Shown piece by piece: positions 1-64,000 of a stretch of DNA of 64,000 bases. The position numbers and the translations under genes are program-made. The notes below the pieces were generated by a model. The model worked only from the letters and a program-made list of their open reading frames with translations, was not told where the DNA came from and did not search any database. This stretch comes from Spiroplasma gladiatoris. Lineage in GTDB: Bacteria > Bacillota_I > Bacilli_A > Mycoplasmatales > Mycoplasmataceae. The DNA lies in assembly GCF_004379335.1 (NCBI RefSeq), contig NZ_CP038013.1, positions 124,001 through 188,000 of the forward strand, in the 5' to 3' direction. The number at the start of each line of letters is the position of its first letter. Within the stretch, counting starts at the first letter, position 1.

Positions 1-506
1 CAAAAGACTCAAAATTTGTTACAAACACTTACGAACAAGCAATTGAAATTTTACAAAAAGCTGTTGAACAGGGAAAAGAATTTGAAAACAAAAATATAAA
101 ATTTGGTATGGATTTAGGTTCTGAGCATGAACGTTATATTTGTGAAGAAGTTTATAAAAGTCCAGTATTTATAATTAACTACCCAAAAGATATTAAAGCT
201 TTTTATATGAAATTAAATGATGACAACATTACTGTTGCTGCTTCTGATCTATTAGTTCCAGGAATTGGTGAATTAGTTGGAGGAAGTCAAAGAGAAGATG
301 ACTTTGGAAAATTAAAAAAAAGATGCTTAGAAATGAATGTAAACATAAACGAATTAGACTGATATAACAACCTTAGAAATTATGGTTACTATAAATCAGC
401 AGGATTTGGTCTAGGGTTTGAAAGACTTGTTATGTATATAACTGGCGCATCAAACATAAGAGATGTTATTTCATTTCCAAGAACACCTAAAAACTTGTTA
501 TTTTAA
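1..506 (+). CDS. asnS: Asparaginyl-tRNA synthetase, C-terminal part
   Basis: This is the 3' end of a class II aminoacyl-tRNA synthetase that charges tRNA-Asn; the start lies outside the window and the first complete codon is at base 3. The visible ~167 residues include [11 protein letters not shown], the block ending GGSQRED and the motif 3 arginine in [15 protein letters not shown], followed by the terminal [15 protein letters not shown]. These blocks are typical of AsnS rather than AspS, which has an extra domain here. One tryptophan is encoded by TGA (near 360). A strong hairpin terminator follows the TAA directly, so asnS ends its transcription unit. Confidence 0.93.
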
Positions 507-533
507 TAAAAAAACTCTTAAAAGAGTTTTTTT
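507..533 (+). terminator. Rho-independent terminator after asnS
   Basis: An inverted repeat, AAACTCTT / AAGAGTTT, ends in a T run immediately after the asnS stop. It separates asnS from the following glycosyltransferase. Confidence 0.8.
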
Positions 534-587
534 ATTAATAAATGTTAAAATTATAAAGAATGTAATTTAAAAGCGGAGGAAATATTT

Positions 588-1556
588 ATGCTAATTTCAT
601 TTGTTTTAGTTTCTAAGGGATCTTTAAGTAAGGTTGAAAAAGCGATTAAAAACATTGAGCAACTAAAAGACAACGACTATGAAGTCATAATTATTGCAGA
701 TTGCAATATTGAAGATAGTATGTTAGATCAAGATTTAAAAAATGAGTTTTGATTAAAAAATAATGTAAAAATTATTTTAAATAGTTCTTCTCAGGGTAAA
801 TCGGTTTCATGGAATATGGCAATTGATCTAGCAGAGGGTGAATACATAAAGTTTGTTTCTGAAAAAGATACAATCGATAATAACTTTATAGCAAGTTTTA
901 GAGAAGTTCTTGAAAAAAATAAAGATAAACAAATCGACCTAGTTGAATATTTAATTGAATTAAAAGGCTTAGGTCAAGGAATCGATGTAGAAAATTTTTT
1001 AGAAAATCAAAAAGCTTATAACCTAGCAGAAAATTTTGAACCGTTTGCATTTTTAAGTCCTACATTATTTAATAAACTTTTTAAAACCAGTTTATTACAA
1101 GAGTTTGGTTTTAAATTTAGAAGGTTTGTAAGATTTGATATGTTATTTGTGTATAAAGTTTTAGGACAAGCAAAAAGTTTTATATTTATGGGTGATAAAT
1201 TATATGGAGATAGATATTTAGAAGAACCTTCTTATTCTTCTTTTGATTTAGTAAATCAAGGAACACATATTATAAATTACTATAGAAGAATTGGAAAATA
1301 TAAAAATTTAAAAGATCATTTAAATTATGCATATTTTAAAACTTTGTGTTTTGTCTGATTACAGTTAGTAAAACTTTACAATAACAAGTTACTAATGAAA
1401 AAAGCAATTATTTTTGCAGAAAAAAAATTCTCAGAAAAAAGAGAAGAGTTTATTCAAAACAACTCGGTATTAAAATTAAATAGAGATACAAAGTTTAGAG
1501 AAATTTGTCAAGACTTTAATAAGTATATTAAAGATTTGTTAAAGTTAGTAAAATAA
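588..1556 (+). CDS. Family 2 glycosyltransferase
   Basis: A 322-residue protein starting at ATG 588 behind a strong AGCGGAGGAA ribosome-binding site. The N-terminus (LISFVLVSKG, then YEVIIIADCN and a SQGKSVSWNMAIDLAEGEYIKFV block) is the nucleotide-sugar-binding half of a GT-A fold glycosyltransferase. No transmembrane segment is evident, so it should act at the inner face of the membrane. The family transfers sugars to lipids or polysaccharides; the acceptor cannot be told from sequence. The C-terminal 150 residues are Lys-rich and less conserved. It sits 10 bases upstream of the RDD/serine-hydrolase gene and is probably cotranscribed with it. Start and family are well supported; substrate is unknown. 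Confidence 0.8.
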
Positions 1557-1566
1557 AAGGATTGCA

Positions 1567-3441
1567 ATGAACAAAATAGATCAAGAAAAAAAATCTAATT
1601 ACAAATTGAGTTCTTCACAAGAGTGGCAAATACCACATTTGGGGAGAATTTTTTTTGCTAGACTTATAGATTTAACAATTTCATCGATACCAATGATTAT
1701 ATTATTATTTTTATATAAAGTAGAAGATTGAAAATCAGCTACAATAGTTACGACTTTAAATATAACTTTTCTATTTTTATATTTTGTTTTATTACCAATA
1801 TTTTTAAAAGGAAATACAATAGGAAAATTAATTTTAAATTTAAGATTAAAAAAAGAAAATTTGAAAATAAACTTTTGAGATATTTTTTGTAGAGAAACTT
1901 ATTTTGTTTTTATTCCTACTTTAATACAAATTTTATTTCAAATAATTACTTTAGTAGTTTTTATAACATTAAACAAAGATAAAAGCGATGAAACAAAAGG
2001 TAAGGAAAGTATAACTTTATTACAAAATATAAGTTATCTTGTTTATGTTTGTTGATATTTATATATTATTGCAACCATTGCTTTGCAAAAAAAACATCAA
2101 GCTGCAATTGATGTTAAAAGAAAAATTATTGTGAAACATAAAGTTAAAATTTTAAAAATAGAAAATATTAAAAAAGAAAAAGAAAAAAAACATTCACACT
2201 TAAAAGATCACAAACCAGGATTGATAAATGTTGATGATATTGAATATGAGGTAAATAAAATGAAAGATAAATTTAAAAACTCAAATAGTTTTATAAATAA
2301 TTTTATTAAAGATAAATTTATAAGCGGGGCAGTAATTAGAGTATGTAAGAATAAAAAGTTAATTTATAAAAACACTTTTGGATTAAACGATATAGAAAAA
2401 AATGTTGAAATGAAAGAAGATTTATTATTTAGAACTTATTCAATGACAAAACCATTAACCGTTGTTGCGTTTTTATTACTAGTTCAAAATAATAAAATTT
2501 ATTTAGACACAAAGTTAGAAGATATATACGAAGAGTTTAAAAACACAAAAGTTTTAAAAGAAAATAATGAGTTAGAAGATCAAAAAGAAAAAATAACAAT
2601 GCATCATTTATTAACTATGACAGCTGGCTTCACTTATCACGGAATAAAAAACGAAACTGAAAAATTAACTACAAAATTTTTAAAAAACTTTGCTACTTCA
2701 AAAGATGGAAAATATTGAGACTATAAAGATTTTTGTAAAAATTTAGCAAAGATACCTTTAGCTTTTCAACCTGGAACTAATTGATATTATGGAATTGAAT
2801 TAGATGTAATAGCAGCAGTAATTGAAAAAATAACTGGAGAGAAATTTTATGATTATGTAAAAGAAAATATTTTTGAAAAACTAAAAATGTTTGACAGCTC
2901 TTTTTATATTAATAACAAACAAAAAGAAGCAAATGTATATAATTGTATAAGAGAAGAAAATAAAAACACATTGATAAAAATCAATGACTTTAAAGTGTTT
3001 TTTCAACAAATGTATCAACAATCTCCAATTGCGCTTGGAGGAGCTGGACTAATCTCTACTTCAAAAGATTATCAAAACTTTTTAAACTTTTTAATTGATG
3101 GTAAAGATCATAATGGAAATCAGTTATTGGATTTTAAATTTATTGAAATGATGTCTAAAGATCAATTAAAAGATTTAAAAAAATATTTTAAATGAACTGT
3201 TAATGAAGATTATAGTTATGGCTATGGTGTTAGAGTTAAAATTGAAAATAAAGCTTATCCAGTAACAAATGTTGGAGAGTATGGTTGAGGTGGACTTTTA
3301 GGATCATTTTGTTTGGTTGATATGAAAAATAAAATAACTATGAATTTAATGATAAGTTCAAAACCTGGACATAATAAAATAATTGAAAACGATTTTGTGA
3401 ATGAGTTTTATAAAGATTTACAAGAAGAAAATTTAAACTAA
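1567..3441 (+). CDS. RDD-domain membrane protein fused to class C beta-lactamase-like serine hydrolase
   Basis: One uninterrupted code-4 frame of 624 residues. Residues ~20-180 are an RDD-type membrane domain (ARLIDL motif, hydrophobic segments, a GNTIGKLILNLRL block). A Lys/Glu-rich linker follows. Residues ~225-620 are a beta-lactamase/transpeptidase-fold hydrolase with catalytic SxxK as S292-M-T-K295, a WYYGIELDVIAAVIEKITG block where the family has its Tyr motif, and YGWGGLLGSF near residue 573 in place of KTG. That pattern resembles EstB/LACTB-like esterases rather than true beta-lactamases. Mollicutes lack peptidoglycan, so a role on lipids or peptides is likelier (inference). Two separate genes are unlikely because no stop or SD intervenes. 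Confidence 0.75.
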
Positions 3442-3450
3442 GGAGAATTT

Positions 3451-5619
3451 ATGTACGACTTTTTAAAAGATTTAAATGATCAACAACTAGAAAGCATTAT
3501 CACAACTGATGTTCCACTAAGAATAATAGCAGGAGCAGGGAGTGGAAAAACAAGAGTAATAACAAATAAAATAGCTTATCTTGTTGAACAAGAAAAAATT
3601 AACCCCTACAAAATTTTAGCTGTTACTTTTACAAACAAAGCAGCAAACGAAATGAAAAGTCGTGTGCAAAAAATTTTAAAAAATAGTTTATCTGTACCTT
3701 ATATTTTAACCTTCCACTCATTTTGTGTAAGAGTTTTAAGAGAAGACTATGAGTTTGCAAACTTAAAAAAAGATTTTATTATAATTGATACAAGTGAACA
3801 ACAAAAGATTATTAGAAAAATTCTAAAAGATTTAAATTTAGATGACTCAAAAAATAAACCTGAACGAAAAATTTTATCTAGAATTAGTAATTGAAAATCT
3901 TCTTTTACATCATGAGAAGAAGTAATCGATAATACTTTTAATAGTCAAGAAAAAAGTTATGCAAAAGTATATAGATACTATGAAGATTATCTAATAGATA
4001 AAAATTTCGTTGACTTCGATGATTTACTTTTAAAAGTACATAAAATGTTTAAAACAAATATGAACGTAAGAAAAAAGTGAATTCAAAGATTCGATTATAT
4101 ACTTGTAGATGAGTTTCAAGATACAAACAATGTTCAGTTTGATTTAATAAAATGATTAACAGACAAAAGAGGTTGTTTAACAGTTGTTGGAGATCCTGAC
4201 CAAACTATTTATTCTTGAAGAGGTGCTAGAGTACATATTATTTTAAATTTTGAAAAAGAATTTGAAAGAGCAAAAACTGTTAAACTAATAAAAAATTATC
4301 GTTCTACTCAACCTATATTAGATTTAGCAAATAATTTTATTCAAAATAATAAAAATAGAGAACAAAAAGATATATTTACTGATAAAAAAGAAGGAGACAT
4401 AGTTGAAGTAAAAGAATGTGCTTCAAAATATTTTGAAGCTAAGTTTATTGCAAAAAAAATAAAACAATTAGTTGAAGAAAATAATTATAAATATTCTGAT
4501 TTTTTTGTACTATATAGAATGAACGCTTGGTCTGTTGAGTTTGAAAAAGAATTCTCAAATTCTAAAATACCTTACGAACTAGTTGGTGGTTTTGAATTTA
4601 GAGAAAGAAAAGTTATAAAAGATGTAACTGCTTTATTAAAAGCAGTAGCAATTCAAGATGATTTTTCATTTGAAAGAGTATTTAGTTTTGTACCTAAAGT
4701 AGGAACTGTCACTTCTGAAAAATTATTTAATTGTGCATATGAAAATAACATTAATATGTTTGAACTTTTAACTAAAAGAGAAGATTTGACTATTATGATT
4801 TCTAAAAATTTATATGAAATAAGTAACGCTTTAAGAGAGGCGCATAAAAAGTTTTTAAATAACGAAAACGTTGTTGATATTGCAAATTTTCTAATTAAAG
4901 AATCAGGTTATAAGCAAAAATTAGACCTTAAAGATAAAGAGGGAATTGATGCAATTGAAAATATAGAAGCATATTTTGATCAAATGAAAAAATTTGATGA
5001 TGAGTATGATAAAAATCAAGAACAATCAAATCGATTAGTCAAATTTTTACAAGAAGAAACATTAAATATAAATAACGAAAATCTTATGGTTGTTCCAAAT
5101 AAAGTTACTTTAATGACAATTCATGCTGCTAAGGGATTAGAAAATAAAGTTGTATTTATAGTTGGTTTAAGTAGTGATGTTTTTCCTTCAAGAATGAGCA
5201 TGTTTTCAAAAGAAGGTTTAGAAGAAGAAAGAAGAGCTTTTTATGTTGCAATAACAAGAGCTCAAGAAAAATTATTTATTTCATATGTTATGGGAGAATA
5301 CTCTTATATTGCTTCAGGACAATTAGGTCCGAGTCGTTTTATAGGTGAGTTAGATCCAAATTTATATAGTATCGAGAAAAATATCTTTTTTCACTCAGCA
5401 ACAGAAATGAGCAGTAAAAAATATGATAGTGGAGTAGTTAATCAAAAACCTGAAAAAATTGATCCAGGAGTTAAAGTAGGAGATATTGTAGAACATTTTA
5501 TGTTTGGTGATGGGGTTGTTAGCAAAATCTTAGATAAATATATTCAAATTGCTTTTTCTAATCCTGCATACGGAAGTAAGGCAATACCAATCAATTCCAA
5601 TGCTTGAAATAAAAAATAG
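3451..5619 (+). CDS. pcrA: UvrD/PcrA-type ATP-dependent DNA helicase
   Basis: A 722-residue SF1A 3'-5' helicase, the normal length for PcrA/UvrD, acting in excision repair and replication restart. Q-motif LNDQQLESI is at residues 8-16, Walker A GAGSGKT at 28-34 and Walker B DEFQDTN near residue 220. GDPDQTIYSWRGA (motif III), the TIHAAKGLENKVVF motif V block and EERRAFYVAITRA (motif VI) follow. Five or more tryptophans are TGA codons, including the true last Trp just before NKK and the TAG stop at 5617. SD AAGGAG lies 5 bases before ATG. The C-terminal DGVV...YIQIAF segment is the small Tudor-like tail seen in PcrA. UvrD versus PcrA naming is arbitrary here. Confidence 0.92.
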
Positions 5620-5629
5620 TATTTTTACC

Positions 5630-5645
5630 AAAAACTTAAGTTTTT
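5630..5645. terminator. Perfect 16-bp palindrome between pcrA and ptsH
   Basis: AAAAACTTAAGTTTTT lies just after pcrA and overlaps the likely -35 to -10 spacer of the ptsH promoter (-10 TATAAT at 5649-5654). It could be a weak terminator for pcrA or an operator for ptsH; the sequence alone does not decide. Confidence 0.45.
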
Positions 5646-5648
5646 ATA

Positions 5649-5654
5649 TATAAT
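5649..5654 (+). promoter_or_regulatory. Probable -10 box of ptsH
   Basis: A TATAAT hexamer lies 24 bases before the ptsH start. A weak -35 candidate, TTACCA (5625-5630), is 18 bases upstream. Confidence 0.5.
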
Positions 5655-5678
5655 ATACTTTGTTAGGAGGATTAAAAA

Positions 5679-5942
5679 ATGACTTCATTTACAGCAAAAG
5701 TTATTGATCCAGTAGGGTTACACGCAAGACCGGCTTCAGTTTTAACAAAAGAAGCTTCAAAATATGCTTCAGACATTAAAATTGTTTGTGGTGAAAAAGA
5801 GGGAAACCTAAAATCAATTATGAACGTTATGGCATTAGCAGTAAAATCTGGTGCAGAAATAACAATTCAAGCATCTGGAGAAGATGAAAAAGAAGCAATA
5901 ACAGCTATTGAACATGCAATGAGAGAAAATTCAATCATTTAA
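5679..5942 (+). CDS. ptsH: PTS phosphocarrier protein HPr
   Basis: An 87-residue cytoplasmic protein that passes phosphate from Enzyme I to sugar-specific EIIA domains. The phosphorylation site GLHARPA places the catalytic His at residue 15 and the Arg at 17. Ser46 in NLKSIMNVM is the regulatory site phosphorylated by HPr kinase in Gram-positives and several mollicutes. Length is standard. A perfect TTAGGAGG SD precedes the ATG. It has its own promoter-like sequence and terminator, so it is monocistronic and separated from ptsI (12.3 kb) and crr (21.3 kb). Confidence 0.97.
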   Translation: MTSFTAKVIDPVGLHARPASVLTKEASKYASDIKIVCGEKEGNLKSIMNVMALAVKSGAEITIQASGEDEKEAITAIEHAMRENSII

Positions 5943-5962
5943 TTGAAATAGCAATATACTTT

Positions 5963-5998
5963 AAAAATGGTTTTAAGAAGTTAAAATCATTTTTTTTG
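5963..5998 (+). terminator. Terminator after ptsH
   Basis: An inverted repeat, AAAAATGGTTTTAA ... TTAAAATCATTTTT, is followed by T residues, shortly after the ptsH TAA. Confidence 0.7.
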
Positions 5999-6074
5999 TA
6001 TTTATTATATAATAATTAGGTAGTGAGTTTTGATATTTAAATCATTTCTACTAAATTAAGAAAGGAATAATAAA

Positions 6075-6815
6075 ATGATAGAACTAAAAAATGTGTCGAG
6101 AAAACTAAATAATTTTAAATTAAAAGACGTAAGTTTTCAGATAAAAAAAGGTGCTGTCGTTGCTTTTGTTGGAGACAATGGAGCAGGAAAAACAACAACT
6201 ATTAAAGCAATCTTTGGTGAGCTTAAAATAGATAGTGGTGAAATATTAATGGATGGTGAAAATTTATTTGCCAACAATAATCTCCACAGATTAGCATTTT
6301 TTCCAGATTCAAATAACATTCCTCTAAATATTAAGGTTCATGACTATATGTTATATATTTGTGCTGCAAATGGAATACCTTCTTCAAAAGCTGCAAAAAA
6401 AATAGATGATGTTTATCGTTTATTAGAATTAAGACCCTATAAAAATAAATTAATTAAACAACTTTCTGCAGGGTGAAAGAAAAAAGCTATTATGGCAAGT
6501 GTTCTAATAAGAAGACCTGAATACGTTGTTTTTGATGAACCAACTGCAAACGTTGATGTTGAATCAAAACTATATTTTATGAATATTTTAGAACTGCTTA
6601 TTAATCAAGGAATTACAATAATGATTACCAGTCATATTATTGAAGAATTGCAAGAAGTTGCTAACTATTTAGTTTTAATTAAAAAAGGTGAGATTGTTCA
6701 TGCAGCAGATTTTGACAATAAAAAAGAAAAAATAATGGATGTATATAAAACACATATGAAAAATCCAATTAAGGATATGACTATATTGCGTGAGTTATAC
6801 AATAAGGAGATATAA
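6075..6815 (+). CDS. ABC transporter ATP-binding protein (module 1)
   Basis: A 246-residue ABC ATPase. Walker A is GDNGAGKTT (around residues 34-42), the Q-loop region reads FFPDSNN, the signature is LSAGWKKKA (its Trp is TGA), Walker B is YVVFDEPTAN and the switch His lies in TSHIIEE. The LSAGW signature and short length fit exporter-type (DRI/CcmA-like) ATPases. It is 2 bases upstream of its permease. A close paralogue sits at 8972. Upstream there is a TATAAT at 6008-6013 and an AAAGGAATAA SD. Transported substrate is unknown. Confidence 0.9.
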
Positions 6816-6817
6816 AA

Positions 6818-8959
6818 GTGGAGTTAAATTTAGTTAAACATAAAAAAAATAAAAGCACAAATTCAAATAATATTAAGGCTAATTTATCTGTAATTTTTGC
6901 AATAAATTTAAAAATGACTTTTGCAAGTCCTGGTGTTATAATTGCATTTTTAATTCACTTTATATCACTAATTGCAATTTTATTAGTCGAAACAACTTCT
7001 GGAATTCAAACACAAAATATTGGAAGCATTGGAAATTATAAAATAATATTTTATGTAGTATCGGTTTTATCAACAATCTTTTTTGTAATGATGATGCTTT
7101 TGTTTTTATTTAAAAAACAAAAAAAATCTGGTATTCATTCAATTGAGTTAAGAGCTGGATTAGCAGTTTGAAAATCATATATACTAAGGGTTTTAGTTGC
7201 AACTACAATTATTACAATTGCAAACATTTTAGTACTAATTGGAGTAGCTATTATGGGATTGTTATTTACAGTGCCAACAGAACTATATAAGGCTTTTCCT
7301 TATTCACAAGTTGCATTTATAATATTTTTAGCAATTATTATGATTTTAATTTTATTACCAATTTTTATTTATTCATCAACAATGGTTGGTACATTAATGG
7401 CAACTGTTTTAATGTTTGTGTTTTCATTAAGTCCAATATTTGCTTCAATTAGATATTCATTTTCTGGTAAAGATGCAGAAGATGATTATGCTTTAAAATT
7501 TAATGTTTTAAATGAATTTTATGAAAATACAAAAAACGATGAAAATGTAAAAAAAATATTTAACGATGAACAAATATCAGAAGTTGATAGTAGATCTAAA
7601 CTTGTAACAACTTTAGAAGAAAACCTTGCAGGTTATCAATCAGGATTAAGTTCATTTAATTTACCATCAGCTTCAATAACAAGCAAGTTTAAACAGTTTT
7701 ATACTTCAAACAATAGTCAAGAATCTTCGAGTACAAATAGATATAATTCTTGAGATCTTGTAAATAAAGACAAAGAAGGATCAGATTTTTTAAGTACAAA
7801 TTTTAAAAGTTTAATTTGAGACACAATCATTACTAATGATATGTATTTAGGACAAGTTAATTATGATTATTCATTTACACCATCTGTAAACAAAGATGCT
7901 AGAAATAAAAAAAGTATTTTAGAAGATACTCCAATAAAAAGTGTATTGGATGAATTGTTTGACTCATTAAAAAATAATCAAGATAAAATTGATTCTAAAA
8001 ATAAAAATGAAATACCAACAATGTTTTTAAAAAAATATAATTATAATTCAAGTGAAGTATATAAAACTAAAAAAGTTTCTATTAGTGATTTTGCAAATCA
8101 ATTAGAAAAGTACTCACCAAAATATGCAAATTTAATTAGTACTGCTGCAAAAATTTATGATAAGTACTCTGCTATATTTAATGAACAACAAACAAATATA
8201 TTTAAAAACACTAACCCAATTGAATATATTAGTGGTTCAAGTTCAAATAAAAAATATGCATTAGATGATTATTATACAGGTGATTTCAGAGCAAATTTAT
8301 TTGTAGATGATGTTTATTATAAACCATTCGAAGGTGGTCAATACAATTATTATTATAAAGTACCTTATGATTTCTTTAGTGAATATAACAATAGAACTAA
8401 ACAATATGAAGATCAAGAAGAACATTTGGGCGATACTGGATTAAAAGCTTTAAGTGATGAGGAAAAAGAAACTATTAATAAAAATCAAGAAGTAGCAGAA
8501 ATTTATAAAAAATTTCCTGAAATAACAATTTTAAACTGATTAATAGTTAATTTATGATATGAATCATTTACAATTGCAGTTGATTCAGTTGATGAATTGT
8601 ATTCATACTATGTAAGTTCAAAAAATGGATCAAAATTGACTTTTGATGTATTTAGACACTTTGCAGTTATGTCAAGTGGTTTATTTGCAAATAGTTCATT
8701 AAACGATTCATACAATAATACAGACTCAAAAGTTTTATATCAGGGGAAAACTTCATCGATTAAAAATATTTTAGATTACGAAAAATATTTACCACAATAC
8801 AATAAAAACTACGCTGTTCAAAAACCATTTTTAACAGAAGGAAAAGTTATTTATAAAAATGCTTTCATAATCCCACTGGCTTATGCAATTTACTTATTAT
8901 TAGCTTCTCCACTTTATTACCTTGGTTATATGGCATATAAAAGAAAAATTAGAACATAG
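6818..8959 (+). CDS. ABC transporter permease with large extracytoplasmic domain (module 1)
   Basis: A 713-residue membrane protein; GTG start at 6818, chosen because AAGGAG lies 10 bases upstream inside the end of the ATPase gene. About five or six transmembrane segments fall within residues ~39-212, then ~460 hydrophilic residues rich in Asn, Lys, Tyr and Ser, then one last transmembrane helix (~683-704) with a basic tail. This is an ABC-2-like permease with a large outside domain. The partner ATPase is directly upstream. The paralogous module at 9727 has the same layout but little obvious identity in the outer domain. Surface export or anchoring is an inference. Confidence 0.75.
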
Positions 8960-8971
8960 GAGGCAACTAAA

Positions 8972-9727
8972 ATGATTGAAATAAAAAATATTACAAGAGA
9001 CTTGGGTGGTTTTTTCTTAAATCAAGTAAGTTTCACAATTAAAAAAGGATCAGTAGTTGCTTTTGTGGGTGACAATGGTGCTGGAAAAACAACAACAATT
9101 AAAGCGCTTTTTGGAGAAATTAGACTTGATAGTGGTGAAGTAATGATCGATGGAGAAAGTTTATTTGTAAATGAAAATTTACAAAGAATTGCCTTTTTCC
9201 CTGATTCAAATAACGTTCCAATGGATATGAAATTAAAAGACTATGTTAAATATATTTGTGCAGTAAATGCTATGAAAGCAAAAGATGCAAATGCAAAAGC
9301 TAAACAAGTATATAAAATGTTAGGTTTAGAAAAATATGTTGGAAAAAAATTTAGAGAATTATCAGCAGGTTGAAAAAAACGTGCAATTATGGCAAGTGTT
9401 CTTGTTAGATCGCCAGAGTTTATAGTTTTTGATGAACCAACTGCAAACGTGGATGTTGAGGCAAAACTTTCATTTATGAACATCTTGCACGAACTGTCTA
9501 AAATTGGAGTTACCATTCTTATAACAAGTCATATTTTGGAAGAACTTCAAGAATTAGCAAATTATCTTGTTATTATAAAAAATGGAGAAATAGTTTATGA
9601 AAATGATTTTGATAATCAAAAAGAAAGCATAGCAAATATTTATAAAAAATTAATGGCTGAAAAAAATGACAATATCAAATTGCTAGCAGAAATTTATACA
9701 CCAGAAATAGAAGGGGGTAATAAATAA
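8972..9727 (+). CDS. ABC transporter ATP-binding protein (module 2)
   Basis: A 251-residue ABC ATPase and clear paralogue of the one at 6075: same GDNGAGKTTTIKALFGE Walker A block, FFPDSNNVPM, LSAGWKKRA signature (TGA Trp), IVFDEPTANVDVE Walker B and TSHILEELQE switch region. It starts at ATG 8972 with an ATAGGAGG SD overlapping the stop of the previous permease. Its TAA shares one base with the ATG of the next permease (TAATG), implying translational coupling. Tandem duplication of the ATPase-permease pair is the simplest history. Confidence 0.9.
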
Positions 9728-12159
9728 TGAAAGCAATATTAGATGAAAATATTCAAGCAAAGAAAAAGAAATCAATCTTTAAAAAACCAAAACTTGAAGG
9801 TGTAGGGCTTTTATTTTTAATTACTGTAAGAAAATCTTTTTCAGCAAAAGCAAGTAAAGGTACAGGTATAACTTTTTTAGTTTTAAGTTTTATATTTACT
9901 CTTGTAACAGCTTTAACAAATAAGGGATTTAAAATAGATGCTACAATTAGTGTTATTGCACCAACTATAGGATATATATTTATAGTATTTTTCTATGTTG
10001 TATTTTTAACAATTCTAGTGGTTAGTTTATTTAAAGTCCCAATTATGGAAGGTATTCAGCAAATTGAAACTAGAGCAGGAGTTAGTTTGTTCAAATCATT
10101 TTTAATTAGATATTTTAGTTACATAACAGTTACTTATTCATATTTAATTATAAATTTAATTTTTGCAGCAATTCTTAGTACAACATTTTCAAATCAACCT
10201 TTAGCAGAAGCTATTCTACTATACTCTCCAGTATTATTTTTAATGTTATTTACTTTAATATGATTCCCTGTATTATGTTTAATCTCATTAATTTCTTCAG
10301 TGGCTATGGGAACATTTGGAAACATTTTTTTAGGAGCAATTCTATCACTATTACCATTTATTAGTGGAATGGCAAATTTAGTTACCTCAAATTCAAGTGA
10401 AACACAGTTAAGTAGCGCGGCAAAAGCTCAAACTGCTAGATTAGTTTTTGCAAATGACTTTTATAAAAAATTTATAAACGATAGTGCAGTTAAACAAATT
10501 TTTGAAGAAGAAGAAAATTCTAAAAATATTTTAGAAACTATCTCAAAAAATTTACAAGTAGTAAATATAAATGATCTTTCATTAGATACTTTAAGCAGTA
10601 GTTTAATAAAAGAATTTGTTACTGTAAATGAAGCTGGTGGTGGATTACAAAAATCAGTTAGATATAAACCAGTTATTGAAGCGCTTATAAAAGCTTTATA
10701 TTTAGGTCAATTTAATCTTGATGTAGATACAGCAGCTAATGACTTTAAAAAAGAATTAGATGAATTAAACAATGATAAAAGTAACAACGGTGGTAATAAC
10801 AACGATTATAATTATAATCAAAATTCAATTAAACAAAGTATAGAGACTCCATTAATTGAAACAAATACTGTATTTAGTGGATTAGGAATTAATACAATAT
10901 TGGAAAGCTTTTATAAAGAAGTTTATGAAAATATGTTTACTGCTAACGAAGCACCAGTATCATATCCTGGTTATTCTGGAAGTATTTTTATTGGTAAAAA
11001 TAATAGAACCGGAAAAGAAGTTGAAAAAGAATTTTTAGACATTTCTGATTTAGTAAAATGATTATCAAATAAATTACCGCAATACAAATCTTTATTAAGC
11101 TATGTTTCATCTCAGTATAAAAATTACAATGAAATTTTATTTAATAGAGTTAATACATCTAATGACGGTGGAACAACTTATTCTAATAACACACAAAACT
11201 CAATCTTTAAAACACCTGGAAACATTGAGGATTCATTCTACTCATTCCAAAGTTATTCGACTAAAAACTCTGAAGTATTAACTTTATACAAAAGATATCC
11301 AGAATTAATGATGATTAACAATTTAATAACTCAAAATTGAGTTAATACAATGAGCTACTCTACTGACTTTTTAAAAGCAATCAGAAGTGCTAGTAGTTCA
11401 ATAAGTTCTGATGAAAAAATGACAGCTGAATCAGGTATTGAATATATTGCGAGCAAAGCGAATAAAGAAGTTAGCAGTTCACAAATAAATATTATTAATC
11501 ACTTTTATATTTTTTACCAAGGTTTAATTGGTAATCATTCTTATGGTGATGCATTCTTTACTAATAAAGATTTAATTGCAAATAGATCTTTAACAACAAA
11601 AATTTCTAATTTTAAAAGTTATTCAAAATATGCAACTGCAAAAAATACTGCAGAAATGAAGGGTGAGGAAAGCAATAATACACCTTCAACTGGTTATGGA
11701 ATTGAAACTTACTTTGGATTAGAAAACCAAAAGCCAGGCAATTATGTAACAACTTTACCTGCGATATATGGAGAAGTGACAAAAGAAAAAATTCTTGCAG
11801 CAATCCAAGAAAGATATAGAAATGTTTTATCAGAAAATAAAGATATGCAAACAATTAGAACACTTTCTATTAAAGGCTTAACAGCTGAAAAATTGGGTAA
11901 TGATTGATATATAAAAAATGCAAATGATAAACAAAATTATTGAGTTGATTATAACTCAGAAAAAAACCGTAATGAATTTTCAATTAAAGTTCAATTTAGC
12001 GATAATAAAAATAATAAATTACAATCAATTTTTAAAGAAACTCCTCTTCAAAAAGGGATAGGTTTTAACATAATTGGTGTAGCGTTTATTTACTTAGCAA
12101 TTTCTTTATTATCAACAGGTTTAGTTTTCTTAGTATTTAAAAGACTTTCTAGAATCTAA
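9727..12159 (+). CDS. ABC transporter permease with large extracytoplasmic domain (module 2)
   Basis: An 810-residue permease, same architecture as the module 1 permease: five or so transmembrane segments in residues ~45-215, ~560 outside residues, and a final transmembrane helix at ~777-803. The outer domain includes an Asn-rich low-complexity stretch (NNGGNNNDYNYNQNS). One-base overlap with its ATPase gene indicates coupling. The outer domain is ~100 residues longer than in module 1, so the ectodomains have diverged in length while the membrane cores stayed alike. Function is unknown; a lipid/peptide exporter or surface complex is possible. Confidence 0.75.
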
Positions 12160-12170
12160 TTTAAAGTATG

Positions 12171-12204
12171 AACTCTAAATATGCAAATATTTAGAGTTTT
12201 TATT
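12171..12204 (+). terminator. Terminator after ABC module 2
   Basis: The hairpin AACTCTAAATAT-GCAA-ATATTTAGAGTT plus T run closes the four-gene ABC operon. Confidence 0.85.
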
Positions 12205-12272
12205 TATTAAAAATAAGAAATAAGATTTTTATCTAATTTATTTTATGAATAAAATAACCAATAGTAATTGTG

Positions 12273-12278
12273 TATAAT
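12273..12278 (+). promoter_or_regulatory. Probable -10 box of ptsI
   Basis: TATAAT lies 35 bases before the ptsI start. No convincing -35 box was seen. Confidence 0.5.
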
Positions 12279-12312
12279 AAATATGAAACTTTACTTTAGG
12301 AGGAATAAAAAC

Positions 12313-14031
12313 ATGTCAAACAAAATAAAAGGTATCGGAGCAAGCAATGGTATTGCAGTTGCAAAAGTTTATATATTAGATGAGCAACCAATTGTAATTC
12401 CAACTACCAAAGCAAAAGATGTTCAAAGTGAATTAGACTTAATTAATTCATCAATTAATAAAGCGAAAAAAGATTTAGAAAGTTTACAAGCTATAGCAAA
12501 AGAAAAATTAGGAGAAGAAAAAGCAGCAATTTTTGAAGCACATGCTTCAATCTTACAAGATCCAGCAATGGCAGAAGAATTTGTCGCTCTAATTAAAGAA
12601 CAAAACTATAATGCATCACGTGCAATTGATGAAGTTGCTAAAAAATATATTGAAATGTTTGGGGCAATGGAAGATGTATATTTTAGAGAAAGAGCAGCAG
12701 ACATTAAAGATGTAACAGAAAGATTAATTCGTTATGTTTTAAAAATGCCTGTATTAGACTTAGCATCAATTAACGATGAAGTAATAATTGTTGCAGAAGA
12801 TTTAACACCAAGTCAAACTGCACAATTAAACCCAAATTATGTTAAAGGATTTGCATGTAATGTTGGAGGAAGAACTAGTCACGCTGCTATTATGGCAAGA
12901 AGTTTAGAAATTCCTGCAGTTTTAGGTTTAAAAACTATTTTATCTTCTGTAAAAGAAAATGATATTTTAGCAATTGACGGAAGCACTGGAGAAGTTGAAC
13001 TAAATCCTAGTGATAAATTAGTTTGAGAAAAAAAAGCAAAAAAATTTGCACAAGAAAAAGTAGAACTTGAACAATTTAAAAACAAAAAAACAATCACAAA
13101 AGATGGTTTTGATAAATTTATATTAGAAGGAAACATTGGTAGTCCAAAAGATGTTGCAGCTGTTATTGAAAACGGTGGAGAAGGTGTTGGATTATTTAGA
13201 TCTGAGTTTTTATATATGGACAACGATCATTTCCCTACTGAAGAAGAACAATTTGAAGCTTATAAACAAGTTGTTGTTGATATGAACGGAAAAATGACAG
13301 TAATCAGAACACTTGACATTGGCGGAGATAAAAAATTAAGTTACTTTGAATTCCCAGAAGAAATGAATCCATTTTTAGGATATCGTGCAATTCGTTTTAC
13401 AATGGATAGAAAAGATATTTTTAAAGATCAAATTAGAGCTTTACTAAGAGCAAGTGCATTTGGTCCGGTTGGAATAATGTTTCCTATGATTGCAACAATT
13501 GATGAATTTGTTGGTGCCAAAAAATTCACTCTTGCTTGTAAAGCAGAACTTGAAAAAGAAGGAGTAAAGGTTGGTAGTGATTTACAAATCGGTATGATGG
13601 TAGAAATTCCTGCTGCAGCAATCAATGCAGAAAACTTTGCAAAACATGCAGACTTCTTTAGTGTTGGAACTAACGACTTGATTCAATATTCTATGGCAGC
13701 TGATAGAATGAGCGAAAATGTTACTTATTTATACCAACCATTTAACCCATCAATTTTAAGATTATTAAAAATGACAATTGATGGAGCACATAAACATGGT
13801 AAATGAGCTGGTATGTGTGGAGAAATGGCAGGAGAGCCTGAAGCAGTTCCGTTATTAATGGGTTTAGGTTTAGACGCATACTCAATGTCAGCAACTAGTA
13901 TCACTAAGGCAAGAAGTATAATGGCAAAATTAACTTTATCAGAAACTCAAGAACTTGCAAAAAAAGCAATTGAATGTGAAACTTCAAGTGAAGTTTTAGA
14001 ATTAGTAAATCAATTAATGAGTACAAAATAA
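12313..14031 (+). CDS. ptsI: PTS Enzyme I (phosphoenolpyruvate-protein phosphotransferase)
   Basis: A 572-residue cytoplasmic enzyme that takes phosphate from PEP and gives it to HPr. The phosphorylated His is H190 in [13 protein letters not shown] (E. coli H189). The PEP-binding barrel shows [38 protein letters not shown] and the catalytic Cys in [10 protein letters not shown]. Start at 12313 follows a TTAGGAGGAATA SD; an in-frame ATG at 12268 would extend it through the SD and is rejected. Flanked by terminators on both sides, so transcribed alone. Confidence 0.96.
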
Positions 14032-14036
14032 TTACA

Positions 14037-14063
14037 GTCTAATCCTTGATTAGGCTTTTTTTA
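14037..14063 (+). terminator. Terminator after ptsI
   Basis: The hairpin GTCTAATC-CTT-GATTAGGC is followed by seven T residues. Confidence 0.85.
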
Positions 14064-14135
14064 TGGTTGTCTGGTATTTTAGCAATCTTGATTTTATTTG
14101 CAAATAAGTTATAATTTAAGATTATTAGGAGTTTT

Positions 14136-14828
14136 ATGAGGCTAGTAAATAAATTAAAACACTGAATTAAGATAGTTCTTATAGGTTGTTTATTATGAAA
14201 CTTATTTGACAAAGTTAGTTCAAACGAGTTACTTGGACATTTTTTTGAAAATCTTGCATTACTTGGTCTTGCTTTTTTGTTGTTCACAATCTCTATAAAA
14301 CTTATTATTGAATTTTCTAAGTACTTTGAAGATCAAAAAAGTAATTACAGAAAATATAATTCTTTAAATGCTTTTGTAAAAACAAAAAAAATGATTGTTT
14401 TAATTAAAACTCTTTTATGTTTATTTCCAATTGCAAATTATCGTGTCTATCTTTTGCTAGTTGATATAAATAAAATTGAGAGTAACTATAGTTTATTAAT
14501 TACTTTGGTGATAATTGCCAACCTAGCATTATTATGTTCATTTGTTAGTTATGTTTTGTTTTTAACATATTATTTTAATTATAGAAATAAAAACTTAGAA
14601 AAATGAGAAAAGGAATTAGATTATATTTTATATGAAGCGAATTTAGATCCAAATTCATTAGTTTATATTAATTTATTAGCTTTTTACAAAGAAATGAGTA
14701 TTGATTTTAATCTGACAATGAAATATTTTATTTCTAATGGCAAAAAATTAAGAGATTTAAAAGTTAAAATACTTCACTCAAAATTTTTAGTTTCTCAAAA
14801 AAAGGCATCAACTCCACCTATAATATAA
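14136..14828 (+). CDS. Small polytopic membrane protein, unknown
   Basis: A 230-residue protein not recognised as any family. It has four predicted transmembrane helices (around residues 10-25, 35-60, 85-110, 115-145) followed by a ~80-residue cytoplasmic-looking tail. The SD is TTAGGAG 5 bases before the ATG and a TATAAT lies at 14110-14115. It stands alone between the ptsI terminator and its own terminator-like hairpin. Several Trp codons are TGA. Confidence 0.6.
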
Positions 14829-14832
14829 AATT

Positions 14833-14856
14833 TTCTTGTATAAACAAGTAGTTTTT
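14833..14856 (+). terminator. Terminator after membrane protein
   Basis: The small hairpin CTTGT-ATAA-ACAAG is followed by TAGTTTTTTA. Confidence 0.55.
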
Positions 14857-14888
14857 TATATACCATTTTTTTATTTATTAAAAAATAT

Positions 14889-14932
14889 AGGAGGTAATGG
14901 TTTTAAATTAGTTAAAACCTAAAAATAAAATG
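14889..14932 (+). promoter_or_regulatory. Displaced SD and hairpin before FtsX-type permease
   Basis: A perfect AGGAGGT (14889-14895) is 34 bases from the ATG at 14930. Between them lie an ATG with a 4-codon frame ending in TAG and a perfect stem GGTTTTAA / TTAAAACC (14899-14906 and 14912-14919). Folding the stem would bring the SD to about 14 bases from the true start. Confidence 0.5.
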
Positions 14933-17900
14933 AAAATACAAAAACCATTTTTTAGAAATGCTTTAAAAAACATTTTTAAAAACAAAATACAGTTTATAAC
15001 GGTTGTGATTTTGCTTTTTATAAGTAGTTTAGTTTTAACTATGTGTTATTCAGCGACATCTAGAATCAATCGTTCTTACGAAAATTTTATCTCGGAAAAA
15101 AATAGTAATCTACATGATTTTGTAGTTGATCTTTCTTCAACTTCATATGTAAGTAGTGAAGCAAACGAAGATAAAATAAACTTTAACAAAATTTCTAATT
15201 CAGATATTAGAGATAGTTTAATAATGGATTATATTGTAAATAAACTAGCAAATAGTGAGTATTCGATTGATATTGATAGGGTTGAAACAAGAAATTTTAC
15301 TTTATCTTCAAATAAAAATATTAAAGCAATAGGTTTAAATCCTGAACAAAAAGTTGATAAATTTATTGTAAATAAAGGTATGAGTCTAGAAACTTGAAAA
15401 ACTTATTCTAGAGCAACTAATAATTTAACTTTAAAATGAGTTTATTTAGATGAAAGGTTTGCTAAACAAAATAATATTAAAATCAACGATATTGTAAGGT
15501 TGGAAGACGATACATATGGGTCTTCGGTTTTAGTGAAAAATAGTGAAAATAAAGATAAAGAATTTGATGAAATAATAAAACAATATGAAAATCAAGATAT
15601 AAATATGTGAATTGATAAAACTCAATATAATTCAAATAGCTGATTTCAAGTTGTTGGTTTTGGTAATTCATCTGATTATATAACACCAATAATTAATGCA
15701 CAAAATCCATTACCAGATTATAATAAAGAATGTTTAGCATATGTAAATCCTTTAAATTTTGGAATTGATTATAAGTATTATGAAACAATATTTTCTAATA
15801 ATGAGTATGACTTTAAAAATTATACAAACACTAAAATATGATATACGGATAATGAAATATTAAATTTTGAAAGACTAAGAGTTTTATCTGAAAGTGATAA
15901 AGAAATTTATTTTGTAGGAGATATCAAAAATAATAATAAAGCAGAATCAATTAAATACATAAATAATATTTTAACTAATATGGAGTTTTCAAAAGATATC
16001 GGATTAAAGTCTAACTTCATAAATAGTTTAAACCCAGATAAAAGTGTAGCAACTTTGTTAGGTGATGACAATTATAAGATGAGTTCAAGAACCAACACTT
16101 TTCCTATTGTAGTTTTATTATTTAACATTGTTTCTTATGGTTTAATGGCAGTTATCTTAGGAATTGGTCTAATAATTTTAATCACTCAACTAAAAATGCA
16201 AATTGAAAAAGCATTTGGACAAATGGGAGTTTTAATTTCTTTAGGTTATAAAAAGATGCAATTAATACTTTCAAATAGTTTATATCCTTTATTAATAACT
16301 TTAACAGGAGGAATATTAGGTTATATTCTAGGCTTAACTTTTCAATGATTAATTGTTATATTGTTTAAAAAGTTTTTTGCTATAAATATTGAACCTTTTA
16401 GTTTTGATTGAAAATCTTGTCTAATGTCAATTATTGGAATGTTTATTTTTTTAGAAGCAGTTACATTAATTACATGCTTTGTAATGTTTAGTAAAAATAC
16501 GACTTTAGAAATGATCAATTTTGAACAAAGAAGCGCAACAAATAAATTCAACTTATTTTTCAAGAAAATATTTACAAGAGGATCTAAGAAATTTAACTTA
16601 AAATTTGCAGGAGCAATTCTTTCTGGATCTCTATTAAAATTACTTGCAGTTTTTAGCGCTTTGTTTGTTTCTTCAACAATGATTACTATCGCTGTTATTG
16701 TGCCTAACATGTTAAATGAGAATAAAAAATATATGTATTATGGTGATGAGTATGACAATAAAGTAAGTTATTATTCTCCAATGTACAATAGTCCATTATC
16801 ATTTTATAAAACCTATAATCCAGACGCAAGTCAAGAAGATTACGATAGTTTGAGTGCAAGCGATAAAATTAATAAACTTATTAATAATCAAACAAGTGCA
16901 AAATTTTATACACCTTCAAATGATTTGGGTGAATTAAATAATATGACCTACAAATCTTTTGACATTGATTATTTAAAAAATAAAGATTTAAAACTTCAAA
17001 ATGGATCAGAATTATTGGTTTCTTCTTTAACAGGAAGCTTGTGACCAGATTTATATAAATATGTAAAACAATCTTGATTAGAAGATAAAAAGACTTTTAT
17101 GGATGTTTTATTTGATAATGTTAAGTCTAAAGAACAAATTAATGACTTAGAAAATTTAAGATTATTTTATTTAAAATATCGAAACACAATAGGGCTTAAC
17201 CTTAAAAAAGATGGATACTTTGACACCCAATCGAGTTTCTTAGAAAAACTATCTGAGGATGGTGGAAAAGATAACGATATGATTACAAAAGAAGAGTTTA
17301 AAAATTATGCAAACTATTCTGGATCAATTTTTATTGAAAAAAATGGAAGAATAAGAAATGATGATAACTATGAATATAGTTTATATGACTATATTGATAA
17401 TGACATGAGATGATTATCAGATGCAGTTTCTATATGTGGTCCTATTTATAATTGAATTGTTGCTTATTTTAGAAACAACTTACAACAATCATTTTTGCAA
17501 GGTATCTATACAAATATGCCTTCAAATGTAAGAGAGATAATATTTAGAGAGTTTAATAAAGAAAAAGGAAATTTTAATCTTGGTTTTGGAATAACTCCTT
17601 TTAACAATGATAAAGAAGAATTAGGAACATATTTAAACTCTGTAATTAATAATGTTGGATTTAAAGTTTTTGGAATTAATCAGAACGGATTACAAAAACT
17701 TTATAATAAAAAAAATGAAGATATCAAAAACTTACTAACCGAAGAAAACTCTATTATTATTAATGAAACTCTAGCAAAAAATCTAAATATTGAAGTAGGT
17801 CAAACAATTGATGTTGATCATATTGTTGAATATTTAAAAAAGGATGACAAAGAGTTAGCTATTGATAGTTGAAAAACAGATAAAATGGATGCCTATGATT

Positions 17901-19063
17901 CAAACAAATACACTAGTGCAAAAAACTTATACAAAAGTAATGTTTTAAATCAAAACGATAATCCAAAAGGATGAGAAAACACTGAATTAAATCAAGACGA
18001 TACTGTTGATCCCAAGGAAAAGAACTTAGTATATTATTCAAAAATAGATTTAAATAGTGATAATAAAGTTTCTCCAACAAATATGGCTAAACAAATAAAA
18101 GATGGACATATTAAAAAAGCTAATAAAATCATTAGCAATAATTATAAGGTTGTTGGAATTGCAAATCAGTATGGTAATGCAAAAGCATGAATCGATAATC
18201 AAAAAGCAATTGAACAAGCACAATTTGAAAAAACAAAGCCTTTACTGTTTAGTTTATTTATAAAAGAATGATTAAACCCACAAGGGACAGTTTCAACTGA
18301 TGATAATTTCTTTATCCAAAAGATTAAAGGTTATGAAAAACAAAATAATAAAAACAATTATGAATCAAATTATAAAAATTTTGTAGAATGAACAAATTCA
18401 AATGATAACTATAAAAAATATTTAAAACTATTTGAATCTGAGTATCCAATGTTCAATTATAAATCTTCAAATGACTCAAGATTTACAGATTATTCATTGG
18501 GAGTAAGTTCTATACAAAGATATGGAGATTATAGTGTGTTTGGATTAAAAGGGGGAAAAACTTTAACTCCAACCGAACAATCTTATGCTGCTTTATCACA
18601 ATCTTCTATAACAGATGCTTGAACAAGAAACGCTGTAAATGATGTTCTAAACAGAATCAATAGCACATTAACGACCATGATAACCATATTTTTAATGATC
18701 GTGATGCTAATTGGGCTTATAGTCATACTTTTAACTATTAATTCTGTTATCTTTAAAAATCAAAAAATAATTGCAATGATGAAAATACTTGGTTATAACA
18801 AAACATATATTATGAGATTATTTATCGGTATTTATGTACCCTCTGCTGTTTTTGGCTCATGCTTAGGGTTTTTAGCAGGATGATTCATTTTAAAATCAGC
18901 ATTGCTATCAGCAACTGATTCAATATTACTGCCATACAATTTTTACATTTGATATCTTGTTGTTGGAGTTTTAGGAACTTTAGCACTATACTTACTAAGC
19001 GTTATTATAAGCTGATCTGCATTAAAAAAAGTAAATATGCTAATTGCAGTACAAGGAGGTTAA
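14930..19063 (+). CDS. Giant FtsX/MacB-like ABC permease
   Basis: A 1377-residue membrane protein. One transmembrane helix is at residues ~18-42, then ~340 outside residues, then a FtsX-like block of three helices (~393-480, including IEKAFGQMGVLISLGYKKMQLI). A further helix pair is near ~500 and ~565-590, then ~660 outside residues, and a C-terminal three-helix FtsX block (~1250-1370, with NQKIIAMMKILGYNKTYIMRL). Two FtsX cores with large ectodomains are the layout of MacB/LolCE-like lipoprotein or peptide exporters. No ATPase gene adjoins it; two lipoprotein genes follow at 4 and 11-base spacing. SD is unusually far from ATG. Upstream ATPase partner must be encoded elsewhere. Confidence 0.75.
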
Positions 19064-19066
19064 AAT

Positions 19067-20182
19067 ATGAAAACTTTATTAAAAATATTTACAGTTATTT
19101 CATTAGTAACAACACCTTCATTTACAATTGCATGTCAAGATAATAACTCATATGATGATATTGAAAGACCTGAACCTGAATTACCAATTCAAAAAATTGG
19201 ATTTGAAAACGTTATAGTTGATGATATAGATATTCAAAAAATTTCTTATAATTATGATTTATATGAACAAATTATAAATAAATTAACTAAAGCTGGTTTT
19301 AAAATTAATAATTTAAATATAACTTTAAAAAAAATTGGTGTTGGAGTAATAAATAAAGATACAAGTGATTTATTTAGAAATGGAAAATATGAATGAACAT
19401 TTTTAGATAAAAATAATGAAAATAACAAAATCACTGCAAGTATAATAATTAGAAACTCACAACATTTAGCAGATTTGTTTACAAATTTAAGCTTGGGTAC
19501 AATTTATGATTCAAGGCCAAGATCGATATTAATTTCATTATTAACTAATAATTTAGGATTAATAAATATGATAAATTCTATAGCAGATCAATTAATAGAT
19601 GAAAAAAAATTTATATACAATGAGGATAATACTAGTGCAAAAATTGAAGTAACAAAAGAAGATGATTTTCCAAAATTAAGCCAAGGTAAAGAAGGCATAC
19701 CTAAAAAATTTTATGGAGTTATTAAAGTTGACTACAATGTTAAACCTTTTGATTATCAAAAGGTAGAAGATGATAAAAAAAGAGGAGTTAGTTTAGAAGA
19801 ACTTTGAAAAAATATCAATGATTATGAGGAATCAAGTGATAAAAAATTTAACTATAATGTTGGAGTTATAAATCAACTTAACATTTACAGTTTTTTAATG
19901 ACTTTAATTATTAATAACTTTAGTGATTATAAAAGTCAAATTTATTGACCAATTTTAATAAATGATATAGTTAGTGATGGTGATGAAGCGTTTAATTATA
20001 AACAATCTGATCAACAAGGAGCTATAAATGGCAAAGACTATATGGTTGAAATTAAATTTAAACCATATAGTAAAAGTTTACCAATAAATAATTTAAATGA
20101 AGAAATAGATAAAGTTTCTTACATTATTGATCAAAAAGAAAATGTTAAATTTTACTTTAGATATTTAAAAGAAATCAAATAA
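19067..20182 (+). CDS. Lipoprotein, unknown
   Basis: A 371-residue lipoprotein. The signal peptide has Lys3/Lys6, a hydrophobic core and lipobox FTIAC with the lipidated Cys at residue 23, so the mature protein is anchored on the outer face of the membrane. The rest is hydrophilic, Asn/Ile/Lys-rich, with no recognised domain. The ATG lies 3 bases after the FtsX-type permease stop and uses an ACAAGGAGG SD inside that gene's end, so the two are coupled. A role as accessory or substrate of the permease is a reasonable inference only. Confidence 0.8.
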
Positions 20183-20193
20183 GGAGAAAAAAT

Positions 20194-21255
20194 ATGAAAA
20201 AATTAATTACATTGTTAGTAATAAGTACTTTTGTTGTATCAGCGTCATCAACTGTTATTGCTTGTCCAAAATCTACAGATAAAGAAAAAGAAGAAATTAC
20301 AAATTTAGAGAGTTTAAAATATAAAGATTTACCAGCAGGTTATATGGTCGATGGAGTGTATGACTCAGAAAACTCAAACTTATTAAATAGTGATAAAGCT
20401 AATCAAAATAATAAATATAACATTAATGAAGAATCAATATTATTTTCATTAAATCAAATGAATAAATTAAATTTAACATTTGATGATGTAGAAATAAAAT
20501 TAGAAGACTCAAAAACAATTTTTGATGGTGTTGGATTAACAGCAGAAGTAACTGCTAAAAGCGGCAGCTCTAAAGTAACAGGGAAGCAAACTTTAACTTT
20601 AAATAGTGCAGTTTCATTTTCTGGACTTTTAAGCAATAGAACTATAGATGATGTTTATTTAAAGCCAGAATCATATAAAAACATTGAAAGTCTTGTTAAA
20701 GAAGCAAATAATAAACAAGCATTAGCGGCTTTAGTTTTTGAAGCTATAGGTAATAAAAATCCAGCTTTAGAAGCTTTTGCTGGAATACTTGTTGAACAAG
20801 CAAAAAACATTCTATCTGAAGCTACAATTTCAATTAACAAGTTTACTATTTCAAAATCTCCCGAAAAAGGAGCTATCTTTAAAAAAGAAAAAAATATAGA
20901 TTTTGAGATTAAATTTTTAGAAGATAACAGAACTATTATTAAATCTGACAATAATAGTTCTAAAACAAAAACTATGGAACTTACAAAATCAGCTTCTACT
21001 TTAGAAACTAAAAATAATTATCTACAGTTAAGAAAAGAAGTTTTTGAAAGTTTAGACGAAAGTACTAAAACTGCAATTGGTCAAGAAGAATTTTTAAACT
21101 TTTCTAAAGTAATTAAAATTAGTGAAAGTAAATTTCAAATTAATTTAGTACCAGGTTCTTCAAAAATGTACTCACATGATGCAAATTTATACATTATGTC
21201 AGAAAAATTTATGTTGTCAGGTGCTGCAAGTAACATTGTAGTAAATATAAAATAG
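20194..21255 (+). CDS. Lipoprotein, unknown (paralogue of 60065 lipoprotein at C-terminus)
   Basis: A 353-residue lipoprotein with lipobox TVIAC, Cys at residue 24. SD AAGGAG is 7 bases before ATG and 11 bases after the previous lipoprotein. The C-terminal ~90 residues (a helix-rich block, then GQEEFLNFSKV and LVPGSSKMYSHDA) resemble the C-terminal part of the large lipoprotein at 60065 (SLEEFTEFTRFSK and VLPGSKVLYGHYA), suggesting a shared domain. Last gene of the permease-lipoprotein operon. Molecular role unknown. Confidence 0.8.
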   Translation: MKKLITLLVISTFVVSASSTVIACPKSTDKEKEEITNLESLKYKDLPAGYMVDGVYDSENSNLLNSDKANQNNKYNINEESILFSLNQMNKLNLTFDDVEIKLEDSKTIFDGVGLTAEVTAKSGSSKVTGKQTLTLNSAVSFSGLLSNRTIDDVYLKPESYKNIESLVKEANNKQALAALVFEAIGNKNPALEAFAGILVEQAKNILSEATISINKFTISKSPEKGAIFKKEKNIDFEIKFLEDNRTIIKSDNNSSKTKTMELTKSASTLETKNNYLQLRKEVFESLDESTKTAIGQEEFLNFSKVIKISESKFQINLVPGSSKMYSHDANLYIMSEKFMLSGAASNIVVNIK

Positions 21256-21324
21256 CATTTTATATAATAAATTATTTAGTTAATAAAAATGGTGTAAAAT
21301 AATTTTGAAAGGGGATAAACTCTT

Positions 21325-21801
21325 ATGGGATTATTTACAAAAAATAAAAATTTAGAAGTATTCGCGCCAGTTGATGGTGAGATTATTGAACTTTCATCAG
21401 TTGAAGATGAAGTATTTGCAGAAGGTATGCTTGGTGATGGACTTGCTTTTGTACCAGCTAATGGTGATTTTTATGCACCAATCGATGGTAAATTAGTAAC
21501 AGTTTTTCCATCAGGACACGCTTATGGAATTGCTAATAAAAATGGTGTAGAAATTTTATTACACATTGGAATAGATACAGTTTCATTAGAAGGTAAAGGT
21601 TTTGATGTTAAAGTTAAGCAAGATCAATCTGTGAAAGTAGGAGATTTACTTGTTAATGTTGATTTAAAAGAAGTTGCTTCAAAAGTACCATCAATTCAAA
21701 CTCCGTTAATTTTTACAACAGATTCAATGAGTGGAAAGCAAATTGAAATTGTAAAAACAGGTAAAGTTGCTAAGGGAGATTTAATCGCTATTATTAAATA
21801 A
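21325..21801 (+). CDS. crr: PTS glucose-type EIIA component
   Basis: A 158-residue free-standing EIIA-Glc. It accepts phosphate from HPr and passes it to an EIIB domain. H65 in FPSGHAYGI and the phosphorylated H80 in EILLHIGIDTV are both in place, as are APVDGE and the IQTPLIFT C-terminal block. Length matches E. coli Crr (169). SD GAAAGGGG precedes the ATG. It is single-gene: a 70-base gap before and a strong terminator after. No EIIBC sugar permease is in this window. Confidence 0.95.
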   Translation: MGLFTKNKNLEVFAPVDGEIIELSSVEDEVFAEGMLGDGLAFVPANGDFYAPIDGKLVTVFPSGHAYGIANKNGVEILLHIGIDTVSLEGKGFDVKVKQDQSVKVGDLLVNVDLKEVASKVPSIQTPLIFTTDSMSGKQIEIVKTGKVAKGDLIAIIK

Positions 21802-21806
21802 AAGAA

Positions 21807-21836
21807 AAATGTTTATATAATATAAACATTTTTTTA
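21807..21836 (+). terminator. Terminator after crr
   Basis: The hairpin AAATGTTTATA-TAA-TATAAACATTT is followed by a T run. Confidence 0.85.
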
Positions 21837-21883
21837 TTTTTATAGAGTAAAATAGTCTTAGATTATTTTTTTGGAGTGAGATT

Positions 21884-23131
21884 ATGAAAAATAAACAAGA
21901 TTATTATGAATTATTATCTGTTGATAAGAGTTTTTCTAAAAGCAAAATTATAAAAGCATATGAATCTTTAGCAAAAAAATATCATCCAGATAACAATTTA
22001 AATATTGAGAATGAGTTTTTAATGATAACTGAAGCTGCTATAGTTTTAACTGATAAAAAGAAAAAAAAGCTTTATGATGAAGGTGGTTTTGAAAAACTAT
22101 ACGGACAAGATTTACAAAACTATGCACCTCCAACATATAATGAAGCTTTAGAATTTTTACAAAACAAGAGACTAAGTAAAAATAATGAAATAAAAAATCA
22201 AAATTTCAAAGACTTTCAAGATAAATATTACGGTTTGTCAAATGAATTTAAATTTAATTCCCTAAATTGAAGAACAGATGGAATGATATTTATATTTTCT
22301 ACACTATTTATCCCATTGATTTGCTGTTTAATTGCAAAAATTTTGTTTCCTGCAACTGATAGTTCTGCTTCAGCTTTACAAATGATATATATAATATCTG
22401 CATCAATTGGTGCTCTTGCTTTAATAACAATTCATAAAGGTGGTTATTTTAAATATGGATATGCTTGACAATTCTTATTCATAGTAATTCCTTTACTCGC
22501 TATATTATTAGGAATTGTATTTAGCAGTATAAATAAAGATATTTTAAATATGTTAGCTAATTTAATTCCTAAATTAGTGTTATTAGTTTTAATTGTTGTT
22601 ATTGATAAACGCTTAATAAAAAGAATTATAGAAACTATTAAAAAACAGTGAAAACCACTTATTATAACTGTTGTTGTTGGTTTTATTTTAATGATTTTAA
22701 TTGGTACATTTTTTAGTAGTGTAATTGAAGGACTGTTATTTAAACTTCCTGAATCAAAAAATCAAGAATCACTAAAAGGTTTATTGGATAATGCAGATAT
22801 AGGAATGGGTTATAAAGTAGTATACGCTTTGTTACTATTTATGTACTCGGTAATTGTTGCTCCATTTGTAGAAGAAGTAGCTTTTAGAAATGCTTATTTT
22901 TTAAATGTTTCAAATAAATGATTAGCTTTTGTAACTAGCTCAATAGCTTTTGGATTTATTCACTATGGATTTACTGGTGACTTTAGTCACGCTCTTTCTT
23001 ACTCAGCAGGTGCTTTTGTGCTTGGAGGAATATTTGTTTGAACAAAAGGAAATGTTACTCACACATGATTAATTCACTTTGCAAACAATTTATTTGCAAT
23101 TATATTATTATTTAGCAGTGTAAATTGATAG
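21884..23131 (+). CDS. J-domain fused to CPBP-family intramembrane protease
   Basis: A 415-residue protein in one code-4 frame. Residues 5-75 are a DnaJ domain with the invariant HPD at 34-36 (KKYHPDNN) and the helix I YYELLSVD. After a ~50-residue linker come about eight transmembrane helices. The last part carries the CPBP (Abi/CAAX-protease) motifs: E330-E331-x-x-x-R335 in VEEVAFRNAYF, FGFIHYG, and HFANN. CPBP proteins are glutamate-type intramembrane proteases. The J-domain would recruit DnaK to the membrane. No G/F region or Zn domain of a true DnaJ is present. The TAG stop at 23129 is 7 bases from the next gene's start, so it is probably cotranscribed. Confidence 0.8.
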
Positions 23132-23138
23132 GAGAAAT

Positions 23139-24032
23139 ATGACAATATTAAATGTAAATGAAAATGATGAAAATCAAACAATTTTTAATTTTATCAAAAA
23201 AAATTATAAAACAACTAATTTATCTGTTATTTATAAATGATTTAGAACTAATAAAGTTAAAATAAATGAAAAAAAAATTAAAGATCAAAAAGTTGTTTTA
23301 AAAAAAGGAGATGTTGTAAAAATTTATGATAGTGCTAATATATCAAAAAGATTAGTAGTAGAACTAGTTGATTATTCTAATTTAGAAATAATATATGAAG
23401 ATCAAAATATTATAATTGTTGATAAACCTGCAGGATTAGAAATACACTCTCCAATTAACATAAGTTTAGATCAAATTGTAAGAAGTTACTTAATTGACAC
23501 AAAACAATATGATGTTGATTTAGAAAACTCATTTGTAATAAGTCATGTTCATAGACTAGATAAACTTACAAAAGGTTTAGTTATATATGCAAAAAATAAA
23601 GCAAGTTTAAACACATTATTAACTGCAATAAAAAATAAAGATATGATAAAAAAATTTTACAAGGCTAAATTAGAGAGTAATAAAATTAATCTTGGATTAA
23701 TACAAGGTTATATTAATTATGATTCTGAAATTCAAAAAGCAAATTTTATTTTAAATAATAAAAGAAATTATAAAAAATGTTCACAAATACATAAGTGAAT
23801 TGATAAAGAAAACAATATTTTAGAAGTTAATTTGTTATCAGGCAGAAAACACCAAATCAGAGCAGTTTGTGAATTTTTTAACGCTTCAATAGAAAATGAT
23901 TTTAGATACGGTGCTCAAAGAACTTCTAAAAAAGAAATTAGTTTAATTGCTTATAAACTAGTATTTGACAATTTTTCAAATTTTTTAAGTTATTTGAATG
24001 GTAAAGAATTTTACTCAAAAATTGATTTCTAA
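23139..24032 (+). CDS. RluA-family RNA pseudouridine synthase
   Basis: A 297-residue enzyme. Residues ~15-65 form an S4-like RNA-binding region (TNKVKINEKKIKDQKVVLKKGDVV). The catalytic motif HRLDKLTKGLVIYAKN holds the active Asp. The LLSGRKHQIRA block and a C-terminal FRYGA segment complete the RluA fold. Targets are probably uridines in 23S rRNA (RluC/RluD-like), but which one cannot be assigned. ATG 23139 is preceded by AGGAGAA overlapping the upstream stop. Confidence 0.87.
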
Positions 24033-24064
24033 AATGTTATTATTATATAAATGGGGGAAAGCAA

Positions 24065-25996
24065 ATGTTATCTACTAAACAAAGCATTTTTAGTACTATT
24101 GTAGGAACCTTCATATCTCTTTTTAACACAATAATACAATTATTGCTAATTTATTGAATATTAGAAAAATATGGGACTCAATTTAACGGGTTTGTAAGAA
24201 TTGTTAGCTCTTTTTCTTTAATTATTTCAACTGCAGAAAGTTCATTAGGTGTAGCAACAACTATTTTACTAGTTAGACCTTTAGTACATAATGATTGAAT
24301 TACAGCAAATGAAATTTATTCAACTTCAAAAAAACTTTATCGAAAAGCAAGTGTTACTGAAATTAGTATGACTGCATTTGCTTGTTTTGCTTATCCTTTA
24401 TATGCAGGAGTGTCATCAAGTGGTGGCTTTTTTGAGTCTGCAAGTTGACAAAGTATTTCTATTCCTTTAGCAGGAATAGAATCAGGTCAAGCGACTTATT
24501 TCATCTTAGTATTTGTAGCATTAGCTTTTAGTTGTAAAAATTTCATAGGTAATTATTGATTTAATTCGTACGAGTGTGTAATGGCAGCAGATAGTAGAAA
24601 TACAATCAGAAGACTAATTATACTATTTAGTGATATTTTAGTGTATTCAATAATGTTTTATTTAATGAGTTTAGACTACATTATTGCTTTTATACCTTTT
24701 TTTAGTTTAATTATTTATAGTCCAATTAAAGGTCTATTAGTTTCTTTATATGTAAAAAGAAAATATGTATGATTAAAATATTATCGAGATTTCAATAGTA
24801 TTAAACTTACATCAATTTCTGCAAAAATTTCAAAATCTTCAATCGGTACTTCAATATTAATAAATGCAGATATGATTGTTGCTGCTTTATTATTGGGTTT
24901 GGGTGTATCATCAACCCTATCACTTTATTTAGTTATTGCTGTAAATGTTAGATTAATAATGACTAATTTTATAACTTCTTTTAAAGATTTTTTTATTACA
25001 TTAGTGGCTCAAAGAGGAAGAATCAATTGGGAAAGCTATTCTAAGTATGAATTATACACATATTTAGTAGCGGCATTTACTTTTATTAATATGGCAATAC
25101 TTTCACCTTATTTTGTAAGTGCGTTATATTCTGATCTAGCTTTATCTAATTTAGAATCACAAAAGTTTGTCGAAGCTGAAAATGAAGCTTTAAATTTTAT
25201 GTTTTTTAGTCCAAAATTTTCAATTTTGTATGCATTTTCAACCGCTTTAATAATCTTATGTGAAGGACAAATTACATTAATTCATGCAAAAGGAAGATAC
25301 GGAGAAGTCTCTAAGTTTCAAAATATACTTGGAGGTACTTATTTAATTTGTGTGTTTGGACTTGTATTTTTAGCAAAAACTTTAAAAATTGGTGGAGATA
25401 ATAATGTTTTAATATCAGGTATTATAACTTTATACGTTTTAAAATCACTATTCTTATTAATTAGATATTGCTATTTATGATTATATGTATGAAGATATGC
25501 TACATACAACTCTACATTTAAACACGTTTGAAATAATCTTGCAATTTTATGCACTGGTCCAATTTTAATGACAGCATTCACTTTGCTTTACCTAGATAAA
25601 TATTTTGATATTAAGCAAAAATCCACAGGTCAAGGAACTCCATTACTACCACTAGTTTCATTATTTTTTGCAACAGTTTTTATAAGCGCAATTATATTAG
25701 TATTAACAGCATACATTTTTTCGCCAAAAACTATGAATGGAATAATTAAAAATTTACCACTAATTAATAGAATTGTTAACAAAAAAGTGACTGACGCTAG
25801 AAAGAAACGATTTGAAGAAAATGGAATTGATATTGATAAAATAGTTGATAAATCAGATCAATTAGGACCTGCGTTATACGGAATAGTTGATGAGTCAGCT
25901 GCAGCTGAACTATCACTTGAAACAATTGAAATAAAAGTAGAACCAAAAAATGACAAAATATATGTTTTAAGAGGTAAGGGTGAAGAAAACGATTAG
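24065..25996 (+). CDS. Polytopic membrane protein, MOP/flippase-like
   Basis: A 643-residue protein with about 12-14 transmembrane helices and a hydrophilic C-terminal tail of ~95 residues (VNKKVTDARKKRFEENG onward). The N-terminal pattern (IVGTFISLFNTIIQLLLIYWILEKYG, then AESSLGVATTILLVRP) resembles polysaccharide/lipid flippases of the MOP superfamily. The glycosyltransferase at 588 would fit a surface glycolipid pathway, but they are not adjacent. SD ATGGGGGAAAG. The next gene is also a large membrane protein 35 bases on. Family assignment is tentative. Confidence 0.6.
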
Positions 25997-26031
25997 TTAT
26001 TTAAATTAAGGTTTAGAAAATATGTTTTTCA

Positions 26032-27684
26032 ATGAGTGATATAATCAAATTGGTGAACTTAATGGAAAATATATCAATATTAGTTCCAATTATGCTTGCT
26101 CTAGCATACATATTTGTTTTTTATGCTTCTGGAGTAATTATTTTAGAACTTATAAAATTTAAAACAAAAAATCCATTTGCTTCAATTGCAGCGGGTTTTT
26201 TTTCATATTTTACTTTTATATCAATTTTCACTTTTCCGTTACAATTAATCTCAGTTTTACCTTATGTATTTTTTATATATTTTTTATGATCAATTACAAT
26301 TGTTTATATTATATTTTGTATAGTATTTGCAAAATACTGATTATCTTTAAACTTTTTAAATAAGAACCTAATTATATTTTTATTTGTTTTTCTAATTTTA
26401 GGTGTCGTATGTTATTTTGAATATAAAGTTTTAAACACAACTAGTGAATTCTCTAGACATAAAAATATATTATCAATTCTTTCTTGATTGAAAGACAACC
26501 CTGTTTCATTTTTTAATAATGCAACCCTATTTAACTTTCTTGGGTTCAGACCATTTCAAGGTTGATATACATTTGAATTAGCATTGCTAATGTTAACTAG
26601 TGCACAAAGTTATCAATATCAAGATGTTTTAATTCCTTTTACATTTATTATTGATATAGTTCTATGCGCTTCAATTTTTATTACAATGTTTGAATCGTTT
26701 GAAAAAACATTTTCAAAAACTAATAAATTTATCTTATTGTTAGTTTCGCTCTTTACGTTCACAATTACAAAAGTTGGATTTATTTATTTAAATGATAATT
26801 TTTGAACAGGCGACACAATATTTTCATACTTAATTTTTTATGTAATAATTTTATCTTTAAGATACACTACATTAAATTATCGAGAAAGAAAAGTTCCAAT
26901 TTTTATTGGTTTAGTTATGGGTGGTTATATTTCATTTGCTTGAAATAGTTCCTATCAAGTTTTATTTATAATTTATTGTATTTTATTTATTATTCAAAAA
27001 AAATATTCACAAAATTTTACAAAAGACTTTTTAAAGATTTCACTTTTTGCAATTGTTGACTTAGTATTTTTTAACTTAGTTTCTAAATATTATTTACAAA
27101 CAATTTTATTTGCAGCTTTATTTTTATTATTAATTGTAACATCATATTTTATGTCCAAAAGATATGCAGCTGTTGTTAAGTTTGAAACTTTTGTTGATAG
27201 AAGAATTAATTTAGTAACTTTAATTTTACCTTTAGGGTTTATGATTGTTTCGATTGCAATGGCTTTAAAAAATAATAAATCATTTGTAGATCCTCAAGAA
27301 AGTTACTTAAACTTTTTATACGTATGAACTTCTTTTTCATCCAATGATGTATTAAGGTTTTGAGTTACATTTGTTGTAGCTATTTCTATTCTTGTAATAT
27401 CTTTTATATGAATATTTATTCGAAAAAAATTTAAAATAAATATTTTATCAGCAGTTGTGGATTTAGTTTTAATCAATTACTTGACATTTTACAATCCTAT
27501 TGTTGTGCGGTTTATAAATTTAATTTACCCTATGATGAGTCAGTCAAATGGATTGATTATGATTGTCGAAGGGGCTGTACTTATAAATGTTTTAGCTTAT
27601 TGATGTTTTAACAAAATAGAAAACAAAAAACAAAATAATAAAGGAATAAAAATTATTAAAAATTTTAATTGATTAAAACTATAA
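26032..27684 (+). CDS. Polytopic membrane protein, unknown
   Basis: A 550-residue very hydrophobic protein with around 13-15 transmembrane helices. I do not recognise the family. Start at ATG 26032 is chosen because it is in frame; the ATG at 26022 is in another frame and stops after ~40 codons. The SD is weak (TTAAGG at 26006-26011). It follows the flippase-like gene closely and precedes ligA by 8 bases. A C-type glycosyltransferase or polymerase for a surface glycan is one possibility, not demonstrated: no clear catalytic motif was seen. Confidence 0.6.
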
Positions 27685-27692
27685 GGAGTATT

Positions 27693-29689
<1,997 letters not shown>

Positions 29690-29690
<1 letters not shown>

Positions 29691-29980
29691 TGAAAATTGA
29701 AAAAAAATTAATTTACGAATTAGCTGATGATATTATGCTAGATTTAACCGAACAAGAAGCAGATGAATTTTTAAAGTTGGAAAACGATTTACTTTCAAAG
29801 TTTGAAAAAGTGTTTGCAATAAATGTTAATGGTGTAGAACCTAGTCACTACTGTTTTGAATATTTAAACTCATATTTAAGAGATGATAATCAAACAAGAG
29901 TCATTCAAAAAAATGAACTTTTAAATAATGCTCCAAAAGTAGTCGATGGTTTTGTAGCAATAGAAAAGGTAGTTAAGTAA
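29690..29980 (+). CDS. gatC: Aspartyl/glutamyl-tRNA amidotransferase subunit C
   Basis: A 96-residue GatC, the small chaperone-like subunit that clasps GatA to GatB in the complex converting Glu-tRNA-Gln and/or Asp-tRNA-Asn to the amidated forms. The YELADDIMLDLTEQEADEF N-terminus and the C-terminal VVDGFVAIEKVVK (normally DGYFLVPKVV) identify it. It overlaps ligA by one base and is followed without a gap by gatA. AsnS is also encoded here, so the complex is needed mainly for Gln-tRNA (inference). Confidence 0.9.
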
Positions 29981-31444
29981 ATGAATTATAAAAATCTAAG
30001 TATCATTGATATACATAATAAATTAAAGTATAAAGAAATTAGTGTAAAAGAATTAGTAGATAATACTTATAAAAATTTACAAGCACATTTTGAAAATAAT
30101 TTTTTAGTGACATTAATAGAAAATAAAATGTCTGAATTTGATTTGCAAAATCTTTTTGATGAAAATAACTTATTATCTGCAATCCCTTATGTTACAAAAG
30201 ACAACATCTCAACAAAAAATATTTTAACAACAGCAGGTTCTAAAATATTATCAAATTACATTCCTTCGTTTGATGCTACCATTACAAAACAGTTAGAATC
30301 TAATAAATGTATTTTGTTAGGTAAAGCAACTTTAGACGAATTAGGAATGGGTGGAACAGGTCTATTTGGTTTTAACGGAGAGGTTAGACACCCGCTTGAT
30401 AATTCAAGAATAGTTGGAGGAAGTTCAAGTGGTAGTGCTTATGCTGTAAGTGCAGGTTTAGTACCATTTTCAACAGGAACAGATACAGGGGATTCAATTA
30501 GAAAACCTGCAAGTTTTAATGGAATCGTTGGATTTAAACCAACATATGGAAGTATTTCAAGATTTGGTGTCATACCTTATGCACCGAGTTTAGATCACGT
30601 TGGTTTTTTTACAAGAACAGTAGATGATGCTGCAATTTTAAGTGATGCAACTTTTGAATATGATAAAAATGATTTTACTTCATTTAATAATAAAAAAGAA
30701 TATTACAAAAACATCAATGGGTTAAATAAAAAAATCAAATTTGGATTTTTAAAACCAGTATGAAAATATATGAATGAAGATTTAAAAAATAAGTATCAAG
30801 AACTTTTTAATCAAATAAAAAAAGATGACAATGAAATTATTTTAATAGATTTTGACGAAACTTTATTAAAAACAATTCCAGCTATTTATATGATGATTTC
30901 TTTTTCTGAAGGAGTATCAACCCACTCTAATCTTGATGGAATAAACTTCGGAATTAGAGAAGAAGGAAAAGATTACATTGAAATAATGAAAAAAACAAGA
31001 ACCAAAAACTTCGGAAAAACTGTTAAAAAAAGATTTACAATAGGAAGTTATCAATTAAAAAAAGAGAATCAAGAAGAAATTTTAAATAGATCTAAAAAAG
31101 TAAGAAGAATATTTATTGAAAAAACAAATGAGTTGTTTGATTTAATAGATATTTTAATCTTGCCTCCGTCTTTTGAACCAGCACCAACTGTAAAAAATGT
31201 TTTAGGAACTGATGTAGAAGATCGTAAAGATTATGAAGGAAGCTGAATTGAAGATGTTTTAGAAATAGCAAACTTTAATGGAATGCCTTCAATTACAATT
31301 CCGTTTATAAAAAAAGAAAACCTACCAATTGGTATAAATTTAAACGCAAAACCAAAAGAAGATTTACTTGTTTTACAAGCAGCTAAATATTTAGAAAATC
31401 TAATTAAAGCAAACAATTTTGAAGGCGGTGAGTTAAGTGAGTAA
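29981..31444 (+). CDS. gatA: Aspartyl/glutamyl-tRNA amidotransferase subunit A
   Basis: A 487-residue amidase-signature subunit that frees ammonia from glutamine. The Lys-Ser-Ser triad is K73 (YVTKDNIS), S148 (GGSSSGS) and nucleophile S172 (TGDSIRKPA). The spacing of the two serines (24) matches characterised GatA proteins. The residue before the nucleophile is Asp171 where most bacteria have Gly. Three Trp codons are TGA. It starts right after the gatC stop and its end overlaps gatB by 8 bases. Confidence 0.94.
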
Positions 31445-32876
31445 TTTTGAAGTGATAATAGGAATTGAAAACCACGTTGAGTTGAAAACTAAATCTAAAA
31501 TGTTTTCACCAGCTCCTGTAAGTTTTGGAAAAGAACCAAACACACAAGCTTGTGAAGTAGATTTAGGTTATCCAGGTGCGCTTCCAACCGTTAATAAAGA
31601 AGGAGTTAAGCTTGCTTTACTTGCATGTAATGCTTTGAATATGGAAATTGATAAGTTATTAAGATTTGACAGAAAAAATTATTTTTATCCAGACTTAGTA
31701 AAAGGATTTCAAATCACTCAACAATTTCACCCAATCGGAAAAGAAGGTAAATTAAAAATTAAATTACAAGATAATTCTTATAAAGAAATTGAAATTGAAA
31801 GATTGCACATTGAAGAAGATACTGCAAAACAAATTCATAAAGAAGAAATTACTTTATTAGACTATAACAGAAGTGGAATCGGTTTGGTTGAAATTGTTTC
31901 AAAACCGGTTATAAGAAGTGCATATGAAGCGGTTGAATATGTTAATAATTTAAGAGAAATTTTGTTATACCTTGGTATTAGTGATGTAAAAATGAGTGAA
32001 GGTTCTTTGCGGTGTGATGTAAACATTTCTTTAAGACCTTATGGTTATAAAGGTTTTGGAAACAAAGTAGAAATTAAAAATCTAAACTCTTTAAATAATG
32101 TAAAAAAATCAATAGAGTTCGAAATTGAAAGACAGTCTAAACTAATATTATCTGGTCAAGTTGTTCAACAAGAAACTAGAAGATATGACGAAACAATACA
32201 AGAAACAGTTTTGATGAGAGTTAAGACTGATGCTGTGGACTATAAATATTTTAGAGAGCCAAACATTAATCCAATTTTGTTAGATCAAGATTGAGTTAAC
32301 GAAGTTTTAAATGCATCTTTAGAACTACCAAATACTAAAAGACAGCGTTATATCAACGATTTAAAATTAAGTGTTGATGACACAAACTATTTATTGTCTA
32401 GTGTTGAATTAAATAATTTTTTTGAGAGTTGTCTTAAAATAGGGAGCGATCCAAAAAAAATATCTAATTATATAATTAGTGATATTAAATCTTTATTGAA
32501 TAAAGATAACATTACAATTGTTGAGTCTAAAATTAATCCAAAACATTTAGCAGACATAATAAAATTTTTAGAAGAGGGTATTATTTCTTCAAAACACGTT
32601 AAAGCAATTTTGCCAATTGCTTATTCGTCAGGAAATGAAGTTGAAGATATTATAAAAGCGAATAATCTAAGATTAATTAACGATGAAAACGAGATTTTAA
32701 AATTACTCGAACCAATTATTTTAGAAAATATAGAATTAATAAAAACTCAATATGAGAATCGCCCAGAAAGAGTAGAAAAAACTTTAATGGGACAACTTAT
32801 GAAAATTACAGGTGGGAATGTTAATCCTGATAAATCAATTGAAATAATAACTAATCAATTAAAAAAAGTAAAGTAG
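31437..32876 (+). CDS. gatB: Aspartyl/glutamyl-tRNA amidotransferase subunit B
   Basis: A 479-residue kinase-like subunit that activates the aminoacyl-tRNA carboxylate. The GIENHVELKTKSKMFSPAP start, LGYPGALPTVN, RKNYFYPDLVKGFQIT and DYNRSGIGLVEIVSKP blocks are all present, as is the C-terminal YqeY-like tail (LMGQLMKITGGNVNP). Start is GTG 31437 with SD AAGGCGG inside gatA. Last gene of ligA-gatCAB; ends in a bidirectional terminator shared with ktrA. Confidence 0.95.
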
Positions 32877-32896
32877 TTAACTACTTTACTTTTTTA
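32864..32896. terminator. Bidirectional terminator between gatB and ktrA
   Basis: A near-perfect palindrome, AAAGTAAAGTAG-TTAA-CTACTTTACTTT, is flanked by A and T runs. It overlaps the gatB stop and lies between two convergent genes. Confidence 0.88.
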
Positions 32897-32907
32897 TTAA
32901 TAATTTT

Positions 32908-33600
32908 TTAGTTATCTTCTCAATCGCCCTTAATTTTTTCGATCAAGTTGTTAATAATGTTATTTTTTGCAAAAACAACAAGAGTATCATCTTCTTTTAA
33001 GGCGGTATATTCATCAGGAATAACTATTTTACCATTACGTTTAATTTGAATAATGTTAAAATCTTTATTAGTACTTAGCCCAGCCTCGTTTATAGTTTTA
33101 TCAATTATTTGCTCATCTTTTACGATAATATTTGTGAAACTATATTCTCCATCAGTTGATTGTAAATCTCCTTCAATGTCAAATAGTGATTTTGTAGCCA
33201 TCAATTTACCTGTTAAAACATCTGGAATAATAACTTTATCTTCATCTATTCCTAAAGCAACTAATATTCTTTTGTGATGATTATCCTTAGCATTTACAAT
33301 AATATTTTCAACACCCAAGTCAATCAAGTTTAAAACCGTAATAATTGACGCTTCCATGTTTGAACGTAAACTTACAATAACACAATCAAATTGAGAAATC
33401 CCATTCTTTTCTAAAGCACTTTTATGTGTAGTATCTAAAACTATTCCTTCAACTGAATCAAAATCTGATAAGTATAAATTTAACTTTTCTTCGTTTATAT
33501 CAAACATTTTAATATACTGTTTTTTTTCGTCTAATGTTTGAGCAACAGATAATCCAAAGTAATTAGCCCCAATTATTGCAAAACTTTTCTTTTTAGCCAT
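32908..33600 (-). CDS. ktrA: Potassium uptake regulatory protein KtrA/TrkA family
   Basis: A 230-residue cytoplasmic RCK protein that gates the KtrB channel. The N-terminal Rossmann fold (FAIIGANYFGLSVAQTL, then acidic FDINEE after strand 2) binds nucleotide; residues ~130-225 are a TrkA-C domain. The usual GxGxxG reads GANYFG. A TGA Trp near the end extends the protein to WEDN before TAA. One of only a few minus-strand genes, divergent from ktrB with a 139-base promoter region between. Confidence 0.9.
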
Positions 33601-33739
33601 ATTTTAAAGCCTCTTCTTTCTAACTTTTTAATTATACAACTGTTTATTAATTATAGTACAATAAAACTACTATATTTTGATTTATAAAAAAAACTTGTTG
33701 TATAATAGTTAATAGTTTAAAAAGTTAGGAGTTGTTCTA
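33601..33739. promoter_or_regulatory. Divergent ktrA / ktrB promoter region
   Basis: For ktrB there is TTGATT (33677-33682), an 18-base spacer and TATAAT (33701-33706). For ktrA on the minus strand there is a TATAAT at 33631-33636 and a weaker TTGTAC about 19 bases behind. Both genes have clear SDs (TTAGGAG for ktrB). Confidence 0.6.
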
Positions 33740-35377
33740 ATGCAAGATTCTTTAAATAATTTAAAAGAAAATCCAAATAAAAATGTGGAAAAAAAGTTAA
33801 ATAAAAAGATTTTAGCTAATAAAAAGAGGCTGGAAAAAGAAGTATTTAAAAAAACAACTTTTCAAAAACTTAAGTCTTGATGACCATTTTCTAAAATAAG
33901 TGGGAAAATAATTATTGGTTATCTTTCTGCTATAGTGATTGGTGGTTTTTTATTATCAATACCAGGAGTTGTTTTAGATAAAGAATCTTATTGAAACTTT
34001 ATAACAGGGATGTTTACGGCTTCTAGTGCTATTTCTGATACAGGAATTACAATTTTACAAACTAATACTCAATATAGTTTGTTTGGACAAATTTTAATTT
34101 TAATCATGATTAAAATTGGGGGAATAGGATTACTAACAATCAAATTAGTAATTTTAGCTTTATTAAATCGAAAAATTTCATTAGACGATCAACATGTTGC
34201 AAAAAGCGAAAGAGGAACAGGAACAGTTTCAAATACAGTTGAAATGATAAAAGATGCATTTATTTTTTTAACTTTTATTGAAATCAGTGGGGCTGGAGTT
34301 TTATTTTTTGGATTTTATTTTACACCCTTAAGTTCTACAGGTGCTGCAAATACCGATTTTAGTGTTACGAACCCTTATCATAATTTTTCTACTTCAATTT
34401 GAGCTGCAATATTTCACTCAGTAAGTGCTGTTAATAATGCAGGGTTTGACATAATTTCAAAGGCTTCACTTCAACCTTATAACCAAGGAGATCAAAGAGG
34501 TTATTTTTTACAAGTAATTTTTATGATGCAATGAATAATTGGTGGTTTAGGATATCCAACATATCACGATATCAAAAGAAAACTAAAAGCTAGAAAAGAA
34601 GGAAAAAAAGTTAAATTTTCTTTATTTACAAAACTAAACTTTGTAGTTTATACAGGGCTATTATTTATAGGACCGATTTTAGTAATTATGTCTGAGGTTT
34701 TAACTATTGAAAAAAGTAAAATAATGTATAGACCAACTGGATTTGATGGAGTTTATGAAGAACAAAAAATCTATCAATGAGTATTTGATATTATTTTTAA
34801 CGTAACTTCCTGTCGGAATGCAGGATTTTCTACAGTTGATGTTAATAATTTTACAGCAGGATCTAAATTTATAATGGCTATATGAATGTTTATTGGCGCC
34901 GCTCCATCTTCAACAGCTGGAGGTATTCGGACAACTACATTTGCGATTTGTTTAATTGCAGTTGTTTCAATAATCAGAAATAAACACTCGATTGAAGCTT
35001 TTAAAAAGAAAGTTCCAGATGAAACTGTTAAAAGAAGTTTTGCAGTTGTTTTTCTTTCATTTTTTATTGTTGTGTTTAGTATTTTTATTGTTTATCTAGA
35101 CTCAAATAAAATGTTATACAATCGTGAAGCTTCAACTGATAATACAGAATATACAATTATTCAATTAATTGTATATGTTTGTAGTGCGTTTGGAACTGTT
35201 GGATTTCAACCATTTGATAATAAAGAAATTTTAGCAATGGGTGTTTTAAGTAAAATTATATTAGTAATTACAATGTTTGTAGGACAATTAGGAATATCAA
35301 ACACATTACTTGCTTTTGTAAAACCAAAAAATAAACAAAATTATGCTTATTTAGAAGAAGAAGTAACTATTGGATAA
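33740..35377 (+). CDS. ktrB: Potassium uptake transporter, KtrB/TrkH family
   Basis: A 545-residue K+ translocating subunit. After a ~50-residue Lys-rich cytoplasmic N-terminus come the M-P-M repeats. Filter-like segments are TASSAISDTGIT, SVNNAGFDII, SCRNAGFSTVD and SAFGTVGFQ, each carrying the conserved filter glycine; AAPSSTAGGIRTTTF is the KtrB hallmark before the last repeats. It forms a complex with the divergent ktrA product. The long charged N-terminal extension is more than usual for KtrB (~445 residues). Confidence 0.93.
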
Positions 35378-35414
35378 TATTCATTTTATATAAAAAAAAA
35401 TTTCATAAAAAACT

Positions 35415-35461
35415 ATAAATAACCCTTATAACACTAAGTTATAATAGGGTATTTTTTTTAG
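35415..35461 (+). terminator. Terminator after ktrB
   Basis: An imperfect hairpin, AACCCTTATAAC ... GTTATAATAGGGT, ends in TATTTTTTTT. Confidence 0.75.
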
Positions 35462-35524
35462 CAAGTTTGTATTTTATTTTTAAAGTTGTAAGATTGATTT
35501 TGTAGAATTTAAAGGAAAAAATAT

Positions 35525-38326
35525 ATGCAAGAAAACTTAAATAAAAATACAACTTCACTTGCCGATCGAATTGACAAATACTCTAAAAAATGACATGCTT
35601 TATCAAATGAAAGAATCTTAAAAATTTTAGAAAGTAACCAAATTACTGGGCTTTCTTCAAAAGAAGCTCAAAAAAGACTAGATGAATTTGGTACTAATTG
35701 TTTACCAAAACCAAAAAAACCAAATTTAGTAAAAATATTTTTCAAAAGTTTTTTAGACCCTTTAAGTATTATGATGGCAATTGCAGGACTTGTCTCTCTG
35801 ATTATTGGTTTAATTAATCAGTTAGAAGCTCCTGATATAGCTGGTTTAGTAATAATATGTGTTATTATTTTAACTAACTCATTTATTGCTACTATTCAAG
35901 AATACAAGGCATTAAATCAAAAAGAAGCAATAAAAAATAACTCGGTTCAAGCGATTGTTTTAAGAGACTCAAAACAAATTAAAATAAGTATTGAAGAAAT
36001 TGTTCCGGGAGATATTATATATACTAAATCTGGAGATTATGTACCAGCAGACTGTAGAATTATTGAAAATCAAATGTTAAAAGTAGATGAATCTGCTTTA
36101 ACAGGAGAAAATGAAGCAGTTGATAAAGTTGATGAAATTTTAGATGAAAATCAACTTGTGTTGGGAGATCAAAAAAATATTGCTTTTATGTCTACTTTAG
36201 TAATTGAAGGAAAAATGAAAGGTGTTGTTTTTAACACCGGAAGAGAATCAGAAATAGGGAAAATTGCTACAAAAATTAGTGAAACTAAAAAGAAAAAAAC
36301 ACCCTTAGAAAAAAAAGTAGCAAAATTAACATTGATTATTGGAATAATTTCAATAATACTAGGAACAATTATTTTTACTATCGCTTATTTAAACAATAGT
36401 AAAATTAACGAGTCAGTCTATCAATTATTGTTAGTAGCTGTTTCTTCTGCTATTAGTATAATTCCAGAATCTTTAACTATAATAGTAAAAATTTGTTTAA
36501 TGATTGCAACTAAAAAAATGGCTACTAAAAATGTTATGATTAAAAAACCAAAATCAATTGAAACATTAGGGAACATTAACGTTATTTGTTCTGACAAAAC
36601 AGGAACACTTACTCAAAATAAAATGTTTGTTGATAGTTTATATTTTAATAATAAAGTTTTTAACAGCAAGGATTTAGATTTAACAGAAGACCCTTTGGTT
36701 AGATGTATGGCTTTATGTAATGATGCAATTATTAATAAAAAAGGAGAAAAAATAGGGAACGCAACAGATTTAGCATTAGTAAGTTTATTAGTTGAACAAA
36801 AAATTAATTATTTAACTATGAGAAGAAAATATAAAAGAGTTGATGAAGTTCCATTCGATTCAAAAAGAAAAGTAATGTCAACTGTTAATTTAATTGATTC
36901 TGAAAACGGTCAATATGTAGCTTATACAAAAGGTGCAATGGACTATTTGTTACCTAATTGCAAACACATTGTCGATGGTAAAGATGTTAGACCTATTAAT
37001 GATGATGATATAGCAAATATTAAAGATCAACTATTAAGATTTGCAAAAAAAGGAATGCGTACATTAGGATTTGCAAAAAAAGATTTAGAAAAAATAGACT
37101 TAGAACAAGATTATCAGTATGAAGATAAACTTGTTTTTATGGGATTAGTTGGAATTATTGATCCGCCAAGAGAAGAAGTTAAACACTCCGTACAAGAAGC
37201 ACATGATTCAGGGGTTAGAGTTATAATGATTACTGGAGATCATAAAGTTACTGCTTTTGAAATAGCATCGAGATTAGGCATTGCAGATGAAACTTATAAT
37301 GATGTTATAACAGGAGCTGAAATTGAAACTTTATCAAGAGAAGATTTAAAAAACAAGCTAAACCAAACAAATGTTTTTGCAAGAGTTAATCCAGAACATA
37401 AAGCTTTAATTGTAGATTTATTACAAGACCAAAATAATATTGTTGCTATGACAGGTGATGGAGTTAATGATTCACCAAGTTTAGTTAAAGCTGATGTCGG
37501 TATTGCTATGGGAATTACTGGAACTGAAGTGTCTAAAAAAGTAAGTGATGTTATACTAACTGATGACAATTTTAAATCTATAATTTCAGGAATAAACTCA
37601 GGAAGAAACGTTTATGAAAAAATAAAATACTCTATTTCATTTTTGATTGCAGCAAACATTAGTCAAGTTTTAACGATATTGTTAGTATTAGGAATATTTG
37701 GCCAACTTGCTCTAAACTCAGTTAACATTTTATTTCATATTTTTGTTGTTGAAACAATTGTTGCAATTCCAATTGGTATGCAAAGCGAAAGAAATGGGGT
37801 TATGCTAAATCCTCCACCAACTCATAAAAAAGAAAGTTTATTTAAAGGTATATTAGTTCAAATAATTTTAACAACATTTTTTAACACATTTTTTGCTGTT
37901 TTAAATTTCGCAATAGCTGAAATTTATATGAATAACTTCAATGTATCACTTAGTGCTGAACAATTAAAAAATTTTGCTACTGGTTATGCTAAAGCGGGAG
38001 CTTATATTTGTATAATGTTTTCTCCTATATTTTATGCAATTTTATTTAATAATAAGTTTATGCCGATATTGAATTCTAATAAAAAAGTAGTTGTTGATAA
38101 ATATAAACCAAACAAGTGATTAATTATTCTAATAACATTTTCTATAATAATAACAGCATTGACAATGTTGCCTTTTGAAGGTTTAAATGTATTTTTCGAT
38201 TTTAAAACATATAATTTACCTGCCGGATTAGCTGCTATTTTTGTAATAAACACTTTACTTGTACCACTATTTATTTTTATTACAAACTGATCTTTTACAA
38301 AAATTTTAGCAAGACAAAAAAAATAA
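35525..38326 (+). CDS. Cation-transporting P-type ATPase
   Basis: A 933-residue P2-type ATPase. N-terminal cation-ATPase domain WHALSNERILKILESN... with TGA Trp, actuator motif LTGEN, phosphorylated D357 in CSDKTGTLTQNKM, KGAMDYLL nucleotide-binding motif and the TGDGVNDSPSL hinge. About ten transmembrane helices. M4 contains SIIPESL, the Ca2+/Mg2+ type PEGL-like motif. The C-terminal ~70 residues lie beyond a TGA codon at 38117 and include two more helices. Calcium or magnesium transport is likely but ion specificity is not certain. Confidence 0.9.
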
Positions 38327-38331
38327 AATAA

Positions 38332-38390
38332 TACAACCTAAAAATAAACAAATATACATTTTATTAGTTTATTTTTAAAAGGTTGTTTAT
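38332..38390 (+). terminator. Terminator after P-type ATPase
   Basis: A long imperfect stem starts ACAACCTAAAAATAAAC and is matched by GTTTATTTTTAAAAGGTTGT, with a T-rich tail. Confidence 0.7.
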
Positions 38391-38471
38391 TTATATTTAA
38401 ATTAGTTAGAAATAAAGAAATACTTTTTACATAATGTTTATATTAAAACTTTAATTAATATACATAGTTTT

Positions 38472-38500
38472 TTGACAGATTAATTTACAAATGATATGAT
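38472..38500 (+). promoter_or_regulatory. Strong promoter of the ABC exporter leader
   Basis: A consensus -35 TTGACA (38472-38477), a 17-base spacer and TATGAT (38495-38500). This is the best sigma-70-type promoter in the window and sits ~300 bases before the exporter start. Confidence 0.8.
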
Positions 38501-38506
38501 GTTTAT

Positions 38507-38799
38507 GAATAGTATCTTAAATGATATGTTCAATGCAAAATCAACAATAAAATTTATGTTGATGGGTTGTGGTCTTTTTTTTAATCTAAGCCACTTATAA
38601 AAAATAATAGAACTATATCAATAGTTCGCAAAAAAACTTTTAAAAAGTTTGTTTGTCTTTTTATAAGACCATATTGATTTTAATATAGCAGATAATATTA
38701 AAATCAACTTTAGTTCAAATGTTCGAACTCAAAGAAACTCTGCATCAAAAAAATATTGAATAAAATCAATATTTTTTGCTTTAAAGAACGGAGATTTAT
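38507..38799 (+). ncRNA. Structured 5' leader of the ABC exporter (putative riboregulator)
   Basis: About 290 bases between promoter and start codon hold a series of stems. GAACTAT/ATAGTTC is at 38610-38627, AAACTTT/AAAGTTT at 38634-38650 and GTCTT/AAGAC at 38655-38669. A 13-bp stem lies at 38674-38686/38695-38707, and AGTTC/GAACT at 38712-38729. A 12-bp stem ending in six Ts (38748-38759/38766-38777) looks like a terminator and ends 11 bases before the SD. TGGTCTT at 38570-38576 could pair instead with AAGACCA at 38665-38671. A short frame (38505-38600, 31 codons) overlaps the 5' part but has no SD. No T-box or purine-riboswitch motif was seen. Confidence 0.5.
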
Positions 38800-40641
38800 A
38801 TGAACGCGATAACAGGTTCTACAAAAGGGCCTTTTAAAAAATTATTATTTTATTATTATAAAAAAGAATACAAATTATCAATTTTATTGTTAATAATGAG
38901 TTTATTGATAGTGGCATGCTCAATTTTACTACCATTATTAACTTATCAATTAACACTGGCGATAAATATCAAATTATCAGATCAATTAGGAGAAAGTAAT
39001 CCTATTAATAATCAAAATTTAATACCATATTGAAACTTAGATATATATTTATTAATATCTATATCGATATTAGATATTGCTTTGTATTGTGTTGCTTCAT
39101 ACTTTTATGAAGTGGTTGCTTATAACATTGGAAGAAAAATAGAAATTGCTTTAAGAAATAAAGCTTTAGAAAATTTAGTAAAACAAGACATTTCTTATTA
39201 CTCAAACAAAAAAACAGGAGAAATTATTACAAAAATTATTAACGATACGCAAATTATAGGAGATCAAGCGATTCAGGTTCCTCTTCAAATTGGTGTGTCA
39301 AGTTTAGAAATAGCATCAGCTGCAATATTAATGCTTGTTTTTTCTTGAAAAATTGCAATACTATCTTTAGCAATATTTTGTTTATCAAATATTGCTATGA
39401 TATTTAGTTTTGTAGCAACAAGAAAAAAATTATATAAGGCAAAAGATACAATTACTAAAATAAATGGAGATGTTGTTAATCGTCTTTCGGCGATTAGTCT
39501 TATTAAGTCATCGGGTACAGAAGAATATGAAACAAAACGATTTGTAAATATTCATCAAAAGTATTATGATGAATCAAAAAAAGTAAACACTAACCAAGCG
39601 ATGATGCTAACAATTATATGAGGAGGAATATTTGTTTTAAATTTCTCTTCTATATTGTTGTCAATATTAATTTATGGTATTTTTGCAGAACCTAATGAAG
39701 GTTTAAGTTTTTTTAAATATAAATTAGCTTCATTTCAATTGGCTCAATCTATGCTAACTGCACCATTGTTTCAAATTATGAATGCTTTAATAGGATTAAT
39801 GAACGCTTCTGTATCTTCACAAAGAATAATTAAAACAATGGAGTCAAAACCTAAAATAAAAAAAATAAAAGACGAAACTATTAAAGGAAAAAATATTTGA
39901 GGAGATATAAAATTTGAAGATATCGACTTTGTTTATCCAGAAAAACCAGGAAAAAAAATTCTAGAAGGTTTTAATTATGTTTTTAAAAAAGGAAAAAGTT
40001 ATGCAATTGTTGGTGAAACGGGTAGTGGTAAATCTACAATTATAAAACTATTGTTAAGATTTTATGATCCAACAAATGGTAAAGTTCTTTTAAATAATGA
40101 TTGTGATTTAAAAGAAATTAGCTTATCTAAATACTTAAGTAATGTTGGATATGTGGAACAAGAACCTCAAATTTTATATGGAAATGTTTTTGAAAACGTT
40201 AAATACGGAAACTTTAAAATGAATAACAAAAAAATAATAGAAGCTTGCAAAAAGGCTGGTCTACACGAACTGATAATGTCTTGACCAGAAAAATATAACA
40301 CTATTTTAGGTGAAAGAGGTGTTATGTTGAGTGGTGGCCAAAAGCAAAGATTAGTAATAGCAAGAATGTTTTTGAAAAATCCTAAATTGCTCTTACTAGA
40401 TGAAGCGACTAGTGCTTTAGACTCAAAAGTGGAAAAAGAAATTCAAGCAAAGTTATACAAATTAATGCAATCAAGAACGACTATTATCGTCGCTCATAGA
40501 CTAGCTACAATTAAAAAAGTAGATGAAATTATAGTTTTAGGAAGTAATGGTAAAGGAATTATTCAAAAAGGAGCATTTGACAAGTTAAAAAGCATGGAAG
40601 GACCTTTTAAAGAATTATACGAAGCAAGTAAAATGGAATAA
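38800..40641 (+). CDS. Type I ABC exporter (fused membrane and ATPase domains)
   Basis: A 613-residue half-transporter working as a dimer: six transmembrane helices in residues ~25-320, then an ATPase domain. Walker A is GETGSGKST, the Q-loop is YVEQEPQILYGN, the signature is LSGGQKQR, Walker B is LLLLDEATSALD and the switch is AHRLATI. The family exports drugs, lipids or peptides. SD ACGGAG. It lies behind a long structured leader, unlike other genes here, hinting at induced expression. An IS element starts 30 bases downstream. Confidence 0.92.
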
Positions 40642-40670
40642 TAAATATATAAAAAAAGTTTTTACTAAAT

Positions 40671-40700
40671 AAAGGGTCGCCCCAAACTACATATATTTTA
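40671..40700. repeat. IS inverted repeat, left end
   Basis: AAAGGGTCGCCCCAAACT and following bases match the opposite end in inverted orientation with one mismatch over at least 22 bases. Confidence 0.85.
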
Positions 40701-41587
40701 ATAAATTACTCTCAAAAATTTCTTTGAGAGTATTTTTTAATTTGTTTATTATTCTATTATTAGAATAATTTCATATACAATCTTTCATTCAATTTATAAA
40801 AGTTCCATTATCTTCAAACTTATAACCTACATAATAATTTTGTTTTATGCTTTTAAAAAATGTTTCTACTATCAAGTTTTGTCAAGAAGCATATACATCT
40901 GTCATGCTTTTAATAATATTGTAATTGTTACAAAATTCTTTCATAATTAAGCTCCTAAATTGTGATCCTCTATCCGTGTGGATAATGCTGTTTTTTACAT
41001 CATATTTAGCAACTAAAAGTTTCATACTAATAATAAGTTCTTGTTTGTTTGATTGTTTGCAAAATATGTTATTAAAGGTAGTCTAGAATATATATCTATA
41101 TAAGCAAATAAGTAATTTTTTGTTTTTTATTTTGAACTCCAAAATATCTAAACAAATTTTTTCTAACGATTTATTTGCAATAAACTCGCTTTTATTTGTT
41201 TCTTGGTTTTTTAATAAATTGGGAGCTGTATTTATTAGATCTTTGTTTTTTTTAGTATAAGCTTTTCATTTTCTACTTTTTTCACAATTTTCAGGAACTA
41301 GATTTTGTGTTTTCATAGAACTCAAGACCATTTTTCGACCTAAACCAAATTTTAGTGCAATTTTTTTGTGCCCTCATTTTCGATGAGTTCCATATTTTGA
41401 ATATTTATCGTAAAAAACTTGGTTTATAAATAAGTCATAACTTGTGTCTCTTATGGTCATATATTCTTTTGAACCATTTGATAATCATTTATTATAAGCT
41501 TTTAGATTAATATTTAAAAGATTAATTAGTCATGATAATGCTATATTTTTTGCTCGTAATTTTTTGCTATTTTATACAATTCGATAT
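40690..41587 (-). pseudogene. Broken IS3 transposase orfB (integrase core)
   Basis: On the minus strand the DDE parts can be followed in changing frames: DIYSRLPLITYF, IIHTDRGSQFRSL and NLIVETFFKSIKQNYY, ending WNYSNRIINKLKNTLKE. The N-terminal region shows YGTHRKWGHKKIALKFGLG. Several frameshifts and stops make it non-functional. Confidence 0.8.
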
Positions 41588-41946
41588 TTACTTTTTGTTT
41601 TTTCATTCCTTTACTAGAGATACTGTATACTTTTCCATAACTTCTACTTTACTTGTTAGTTTTTTATTCTCTTTTTCTTTAATTTGCATCTCTCTTCTTA
41701 AATGTTCCAACTCTTGTTTCATTGTTTCAAACTCAACTTCTTTATTTATTTTAGGTTTTCTACCTCTCTTTGCATCAATTAGCCCAGCAATTCCTTTTTG
41801 TTTATAACGATTTTGTCAAATATAAATAGTTGATGTTTGTTTAATATTAAATTTTAAAGCTAACTTTCTTGCGCTTATATCTGTATTTGTAAACTCATCT
41901 ATTATTTTCTTTTTTATTCAGCACTAAATAAAATAGTTTTTGCCAT
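41588..41946 (-). pseudogene. Broken IS3 transposase orfA (HTH)
   Basis: Starts MAKTILFSAE, then a one-base insertion shifts the frame. It continues as an HTH region (ISARKLALKFNIKQTSTIYIW) and a leucine-zipper-like coiled coil (EFETMKQELEHLRREMQIKEKE), ending at TAA. Typical orfA of the IS150/IS3 group. Confidence 0.8.
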
Positions 41947-41984
41947 AAAAAAAATCACCCCTCTATAAAAATTATATACATAAT

Positions 41985-42010
41985 TTTTATGTAGTTTGGG
42001 GTGACCCTTT
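41985..42010. repeat. IS inverted repeat, right end
   Basis: AGTTTGGGGTGACCCTTT is the inverted partner of the left end at 40671. Confidence 0.85.
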
Positions 42011-42135
42011 AATTTAGTGCGGCACCTTTAACTGCTTCTATGAGATCAATATTTATATCATGTAATGACTCAGCTGCGGCTGCATCTAAAGGTACTGTTG
42101 TAAGTTTGGATTTTCAAATAGAGTAAAATCAATTG
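42011..42135 (-). pseudogene. Gene fragment cut off by the IS
   Basis: A minus-strand frame reading about 36 residues, including VPLDAAAAESLHDINIDLIE, runs into the IS; its TAA stop is partly made by the IS end. The rest of the gene is not on the other side. Parent gene not recognised. Confidence 0.4.
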
Positions 42136-43133
42136 CTGCTGCAAAAAATTGTTTATGATAAATTTAACGGAAAAAACCCCCCGAAAGCGATGCGAACTTA
42201 TTAGTTGAATTTAAATAAGCAAACGAAATTAAAGGAGAAGTTAAATTTCAAATAAACAATACAAAAACATTTTTTCAAGTGAAATTAACACTGAAAATTT
42301 AAAAGTATTAAAAGAAAATTTGGTGACAAAAGTAAGTGGCAAAAAAGAACTAAATGATGTAGAAAAAAATATTAAGTCTGTATTTAATAACTATTATATT
42401 ACAAAAACTTTTATAGAAGACATAAAAACTGCTTTTGCTAGTGCTTGAGAAGAAGTTACAGGTGGGGTAAAAATTGAAGATACATATAACTCAACATCCA
42501 GAAGTGAAAAAAATAAAAAAGCAAAATATGACGCTTTAGCTAAAAAAATAAGTGATTAAATGTATACTTCGTTAGAAGCAAAAAACCTTGAAAATACTTA
42601 TATATCTGAAATAAACTTTGATTATAGTGCAAAAGGGTGAAAGATCAGTTATAAATTAATGATTGATTTAAATGGTAATAACACTTATGATGAAAATGAA
42701 AAAAGTAATGAGTCTGAAAATAGCGGTTTAGAATATTAAAAAACTTAAAGAAAGTTCAACACAAGATGAAGTTGATGCAAAAAATAAAGAGGTTGGTTGA
42801 ATGAAAAAAACTCAAAACTTATTGTCATTAGGAATATATAAAATGAAATTATTTATGCAACAATTAGTTTTAACTAATGGAAACGAATGACTAAAAGATG
42901 TATTATATGGTTTATTAGTTAATTTTGCTGAAAACGTATTAGAAATGATACCTAACATTAAGACAATGCTTAGTGTTCCGGTAGCATCTTAAATTTTCAA
43001 TAAATTTGTATTATTGCCATTAAGTAATAAACTTACTGCATCAATAATTAAAATGATAGTTACTTGAGCAGAAGAAAATAAAGATAAAAATGCTATATCA
43101 ATAATTAATGTCCAATTTTTTATAACTAAATAA
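42136..43133 (+). pseudogene. Decayed lipoprotein-like or surface-protein genes
   Basis: Plus-strand frames with Lys/Asn-rich sequence resembling mollicute lipoproteins but no start, signal peptide or complete frame. Readable parts: an ~95-codon block ending KYDALAKKISD and TAA near 42557, then ENTYISEINFDYSAKGWKIS, then KKTQNLLSLGIYKMKLFMQQ and WAEENKDKN. Frameshifts separate them. No intact gene is seen in these 1000 bases. Confidence 0.5.
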
Positions 43134-43201
43134 GAGTTAAATTAAACTTCAAAGCTCCAATTAATATTGATAGAAGTTTTTTTAAAAAAAATAAAAAAAG
43201 T

Positions 43202-43231
43202 TTGTATTTTTTATTATATCTATGCTATTAT
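43202..43231 (+). promoter_or_regulatory. Promoter of the tRNA Asn-Glu-Val-Thr cluster
   Basis: TTGTAT (43202-43207), an 18-base spacer and TATTAT (43226-43231), 23 bases before the first tRNA. Confidence 0.6.
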
Positions 43232-43253
43232 GAATAAGTAGTTTTTAAGAAAT

Positions 43254-43329
43254 GGCTTTTTAGCTCAGTTGGTAGAGCAACCGGCTGTTAACCGGTTGGT
43301 CGCAGGTTCGAGTCCTGCAAAAGCCGCCA
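43254..43329 (+). tRNA. tRNA-Asn (GTT)
   Basis: Cloverleaf with acceptor GGCTTTT/AAAAGCC, anticodon loop CTGTTAA and encoded CCA. First gene of a four-tRNA cluster. Confidence 0.96.
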
Positions 43330-43337
43330 TTTTTTAT

Positions 43338-43413
43338 GGCCTGTTGGTGAAGCGGTGAACACACACGGTTTTCATCCGTGCATACACGGGTTCGATCCCC
43401 GTACAGGCTACCA
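43338..43413 (+). tRNA. tRNA-Glu (TTC)
   Basis: Acceptor GGCCTGT/ACAGGCT with a G-U first pair, anticodon loop TTTTCAT, encoded CCA. Substrate of GluRS, and Glu donor for the GatCAB route. Confidence 0.95.
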
Positions 43414-43430
43414 TATTTTTATTTTTTTGT

Positions 43431-43506
43431 GGAGTGCTAGCTCAGTTGGGAGAGCTCCTGCCTTACAAGCAGGCGGTCGGCGGTTCGAGCCCGTCGCACT
43501 CCACCA
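43431..43506 (+). tRNA. tRNA-Val (TAC)
   Basis: Acceptor GGAGTGC/GCACTCC, anticodon loop CTTACAA, encoded CCA. Confidence 0.96.
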
Positions 43507-43516
43507 TTTATTTTAC

Positions 43517-43592
43517 GCTGATGTGGCTCAATTGGCAGAGCAACTGACTTGTAATCAGTAGGTTGTAGGTTCAAGTCCTATCATCAGCACCA
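43517..43592 (+). tRNA. tRNA-Thr (TGT)
   Basis: Acceptor GCTGATG/CATCAGC, anticodon loop CTTGTAA, encoded CCA. Last of the four-tRNA group before a terminator. Confidence 0.96.
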
Positions 43593-43608
43593 GTAAAAAA
43601 AATATAAG

Positions 43609-43638
43609 CAATCTCAACTAATGAGATTGTTTTTTTAT
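43609..43638 (+). terminator. Terminator after tRNA-Thr
   Basis: The hairpin CAATCTCA-ACTAA-TGAGATTG is followed by a run of Ts. Confidence 0.88.
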
Positions 43639-43669
43639 GTAAAATATAATTATGTATAAGAGGTAAACT

Positions 43670-44056
43670 ATGAAACAAATGATAAAAAATAGTAGAATAA
43701 TTTTAATAGCAATTGGAGTCTTTATGTCGTTTTTGGTAAATGTTTTAGCAATGATTTTTTGAAAAACTATTGCAATAAATTTAAACAAGTTTACTCAAGA
43801 AGGGTTTGTTTTTACAATGACTTATTTATGTATTATGCTGGGTTGAATTATTGTATATTCATGCCTAATTTTTATAAAAAGAAATCTATCATTTGGTTAT
43901 ATTGGATCAATTATGTCTCTTATTTTTGCAATTCAAATTATTCTTGTTTCATACTTTTTTTTAACATGAATTTTTTGATTACCTTATTGTATTTCAGCAA
44001 TTGTAACAATTGTTGGTAGTGCATTGATAATTAAAGATAATCGAGAAAATTTATAG
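43670..44056 (+). CDS. Small four-helix membrane protein, unknown
   Basis: A 128-residue protein starting at ATG 43670 behind AAGAGGT. Four hydrophobic helices cover most of the chain; Trp is TGA throughout (at least four). No family is recognised. It is placed between tRNA-Thr and tRNA-Lys, which in related bacteria are neighbours in one tRNA array, so it appears to be an insertion into that array. A TATAAT at 43645-43650 may drive it. Confidence 0.6.
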
Positions 44057-44095
44057 AAATAAATATATTTATGATATTATTATTTTGTTGCAATT

Positions 44096-44171
<76 letters not shown>

Positions 44172-44176
44172 TTAAA

Positions 44177-44261
44177 CCGGGATTGGCGGAATTGGCAGAC
44201 GCACCAGACTTAGGATCTGGCGTGGCAACACGTGGGGGTTCAAGTCCCTTATCCCGGACCA
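44177..44261 (+). tRNA. tRNA-Leu (TAG)
   Basis: 85 bases with long variable arm, acceptor CCGGGAT/ATCCCGG, anticodon loop CTTAGGA, encoded CCA. Five bases after tRNA-Lys, hence cotranscribed. Confidence 0.95.
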
Positions 44262-44273
44262 TATATGAAATAA

Positions 44274-44302
44274 TACTCTTGAATTTTTTCAAGAGTTTTT
44301 TT
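44274..44302 (+). terminator. Terminator after tRNA-Leu
   Basis: The hairpin ACTCTTGA-ATTTTT-TCAAGAGT is followed by a T run. Confidence 0.88.
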
Positions 44303-44356
44303 ATAAAAAATATCATATTTCATACATTTAATGTAATATATAGCAAGGTGGTTTTT

Positions 44357-45208
44357 ATGAAAGAAAAGTTAAAAGAGAAAGTAATAGTTTTTGTTGATTT
44401 AGATGGTACAGCGTTAAATTCAAATCATGAATTTAGTAATAAAACTAAAGAGATTGTAAAAAAACTTTATAATAAAGGTCACTTGCTAATACCAATAACT
44501 GCAAGAAGTACAAAAGATGCAATTTTTCAACAAGCTGTTAATTTAGGATTAGATAAATTAAAAGGAATAGCCGTTGCAAATAATGGGACACATATTTACG
44601 ATTTTAAAACTAACTCATTTATAAGAAGTAGCACTATTTCACAAGATATGTTAAAAAAAGTTTTTGAAAAAACTTATGGTAAAATAGGTAAGTACAAAGT
44701 TCATTATTTTGCAAATGACAAAACTTATGTTTATGGAGATGGAGAAAACTCTCGATATTGAAGCGATATAATGAAGGTTGATTATAAAATCATCAAATCT
44801 TTTGAAGAAATTCATAGAGATATCAATCATCTTACTATTATTTTGGATGAAAAAGTTACAGATGAAGATATTGAGAATTTTTATAAAGATTTTGATTTTG
44901 TAAGTCAGCAATTGCAAATAACTCAATATACTCGTAGAGTATATGAGCTTTGTGCAAAGGGTATCAATAAAGGAGAAGCAATACAATATATTTTGAATTA
45001 TTATAATTATGATGATTCAAATTCTTCTATATTTTGCTTTGGAGATAGTGTTAATGATATACCTATGTTTAAAGTAGCAAAATATCCAGTTGCAATGGGT
45101 AATGCTATTGATGAAATTAAGAAGTTAGCAAAGTTTGAGACTTTATCAAATGATCAAAACGGAGTTGCTGACTTCATTGAAAAAAATATCTTAAAAGAAG
45201 GAGATTAA
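44357..45208 (+). CDS. HAD-superfamily phosphatase, Cof type (first of two)
   Basis: A 283-residue HAD-IIB hydrolase: motif I VFVDLDGTALNS with nucleophile Asp, motif II ITARS, and motif III/IV FGDSVNDIPMFKVAKYPVAMGNA. The cap of ~120 residues between them is the C2B type. Such enzymes dephosphorylate sugar phosphates or flavin precursors; the substrate is not predictable. SD AAGGTGG. Four bases upstream of trxA, so cotranscribed. Several TGA Trp codons. Confidence 0.88.
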
Positions 45209-45212
45209 AATT

Positions 45213-45515
45213 ATGGCAAAAATAATTAGTACTACTGAGGAATTTAATGCAGAAATTTCAAAACCAAACACTGTTGTTGATTTTTATGCAGATTGATGTG
45301 GACCATGTAAAATGTTTGCACCATTATTTGATCAAGTATCACAAGAAGCAACTGATTCAAACTTTATAAAAGTAAACGTTGATGAATTAAGAGAAGTTGC
45401 AGATAAATATGAGATTAAATCAATTCCTACAGTTGTAAAATTTGAAAATGGAAATGAAGTAAAAAGAAATGTTGGATCTTTAGGAAAAGATGCATTGTTA
45501 GATTTTGCAAAATAA
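45213..45515 (+). CDS. trxA: Thioredoxin
   Basis: A 100-residue thioredoxin that reduces protein disulfides, kept reduced by thioredoxin reductase (not in window). Active site WCGPC with its Trp encoded by TGA; the cis-proline is in SIPTVVKF. Standard length and fold (VVDFYADWCGPCKMFAPLF). SD AAGGAG. Between two HAD phosphatase genes with 4-base gaps, forming one operon. Confidence 0.96.
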
Positions 45516-45519
45516 AAAA

Positions 45520-46356
45520 ATGATTAAACTAATTACATTAGATATTGATGGAACATTATTAGGAAAGAAAAAACAAGTTTCTAAAAAAAATATTGAAGCA
45601 ATAAAAAAAGCAAGAGAATCAGGAATTAAAATATGTATTGCTTCTGGAAGAGCTTTAAATCGTATTGAAAAAATTGCAGAGCAAATTGGAGTTATGGATT
45701 CTTTGGAATATGTAATAACTATGAACGGGGCAGCAATTTATAAATACAATCAAAAAAAAGAACCAGAATTAATTAGTGAAACATTATTTTCAAAAAATGA
45801 TGTTAAATATATTTATAATTGTGCAATGGATAATAGGCTAAATTGTTTTTCTTATTCAAAAGATATTAAAAAGGCCTATGTTATTAAAAATAAAGGACCT
45901 TTTATTTGGTTTATGAAAAAGATCTCTAAAAGAAATATTATAATTTATAAACGAGATGAAATGGATGAACAAGCTTACAAAATTATTATCTATGGTAATA
46001 AAAAAAGAATAAATAAATGTAGAGAAACATTAGAACTAAAAAAATATGAAATGTTTTCTTGAAGTTATTTATCTGGAAATACAGCAAATATTGAAGTTAA
46101 CCCAAATGGAGTAGATAAAATGTTTGCTTTACAAAATATTGCTAAATTAGAAAATATTAATTCTGATGAAATAATGTATTTTGGTGATGGAGATAATGAT
46201 AAAAGAGTTATGCAATGAGCTGGACATGGAGTTGCTATGAAAAATGCTGCTAAACATGTGAAAAAAGTTGCAAATTACATTACAGGACATCACAAAAAAT
46301 CTGGTGTTGCTCAAATGATTGAAAAATATCTAAATAGTTCTAAAAATGCTTTATAA
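45520..46356 (+). CDS. HAD-superfamily phosphatase, Cof type (second of two)
   Basis: A 278-residue HAD-IIB hydrolase: ITLDIDGTLLGKKK motif I, IASGRAL motif II, and FGDGDNDKRVMQWAGHGVAMKNA motif IV. ATG 45520 is 4 bases after the trxA stop with no clear SD, implying coupling to trxA translation; a TTG at 45505 lies inside trxA and is less likely. Only distantly like the first HAD gene. Followed by a terminator. Confidence 0.87.
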
Positions 46357-46368
46357 GCATTTTTTTAT
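46343..46368 (+). terminator. Terminator after HAD-trxA-HAD operon
   Basis: The hairpin AAAATGCT-TTATA-AGCATTTT is followed by T residues, overlapping the gene's stop. Confidence 0.85.
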
Positions 46369-46389
46369 TTTTTTTCAACTCAATATTTA

Positions 46390-46417
46390 TTGCACAAAAT
46401 TGTATTTACTTTATAAT
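46390..46417 (+). promoter_or_regulatory. Promoter of the pot operon leader
   Basis: TTGCAC (46390-46395), a 16-base spacer and TATAAT (46412-46417), ~36 bases before the leader ORF. Confidence 0.6.
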
Positions 46418-46453
46418 AAATTAGACAAGATTTTTTTTGAAGGGAGAATAACT

Positions 46454-46579
46454 ATGAATATGTATGATGTTGTTAATATTAGTCAATATATTATTGAAGA
46501 ATGACTTGATGTAGTTATTACTCGAATTGAATGATTTGAAAAAATCTTAGAAACTGAAATGCTCCTCCTGAATGCGTAA
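46454..46579 (+). CDS. 41-codon leader ORF upstream of potA
   Basis: A small frame with its own SD (AAGGGAGAA, 8 bases before ATG) encoding 41 residues with two TGA tryptophans (EEWLDVV, RIEWFEK) and ending EMLLLNA. Not recognised. Its last codons contain CTCCTC (46562-46567), complementary to the GAGGAG SD of potA (46624-46629). Its stop lies inside a stem at 46574-46595. This arrangement suggests a regulatory upstream ORF rather than a working protein, though a real small protein cannot be excluded. Confidence 0.55.
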
Positions 46580-46595
46580 TAAGATAAGATTACGC
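46574..46595 (+). promoter_or_regulatory. Stem-loop at the leader ORF stop
   Basis: Perfect 7-bp stem GCGTAAT / ATTACGC with an 8-base loop; the TAA stop of the leader ORF is in the 5' arm. No T run follows, so it is not an ordinary terminator. Confidence 0.6.
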
Positions 46596-46641
46596 GATAA
46601 CAACTTAATATTTAAATCTATAAGAGGAGAAAAAAACGCCA

Positions 46642-47700
46642 ATGAACAAGAAAAATAATATATTGGAAATTCGTAACTTAACAAAAAGTTACGATGGAAA
46701 AGTTGTTTTAAAAGGTGTTAGTTTTAACGTCCACGAAGGAGAGTTTATTACTCTATTAGGACCTTCAGGTTGTGGGAAAACCACAACTTTAAACATTATT
46801 GGAGGACGTGAAAAACAAGATTTAGGAGATTTATTATTTGAAGGAAAAGACTTAACTCCAATTCCAAGTAATAAACGCCAAATTAACACAATTTTTCAAA
46901 ATTATGCTTTGTTTCCACATTATGATGTGTATGATAACATTGCATACGGTTTAAGAATTAAAAAAACTAAAGAAGATCTAATAGAACAAGAAGTTATGAG
47001 ATACATTAAAAAGTTCTCTTTAGAAGGACATGAAACAAAAAGAGTTCATGAATTGAGTGGAGGGCAAAAGCAACGTGTTGCAATTGCAAGAGCTTTAGTT
47101 TTGAAACCAAGAATATTACTTTTAGATGAACCAATGTCAGCTTTAGATGTTCAATTAAGAAAAAAAATGCAAGCTGAGCTAAAAGAATTACAAGAAGAAA
47201 TTGGAATTACATTTATTTTAGTAACTCACGATCAAGAAGAAGCTTTAACTTTAAGTGATAGAGTTGTTGTTATGAATGACGGAAACATCCAACAGATAGG
47301 AACTCCAGAAGAAATTTATAATGAGCCAGAAAATAGATGAGTAGCAAACTTTATTGGAGTTTCAAATTTAATTAATGATGGAATGATGGTAAAAGACAAT
47401 CTTGTAAAATTTGACGGAAAAGAATTTGAGTGTGTTGATAAAGGATATGGTGAAAATCAATCAAATATCGATATAGTATTAAGACCTGAAGATATTAAAA
47501 TCGGAAAACCTGGGAAAGGATTTTATGATGGCGTTGTAGAAAACGTAACATTTAAAGGTGTTCATTATGAAATATTAGTTGAAGGTGAATTTAGAAAATA
47601 TAAAATTCACACAACTGAATTCCATGATTTTGACTCAAAAGTTTCAATTAGTTGATCACCAAGCGATATCCATGTAATGTGAAAAGAGATTGATGAATAA
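46642..47700 (+). CDS. potA: Spermidine/putrescine ABC transporter ATP-binding protein
   Basis: A 352-residue ATPase: Walker A GPSGCGKTT, Q-loop FQNYALFPHY, signature LSGGQKQR, Walker B ILLLDEPMSALD, switch VTHDQEEA, then a C-terminal TOBE-like regulatory domain from ~residue 240. The polyamine assignment rests on this being followed by PotB and PotC/PotD homologues. SD GAGGAG is 12 bases before ATG. The protein extends past the TGA at 47338 and the TGA near 47680 to TAA. Overlaps potB by 8 bases. Confidence 0.92.
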
Positions 47701-48727
47701 TCTAGATAAAAACGAAGCTTTATTAGAAGAAAACGAAGCTTTAGATAATAACGAAAACAAAGACAATTTGGATGTCGAAACAGAATTAGAGGCAATCGAA
47801 AACATTGAAGCTATCGGAGAATCAGAATTTGTATATCAAAAACCTCCATTAAAAGAAAGAATTGAAAATTTTAAAGTAGTAAAAACTTTAAGAGGGAAAA
47901 TATGACCAATATTAGTACCATTCTTTTTTGTTATGAGCTTTTTAGTTGTATTGCCTTTAATTGGAATAATTTTATTTGCAATTATTGAACCTTCAGGAAA
48001 TAGTATAAAATTCAAAGCAAACTTTGAAAACTTTATTAAATTTTTTGCATCAGAAAACATAATGATTGTTTTAGGACTTTCACTTTTGTATGCATTTGCA
48101 GCAAGTATTATTTGTGTAACAATGGCCTATCCAGTAGCACTTGTTTTATCACAATTAAAAAATAAATTATTAGCAAAAAATATGTGAGTTCTAGTTACTT
48201 TACCTATTTGAATTAGTATGATTTTAAAAATATTAGGTTTAAATAGCTTATTAGAAGTAGTAGGATCATCATTTTTAGGAACGCCAGGAGCAATTGTATT
48301 AGGAATGGTTTATATGTTTTTACCATTTGCAATATCTCCAATTTATAACGCATTAGAAAATCAAGATCCAAGCTATTATGCAGCAGCACTTGATTTAAAA
48401 GCAAGTAAGTTTAAAGCGTTTTGACATATAACATTTAGACAATCATTACCAGGAGTATTTGCAGGATTTACATTAGTAATTGTACAAGCTTCAACTTCTC
48501 TATTGATTGTTCGTTATATGGGAGATGGAAAAATCAGTTTAATAACTTCAATTATTGAAAATTACTTTTTCAAAGGAACTGATTTTGGGTTTGGAGCAGC
48601 GGTTGCTGTTATTCTAGCGTTATTATTATTTGCAATTATGGGGTTAATGAAATTAATCTCTAATAAATTTGAAGTAAGGGGGTCAAGAAAATGAAAAAAC
48701 TCTTCAAATCAAGTTACTTCGCTTTAA
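47693..48727 (+). CDS. potB: Spermidine/putrescine ABC transporter permease PotB
   Basis: A 344-residue inner permease with a ~70-residue acidic N-terminal extension rich in Asn/Glu (NLDKNEALLEENEALDNNE), then six transmembrane helices. The EAA loop (YYAAALDLKASKFKAFW) contacts PotA. The frame passes the TGA at 48692 as Trp and ends at TAA 48725, overlapping the next gene by 37 bases. The long acidic extension is unusual for PotB (about 280 residues). Confidence 0.9.
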
Positions 48728-51700
48728 TTTTATTATTCATTTATATTCCCATTTTTGTAATGATATTATTTTCTTTTAACTCAGGAAATAGTGTTAGTGA
48801 ATGAAATGGATTTAGTTCAAAATGATATAAAACATTTTTAGAAAACTCACCATTTGTTAAATCGATAATAGTTTCATTATTTGTAGCAGTTGTTTCAACA
48901 ATTATTTCAATAGTAATTGGAGTAATGGCTGTAATTGGTTTATCAAAAATGAAAATAAAAACTTCAAATCGTTGAGTTAGAATAGCAAATATTCCATTAG
49001 TAAATGCAGATGTAATTACAGCTGTTGGATTAATGTTATTTTTCATATTTGCAGGATTAAAGTTTGGAATATTTTCATTAATTTGTGCACACGTTTCATT
49101 TAACGTACCATATGTTATCATTACAGTTCTACCATTTATGAATAGAATTGATAAAAACTTAATTGATGCATCAAAAGACTTAGGAGCTGCAGGAACAAAA
49201 ACTGTTAGAAAAATTGTTTTACCAATTTTACTACCTTCTATAATTACTGCAACTGCTATTTGTTTTGCAATGAGTTTTGATGATTTTATTATCTCTTATT
49301 TTACAGGTGGAGATCAAACTAACGTTTCTACATTTATCTATACAGCAAAAAGAATGCAACCATACATAAATGTATTTGGAGTGTTTTTAGTTTTAGTAAC
49401 AGTTTTAGTTGTTTTACTTTGAAATGGTTATCAAATCATTAACAATAAAGCAAAAACTAATAAAGAACTTATTAAAAAAGGTGATTACAAAATTAAAATG
49501 AGAAATGCTTTACAAAATAAAATTAATATTTTGCAAGCATCAATTGAAACGGAATTAAAAACAAGAAAAAGTAAAAGTGTTGTAAAGTGAACTAAATTTA
49601 AAATACTAGATTTACATTTAAAAATTAAAAGAAATAGAAGTTTTAATTCCAAAATAAGTAAGTTAGAATGAAAAGTGGCTTTACTAAATGAAGAAATAGC
49701 AGAATCAAAACGTCTAACAACAATTATTACTAAATTGAATGAAAAAAAATTACAATTACAATCAAAAATAGAAAAAATTAATAATATTAAAAAGTCTGAA
49801 AAGCTTCAAGCTGTTATTTATAAAATCGATAAAAAACTTGATAAATATCAAAAAGAAGTTGATTGAATTAAAGAAAGAGAATTAGCTGACAAACAAAAAG
49901 CGATTGAAATAGGAAATGAAATTAATGTTCTTAATAAAGAATTCTTAGTTTTAACTCAAGAAGACAAAGATTATCAATGATATAAAGACAAAATTAATAG
50001 TTTAACAAAAAAACAACAAGAATTAAATGAAGGAAGAAATATTGCAAAACTTCGTGAAACAATTCAAAAATTACAATCAATGAAAGAAAAAAGTGTTGAA
50101 AGTATCGAAAAAACTTATCAAGAGTGATTAGCTCAAAAAAAATTAGTATTAAAACAAGTTTCAATCGTTGAAAGTTTAGATAAAAAACTAAATAATCTTA
50201 AAATAGCAAATGCAAGTGATGAACAAATCAATAATTTGGTTGCTTTAAGAAATCAAAAAGTAAGTGAAGTAAAAGAATTATATAGTGCAAAAATTCAAAA
50301 ATTACAAACAAAACTTAATTCTTTAAATGATGAATTAAACAAAAAAAGAGAAAAATACTTTCCAGATGTTACAGCAGAAGGTTATGTTTCAAAGAGAGCA
50401 AGTTGATTTCAAAGAAGTTGAAAACGTCTTGGTTTAGGAGTTTTATTAGTAGGTTCATTTGGACTACTAACAACAGCTTATATTAAAAACAATGTTTATG
50501 ACTTAGTAATTGGAAACTGAGGAAGTTATATTGATCCAACTCTAATTACTGATTTTGAAAAAGAAAATAATGTAAAAATTAATTATCAACAATTTGATTC
50601 TAATGAAACACTATATAATAAAACTTATACATTTAGTTATGACATGATGGTACCAAGTGACTATATGGTAAAAAAATTAGCACAAGAAAATAAATTACAA
50701 AAATTAGATTGATGTAAAATTGATGTGTTACAAACACCAAAAAATGTTCAAGGACTACCAAATAGTTGTCCAAAAGATCAAAGAACCGATTTTGACGAAA
50801 ACTTTGATAAAATTGATGATACTTTAGTAGAAGTTTTAAATAAAACAGTTATTGCTCCAGATGATACTCCAATCTTAAATTATGGTATTCCATGAATTTG
50901 AGGTGATGTTAGAATGGTTTGAAATTTAAATAATGATAAAGTAGTAGAATTGTTAAAAAACAAAAATATTTATGATCAAGACGAACAAAAAGAAGGTCAA
51001 GAAAACTTAGTAACTCATGAAGAAAATTTAAGTTGAGGACTTTTATGAGAAGCTGCTAATGCTGGAATGGATGTAAAAGTAAATAGTGACCCAAAAAACG
51101 TATTTATGTTTGCTTTTGAAAAACTATTTGGACAAATTATGGCAATGCCCCCATCTGAAGAAAATGGAAAATTATCTAAACAAGAACAAATTGATAAAGC
51201 TGAAGTTGAAGTAAAAAGTTTAGTTTCACACAAAAATGTTGGACTTTATGGAGATGAAATTGTTGATAAAATTGCTAAAGGAGACTTTGACGTTGCTGTT
51301 GTTTATAATGGTGATGCACTTTATTCACATACAAGTGATTATGAGTCTGAAACTGAAGATGGAGAAGAAGATCAAGAAGAACCAAATTCAGAAGAATCTG
51401 ATGGAAATGAATCAACTAGTGATGATTTAAAAATTACTCATAAAATTGATGGAGGTAATCCTGATTTAAACTCAATTTCACTAATACCTGGAGGTTTAGC
51501 AGAAGATAAAGTTTCAGAAGAAAAAGGTGTAAGACAAAGCACTAATATTTGAAGTGATAATTTAGTTTTGAGTGCCGATAATAGAAATTTAGATTTATCT
51601 TATAAATTTATTAACTTTATTTTTACAAGAGAGTCACAAGAAAGAATTGTTGAAGAAACAGCTTCATCAACACCTCTAAGTTACTTAATTGAAAATCCTC

Positions 51701-51825
51701 CATATGAGGGAGAATTAGCAAAATGGTTTAAACCTACAAATAAGGGAGAACCTTTTGATTTAGACAAAGTATGAGATAACTACATGGTTGATAAATTTAA
51801 CAATATAATAGCAACAAAAAACTAG
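48691..51825 (+). CDS. potCD: Fused polyamine permease PotC and binding protein PotD
   Basis: A 1044-residue protein in a single frame. Residues 1-265 are a six-helix permease with EAA loop LIDASKDLGAAGTKTVRKI. Residues ~270-570 are a Lys/Glu/Gln-rich coiled coil. A transmembrane helix near 583-603 (LGVLLVGSFGLLTTAYI) returns outside. Residues ~605-1044 are a PotD-like substrate-binding domain (GNWGSYIDPTLITDFEKEN, YDMMVPSDYMV, NYGIPWIWGDVRMVW, GGLAEDK..., NRNLDLSYKFINFIFTRE). The binding protein has an acidic insertion (EDGEEDQEEPNSEESDGNE). Because mollicutes have no periplasm, tethering keeps the binder at the membrane. Confidence 0.9.
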
Positions 51826-51830
51826 GTAAC

Positions 51831-51911
51831 TTGAACATCTAAAATAAAATTGACAGTAAAAAAGTACTTTTATTGTTAAAATTTTATTGAAAGGTGTTCT
51901 TTTTATATGGC
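51831..51911 (+). repeat. IS end remnant (copy of 57320-57400)
   Basis: About 80 bases, beginning TTGAACATCT and including TTGACAGTAAAAAAGTAC, nearly identical to the left end and orfA start of the IS at 57.3 kb. It begins 5 bases after the potCD stop and breaks off just after the transposase start codon. Confidence 0.85.
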
Positions 51912-52770
51912 CACCTTCAAAGAGATATATCAATTTTTTTATATTTTGATACTTAAAAATGATAAATAAATGTTTTTAAAAATACTTATGTTATAAAGAT
52001 TTATAAAATATGTATATTTTTTTATTTGGCAGTTTGAAGGTTGTGTATATATTTAGAAGCTTTTGGAAACAACTAACGCATTTAAAAAACTACAAACATA
52101 ATAAGCACAATGGAAAATATGAATTAATTCAAAAAATTAATAGATAAAAAAATGCAAAGCTTAAAAAAATAACTGACCAAAAATAGAGAATTTGGTTTTA
52201 AAAAGTTTAATAAATTAATGGATAATTTATAAGAAAAATAATTAATCATAAATAAATATAATTATAAATGTAACGTTTTTTTTATGTAAATTTCTCTATA
52301 TAACTCGAACTAGTAATTATTGTGATAAAAAGAAATAAATCTGATTATGACTCGAAAATATACATAAATAGGACTTATCTTATAAAAGATTTTTTTTAAA
52401 TAATAATAAATTTATGGATGCCTAAAATAAAAAATATTTTTAATAATATAGAGATTATTGTAAGTCAAGCAAAAATCACTGGAATTATATGAATATTTAA
52501 ATTTTATTCAATAATCACTATAAAAAAAATTTATGGAAAACAAAAAGAAAGTTAAACAATAACTAACGGTCTTGACCATGTTAATAGAAATTAATCTTTT
52601 TATCACAAAAATAAACTGTGAGTTATATATATTACTTACGTACCTTTCGATAAAAAAGTTCTTAATTAAGTGTTATAAAAAATGCTGGTATTAAATTTAT
52701 ATTAGGTGATTAAATATCTTTAAAAACGATTTAGATATTATAAAACAAGCACTTGAAAAAGCTTGTTTTA
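51912..52770. other. Non-coding, no intact gene
   Basis: AT-rich sequence with many stops in all frames and no gene signature. It contains a hairpin AAAACAAGC / GCTTGTTTT at about 52743-52772. Probably eroded mobile DNA. Confidence 0.5.
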
Positions 52771-53075
52771 TAGAATAGATATATTTAAAACTTATTATTA
52801 ATTCTGATAATAGAAATCAAAATACTTCTATTGTTGTTAAAAGATGCGCTAAAAAAACGACATCATAGTATCAATATATAGACCAAGAAGTTCAATTGAT
52901 AATGCAATACGCGAAACTTTTTCTCATTCTTTTTCGAAAAAGAATGAGAAAAAATTCTAAAACAAAACAGCTATGATTATTTAAAATTATAATTGAGAAT
53001 TACATAAAATTTTACAATAATACAAGAACAATAATAAACATAATAGTTCTTCAGTATATCTTATTTAGATCGTAT
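52771..53075 (+). pseudogene. Remnant of IS3-type transposase (DDE C-terminal part)
   Basis: Readable pieces in two frames: NSDNRNQNTSIVVKR, then SIYRPRSSIDNAIRETF and YIKFYNNTRTI. They match the usual HSDQG, SMSRRGNSLDNA.ESFF and YI.YYNN.R blocks of OrfB proteins. Frameshifted and incomplete. Confidence 0.6.
52918..52953. repeat. Perfect 36-base palindrome
   Basis: Arms of 18 bases, reading TTTTTCTCATTCTTTTTC and its exact inverted repeat with no loop, inside the transposase remnant. Confidence 0.9.
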
Positions 53076-53439
53076 CGAAACAAATAATAAAGTTCATAAA
53101 TATTGAAGTATTTTTATAAAATACATTTTGTATACTTGATAAAGTATATTTATTGTTAAATATATGTAATGTTTATTTTTATTTTAAATAGAATTTTAAA
53201 TTTTTTGTAACTTGTTTTGCGATATTTGACAAATTGACAAAAAACTATAATTTTTTTATTTTAATTTAAAATTTTTTTACATTTATAAGATATTTATATC
53301 TAACAAACACCAACGATTGCAAAGTGAAATTTGTATATATTTTTTTTCTGCAAAAATTTTTGTTGTAGTTTGATTTATATTAAAAGCATTGACAAAATAA
53401 GTTATATGTTTTTTATTTTCGCGCTTGTAGTTTTTAAGT
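53076..53439. other. Non-coding, no intact gene
   Basis: Nothing supported. A few TTGACAAA-like promoter hexamers occur by composition. Confidence 0.4.
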
Positions 53440-53660
53440 TTTTGAAGTTTTATTTAAATTTGGTATCATTTTTAATTGATATATAACAATCAATAATATA
53501 ACCTGTTTTTACATTCTTTATAACACTCCAATAAGCAATTTGTTCATTTTCATATTGCAAATATCTGACATTTATTACATATAGTTCGCTTTAGTCATAT
53601 TTAATTCATTGTCTATTTACAAAATTAGTTATTTTTTCTACTTTATTATCATTCGGTTTA
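53440..53660 (-). pseudogene. Remnant of an IS3-type transposase, minus strand
   Basis: A minus-strand reading gives NRQWIKYD, SELYVINVRYLQYENEQ and YWSVIKNVKTGYIIDCYIS, resembling the start of the OrfB catalytic core (W.TD ... YLSVI.D.....I). Stops interrupt it. It is separate from the remnant at 52771, which is on the other strand. Confidence 0.5.
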
Positions 53661-54666
53661 ATCATTCTTTTTAGTCCGACTTTTAATTTATCTACTAAAA
53701 AAACTCACATATTTATAAATCAATGAGTTTGTTGCTACACATCCGTACATCATTTCCCCTTATTTTCATATTCTAAGTTATTTATAACTATTGTTGGTAT
53801 TAAAAGATATGTTTTGAATAAAATTAACAAATTTTTGATTAAACTTATAAATAAAAATAATTTCACTTTTTTACCAATCTATAATAATATATTGAATAGT
53901 TTGTAATACGCAGCTCAAAAAATCAGCTTATAAATTTTTTGTTATTTGCAATATATAAGTATTTTAAATCTTTCTTTTTCTAAACTATTATGAAAGCAAA
54001 TTATTTTTTAAAATTTTGAAGTTCTTTTCTTAGAACTTCCAATTATTATCGACCAACTACACTTAATAGCACATTTGTCCAAATAATCCTTATTAAAGTC
54101 TTTTTAACTATTCTATCTCTTGTTCTTTATAACCTAAAACTTAATTTCTAGTTGCTGAGTATGATATTTATATTTTTTTGCTGATTTTTTTGAGTGTTTG
54201 TTTTTCAATCCATTTTTTACCGCTTATGCTTTTTTTAAAATATACTTTTTTTATTTATTCTTTTGTAATTTAGTATAAAAAATCACTTATGCTTAGATTA
54301 TATTAGATTTCTTTATTTTAACTTTATTAATATTAGATTATAGTAAATTTATTTTTAATGTCTTTTTTACTATAAATATTAATCTCCCAAGGTAAATAGT
54401 ATAATTCACTTTTTAATTATTATTATATTTTCTACTACTTTTATTGTTTGAACTTTTTGTCTTTGACTTTTGGTATATAAAAACAACCTTTATATAAAAA
54501 CTAGTTATTTAAATTATTTTAAATAACTTGGTCTTTTAAAGGTTGTCTATTCTATTTCTTGTTTACATATTCTTTTTCAAACTCAAACTTATTTTTATTA
54601 TTTTAATAAAGCTTTTTATTGTTTATAAAATTTTTTAAAGAAAATTATTAATTACAGCTTTAAGAA
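53661..54666. other. Non-coding, no intact gene
   Basis: AT-rich with stops in all frames. Probably more eroded mobile DNA. A hairpin with AAACAACCTTTATATAA and AAAGGTTGT arms is near 54480-54546 and may be a leftover terminator. Confidence 0.4.
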
Positions 54667-55281
54667 CTATTCTAAAGTTTTAACTTTATCTAAATATGTG
54701 TTTGCAAGTCAATTGTCTACATCGTTTCTACTACTTGAATAAACTTCTTTTTCTATAATGGCATCTTTTGATGAATTATCTCTTAAAAAGTTTAAAGCTC
54801 TAGTTAAATGTTCACTTAAATAAGCAGAAGATCTAATAAATGGAAAAATACGTTTATTATCTAAGTTATAGTGCTCTAAAAATGAACCTATTATCATAGG
54901 TGCAACATGTCACCATATAGGAAAACCTAACAATATATAATCATAATTATTTATATATTCTGGATATTCTTTCATTTTTGGTCTTAAGTTATTTACCGCT
55001 TCATTTCTTGCATCTTTTGATAATTCTGAGTAATTTGAAGAATATGGTAATTCTCTTTCAATTTTAAATGTTTTTACATCAAGTTTGTTTGCGATATAAT
55101 TTGCCATAGTTTCAGTGCCATTCGATCAAGAAAAATAAACCACAATTGTTTTTGATTTTGTATTTTCATTTATTTTGTTGTCAAATTCGTTATTTATATT
55201 AGATGTAGAACAACTAACGGTACCAATTGATAAATTGGAAATTAGCGCGATACTAAATACTCATTTTAAAATTTTTTTCAA
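54667..55281 (-). CDS. Lipoprotein with flavodoxin-like domain
   Basis: A 204-residue protein with TTG start at 55281, supported by a strong AAGGAGG SD 6 bases upstream. Residues 1-24 form a signal peptide with lipobox GTVSC. The rest resembles a flavodoxin: VVYFSWSNGTETMANYIA (FMN phosphate loop, Trp = TGA), YDYILLGFPIWWHVAP (second FMN loop), and FPFIRSSAY. Flavodoxins carry electrons with FMN; a membrane-anchored external one is unusual. It lies behind a MerR-type promoter (55330-55360). Role in quinone or disulfide reduction at the surface is speculation. Confidence 0.78.
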
Positions 55282-55329
55282 AAATACCTCCTTATATATA
55301 AAGTTTAAATATTTTAACTTTATAATATA

Positions 55330-55360
55330 ATGATAAAACATTAGAGCAACACTAATGCAA
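55330..55360 (-). promoter_or_regulatory. MerR-type promoter and operator of the flavodoxin lipoprotein
   Basis: On the minus strand: -35 TTGCAT (55355-55360), a 19-base spacer and -10 TATCAT (55330-55335). The spacer contains the dyad TTAGAG-CAA-CACTAA at 55341-55355 (plus-strand reading), one base off the operator upstream of the reductase gene. A 19-bp spacer is typical for MerR activation. Confidence 0.7.
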
Positions 55361-55372
55361 TACAAATTTATA

Positions 55373-55738
55373 TTAAATTAAAATTTTTTGAAAAATTTTA
55401 ATTTTATTTTTTAAAAATTCTATTTGATCATCAATATCTTTTCGCATTTTTATTGCTAATTTTAATTGTTTATCTATTATTTTAAATCTTTCTAACATTG
55501 TAGTATCGCCTTGCTCTATAAGTTGCAAATATCTTTGAATATTTTTTAGGCTAAGTTTTGTTTTTTTTAAGCAAATTACAAGTTCTATAAATCTAAGATC
55601 TTTTTCTTCTACATAACGATATCCATTAGCATCTCTTTTAAAACAACTTAAAATATTTTTTTTATCATAATATCTGAGTGTATGTTCAGATATAGAATAT
55701 CTTTTTGAAATATTATTTATATAATATTTTTTATTCAT
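55373..55738 (-). CDS. MerR-family transcriptional regulator
   Basis: A 121-residue regulator: N-terminal winged HTH (YYINNISKRYSISEHTLRYYDKKNIL, then RDANGYRYVEEKDLRFIELV), a connector, and a dimerisation coiled coil (FKIIDKQLKLAIKMRKDIDDQIEFLKNKI). No Cys pair at the end, so a metal sensor is unlikely; the single Cys residues C32 and C56 could be thiol sensors, as in the AdhR/NmlR group (inference). It sits between the two genes whose promoters carry its likely operator. Confidence 0.88.
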   Translation of the reverse strand: MNKKYYINNISKRYSISEHTLRYYDKKNILSCFKRDANGYRYVEEKDLRFIELVICLKKTKLSLKNIQRYLQLIEQGDTTMLERFKIIDKQLKLAIKMRKDIDDQIEFLKNKIKIFQKILI

Positions 55739-55792
55739 AAAATCACCTATTAAAAATATAGCATATAAAATAAATTTTTTTAATAAATTGTA

Positions 55793-55823
55793 TTGACTTA
55801 GAGCAACTCTAATGATTTATTAT
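55793..55823 (+). promoter_or_regulatory. MerR-type promoter and operator of the aldo/keto reductase
   Basis: -35 TTGACT (55793-55798), a 19-base spacer and -10 TATTAT (55818-55823). The spacer contains a perfect dyad TTAGAG-CAA-CTCTAA (55798-55812). Spacing and position are classic for MerR-family activators. Confidence 0.78.
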
Positions 55824-55860
55824 ATAAATAATTACAAATGCGTAATTAGGAGGAAAAATT

Positions 55861-56730
55861 ATGAAAAAAATCAAATTAAATGATGGTAATGAAATGCCTT
55901 TTATATCTTTTGGTACATATCAAATAACAGATTTAGAACTATGTGAAAAAGTTGTTTTAAATGCTTTGGAAGTAGGATATAGGGCAATTGACACCGCACA
56001 AAGTTATTTCAACGAAGAGGCTATAGGTAATGCCCTAGAAAAAACAAATGTTGCAAGAAAGGACATATTTTTAACTACAAAAATATGAATTAGTAATTAT
56101 AATTACAATAAAACAATTGAGTCATTTTATAATTCTTTAAAAAAATTGAAAACAAATTATATAGATTTAGTTTTAGTTCATCAACCTTTTGGTTATTATA
56201 GAGAAGCGTTATCTGCACTTTTAAGTCTTAAAAAGTTAGGTTATATAAAATCAATAGGTATATCAAATTTTTACGATGATAAATTGGCTGATTTATGCTT
56301 ATTTAATAATAGCGATTTTATTCCAGTTATTAATCAAATAGAAGTGAATCCATTTTTTCAAAGAGACAAAACAATAGAAAATAACATAAAATATGGTGTA
56401 AAACCAATGGCATGAGCTCCATTTGCTGAGGGAAAAAATGATATATTTAATAACTCAGTATTAAAAAAAATTGCAAACAGACATAACAAATCAGTAGCAC
56501 AAGTTATTTTAAGATGATTATACGAACAAGACATCCCATTTATCACAAAAAGTATTAATATCGAAAGAATGAAAGAAAATATTTCTATATTTGATTTTAG
56601 TTTATCTAACGAAGATAAAGAACAAATCAAGTCTTTAGATAAAGGGGTTTCTCAGTTTTTTAATCATAATGATATTGATGGTGTTGAAATGATATATTCG
56701 TTAGTGAAAAAGAGAAATGAAATTAAGTAG
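55861..56730 (+). CDS. Aldo/keto reductase
   Basis: A 289-residue NADPH-dependent reductase of the (beta/alpha)8 AKR family. Catalytic tetrad D44, Y49 (AIDTAQSY), K74 (LTTKIW) and H107 (VLVHQP) are all present. The GISNFYDDKL block and the C-terminal cofactor segment (PFITKSINIERMKENISIF) complete the fold. Length is normal. SD TTAGGAGG. Likely activated by the divergent MerR protein; substrates may be toxic aldehydes such as methylglyoxal (inference from MerR/AKR pairs). Confidence 0.92.
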
Positions 56731-57318
56731 TTAAAATTGTTTTGTAAATTAAACATAAATGAATTAAAAAAGCAAATTGAGTAGGATTGTCGAAAATTAG
56801 TCTTTTATATTAGAAAAAAATTTAAAAATGATTCTCATAAGAAAATGAAAATTAAAATAATGCAAGTAAAAATACTTTAAAATATTTAATATACTTTGTA
56901 AACCTAAATTAGAGTTTAAATATCGATCTAGTTTTATAAGAACTAAAATTGAATAGAACTTTTAGATAAATAAAAAACTATAACAAAGTTAATACAAACA
57001 GCGTCAGGTTTTGATTTGATTAGAAAATAAATTTTGGTAAATAAAAGTATTAAGGTATCTAAAAAATACTTAGAAAAGATAGACATTTATCAAGCTATTC
57101 ATTTTAAGGAAAATTTTTATAATAGTAATGATTTGATTAAATAACTTATTAAATATCTAATCTTATTGGTTTAATTTAACTAAATCTAAGTTTTTTATAA
57201 TAAAAATATAATTGGATAGATAAATAAATTTTTTTTGCATTATATGTAGGTGAATTTTAAATTGAAAAAAGTTTTTACAATATATAATATATATTCCAAA
57301 TATATAAAAAAAATTACT
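56731..57318. other. Non-coding, degenerate sequence
   Basis: No intact gene. Plus-strand pieces such as KKYLEKIDIYQAIHFKENF hint at an eroded transposase, but they are too short to name. Confidence 0.4.
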
Positions 57319-57395
57319 TTTGAACATCTAAAATAAAATTGACAGTAAAAAAGTACTTTTATTGTTAAAATTTTATTAAAAGGTGTTCTTTTCAT

Positions 57396-57851
57396 ATGGC
57401 AAAACAATGATCAAAAAACGAAAAAATTAATATTATTGAAGAATCTAAAAAAATTAGAATAACAGATGCTGCATTAAAATATGATGTTAGCACAAGTACA
57501 GTCAAAAGATGAAAAGCAGAACTTAAAACTAAAGGTGAAGGCTCTCTTGAATGAGGGAACAAAATTCAAATAAAAAGAAATATTAAGAAATTTAAATCTC
57601 ATAATTGAATTTTTAAGGACCTTGACAATATGACAACAGAAGAATTAAGAGAAGCTTTAAAATTGGAACGAGCTCTAAAAAAGCATTTGGCGAAGACAAC
57701 TAAGGAAAATTACTTCGCTATTTTTAATAGTTCAAAAAAGTTTACTTCAACATTAATTTGTAAATATTTAGGCGTTTCAAGATTTAGTTATTTAAAATGA
57801 CTAAAAAGTGGAAAACCTATGAATAAAACTACAATCAAGTTCTTGCTATAA
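57396..57851 (+). CDS. IS3 transposase orfA (HTH protein)
   Basis: A 151-residue frame starting ATG 57396 with AAAGGTG SD. It has an HTH (DAALKYDVSTSTVKRWKAEL), a coiled coil (ELREALKLERALKKHLAKT) and a second HTH-like part (STLICKYLGVSRFSYLKWL). In active elements, orfA and orfB are joined by programmed frameshifting; here orfB is broken so this is a relic able at most to bind IS ends. Confidence 0.8.
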
Positions 57852-58553
57852 AAATCAAACTTATTTTTTATTTGTTTAAAAAACGTTTAGGTTACAACAT
57901 GATAACTTTACTTTTAAACAAATATTTTAATCAAAACTTAAAACCATGAGTAGTTTATAGATATATGAAATTCAATAATTTAAAAGCAGTTTGAAAAAAA
58001 GAGTGCCAAAATATGACAAATCTGGCTTTGAGATATGAAAACTTATTGAATAGGAATTTCAATTCAGATTGTTTAAATCAAAAATGAGTTACAGATGTAA
58101 CTTACATAAAGATAGCCTCAGGAAATGCATAATTATTTGTTATAAAAGATTTATATAATTCAGAAATTGTTGATTAAAAATTATCTAACAGTCCTAATGG
58201 TAAATTATGTTATAAAAACCTTATCTCCGCAGTCAAAAAGAGAGGTGCTCCTGATATTATTCATTCTGATCAAGGTAGTCCTTATACCAATGAAACTTGA
58301 AAAGTTTATGTGATGAAAACAAGATAAGTATATCCATGTCAAGAAGAGGTAACTCTCCTGATAACGGAGTGTGCGAATCTTTTTTTGAACAATAAAAAAT
58401 GAATGTATTTATACTTATAAAATAAAAGAGTGAAATTATTCAAATATCTATACAGTAATTTCAGATTATATTGATTATTATAATTATGTTAGATTTATGT
58501 TGAAACATAAAAAAACTCCATACGAAATTCGTATGGAGAAAGTACCTTTTTAA
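57852..58553 (+). pseudogene. Broken IS3 transposase orfB
   Basis: Reads KRLGYNMITLLLNKYF, WVTDVTYIKIASGN, then HSDQGSPYTNETW, SMSRRGNSPDNGVCESFF-like and KTPYEIRMEKVPF, with stops and shifts between. First Asp (WVTDVTYI) and second Asp (HSDQG) of the DDE triad are visible. Non-functional. Confidence 0.82.
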
Positions 58554-58593
58554 TGTCAATTTTAATTGACAAGTTCAAACTAGTTTTTTTTAT

Positions 58594-58624
58594 TTGCATA
58601 AAAAAATATGTTTTTTGTTATAAT
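58594..58624 (+). promoter_or_regulatory. Promoter of tRNA-Cys
   Basis: TTGCAT (58594-58599), a 19-base spacer and TATAAT (58619-58624), 13 bases before the tRNA. The spacer is long and -10 is close, so the exact boxes are uncertain. Confidence 0.45.
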
Positions 58625-58636
58625 TATTTTTGTAAT

Positions 58637-58711
58637 GGTACCATAGCCAAGAGGCTAAGGCATGGGACTGCAACTCCCTGATCGTCGGTTCGACTCCGAC
58701 TGGTACCTCCA
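58637..58711 (+). tRNA. tRNA-Cys (GCA)
   Basis: Acceptor GGTACCA/TGGTACC, anticodon GCA, encoded CCA. Single gene with a hairpin terminator after it. Confidence 0.93.
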
Positions 58712-58724
58712 TTTAAAAAAACAA

Positions 58725-58751
58725 TAGAGAATTAATTTCTCTCTTTTTTAT
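58725..58751 (+). terminator. Terminator after tRNA-Cys
   Basis: The hairpin AGAGAAT/ATTTCTCT is followed by TTTTTT. Confidence 0.7.
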
Positions 58752-58932
58752 TATTTTTAGCAAATGTTATTAAAGTGTTATATAATCAAACGGCAATTAG
58801 TTAGTTGTAAAGCCAATTATTAACTTTATTAACATTATTAAAGTATTTCTTGAAAAAAAATTTAAAATAAATAAAAAAGTTCAACAATTTTCAAATTTGT
58901 TGTTATAATAATAATTGTCAATTTTAAATTAA

Positions 58933-58962
58933 TTGCCAAAAACAAAAAAACTATATTATAAT
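58933..58962 (+). promoter_or_regulatory. Promoter of the nine-tRNA cluster
   Basis: TTGCCA (58933-58938), an 18-base spacer and TATAAT (58957-58962), 22 bases before tRNA-Arg. The ~180 bases before it (58752-58932) hold nothing recognised. Confidence 0.65.
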
Positions 58963-58983
58963 AATTTTGGTTTTACTAGATAT

Positions 58984-59060
58984 GCGCCTTTAGATCAATT
59001 GGATAGATCGTTTGACTACGGATCAAAAGGTTAGGGGTTCGAGTCCCTTAAGGCGCGCCA
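58984..59060 (+). tRNA. tRNA-Arg (ACG)
   Basis: Acceptor GCGCCTT/AAGGCGC, anticodon loop CTACGGA. A34 would be inosine if a TadA deaminase is present. Confidence 0.95.
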
Positions 59061-59110
59061 ATATTAGAAAATCGAATATTATAATAAAAGTTGTAATATT
59101 CATTATATTT

Positions 59111-59187
59111 CGGGAAGTGGCTCAGCTTGGTAGAGCATTCGGTTTGGGACCGAAGGGTCGCAGGTTCGAATCCTGTCTTCCCGACCA
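59111..59187 (+). tRNA. tRNA-Pro (TGG)
   Basis: Acceptor CGGGAAG/CTTCCCG, anticodon loop TTTGGGA, encoded CCA. Confidence 0.95.
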
Positions 59188-59218
59188 TTATTTTACAATT
59201 TTATATTTTATTATATAT

Positions 59219-59294
59219 GGGCCCGTAGCTCAGCTGGGAGAGCACCTGCCTTGCACGCAGGGGGTCGACGGTTCGATCCCGTTCGGGTCCACCA
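59219..59294 (+). tRNA. tRNA-Ala (TGC)
   Basis: Acceptor GGGCCCG/CGGGTCC, anticodon loop CTTGCAC, encoded CCA. Confidence 0.95.
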
Positions 59295-59301
59295 TATATA
59301 T

Positions 59302-59378
59302 GGCGGGGTAGCTCAGCTGGTTAGAGCGCTCGGCTCATACCCGGGAGGTCAAGAGTTCAAGTCTCTTCCCCGCTACCA
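59302..59378 (+). tRNA. tRNA-Met elongator (CAT)
   Basis: Anticodon loop CTCATAC and acceptor GGCGGGG/CCCCGCT, like elongator tRNA-Met of Bacillus, which occupies the same place in the cluster. Confidence 0.85.
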
Positions 59379-59395
59379 TATATTATTTTATTAAT

Positions 59396-59472
59396 GGACC
59401 TTTAGCTCAGTTGGTTAGAGCATCCGGCTCATAACCGGATGGTCATTGGTTCGAGTCCAATAAGGTCCACCA
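59396..59472 (+). tRNA. tRNA-Ile2 (CAT, lysidine-modified)
   Basis: Anticodon CAT, but the body GGACCTTTAGCTCAG ... AAGGTCC matches the Ile2 tRNA of Bacillus rather than Met, and in the conserved order the gene after Met is Ile2. TilS would convert C34 to lysidine to read AUA. Confidence 0.8.
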
Positions 59473-59528
59473 TAATTTGACTCTAAGCGAATTCGCAAAT
59501 TATGTGGGACAATTTGAAATTTAGTAAC

Positions 59529-59621
59529 GGAAGATTACCCAAGCCTGGCTGAAGGGGTCGGTCTTGAAAACCGAGAGTCGGGGAAACCCGAGCGGGGGTT
59601 CGAATCCCTCATCTTCCGCCA
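59529..59621 (+). tRNA. tRNA-Ser (TGA)
   Basis: 93 bases with long variable arm, acceptor GGAAGAT/ATCTTCC, anticodon loop CTTGAAA, encoded CCA. Confidence 0.95.
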
Positions 59622-59626
59622 TTCAC

Positions 59627-59702
<76 letters not shown>

Positions 59703-59706
59703 TTTT

Positions 59707-59783
59707 GGCCCCATAGCGAAGTTGGTTATCGCGCCTCCCTGTCACGGAGGAGACCACGGGTTCGAGTCCCGTTGGGGTCGCCA
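59707..59783 (+). tRNA. tRNA-Asp (GTC)
   Basis: Acceptor GGCCCCA/TGGGGTC, anticodon loop CTGTCAC, encoded CCA. Confidence 0.95.
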
Positions 59784-59791
59784 TTTTTATT

Positions 59792-59867
59792 GGTTTTGTA
59801 GCTCAGTTGGTAGAGCAGTTGACTGAAGCTCAACGTGTCGGCGGTTCAATTCCGTCCAAAACCACCA
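59792..59867 (+). tRNA. tRNA-Phe (GAA)
   Basis: Acceptor GGTTTTG/CAAAACC, anticodon loop CTGAAGC, encoded CCA. Last of the cluster. Confidence 0.95.
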
Positions 59868-59877
59868 TCAATTTTAA

Positions 59878-59919
59878 AAAATAATAAATGTCGTAAAGGC
59901 ATTTTTTTTATTATTTATT
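59878..59919 (+). terminator. Terminator of the nine-tRNA cluster
   Basis: Inverted repeat AATAATAAATGTC ... GGCATTTTTTTATTATT. Confidence 0.75.
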
Positions 59920-60064
59920 TAAATTTATAAAAACTTTTTTATTTTTTTAACACTATAAATAAACACTTTTTTTAACATTTTTTTATTAATAAAAATTTAT
60001 AAACTTGTAATTAAAACCATCTAATATAAAATAATTAAAATAGTATTTTTAGTTAGGAGTATAT

Positions 60065-61918
60065 ATGAAAAGATTATTATCTATAATGGGTGGAGTTGGA
60101 TTAATATTTTTTACATCAAGTAATGCAATATCATGTGGATTTAAAATAAGTAACAATAATTCTTCTAAAAATACAGATAATAACAAAAGTGATGATGGTT
60201 TTGATTATGGAGAAGTCAAACCAGGTGTTCCCAGTTCAGAAGATGATAATTTGGATCCAGGTAGTGGTGGAATCAAAGATGAAGATGATGAAACCAAAAC
60301 TAGTAAAGAAAAATTTATTTTAAATAAAAACAAAGGTAATATCTATGTTGATACTTTCTCTTTAGAACAAATTGCATTAATTGATAATTATGCAAAAATT
60401 CAAAATTACCCAAATAGTATTCCAAAAAAAGTAATTTTTGATAATGAAGAAGATAAAGAAAAAGTAACAATTAAAATTGAAAAAGACATTATTAAAGCAA
60501 AAGTTCGTAAAGAACTTGATACAAAAACAATTTTACCTATTAAATTTAGTTTAAGCTGTGTTGATGGAAGTAAAGCTAGTTTTACTTTAAACGTACAAGC
60601 AAAGCAAGTTGATTTAAATGAATTACAAAATAAAACAAAAGTTAATTTTTTTGTTGGAGAATATGATGAATATAATCAACCTAAAAACATTGGTTATGAT
60701 AGTAATTATTTTGGGGATATTAATAATTTTGATTATAAAAAATTTTTAAATAAATACATTGAATTTAATGGTATTAGTATCTTAGATGAAGATGTAATAA
60801 CTCAAATTGTAGAAAACGAAACTTATAATAAAGGTAAAAATTTAGAAATTGTTATTGCAGCAAAACCAAATCAAGAAGTGCAAAGATTAAAACCAAACTC
60901 TGCTTTAAAATTATCAATTAATTCTAATGTTGATCCAATTGATTACTTTGCTAAAGATGAAATTGAAGTTAATGTTTTTAGAGGGACTTATGAAGAAATT
61001 TCTAAAAAAGGTATAAAAACCGGAGATGAACAAGGCATAAAAGCACTAATTTTTGAACAATTAATGAGTGGCAATACTCCTTATAAATTTTTACATAAAT
61101 TAAGTTCTGATAAATATGCAAAAATGACTACAAGACTTTTATCTTCTGCTAAACTAGAAAAAACAGAAAATACAAAAGGAAAAATTATACTAGACATGTC
61201 TCAATTTGATAATGTTTTTAAAGGTAACTTAACAATAAATTACAAACTTATTGAAGAAACTAGAATAAGTTTATTTGAAGAAGTATATGATAGTAAAAAC
61301 AAAAAATATAAAAAATATGACATTGATGAAGCTATATTGAAAAATCCAGATGAAGCAAAAATTAAAGAAGCTAAAAAACAAATTTATAATAAATTTAGCT
61401 CCAATTTTAGAGAAAGAGTCTCTTTAGAAGAATTTACTGAATTTACTAGATTTAGTAAACAAAAAAAAGAAACAGGATTTGAAAAGATATTTAAAAAACA
61501 GTTTAGTGAATATTGAGCGGGATATGGAAAATTTAATGGTGATCAAGAATACAAATTAGAAGTCCTACCTGGTTCAAAGGTTTTATATGGACATTATGCT
61601 AAAACATTTTGAAATTACATTAACACATATGACACAAAAAACGATAAAGGTAAATGAGAGGTTGTTGTAAAAGATCAAATCTCTGGTCTAGTGAATCAAG
61701 ACAAATGGGTTAAACAAGGTGGTGGAACATCTGGGTCTGATTTTTATGGTTATGAAGGTGGATTTAATGATGAATATACCGAAGGTCTTGGATGATGAAC
61801 AAAATCTTTATCAAATGAAGACCAAGAACCAAAAGAAGACAATGGTTGTGTACAAACAGGAGAATATAACGAAGGATTTCCAATACTGAAAATTAATTAT
61901 TTAATAAAGCAATACTAA
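60065..61918 (+). CDS. Large lipoprotein, unknown
   Basis: A 617-residue lipoprotein. Signal peptide with lipobox NAISC, Cys at residue 24, followed by a Ser/Asn/Asp-rich tether (~30-80). The body is hydrophilic. The C-terminal third (SLEEFTEFTRFSK, VLPGSKVLYGHYAKTFW) resembles the C-terminus of the lipoprotein at 20194. It runs past TGA at 61517 through ~130 more residues with several TGA Trp codons, including two in a row (GLGWW). SD TTAGGAG. Single gene between tRNA units; function unknown, likely surface exposed. Confidence 0.8.
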
Positions 61919-61926
61919 TTTTTTAT

Positions 61927-61967
61927 ATATAAAAGAAGTTTAAAGGTAAGTTCTTTTATGTTTTTTT
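61927..61967 (+). terminator. Terminator after large lipoprotein
   Basis: Stem ATAAAAGAA / TTCTTTTAT with a 13-base loop, then GTTTTTTT. Confidence 0.75.
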
Positions 61968-62169
61968 AAAACTTCTTAATTTATTTACATAATTTAAAAT
62001 CCTAAATTATTTTAAAAAACTTACCATTTTTTTTATTTTTTACTATACAATAATTTAGGACATTATTTTTGTCACAAAGAAAGGTTATTCTGCAAATGTT
62101 AGACTATACAATATTTTATTTAAAAAATAAGTTAAATAAAAATACAATAAAAAAACTTTTAAAAAAAGA

Positions 62170-62198
62170 TTGTAAATTCTTGGCAGATAACTTATAAT
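62170..62198 (+). promoter_or_regulatory. Promoter of tRNA-Ile
   Basis: TTGTAA (62170-62175), a 17-base spacer and TATAAT (62193-62198), 12 bases before the tRNA. The ~200 bases upstream of it show nothing. Confidence 0.6.
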
Positions 62199-62210
62199 AA
62201 TTATTGTTTT

Positions 62211-62287
<77 letters not shown>

Positions 62288-62303
62288 TTTATTGAAATTA
62301 ATA

Positions 62304-62334
62304 AGCACTTTCTCCAAGAAAGTGCTTTTTTTAT
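62304..62334 (+). terminator. Terminator after tRNA-Ile
   Basis: The hairpin AGCACTTT-CTCCAAG-AAAGTGCT is followed by a T run, only 10 bases before the next gene's SD. Confidence 0.88.
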
Positions 62335-62346
62335 AAAGGAGTTATA

Positions 62347-64000
62347 ATGAGTGTTAGTGAAGTAAATAATCTTGAAGATTTTAATACTAATAACGTCAAA
62401 AAAAAGAATAAAGTAAAGAGGCGGTTTTTTGCTACAGGTAAATGATATAAAATCGCTTTAACTTTAATCTTGTGATCTGTATTGCAAGAAATTTTAATGG
62501 CTTCAACAGATTTAATTGATAATGTATTTGTAAATCATTTATATGAACATCAAGTTGAAGGATTTCAAGATTTAATAGATTACATTAAGGGTACAGGATG
62601 AACTCAAAACATGACAACTGAAAAGCTTAATTCTGTAGGATTACAAAGTTTAGCAGGTTATGCATTGGATGGAATAAATTACACACCAGGTCAAATTGGT
62701 GTAAATGCAGTTAGTGCTAGTAACCAATTATATATAATAATGTTTGCAATGGTTTCTGGATTTTGTTATGGTTCTGGAATTTTTAGTGCTCAATATTTTG
62801 GAGCTGGTGAATATCAAAAACTAAAACATATAACATGTCTAAAAATGTACTTAACTTTATTTATTACTTTAATATTTGCAATAATTGGAATTGGTGGTAT
62901 TACTAAGTATTTTATTGGCTTTACAACTCATCCTGATTATCAAAAAGATGCTTTACCACCAAAAACCAAATTGAACGAAACTTCTAGCTCACAAGAAATT
63001 AAAGAAGTATTTGAATATATTCAAAATAAAGTAGCTATTTTAGCAACAAAACAAGGAGATAAATATTATAAAATAGTATCTTTAAGTTATCCTTTACTTG
63101 TAATTAATCAAGTAGCAACAACTGCTTTGAGAGAAACTAGAAGACCATTTTATTCATTCTTTATGTCTTCAATATCTTTGGTTGCAAATGCTTTATGTAA
63201 TGTATTTTTAACAGCACCAACTTTTATTCCAAATTTTACAGGTTATGGAGTTGTTGGAGCTGCTCTAGGAACTGTTAGTTCTAGAATCTTACAATCAATT
63301 TTTATACTTGTTTTATTAGGAATTAAAAAATTTGAATTTATTCCAAGTATAAAACACTTTAAAATTCCTAAATATATACTTAGAATTTCTTTAATTAAAA
63401 GTTTACCAATATTATTAAATGAAACTTTATTTGCATTAGCGCAAGTTGTTCAAGTTAAATTAAGAGCTCAATATTCTGCAGATTCATTATCAGCAAATGC
63501 AATGTATGAAACTATGTTGATGGCGTTTTTCTCACCAATGTATCATGGGCTTAACGCTGGTATTTCTACCTTAGTAGGAAATGAATTAGGAGCTCAAAAC
63601 TTTAAAAAAGCTAAATATAATGCAAAACATTTAATGCGGCTAAGCTTTATGATTGCTTGTGGATTTTTAGTTATCTTTGCTGGTTTGTCATGAGTGATAC
63701 CAAAATTAATATTTCCAAATACAACTCCAGAAGGAATTAAAATTGGAGAGTGAATGGTATTTATTTATTCAATGACTTATCCAGTAATATTAATGAATAC
63801 TTGTGTATACTCCATACTTCGAGCCGGAGGTAATGTTGTTAGAGCCTTTTTAATGGATTCTGCTTTCAATTGAGTATTTCAAATTCCAGTATTATTTATA
63901 TTAATTCATTACAATTTATTTAATAATCCAAATGGTTTTATAAATTTAAATATTATCTATATACATTTAATCGTATGTATGTTTGAAGTATTTAAGTTAG
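62347..64000 (+). CDS. MATE-family efflux transporter, N-terminal part
   Basis: At least 551 residues, running off the window. SD AAAGGAG. After a ~35-residue charged N-terminus come at least nine transmembrane helices with MATE features (SGFCYGSGIFSAQYFGAGEY, PTFIPNFTGYGVVGAALGTV, ISTLVGNELGAQNFKKAKYNAKHL). It has long hydrophilic insertions after helix 1 (DLIDYIKGTGWTQN...) and after helix 3-4 (PDYQKDALPPKTKL...) that are not usual in MATE proteins. Family exports cationic drugs in exchange for Na+ or H+; substrate unknown. Confidence 0.88.

Follow-up and report, generated by a model that had tools for sequence, protein, structure and literature searches.

The window analysed here is a 64,000-nucleotide stretch of Spiroplasma DNA (G000:C1:124001-188000, part of a 1.16-Mb genome). 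On its reverse strand, at 54667..55281, lies a gene whose predicted product is a lipoprotein of 204 residues with a Flavodoxin_4 domain, assigned by profile, structural model and fold match, which we refer to as lipo-flavodoxin. Next to it, on the same strand, is the gene for a MerR-family regulator of NmlR-like type with a cysteine at position 56 (55373..55738; profile and orthologue comparison). Beyond this, on the forward strand, a gene at 55861..56730 encodes a DkgA-like aldo/keto reductase of 289 residues without a signal peptide; its profile match, 233.9 bits, is below the 425-bit DkgA cut-off. The regulator and the reductase adjoin lipo-flavodoxin in 6/6 genomes that carry it and, in one of them (G076), a gene for an NAD(P)H-binding, NmrA-like protein is placed between regulator and flavodoxin.

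Several other features of the surrounding DNA were recorded. Between lipo-flavodoxin and a gene that looks by eye like part of a polyamine-type ABC transporter, about 2.8 kb (51826-54666) contain no frame longer than 76 residues and appear AT-rich by eye, possibly as a result of gene decay. IS3-like transposase genes in pieces (40687-41460 and 57396-58553) flank the region, and the element at 57390-58560 gave one plasmid match, at 66%, to a Spiroplasma ixodetis plasmid. A putative lipoprotein of 617 residues is encoded at 60065-61918 and has no Pfam match at 0.001. Elsewhere in the genome, by eye, there is a gene for an MreB-like protein.

The original prediction had placed the flavodoxin gene at these coordinates on the reverse strand, with a TTG start behind a strong Shine-Dalgarno sequence. 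This is borne out, given that TGA is read as tryptophan: the gene contains four TGA codons and its frame is open under that reading, which is also the sole reading that opens the long genes of this Mollicute DNA. The Shine-Dalgarno sequence, AGGAGG, lies at 55287..55292 on the reverse strand, 5 nt before the TTG. Residues 1-23 form a predicted signal peptide, LKKILKWVFSIALISNLSIGTVS (55213..55281, reverse strand), directly followed by the codon of the lipobox cysteine, Cys24 (55210-55212, reverse strand).

We searched 20 congeneric genomes with the mature domain as query and found orthologues in six, our own included; signal peptide and lipobox are kept in 6/6. The four closest start with TTG, and the two most divergent (G088 and G076, the latter starting at position 5425 of locus L020) with an ATG behind a Shine-Dalgarno sequence. 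In a comparison of the window gene with that of G121, codons 1-25 gave dN 0.083 and dS 0.513 (from few sites), and codons 59-204 gave dN 0.041 and dS 0.303. The signal peptide thus looks translated and under purifying selection, within the limits of 25 codons, and its recurrence in all six orthologues, the ATG and Shine-Dalgarno sequence in two of them and the low dN/dS together imply that it is no chance feature.

These data also bear on a quite different explanation, that the protein is a cytosolic flavodoxin or quinone reductase starting at the internal ATG at 55107, with the hydrophobic stretch upstream left untranslated. As had been foreseen for standard gene calling, genetic code table 11 breaks the frame and lists one from 55107, so that the signal peptide is lost. 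That frame would encode no complete flavodoxin: the ATG specifies Met59, which in our AlphaFold2 model lies inside the first helix (residues 54-67), and a start there would remove beta-strand 1 and the phosphate loop, making the whole fold impossible. We therefore rejected the internal start. The selection on codons 1-25, the lipobox in every orthologue and the ATG with its Shine-Dalgarno sequence at the matching place in two species also count against a cytosolic start, to which we give next to no credence. For annotation, there is a practical warning: a table-11 reading, or a restriction to ATG starts, conceals the signal peptide of this protein.

The presence of signal peptide and lipobox in all six orthologues and in all nine members of a sister clade described below makes it very likely that lipo-flavodoxin is exported. 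LspA is encoded in the same genome (PF01252, 5.1e-22), and Cys24 is the predicted site of lipidation. The tethering of the protein to the outer surface, as first proposed, is well supported by the lipobox in the orthologues and by the LspA gene. Across the order, 7/148 genomes have a Flavodoxin_4 match, and the three such matches from other families (G018, G062 and G072) lack a signal peptide. One congeneric genome holds a second, decayed flavodoxin copy whose later part is interrupted by stop codons (G151:C1:429911-430374, locus L021). Among plasmids, 75 records encode flavodoxins that are only distantly related, all below 60% identity; an E. coli plasmid flavodoxin (L124:6983-7567, NZ_CP051728.1) has an N-terminal RR signal resembling a Tat signal and lies near genes for a cupin, a carboxymuconolactone decarboxylase and an alcohol dehydrogenase. 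We found no publication on lipo-flavodoxin among the best-matching literature on Spiroplasma flavodoxins, on lipobox- or MerR-linked flavodoxins, on PF12682 and on DUF4405.

The domain assignment itself is clear. Residues 44-194 match Flavodoxin_4 (PF12682) over profile positions 1-154 of 155, with an E-value of 1.5e-21 and a score of 77 bits, where the cut-off is 24. The predicted order of signal peptide, lipobox and flavodoxin fold is confirmed. The AlphaFold2 model, built from 48 sequences, has a mean pLDDT of 85, with values of 84-98 per 10-residue block across residues 41-200. In fold comparison (VIA-align), with fusion constructs such as GPCR entries containing flavodoxin disregarded, the top matches were 4ICI (Z 21.0), 3KLB (Z 20.7), 4J8P (Z 20.0) and 3EDO (Z 19.2); 2MWM, in which the protein of 3EDO was solved by NMR, scored Z 15.7. 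Other flavodoxin-fold families began at Z 14.2, below the solved Flavodoxin_4 proteins. The structure prediction that had been proposed as a check thus yields a fold like those of 3KLB, from Bacteroides fragilis, and 3EDO, from Lactobacillus acidophilus; the titles of both entries name FMN as bound, and sequence identity to them is 24% and 18%. Taken alone, the export and the fold of lipo-flavodoxin are conclusions in which we have great confidence.

Three loops that face the flavin in this family were located by alignment, all on the reverse strand. The first, YFSWSNGTE (residues 49-57; 55111..55137), we take from general knowledge of the family to be the phosphate-binding loop. Flavin loop 2 reads LGFPIWWHVAP (residues 118-128; 54898..54930), and flavin loop 3 reads FIRSSAYL (residues 148-155; 54817..54840), replacing the common F.TSGGS, which appears in 3KLB as FATSGGS. 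Because loop 3 lacks the common TSGG, the affinity for FMN could be weak.

To place the protein among its relatives, we scanned genome contigs and kept the best 80 of 583 confirmed matches, which judging by their titles come mostly from Clostridia and Bacteroidota. By a crude rule, 38 of these 80 are scored as having a lipobox; the rule overlooks some (such as L042) and accepts doubtful ones (such as L051), and since the query included a signal peptide and the 80 are its top-scoring matches among 583, the fraction should not be read as a rate for the whole family. Even so, the premise of the original prediction, a normally cytoplasmic location for flavodoxins, fails for Flavodoxin_4, extracytosolic members of which are also described in a published study (PMC11334425). 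The proposed inspection of homologues likewise showed the lipobox at their start.

For a tree, 78 of the 80 loci (the short fragments L038 and L094 were left out) were combined with seven Mollicute rows, 85 in all; the window protein falls with close orthologues in a clade of four rows, with support of 100/100. Its sister is a group of nine proteins (support 98/94; joint clade 97/94), namely L037, L039-L044, L046 and L048, eight of them in Bacillota and the ninth in Anaeroplasmataceae; owing to a long branch (1.45), the exact place of the window clade is less sure than these numbers suggest. All nine sister proteins have an N-terminal lipobox (eight by the rule and L042 by eye), and the two groups have in common the motif WWH[TV]APM.IG (WWHTAPM.IG in the sister clade) and an altered flavin loop 3. 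An aldo/keto reductase gene lies near 6/9 members of the sister clade and near 26/80 of the best relatives, raw counts that stand without a background rate near random genes. A MerR relative is found near 4/80 and, within the sister clade, near 1/9 (L037), so such a regulator does not accompany the family in general. All these neighbour counts are lower bounds, since the loci differ in length.

The sister clade departs from the window clade in other respects. A LysR-like gene is nearby in 5/9, some of its loci contain an Fe-alcohol dehydrogenase and further exported flavodoxins, some of its proteins have several Flavodoxin_4 domains, and a GAT triplet follows loop 3 in 4/9 (L037, L044, L046 and L048). 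In 12 loci of the wider set of relatives, examined gene by gene, the Fe-alcohol dehydrogenase cluster occurred in six and the LysR-like cluster in seven, the families of both clusters having been confirmed on examples. The L048 protein is a lipoprotein of 592 residues with three Flavodoxin_4 stretches. Exported proteins of the flavodoxin cluster stand in tandem in clostridial and Anaeroplasmataceae loci (L048:2816-4594, L041:1384-4414 and L043:3081-6096), where they could form multi-flavin chains.

The loops raise the question of whether the fold still serves redox chemistry, or whether lipo-flavodoxin is an adhesin or scaffold that has recycled a flavodoxin fold and lost FMN binding. The change of loop 3 from TSGG to RSSAY speaks for such a loss, as does a phosphate loop that reads NG rather than GN. 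Nevertheless, S51, S53, T56 and W123/W124 are retained in the alignment; the sister clade combines a similarly altered loop 3, QSAS or QGAS where the common form is TSGGS, with a GNT-like phosphate loop; and the neighbouring genes and those that share the promoter encode redox enzymes. A non-redox lipoprotein is unlikely in the light of these points, and in our reading lipo-flavodoxin would bind FMN non-covalently.

How an exported flavodoxin acquires its flavin has been described for other members of the family. In that study, ApbE was shown to flavinylate two Flavodoxin_4 proteins, in each case at an insertion that separates beta-1 from alpha-1 (Huang 2024, mSystems, PMC11334425); the genes of flavinylated members co-occur with the cytochrome DUF4405, and signs of flavinylation are seen in extracytosolic flavodoxins but are missing from those of the cytosol (PMC11334425). 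Lipo-flavodoxin resembles the proteins in that account in belonging to PF12682 and in being extracytosolic, but it differs from them in lacking the insertion and the GA[ST] motif, in coming from a genus in whose genomes neither ApbE nor DUF4405 was found, and in being linked to an aldo/keto reductase and a MerR regulator. Alignments revealed no beta-1/alpha-1 insertion with a flavinylation motif, and a GA[ST] scan was negative in 6/6 proteins of the window clade. ApbE, one of the genes that were to be looked for, was found in 0/20 genomes of the genus, our own included (the control was positive in 7/14), and so was DUF4405 (0/20; control positive in 5/14, over the cut-off in three).

We accordingly rejected ApbE-dependent flavinylation of lipo-flavodoxin. 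All three of the features examined, insertion with motif, ApbE and DUF4405, place the window clade outside the ApbE system; FMN would then have to be taken from outside and bound non-covalently. Among the relatives, GA[ST] is present in 15 of the best 80, including four of the nine sister proteins (GAT after loop 3; DNSAGAT in L037), so a flavinylation-like site may exist there.

This survey also addresses the idea that the protein is an extracellular electron-transfer shuttle, which would collect electrons at the membrane and deliver them to acceptors outside the cell in the manner of flavinylated Flavodoxin_4 proteins with DUF4405. A system of this sort has been published (PMC11334425), and we found DUF4405 genes near exported Flavodoxin_4 genes in clostridial loci (L049 and L039). 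But neither ApbE nor DUF4405 was found in the 20 genus genomes, searches for FMN_bind and Ferric_reduct found none in the genome of lipo-flavodoxin itself, and the insertion that carries the flavinylation motif is missing, so we regard a shuttle as improbable. The surface electron-transfer system hinted at originally may exist, but none of the partners sought was found, and the gene context points to electrophile or aldehyde stress instead. In five relatives (L062, L079, L083, L087 and L107), long frames suggest by eye a putative DUF4405-type membrane domain fused to Flavodoxin_4.

A flavin transporter had likewise been put forward as something the genome should encode. Three candidates for the S component of an ECF transporter are present, one of them above the Pfam cut-off, though none could be tied to flavin; at each of the three loci the longest frame is that of a neighbouring gene. 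Within 10 kb around lipo-flavodoxin (L024), we recognised no flavin transporter, and the sole transporter gene, by eye, is the end of the polyamine-type ABC transporter about 2.8 kb away. The protein could in principle be a flavin-capture lipoprotein that hands external FMN or riboflavin to an uptake transporter, with redox activity secondary. Its export signal and flavin-type fold would suit such a role, as would the ECF candidates elsewhere in the genome. The 10-kb neighbourhood does not, and a promoter and neighbours of aldehyde-stress type also argue against this role, which we consider quite improbable.

The evidence for that stress context lies in the promoters. The hallmark of MerR control is a dyad within a 19-20 bp spacer between the -35 and -10 elements (PMC1526738, PMC11049809). 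The flavodoxin gene is preceded by TTGCAT and TATCAT separated by 19 bp with the dyad TAGTGTTGCTCTAATG (55330..55360, reverse strand), and the aldo/keto reductase gene by TTGACT and TATTAT separated by 19 bp with the dyad TAGAGCAACTCTAATG (55793..55823, forward strand). Both sites thus show the MerR arrangement, with the dyad in a spacer of 19 bp. From them we drew up the pattern TTGNNYTAGN7CTAAN5TANNAT; its occurrence at the locus is given by construction, and the informative result is its rarity. The 20 genomes contain 12 exact matches; every one falls within the six genomes with lipo-flavodoxin, ten of them at the locus, and the reversed pattern used as a control gave none. In the genome of the window, the exact pattern occurs twice, before the flavodoxin and before the aldo/keto reductase. 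In three of the six genomes (G121, G149 and G076), the flavodoxin promoter has one mismatch by eye.

A window scan with a shorter dyad and two mismatches allowed gave 8 matches against 3.6 expected, and 2/100 shuffles likewise gave as many as 8; just two of the eight, at 55340-55356 and 55797-55813, lie in the promoters, and the longer pattern was adopted for this reason. The two remaining exact matches of the longer pattern, both in G076 (G076:C1:541625-541655 and 757947-757977), precede genes that by eye encode another aldo/keto reductase and a transketolase-like enzyme, pointing to a wider regulon in that species.

The regulator matches the NmlR model NF041849 with 5.7e-17 and 61.9 bits, under the 175-bit cut-off. 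A close orthologue (60-100% identity) occurs in the six genomes with lipo-flavodoxin, other matches being at most 50% identical, and Cys56 is kept in 4/4 regulators compared. Residues 7-120 align with profile positions 3-116, so that Cys56, if the alignment is ungapped, corresponds to profile position 52 and would sit at the position of Cys54 of NmlR and Cys52 of AdhR. A review (PMC4776306) reports that the sensor cysteine of NmlR/AdhR is required for the response to formaldehyde, and that AdhR of B. subtilis answers methylglyoxal or formaldehyde. A MerR-family regulator with a sensor cysteine and a carbonyl-reducing target is what our locus has in common with the NmlR/AdhR regulons of H. influenzae, N. 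meningitidis and B. subtilis; it differs in that the targets are an aldo/keto reductase and a surface flavodoxin, and in the score below the NmlR cut-off. The classical NmlR/adhC pair is resembled by another pair in the same genome, a paralogous regulator (39% identity) beside a zinc-type alcohol dehydrogenase at about 42 kb (G000:C1, by eye). From the promoter architecture and gene order, we infer that the adjoining MerR protein controls both promoters.

Overall, these data lead us to propose, with a probability of about one half, that lipo-flavodoxin is a surface lipoprotein with a non-covalent FMN flavodoxin domain, belonging to an electrophile- or carbonyl-stress regulon under an NmlR-like MerR protein together with a cytosolic DkgA-like reductase. 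This stress reading is supported by the recurrence of the lipobox, the synteny in 6/6 genomes, the rare shared promoter, Cys56 and the FMN-bound fold neighbours. An electrophile, perhaps an aldehyde, methylglyoxal or a quinone, would react with Cys56, and the regulator would twist the promoters with their 19-bp spacers into the active form. The aldo/keto reductase would clear the carbonyl inside the cell; lipo-flavodoxin, having taken up external FMN, would catalyse or relay electron transfer to the electrophile or a quinone at the membrane face. The inducer of the regulon and the substrate and electron donor of lipo-flavodoxin are put forward here as a proposal. The weakest steps are the electron donor and the substrate, for both of which our searches gave no lead. 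A bolder extension, to which we attach only a small chance of being right, is that in this wall-less cell, for which no respiratory partner was found, an inducible surface flavoenzyme guards the bare membrane; it would acquire FMN from the fluids of the host with no need of ApbE and reduce external electrophiles such as quinones or enals by way of extracellular reductants such as thiols or reduced flavin.

Exported Flavodoxin_4 proteins have already been published. What is unusual here is the combination: no flavin-attachment enzyme was found, nor any membrane redox partner among the families sought, and the promoter architecture is shared with an aldehyde reductase in a wall-less cell. The gene context with MerR and aldo/keto reductase is new. 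Covalent attachment by ApbE is the published answer to how exported flavoproteins retain their flavin; lipo-flavodoxin would be an exception, and a conserved exported flavodoxin for which no ApbE was found raises the testable question of how such a protein is loaded and reduced. If the bolder extension is true, lipo-flavodoxin would stand as the first case of a clade of lipo-flavodoxins with the WWH motif, also clostridial, whose role lies in carbonyl stress and not in respiration. The locus also suggests a role in electrophile stress for some of the exported Flavodoxin_4 proteins, within a regulon whose simplicity, two exact promoters in its own genome, makes it easy to test.
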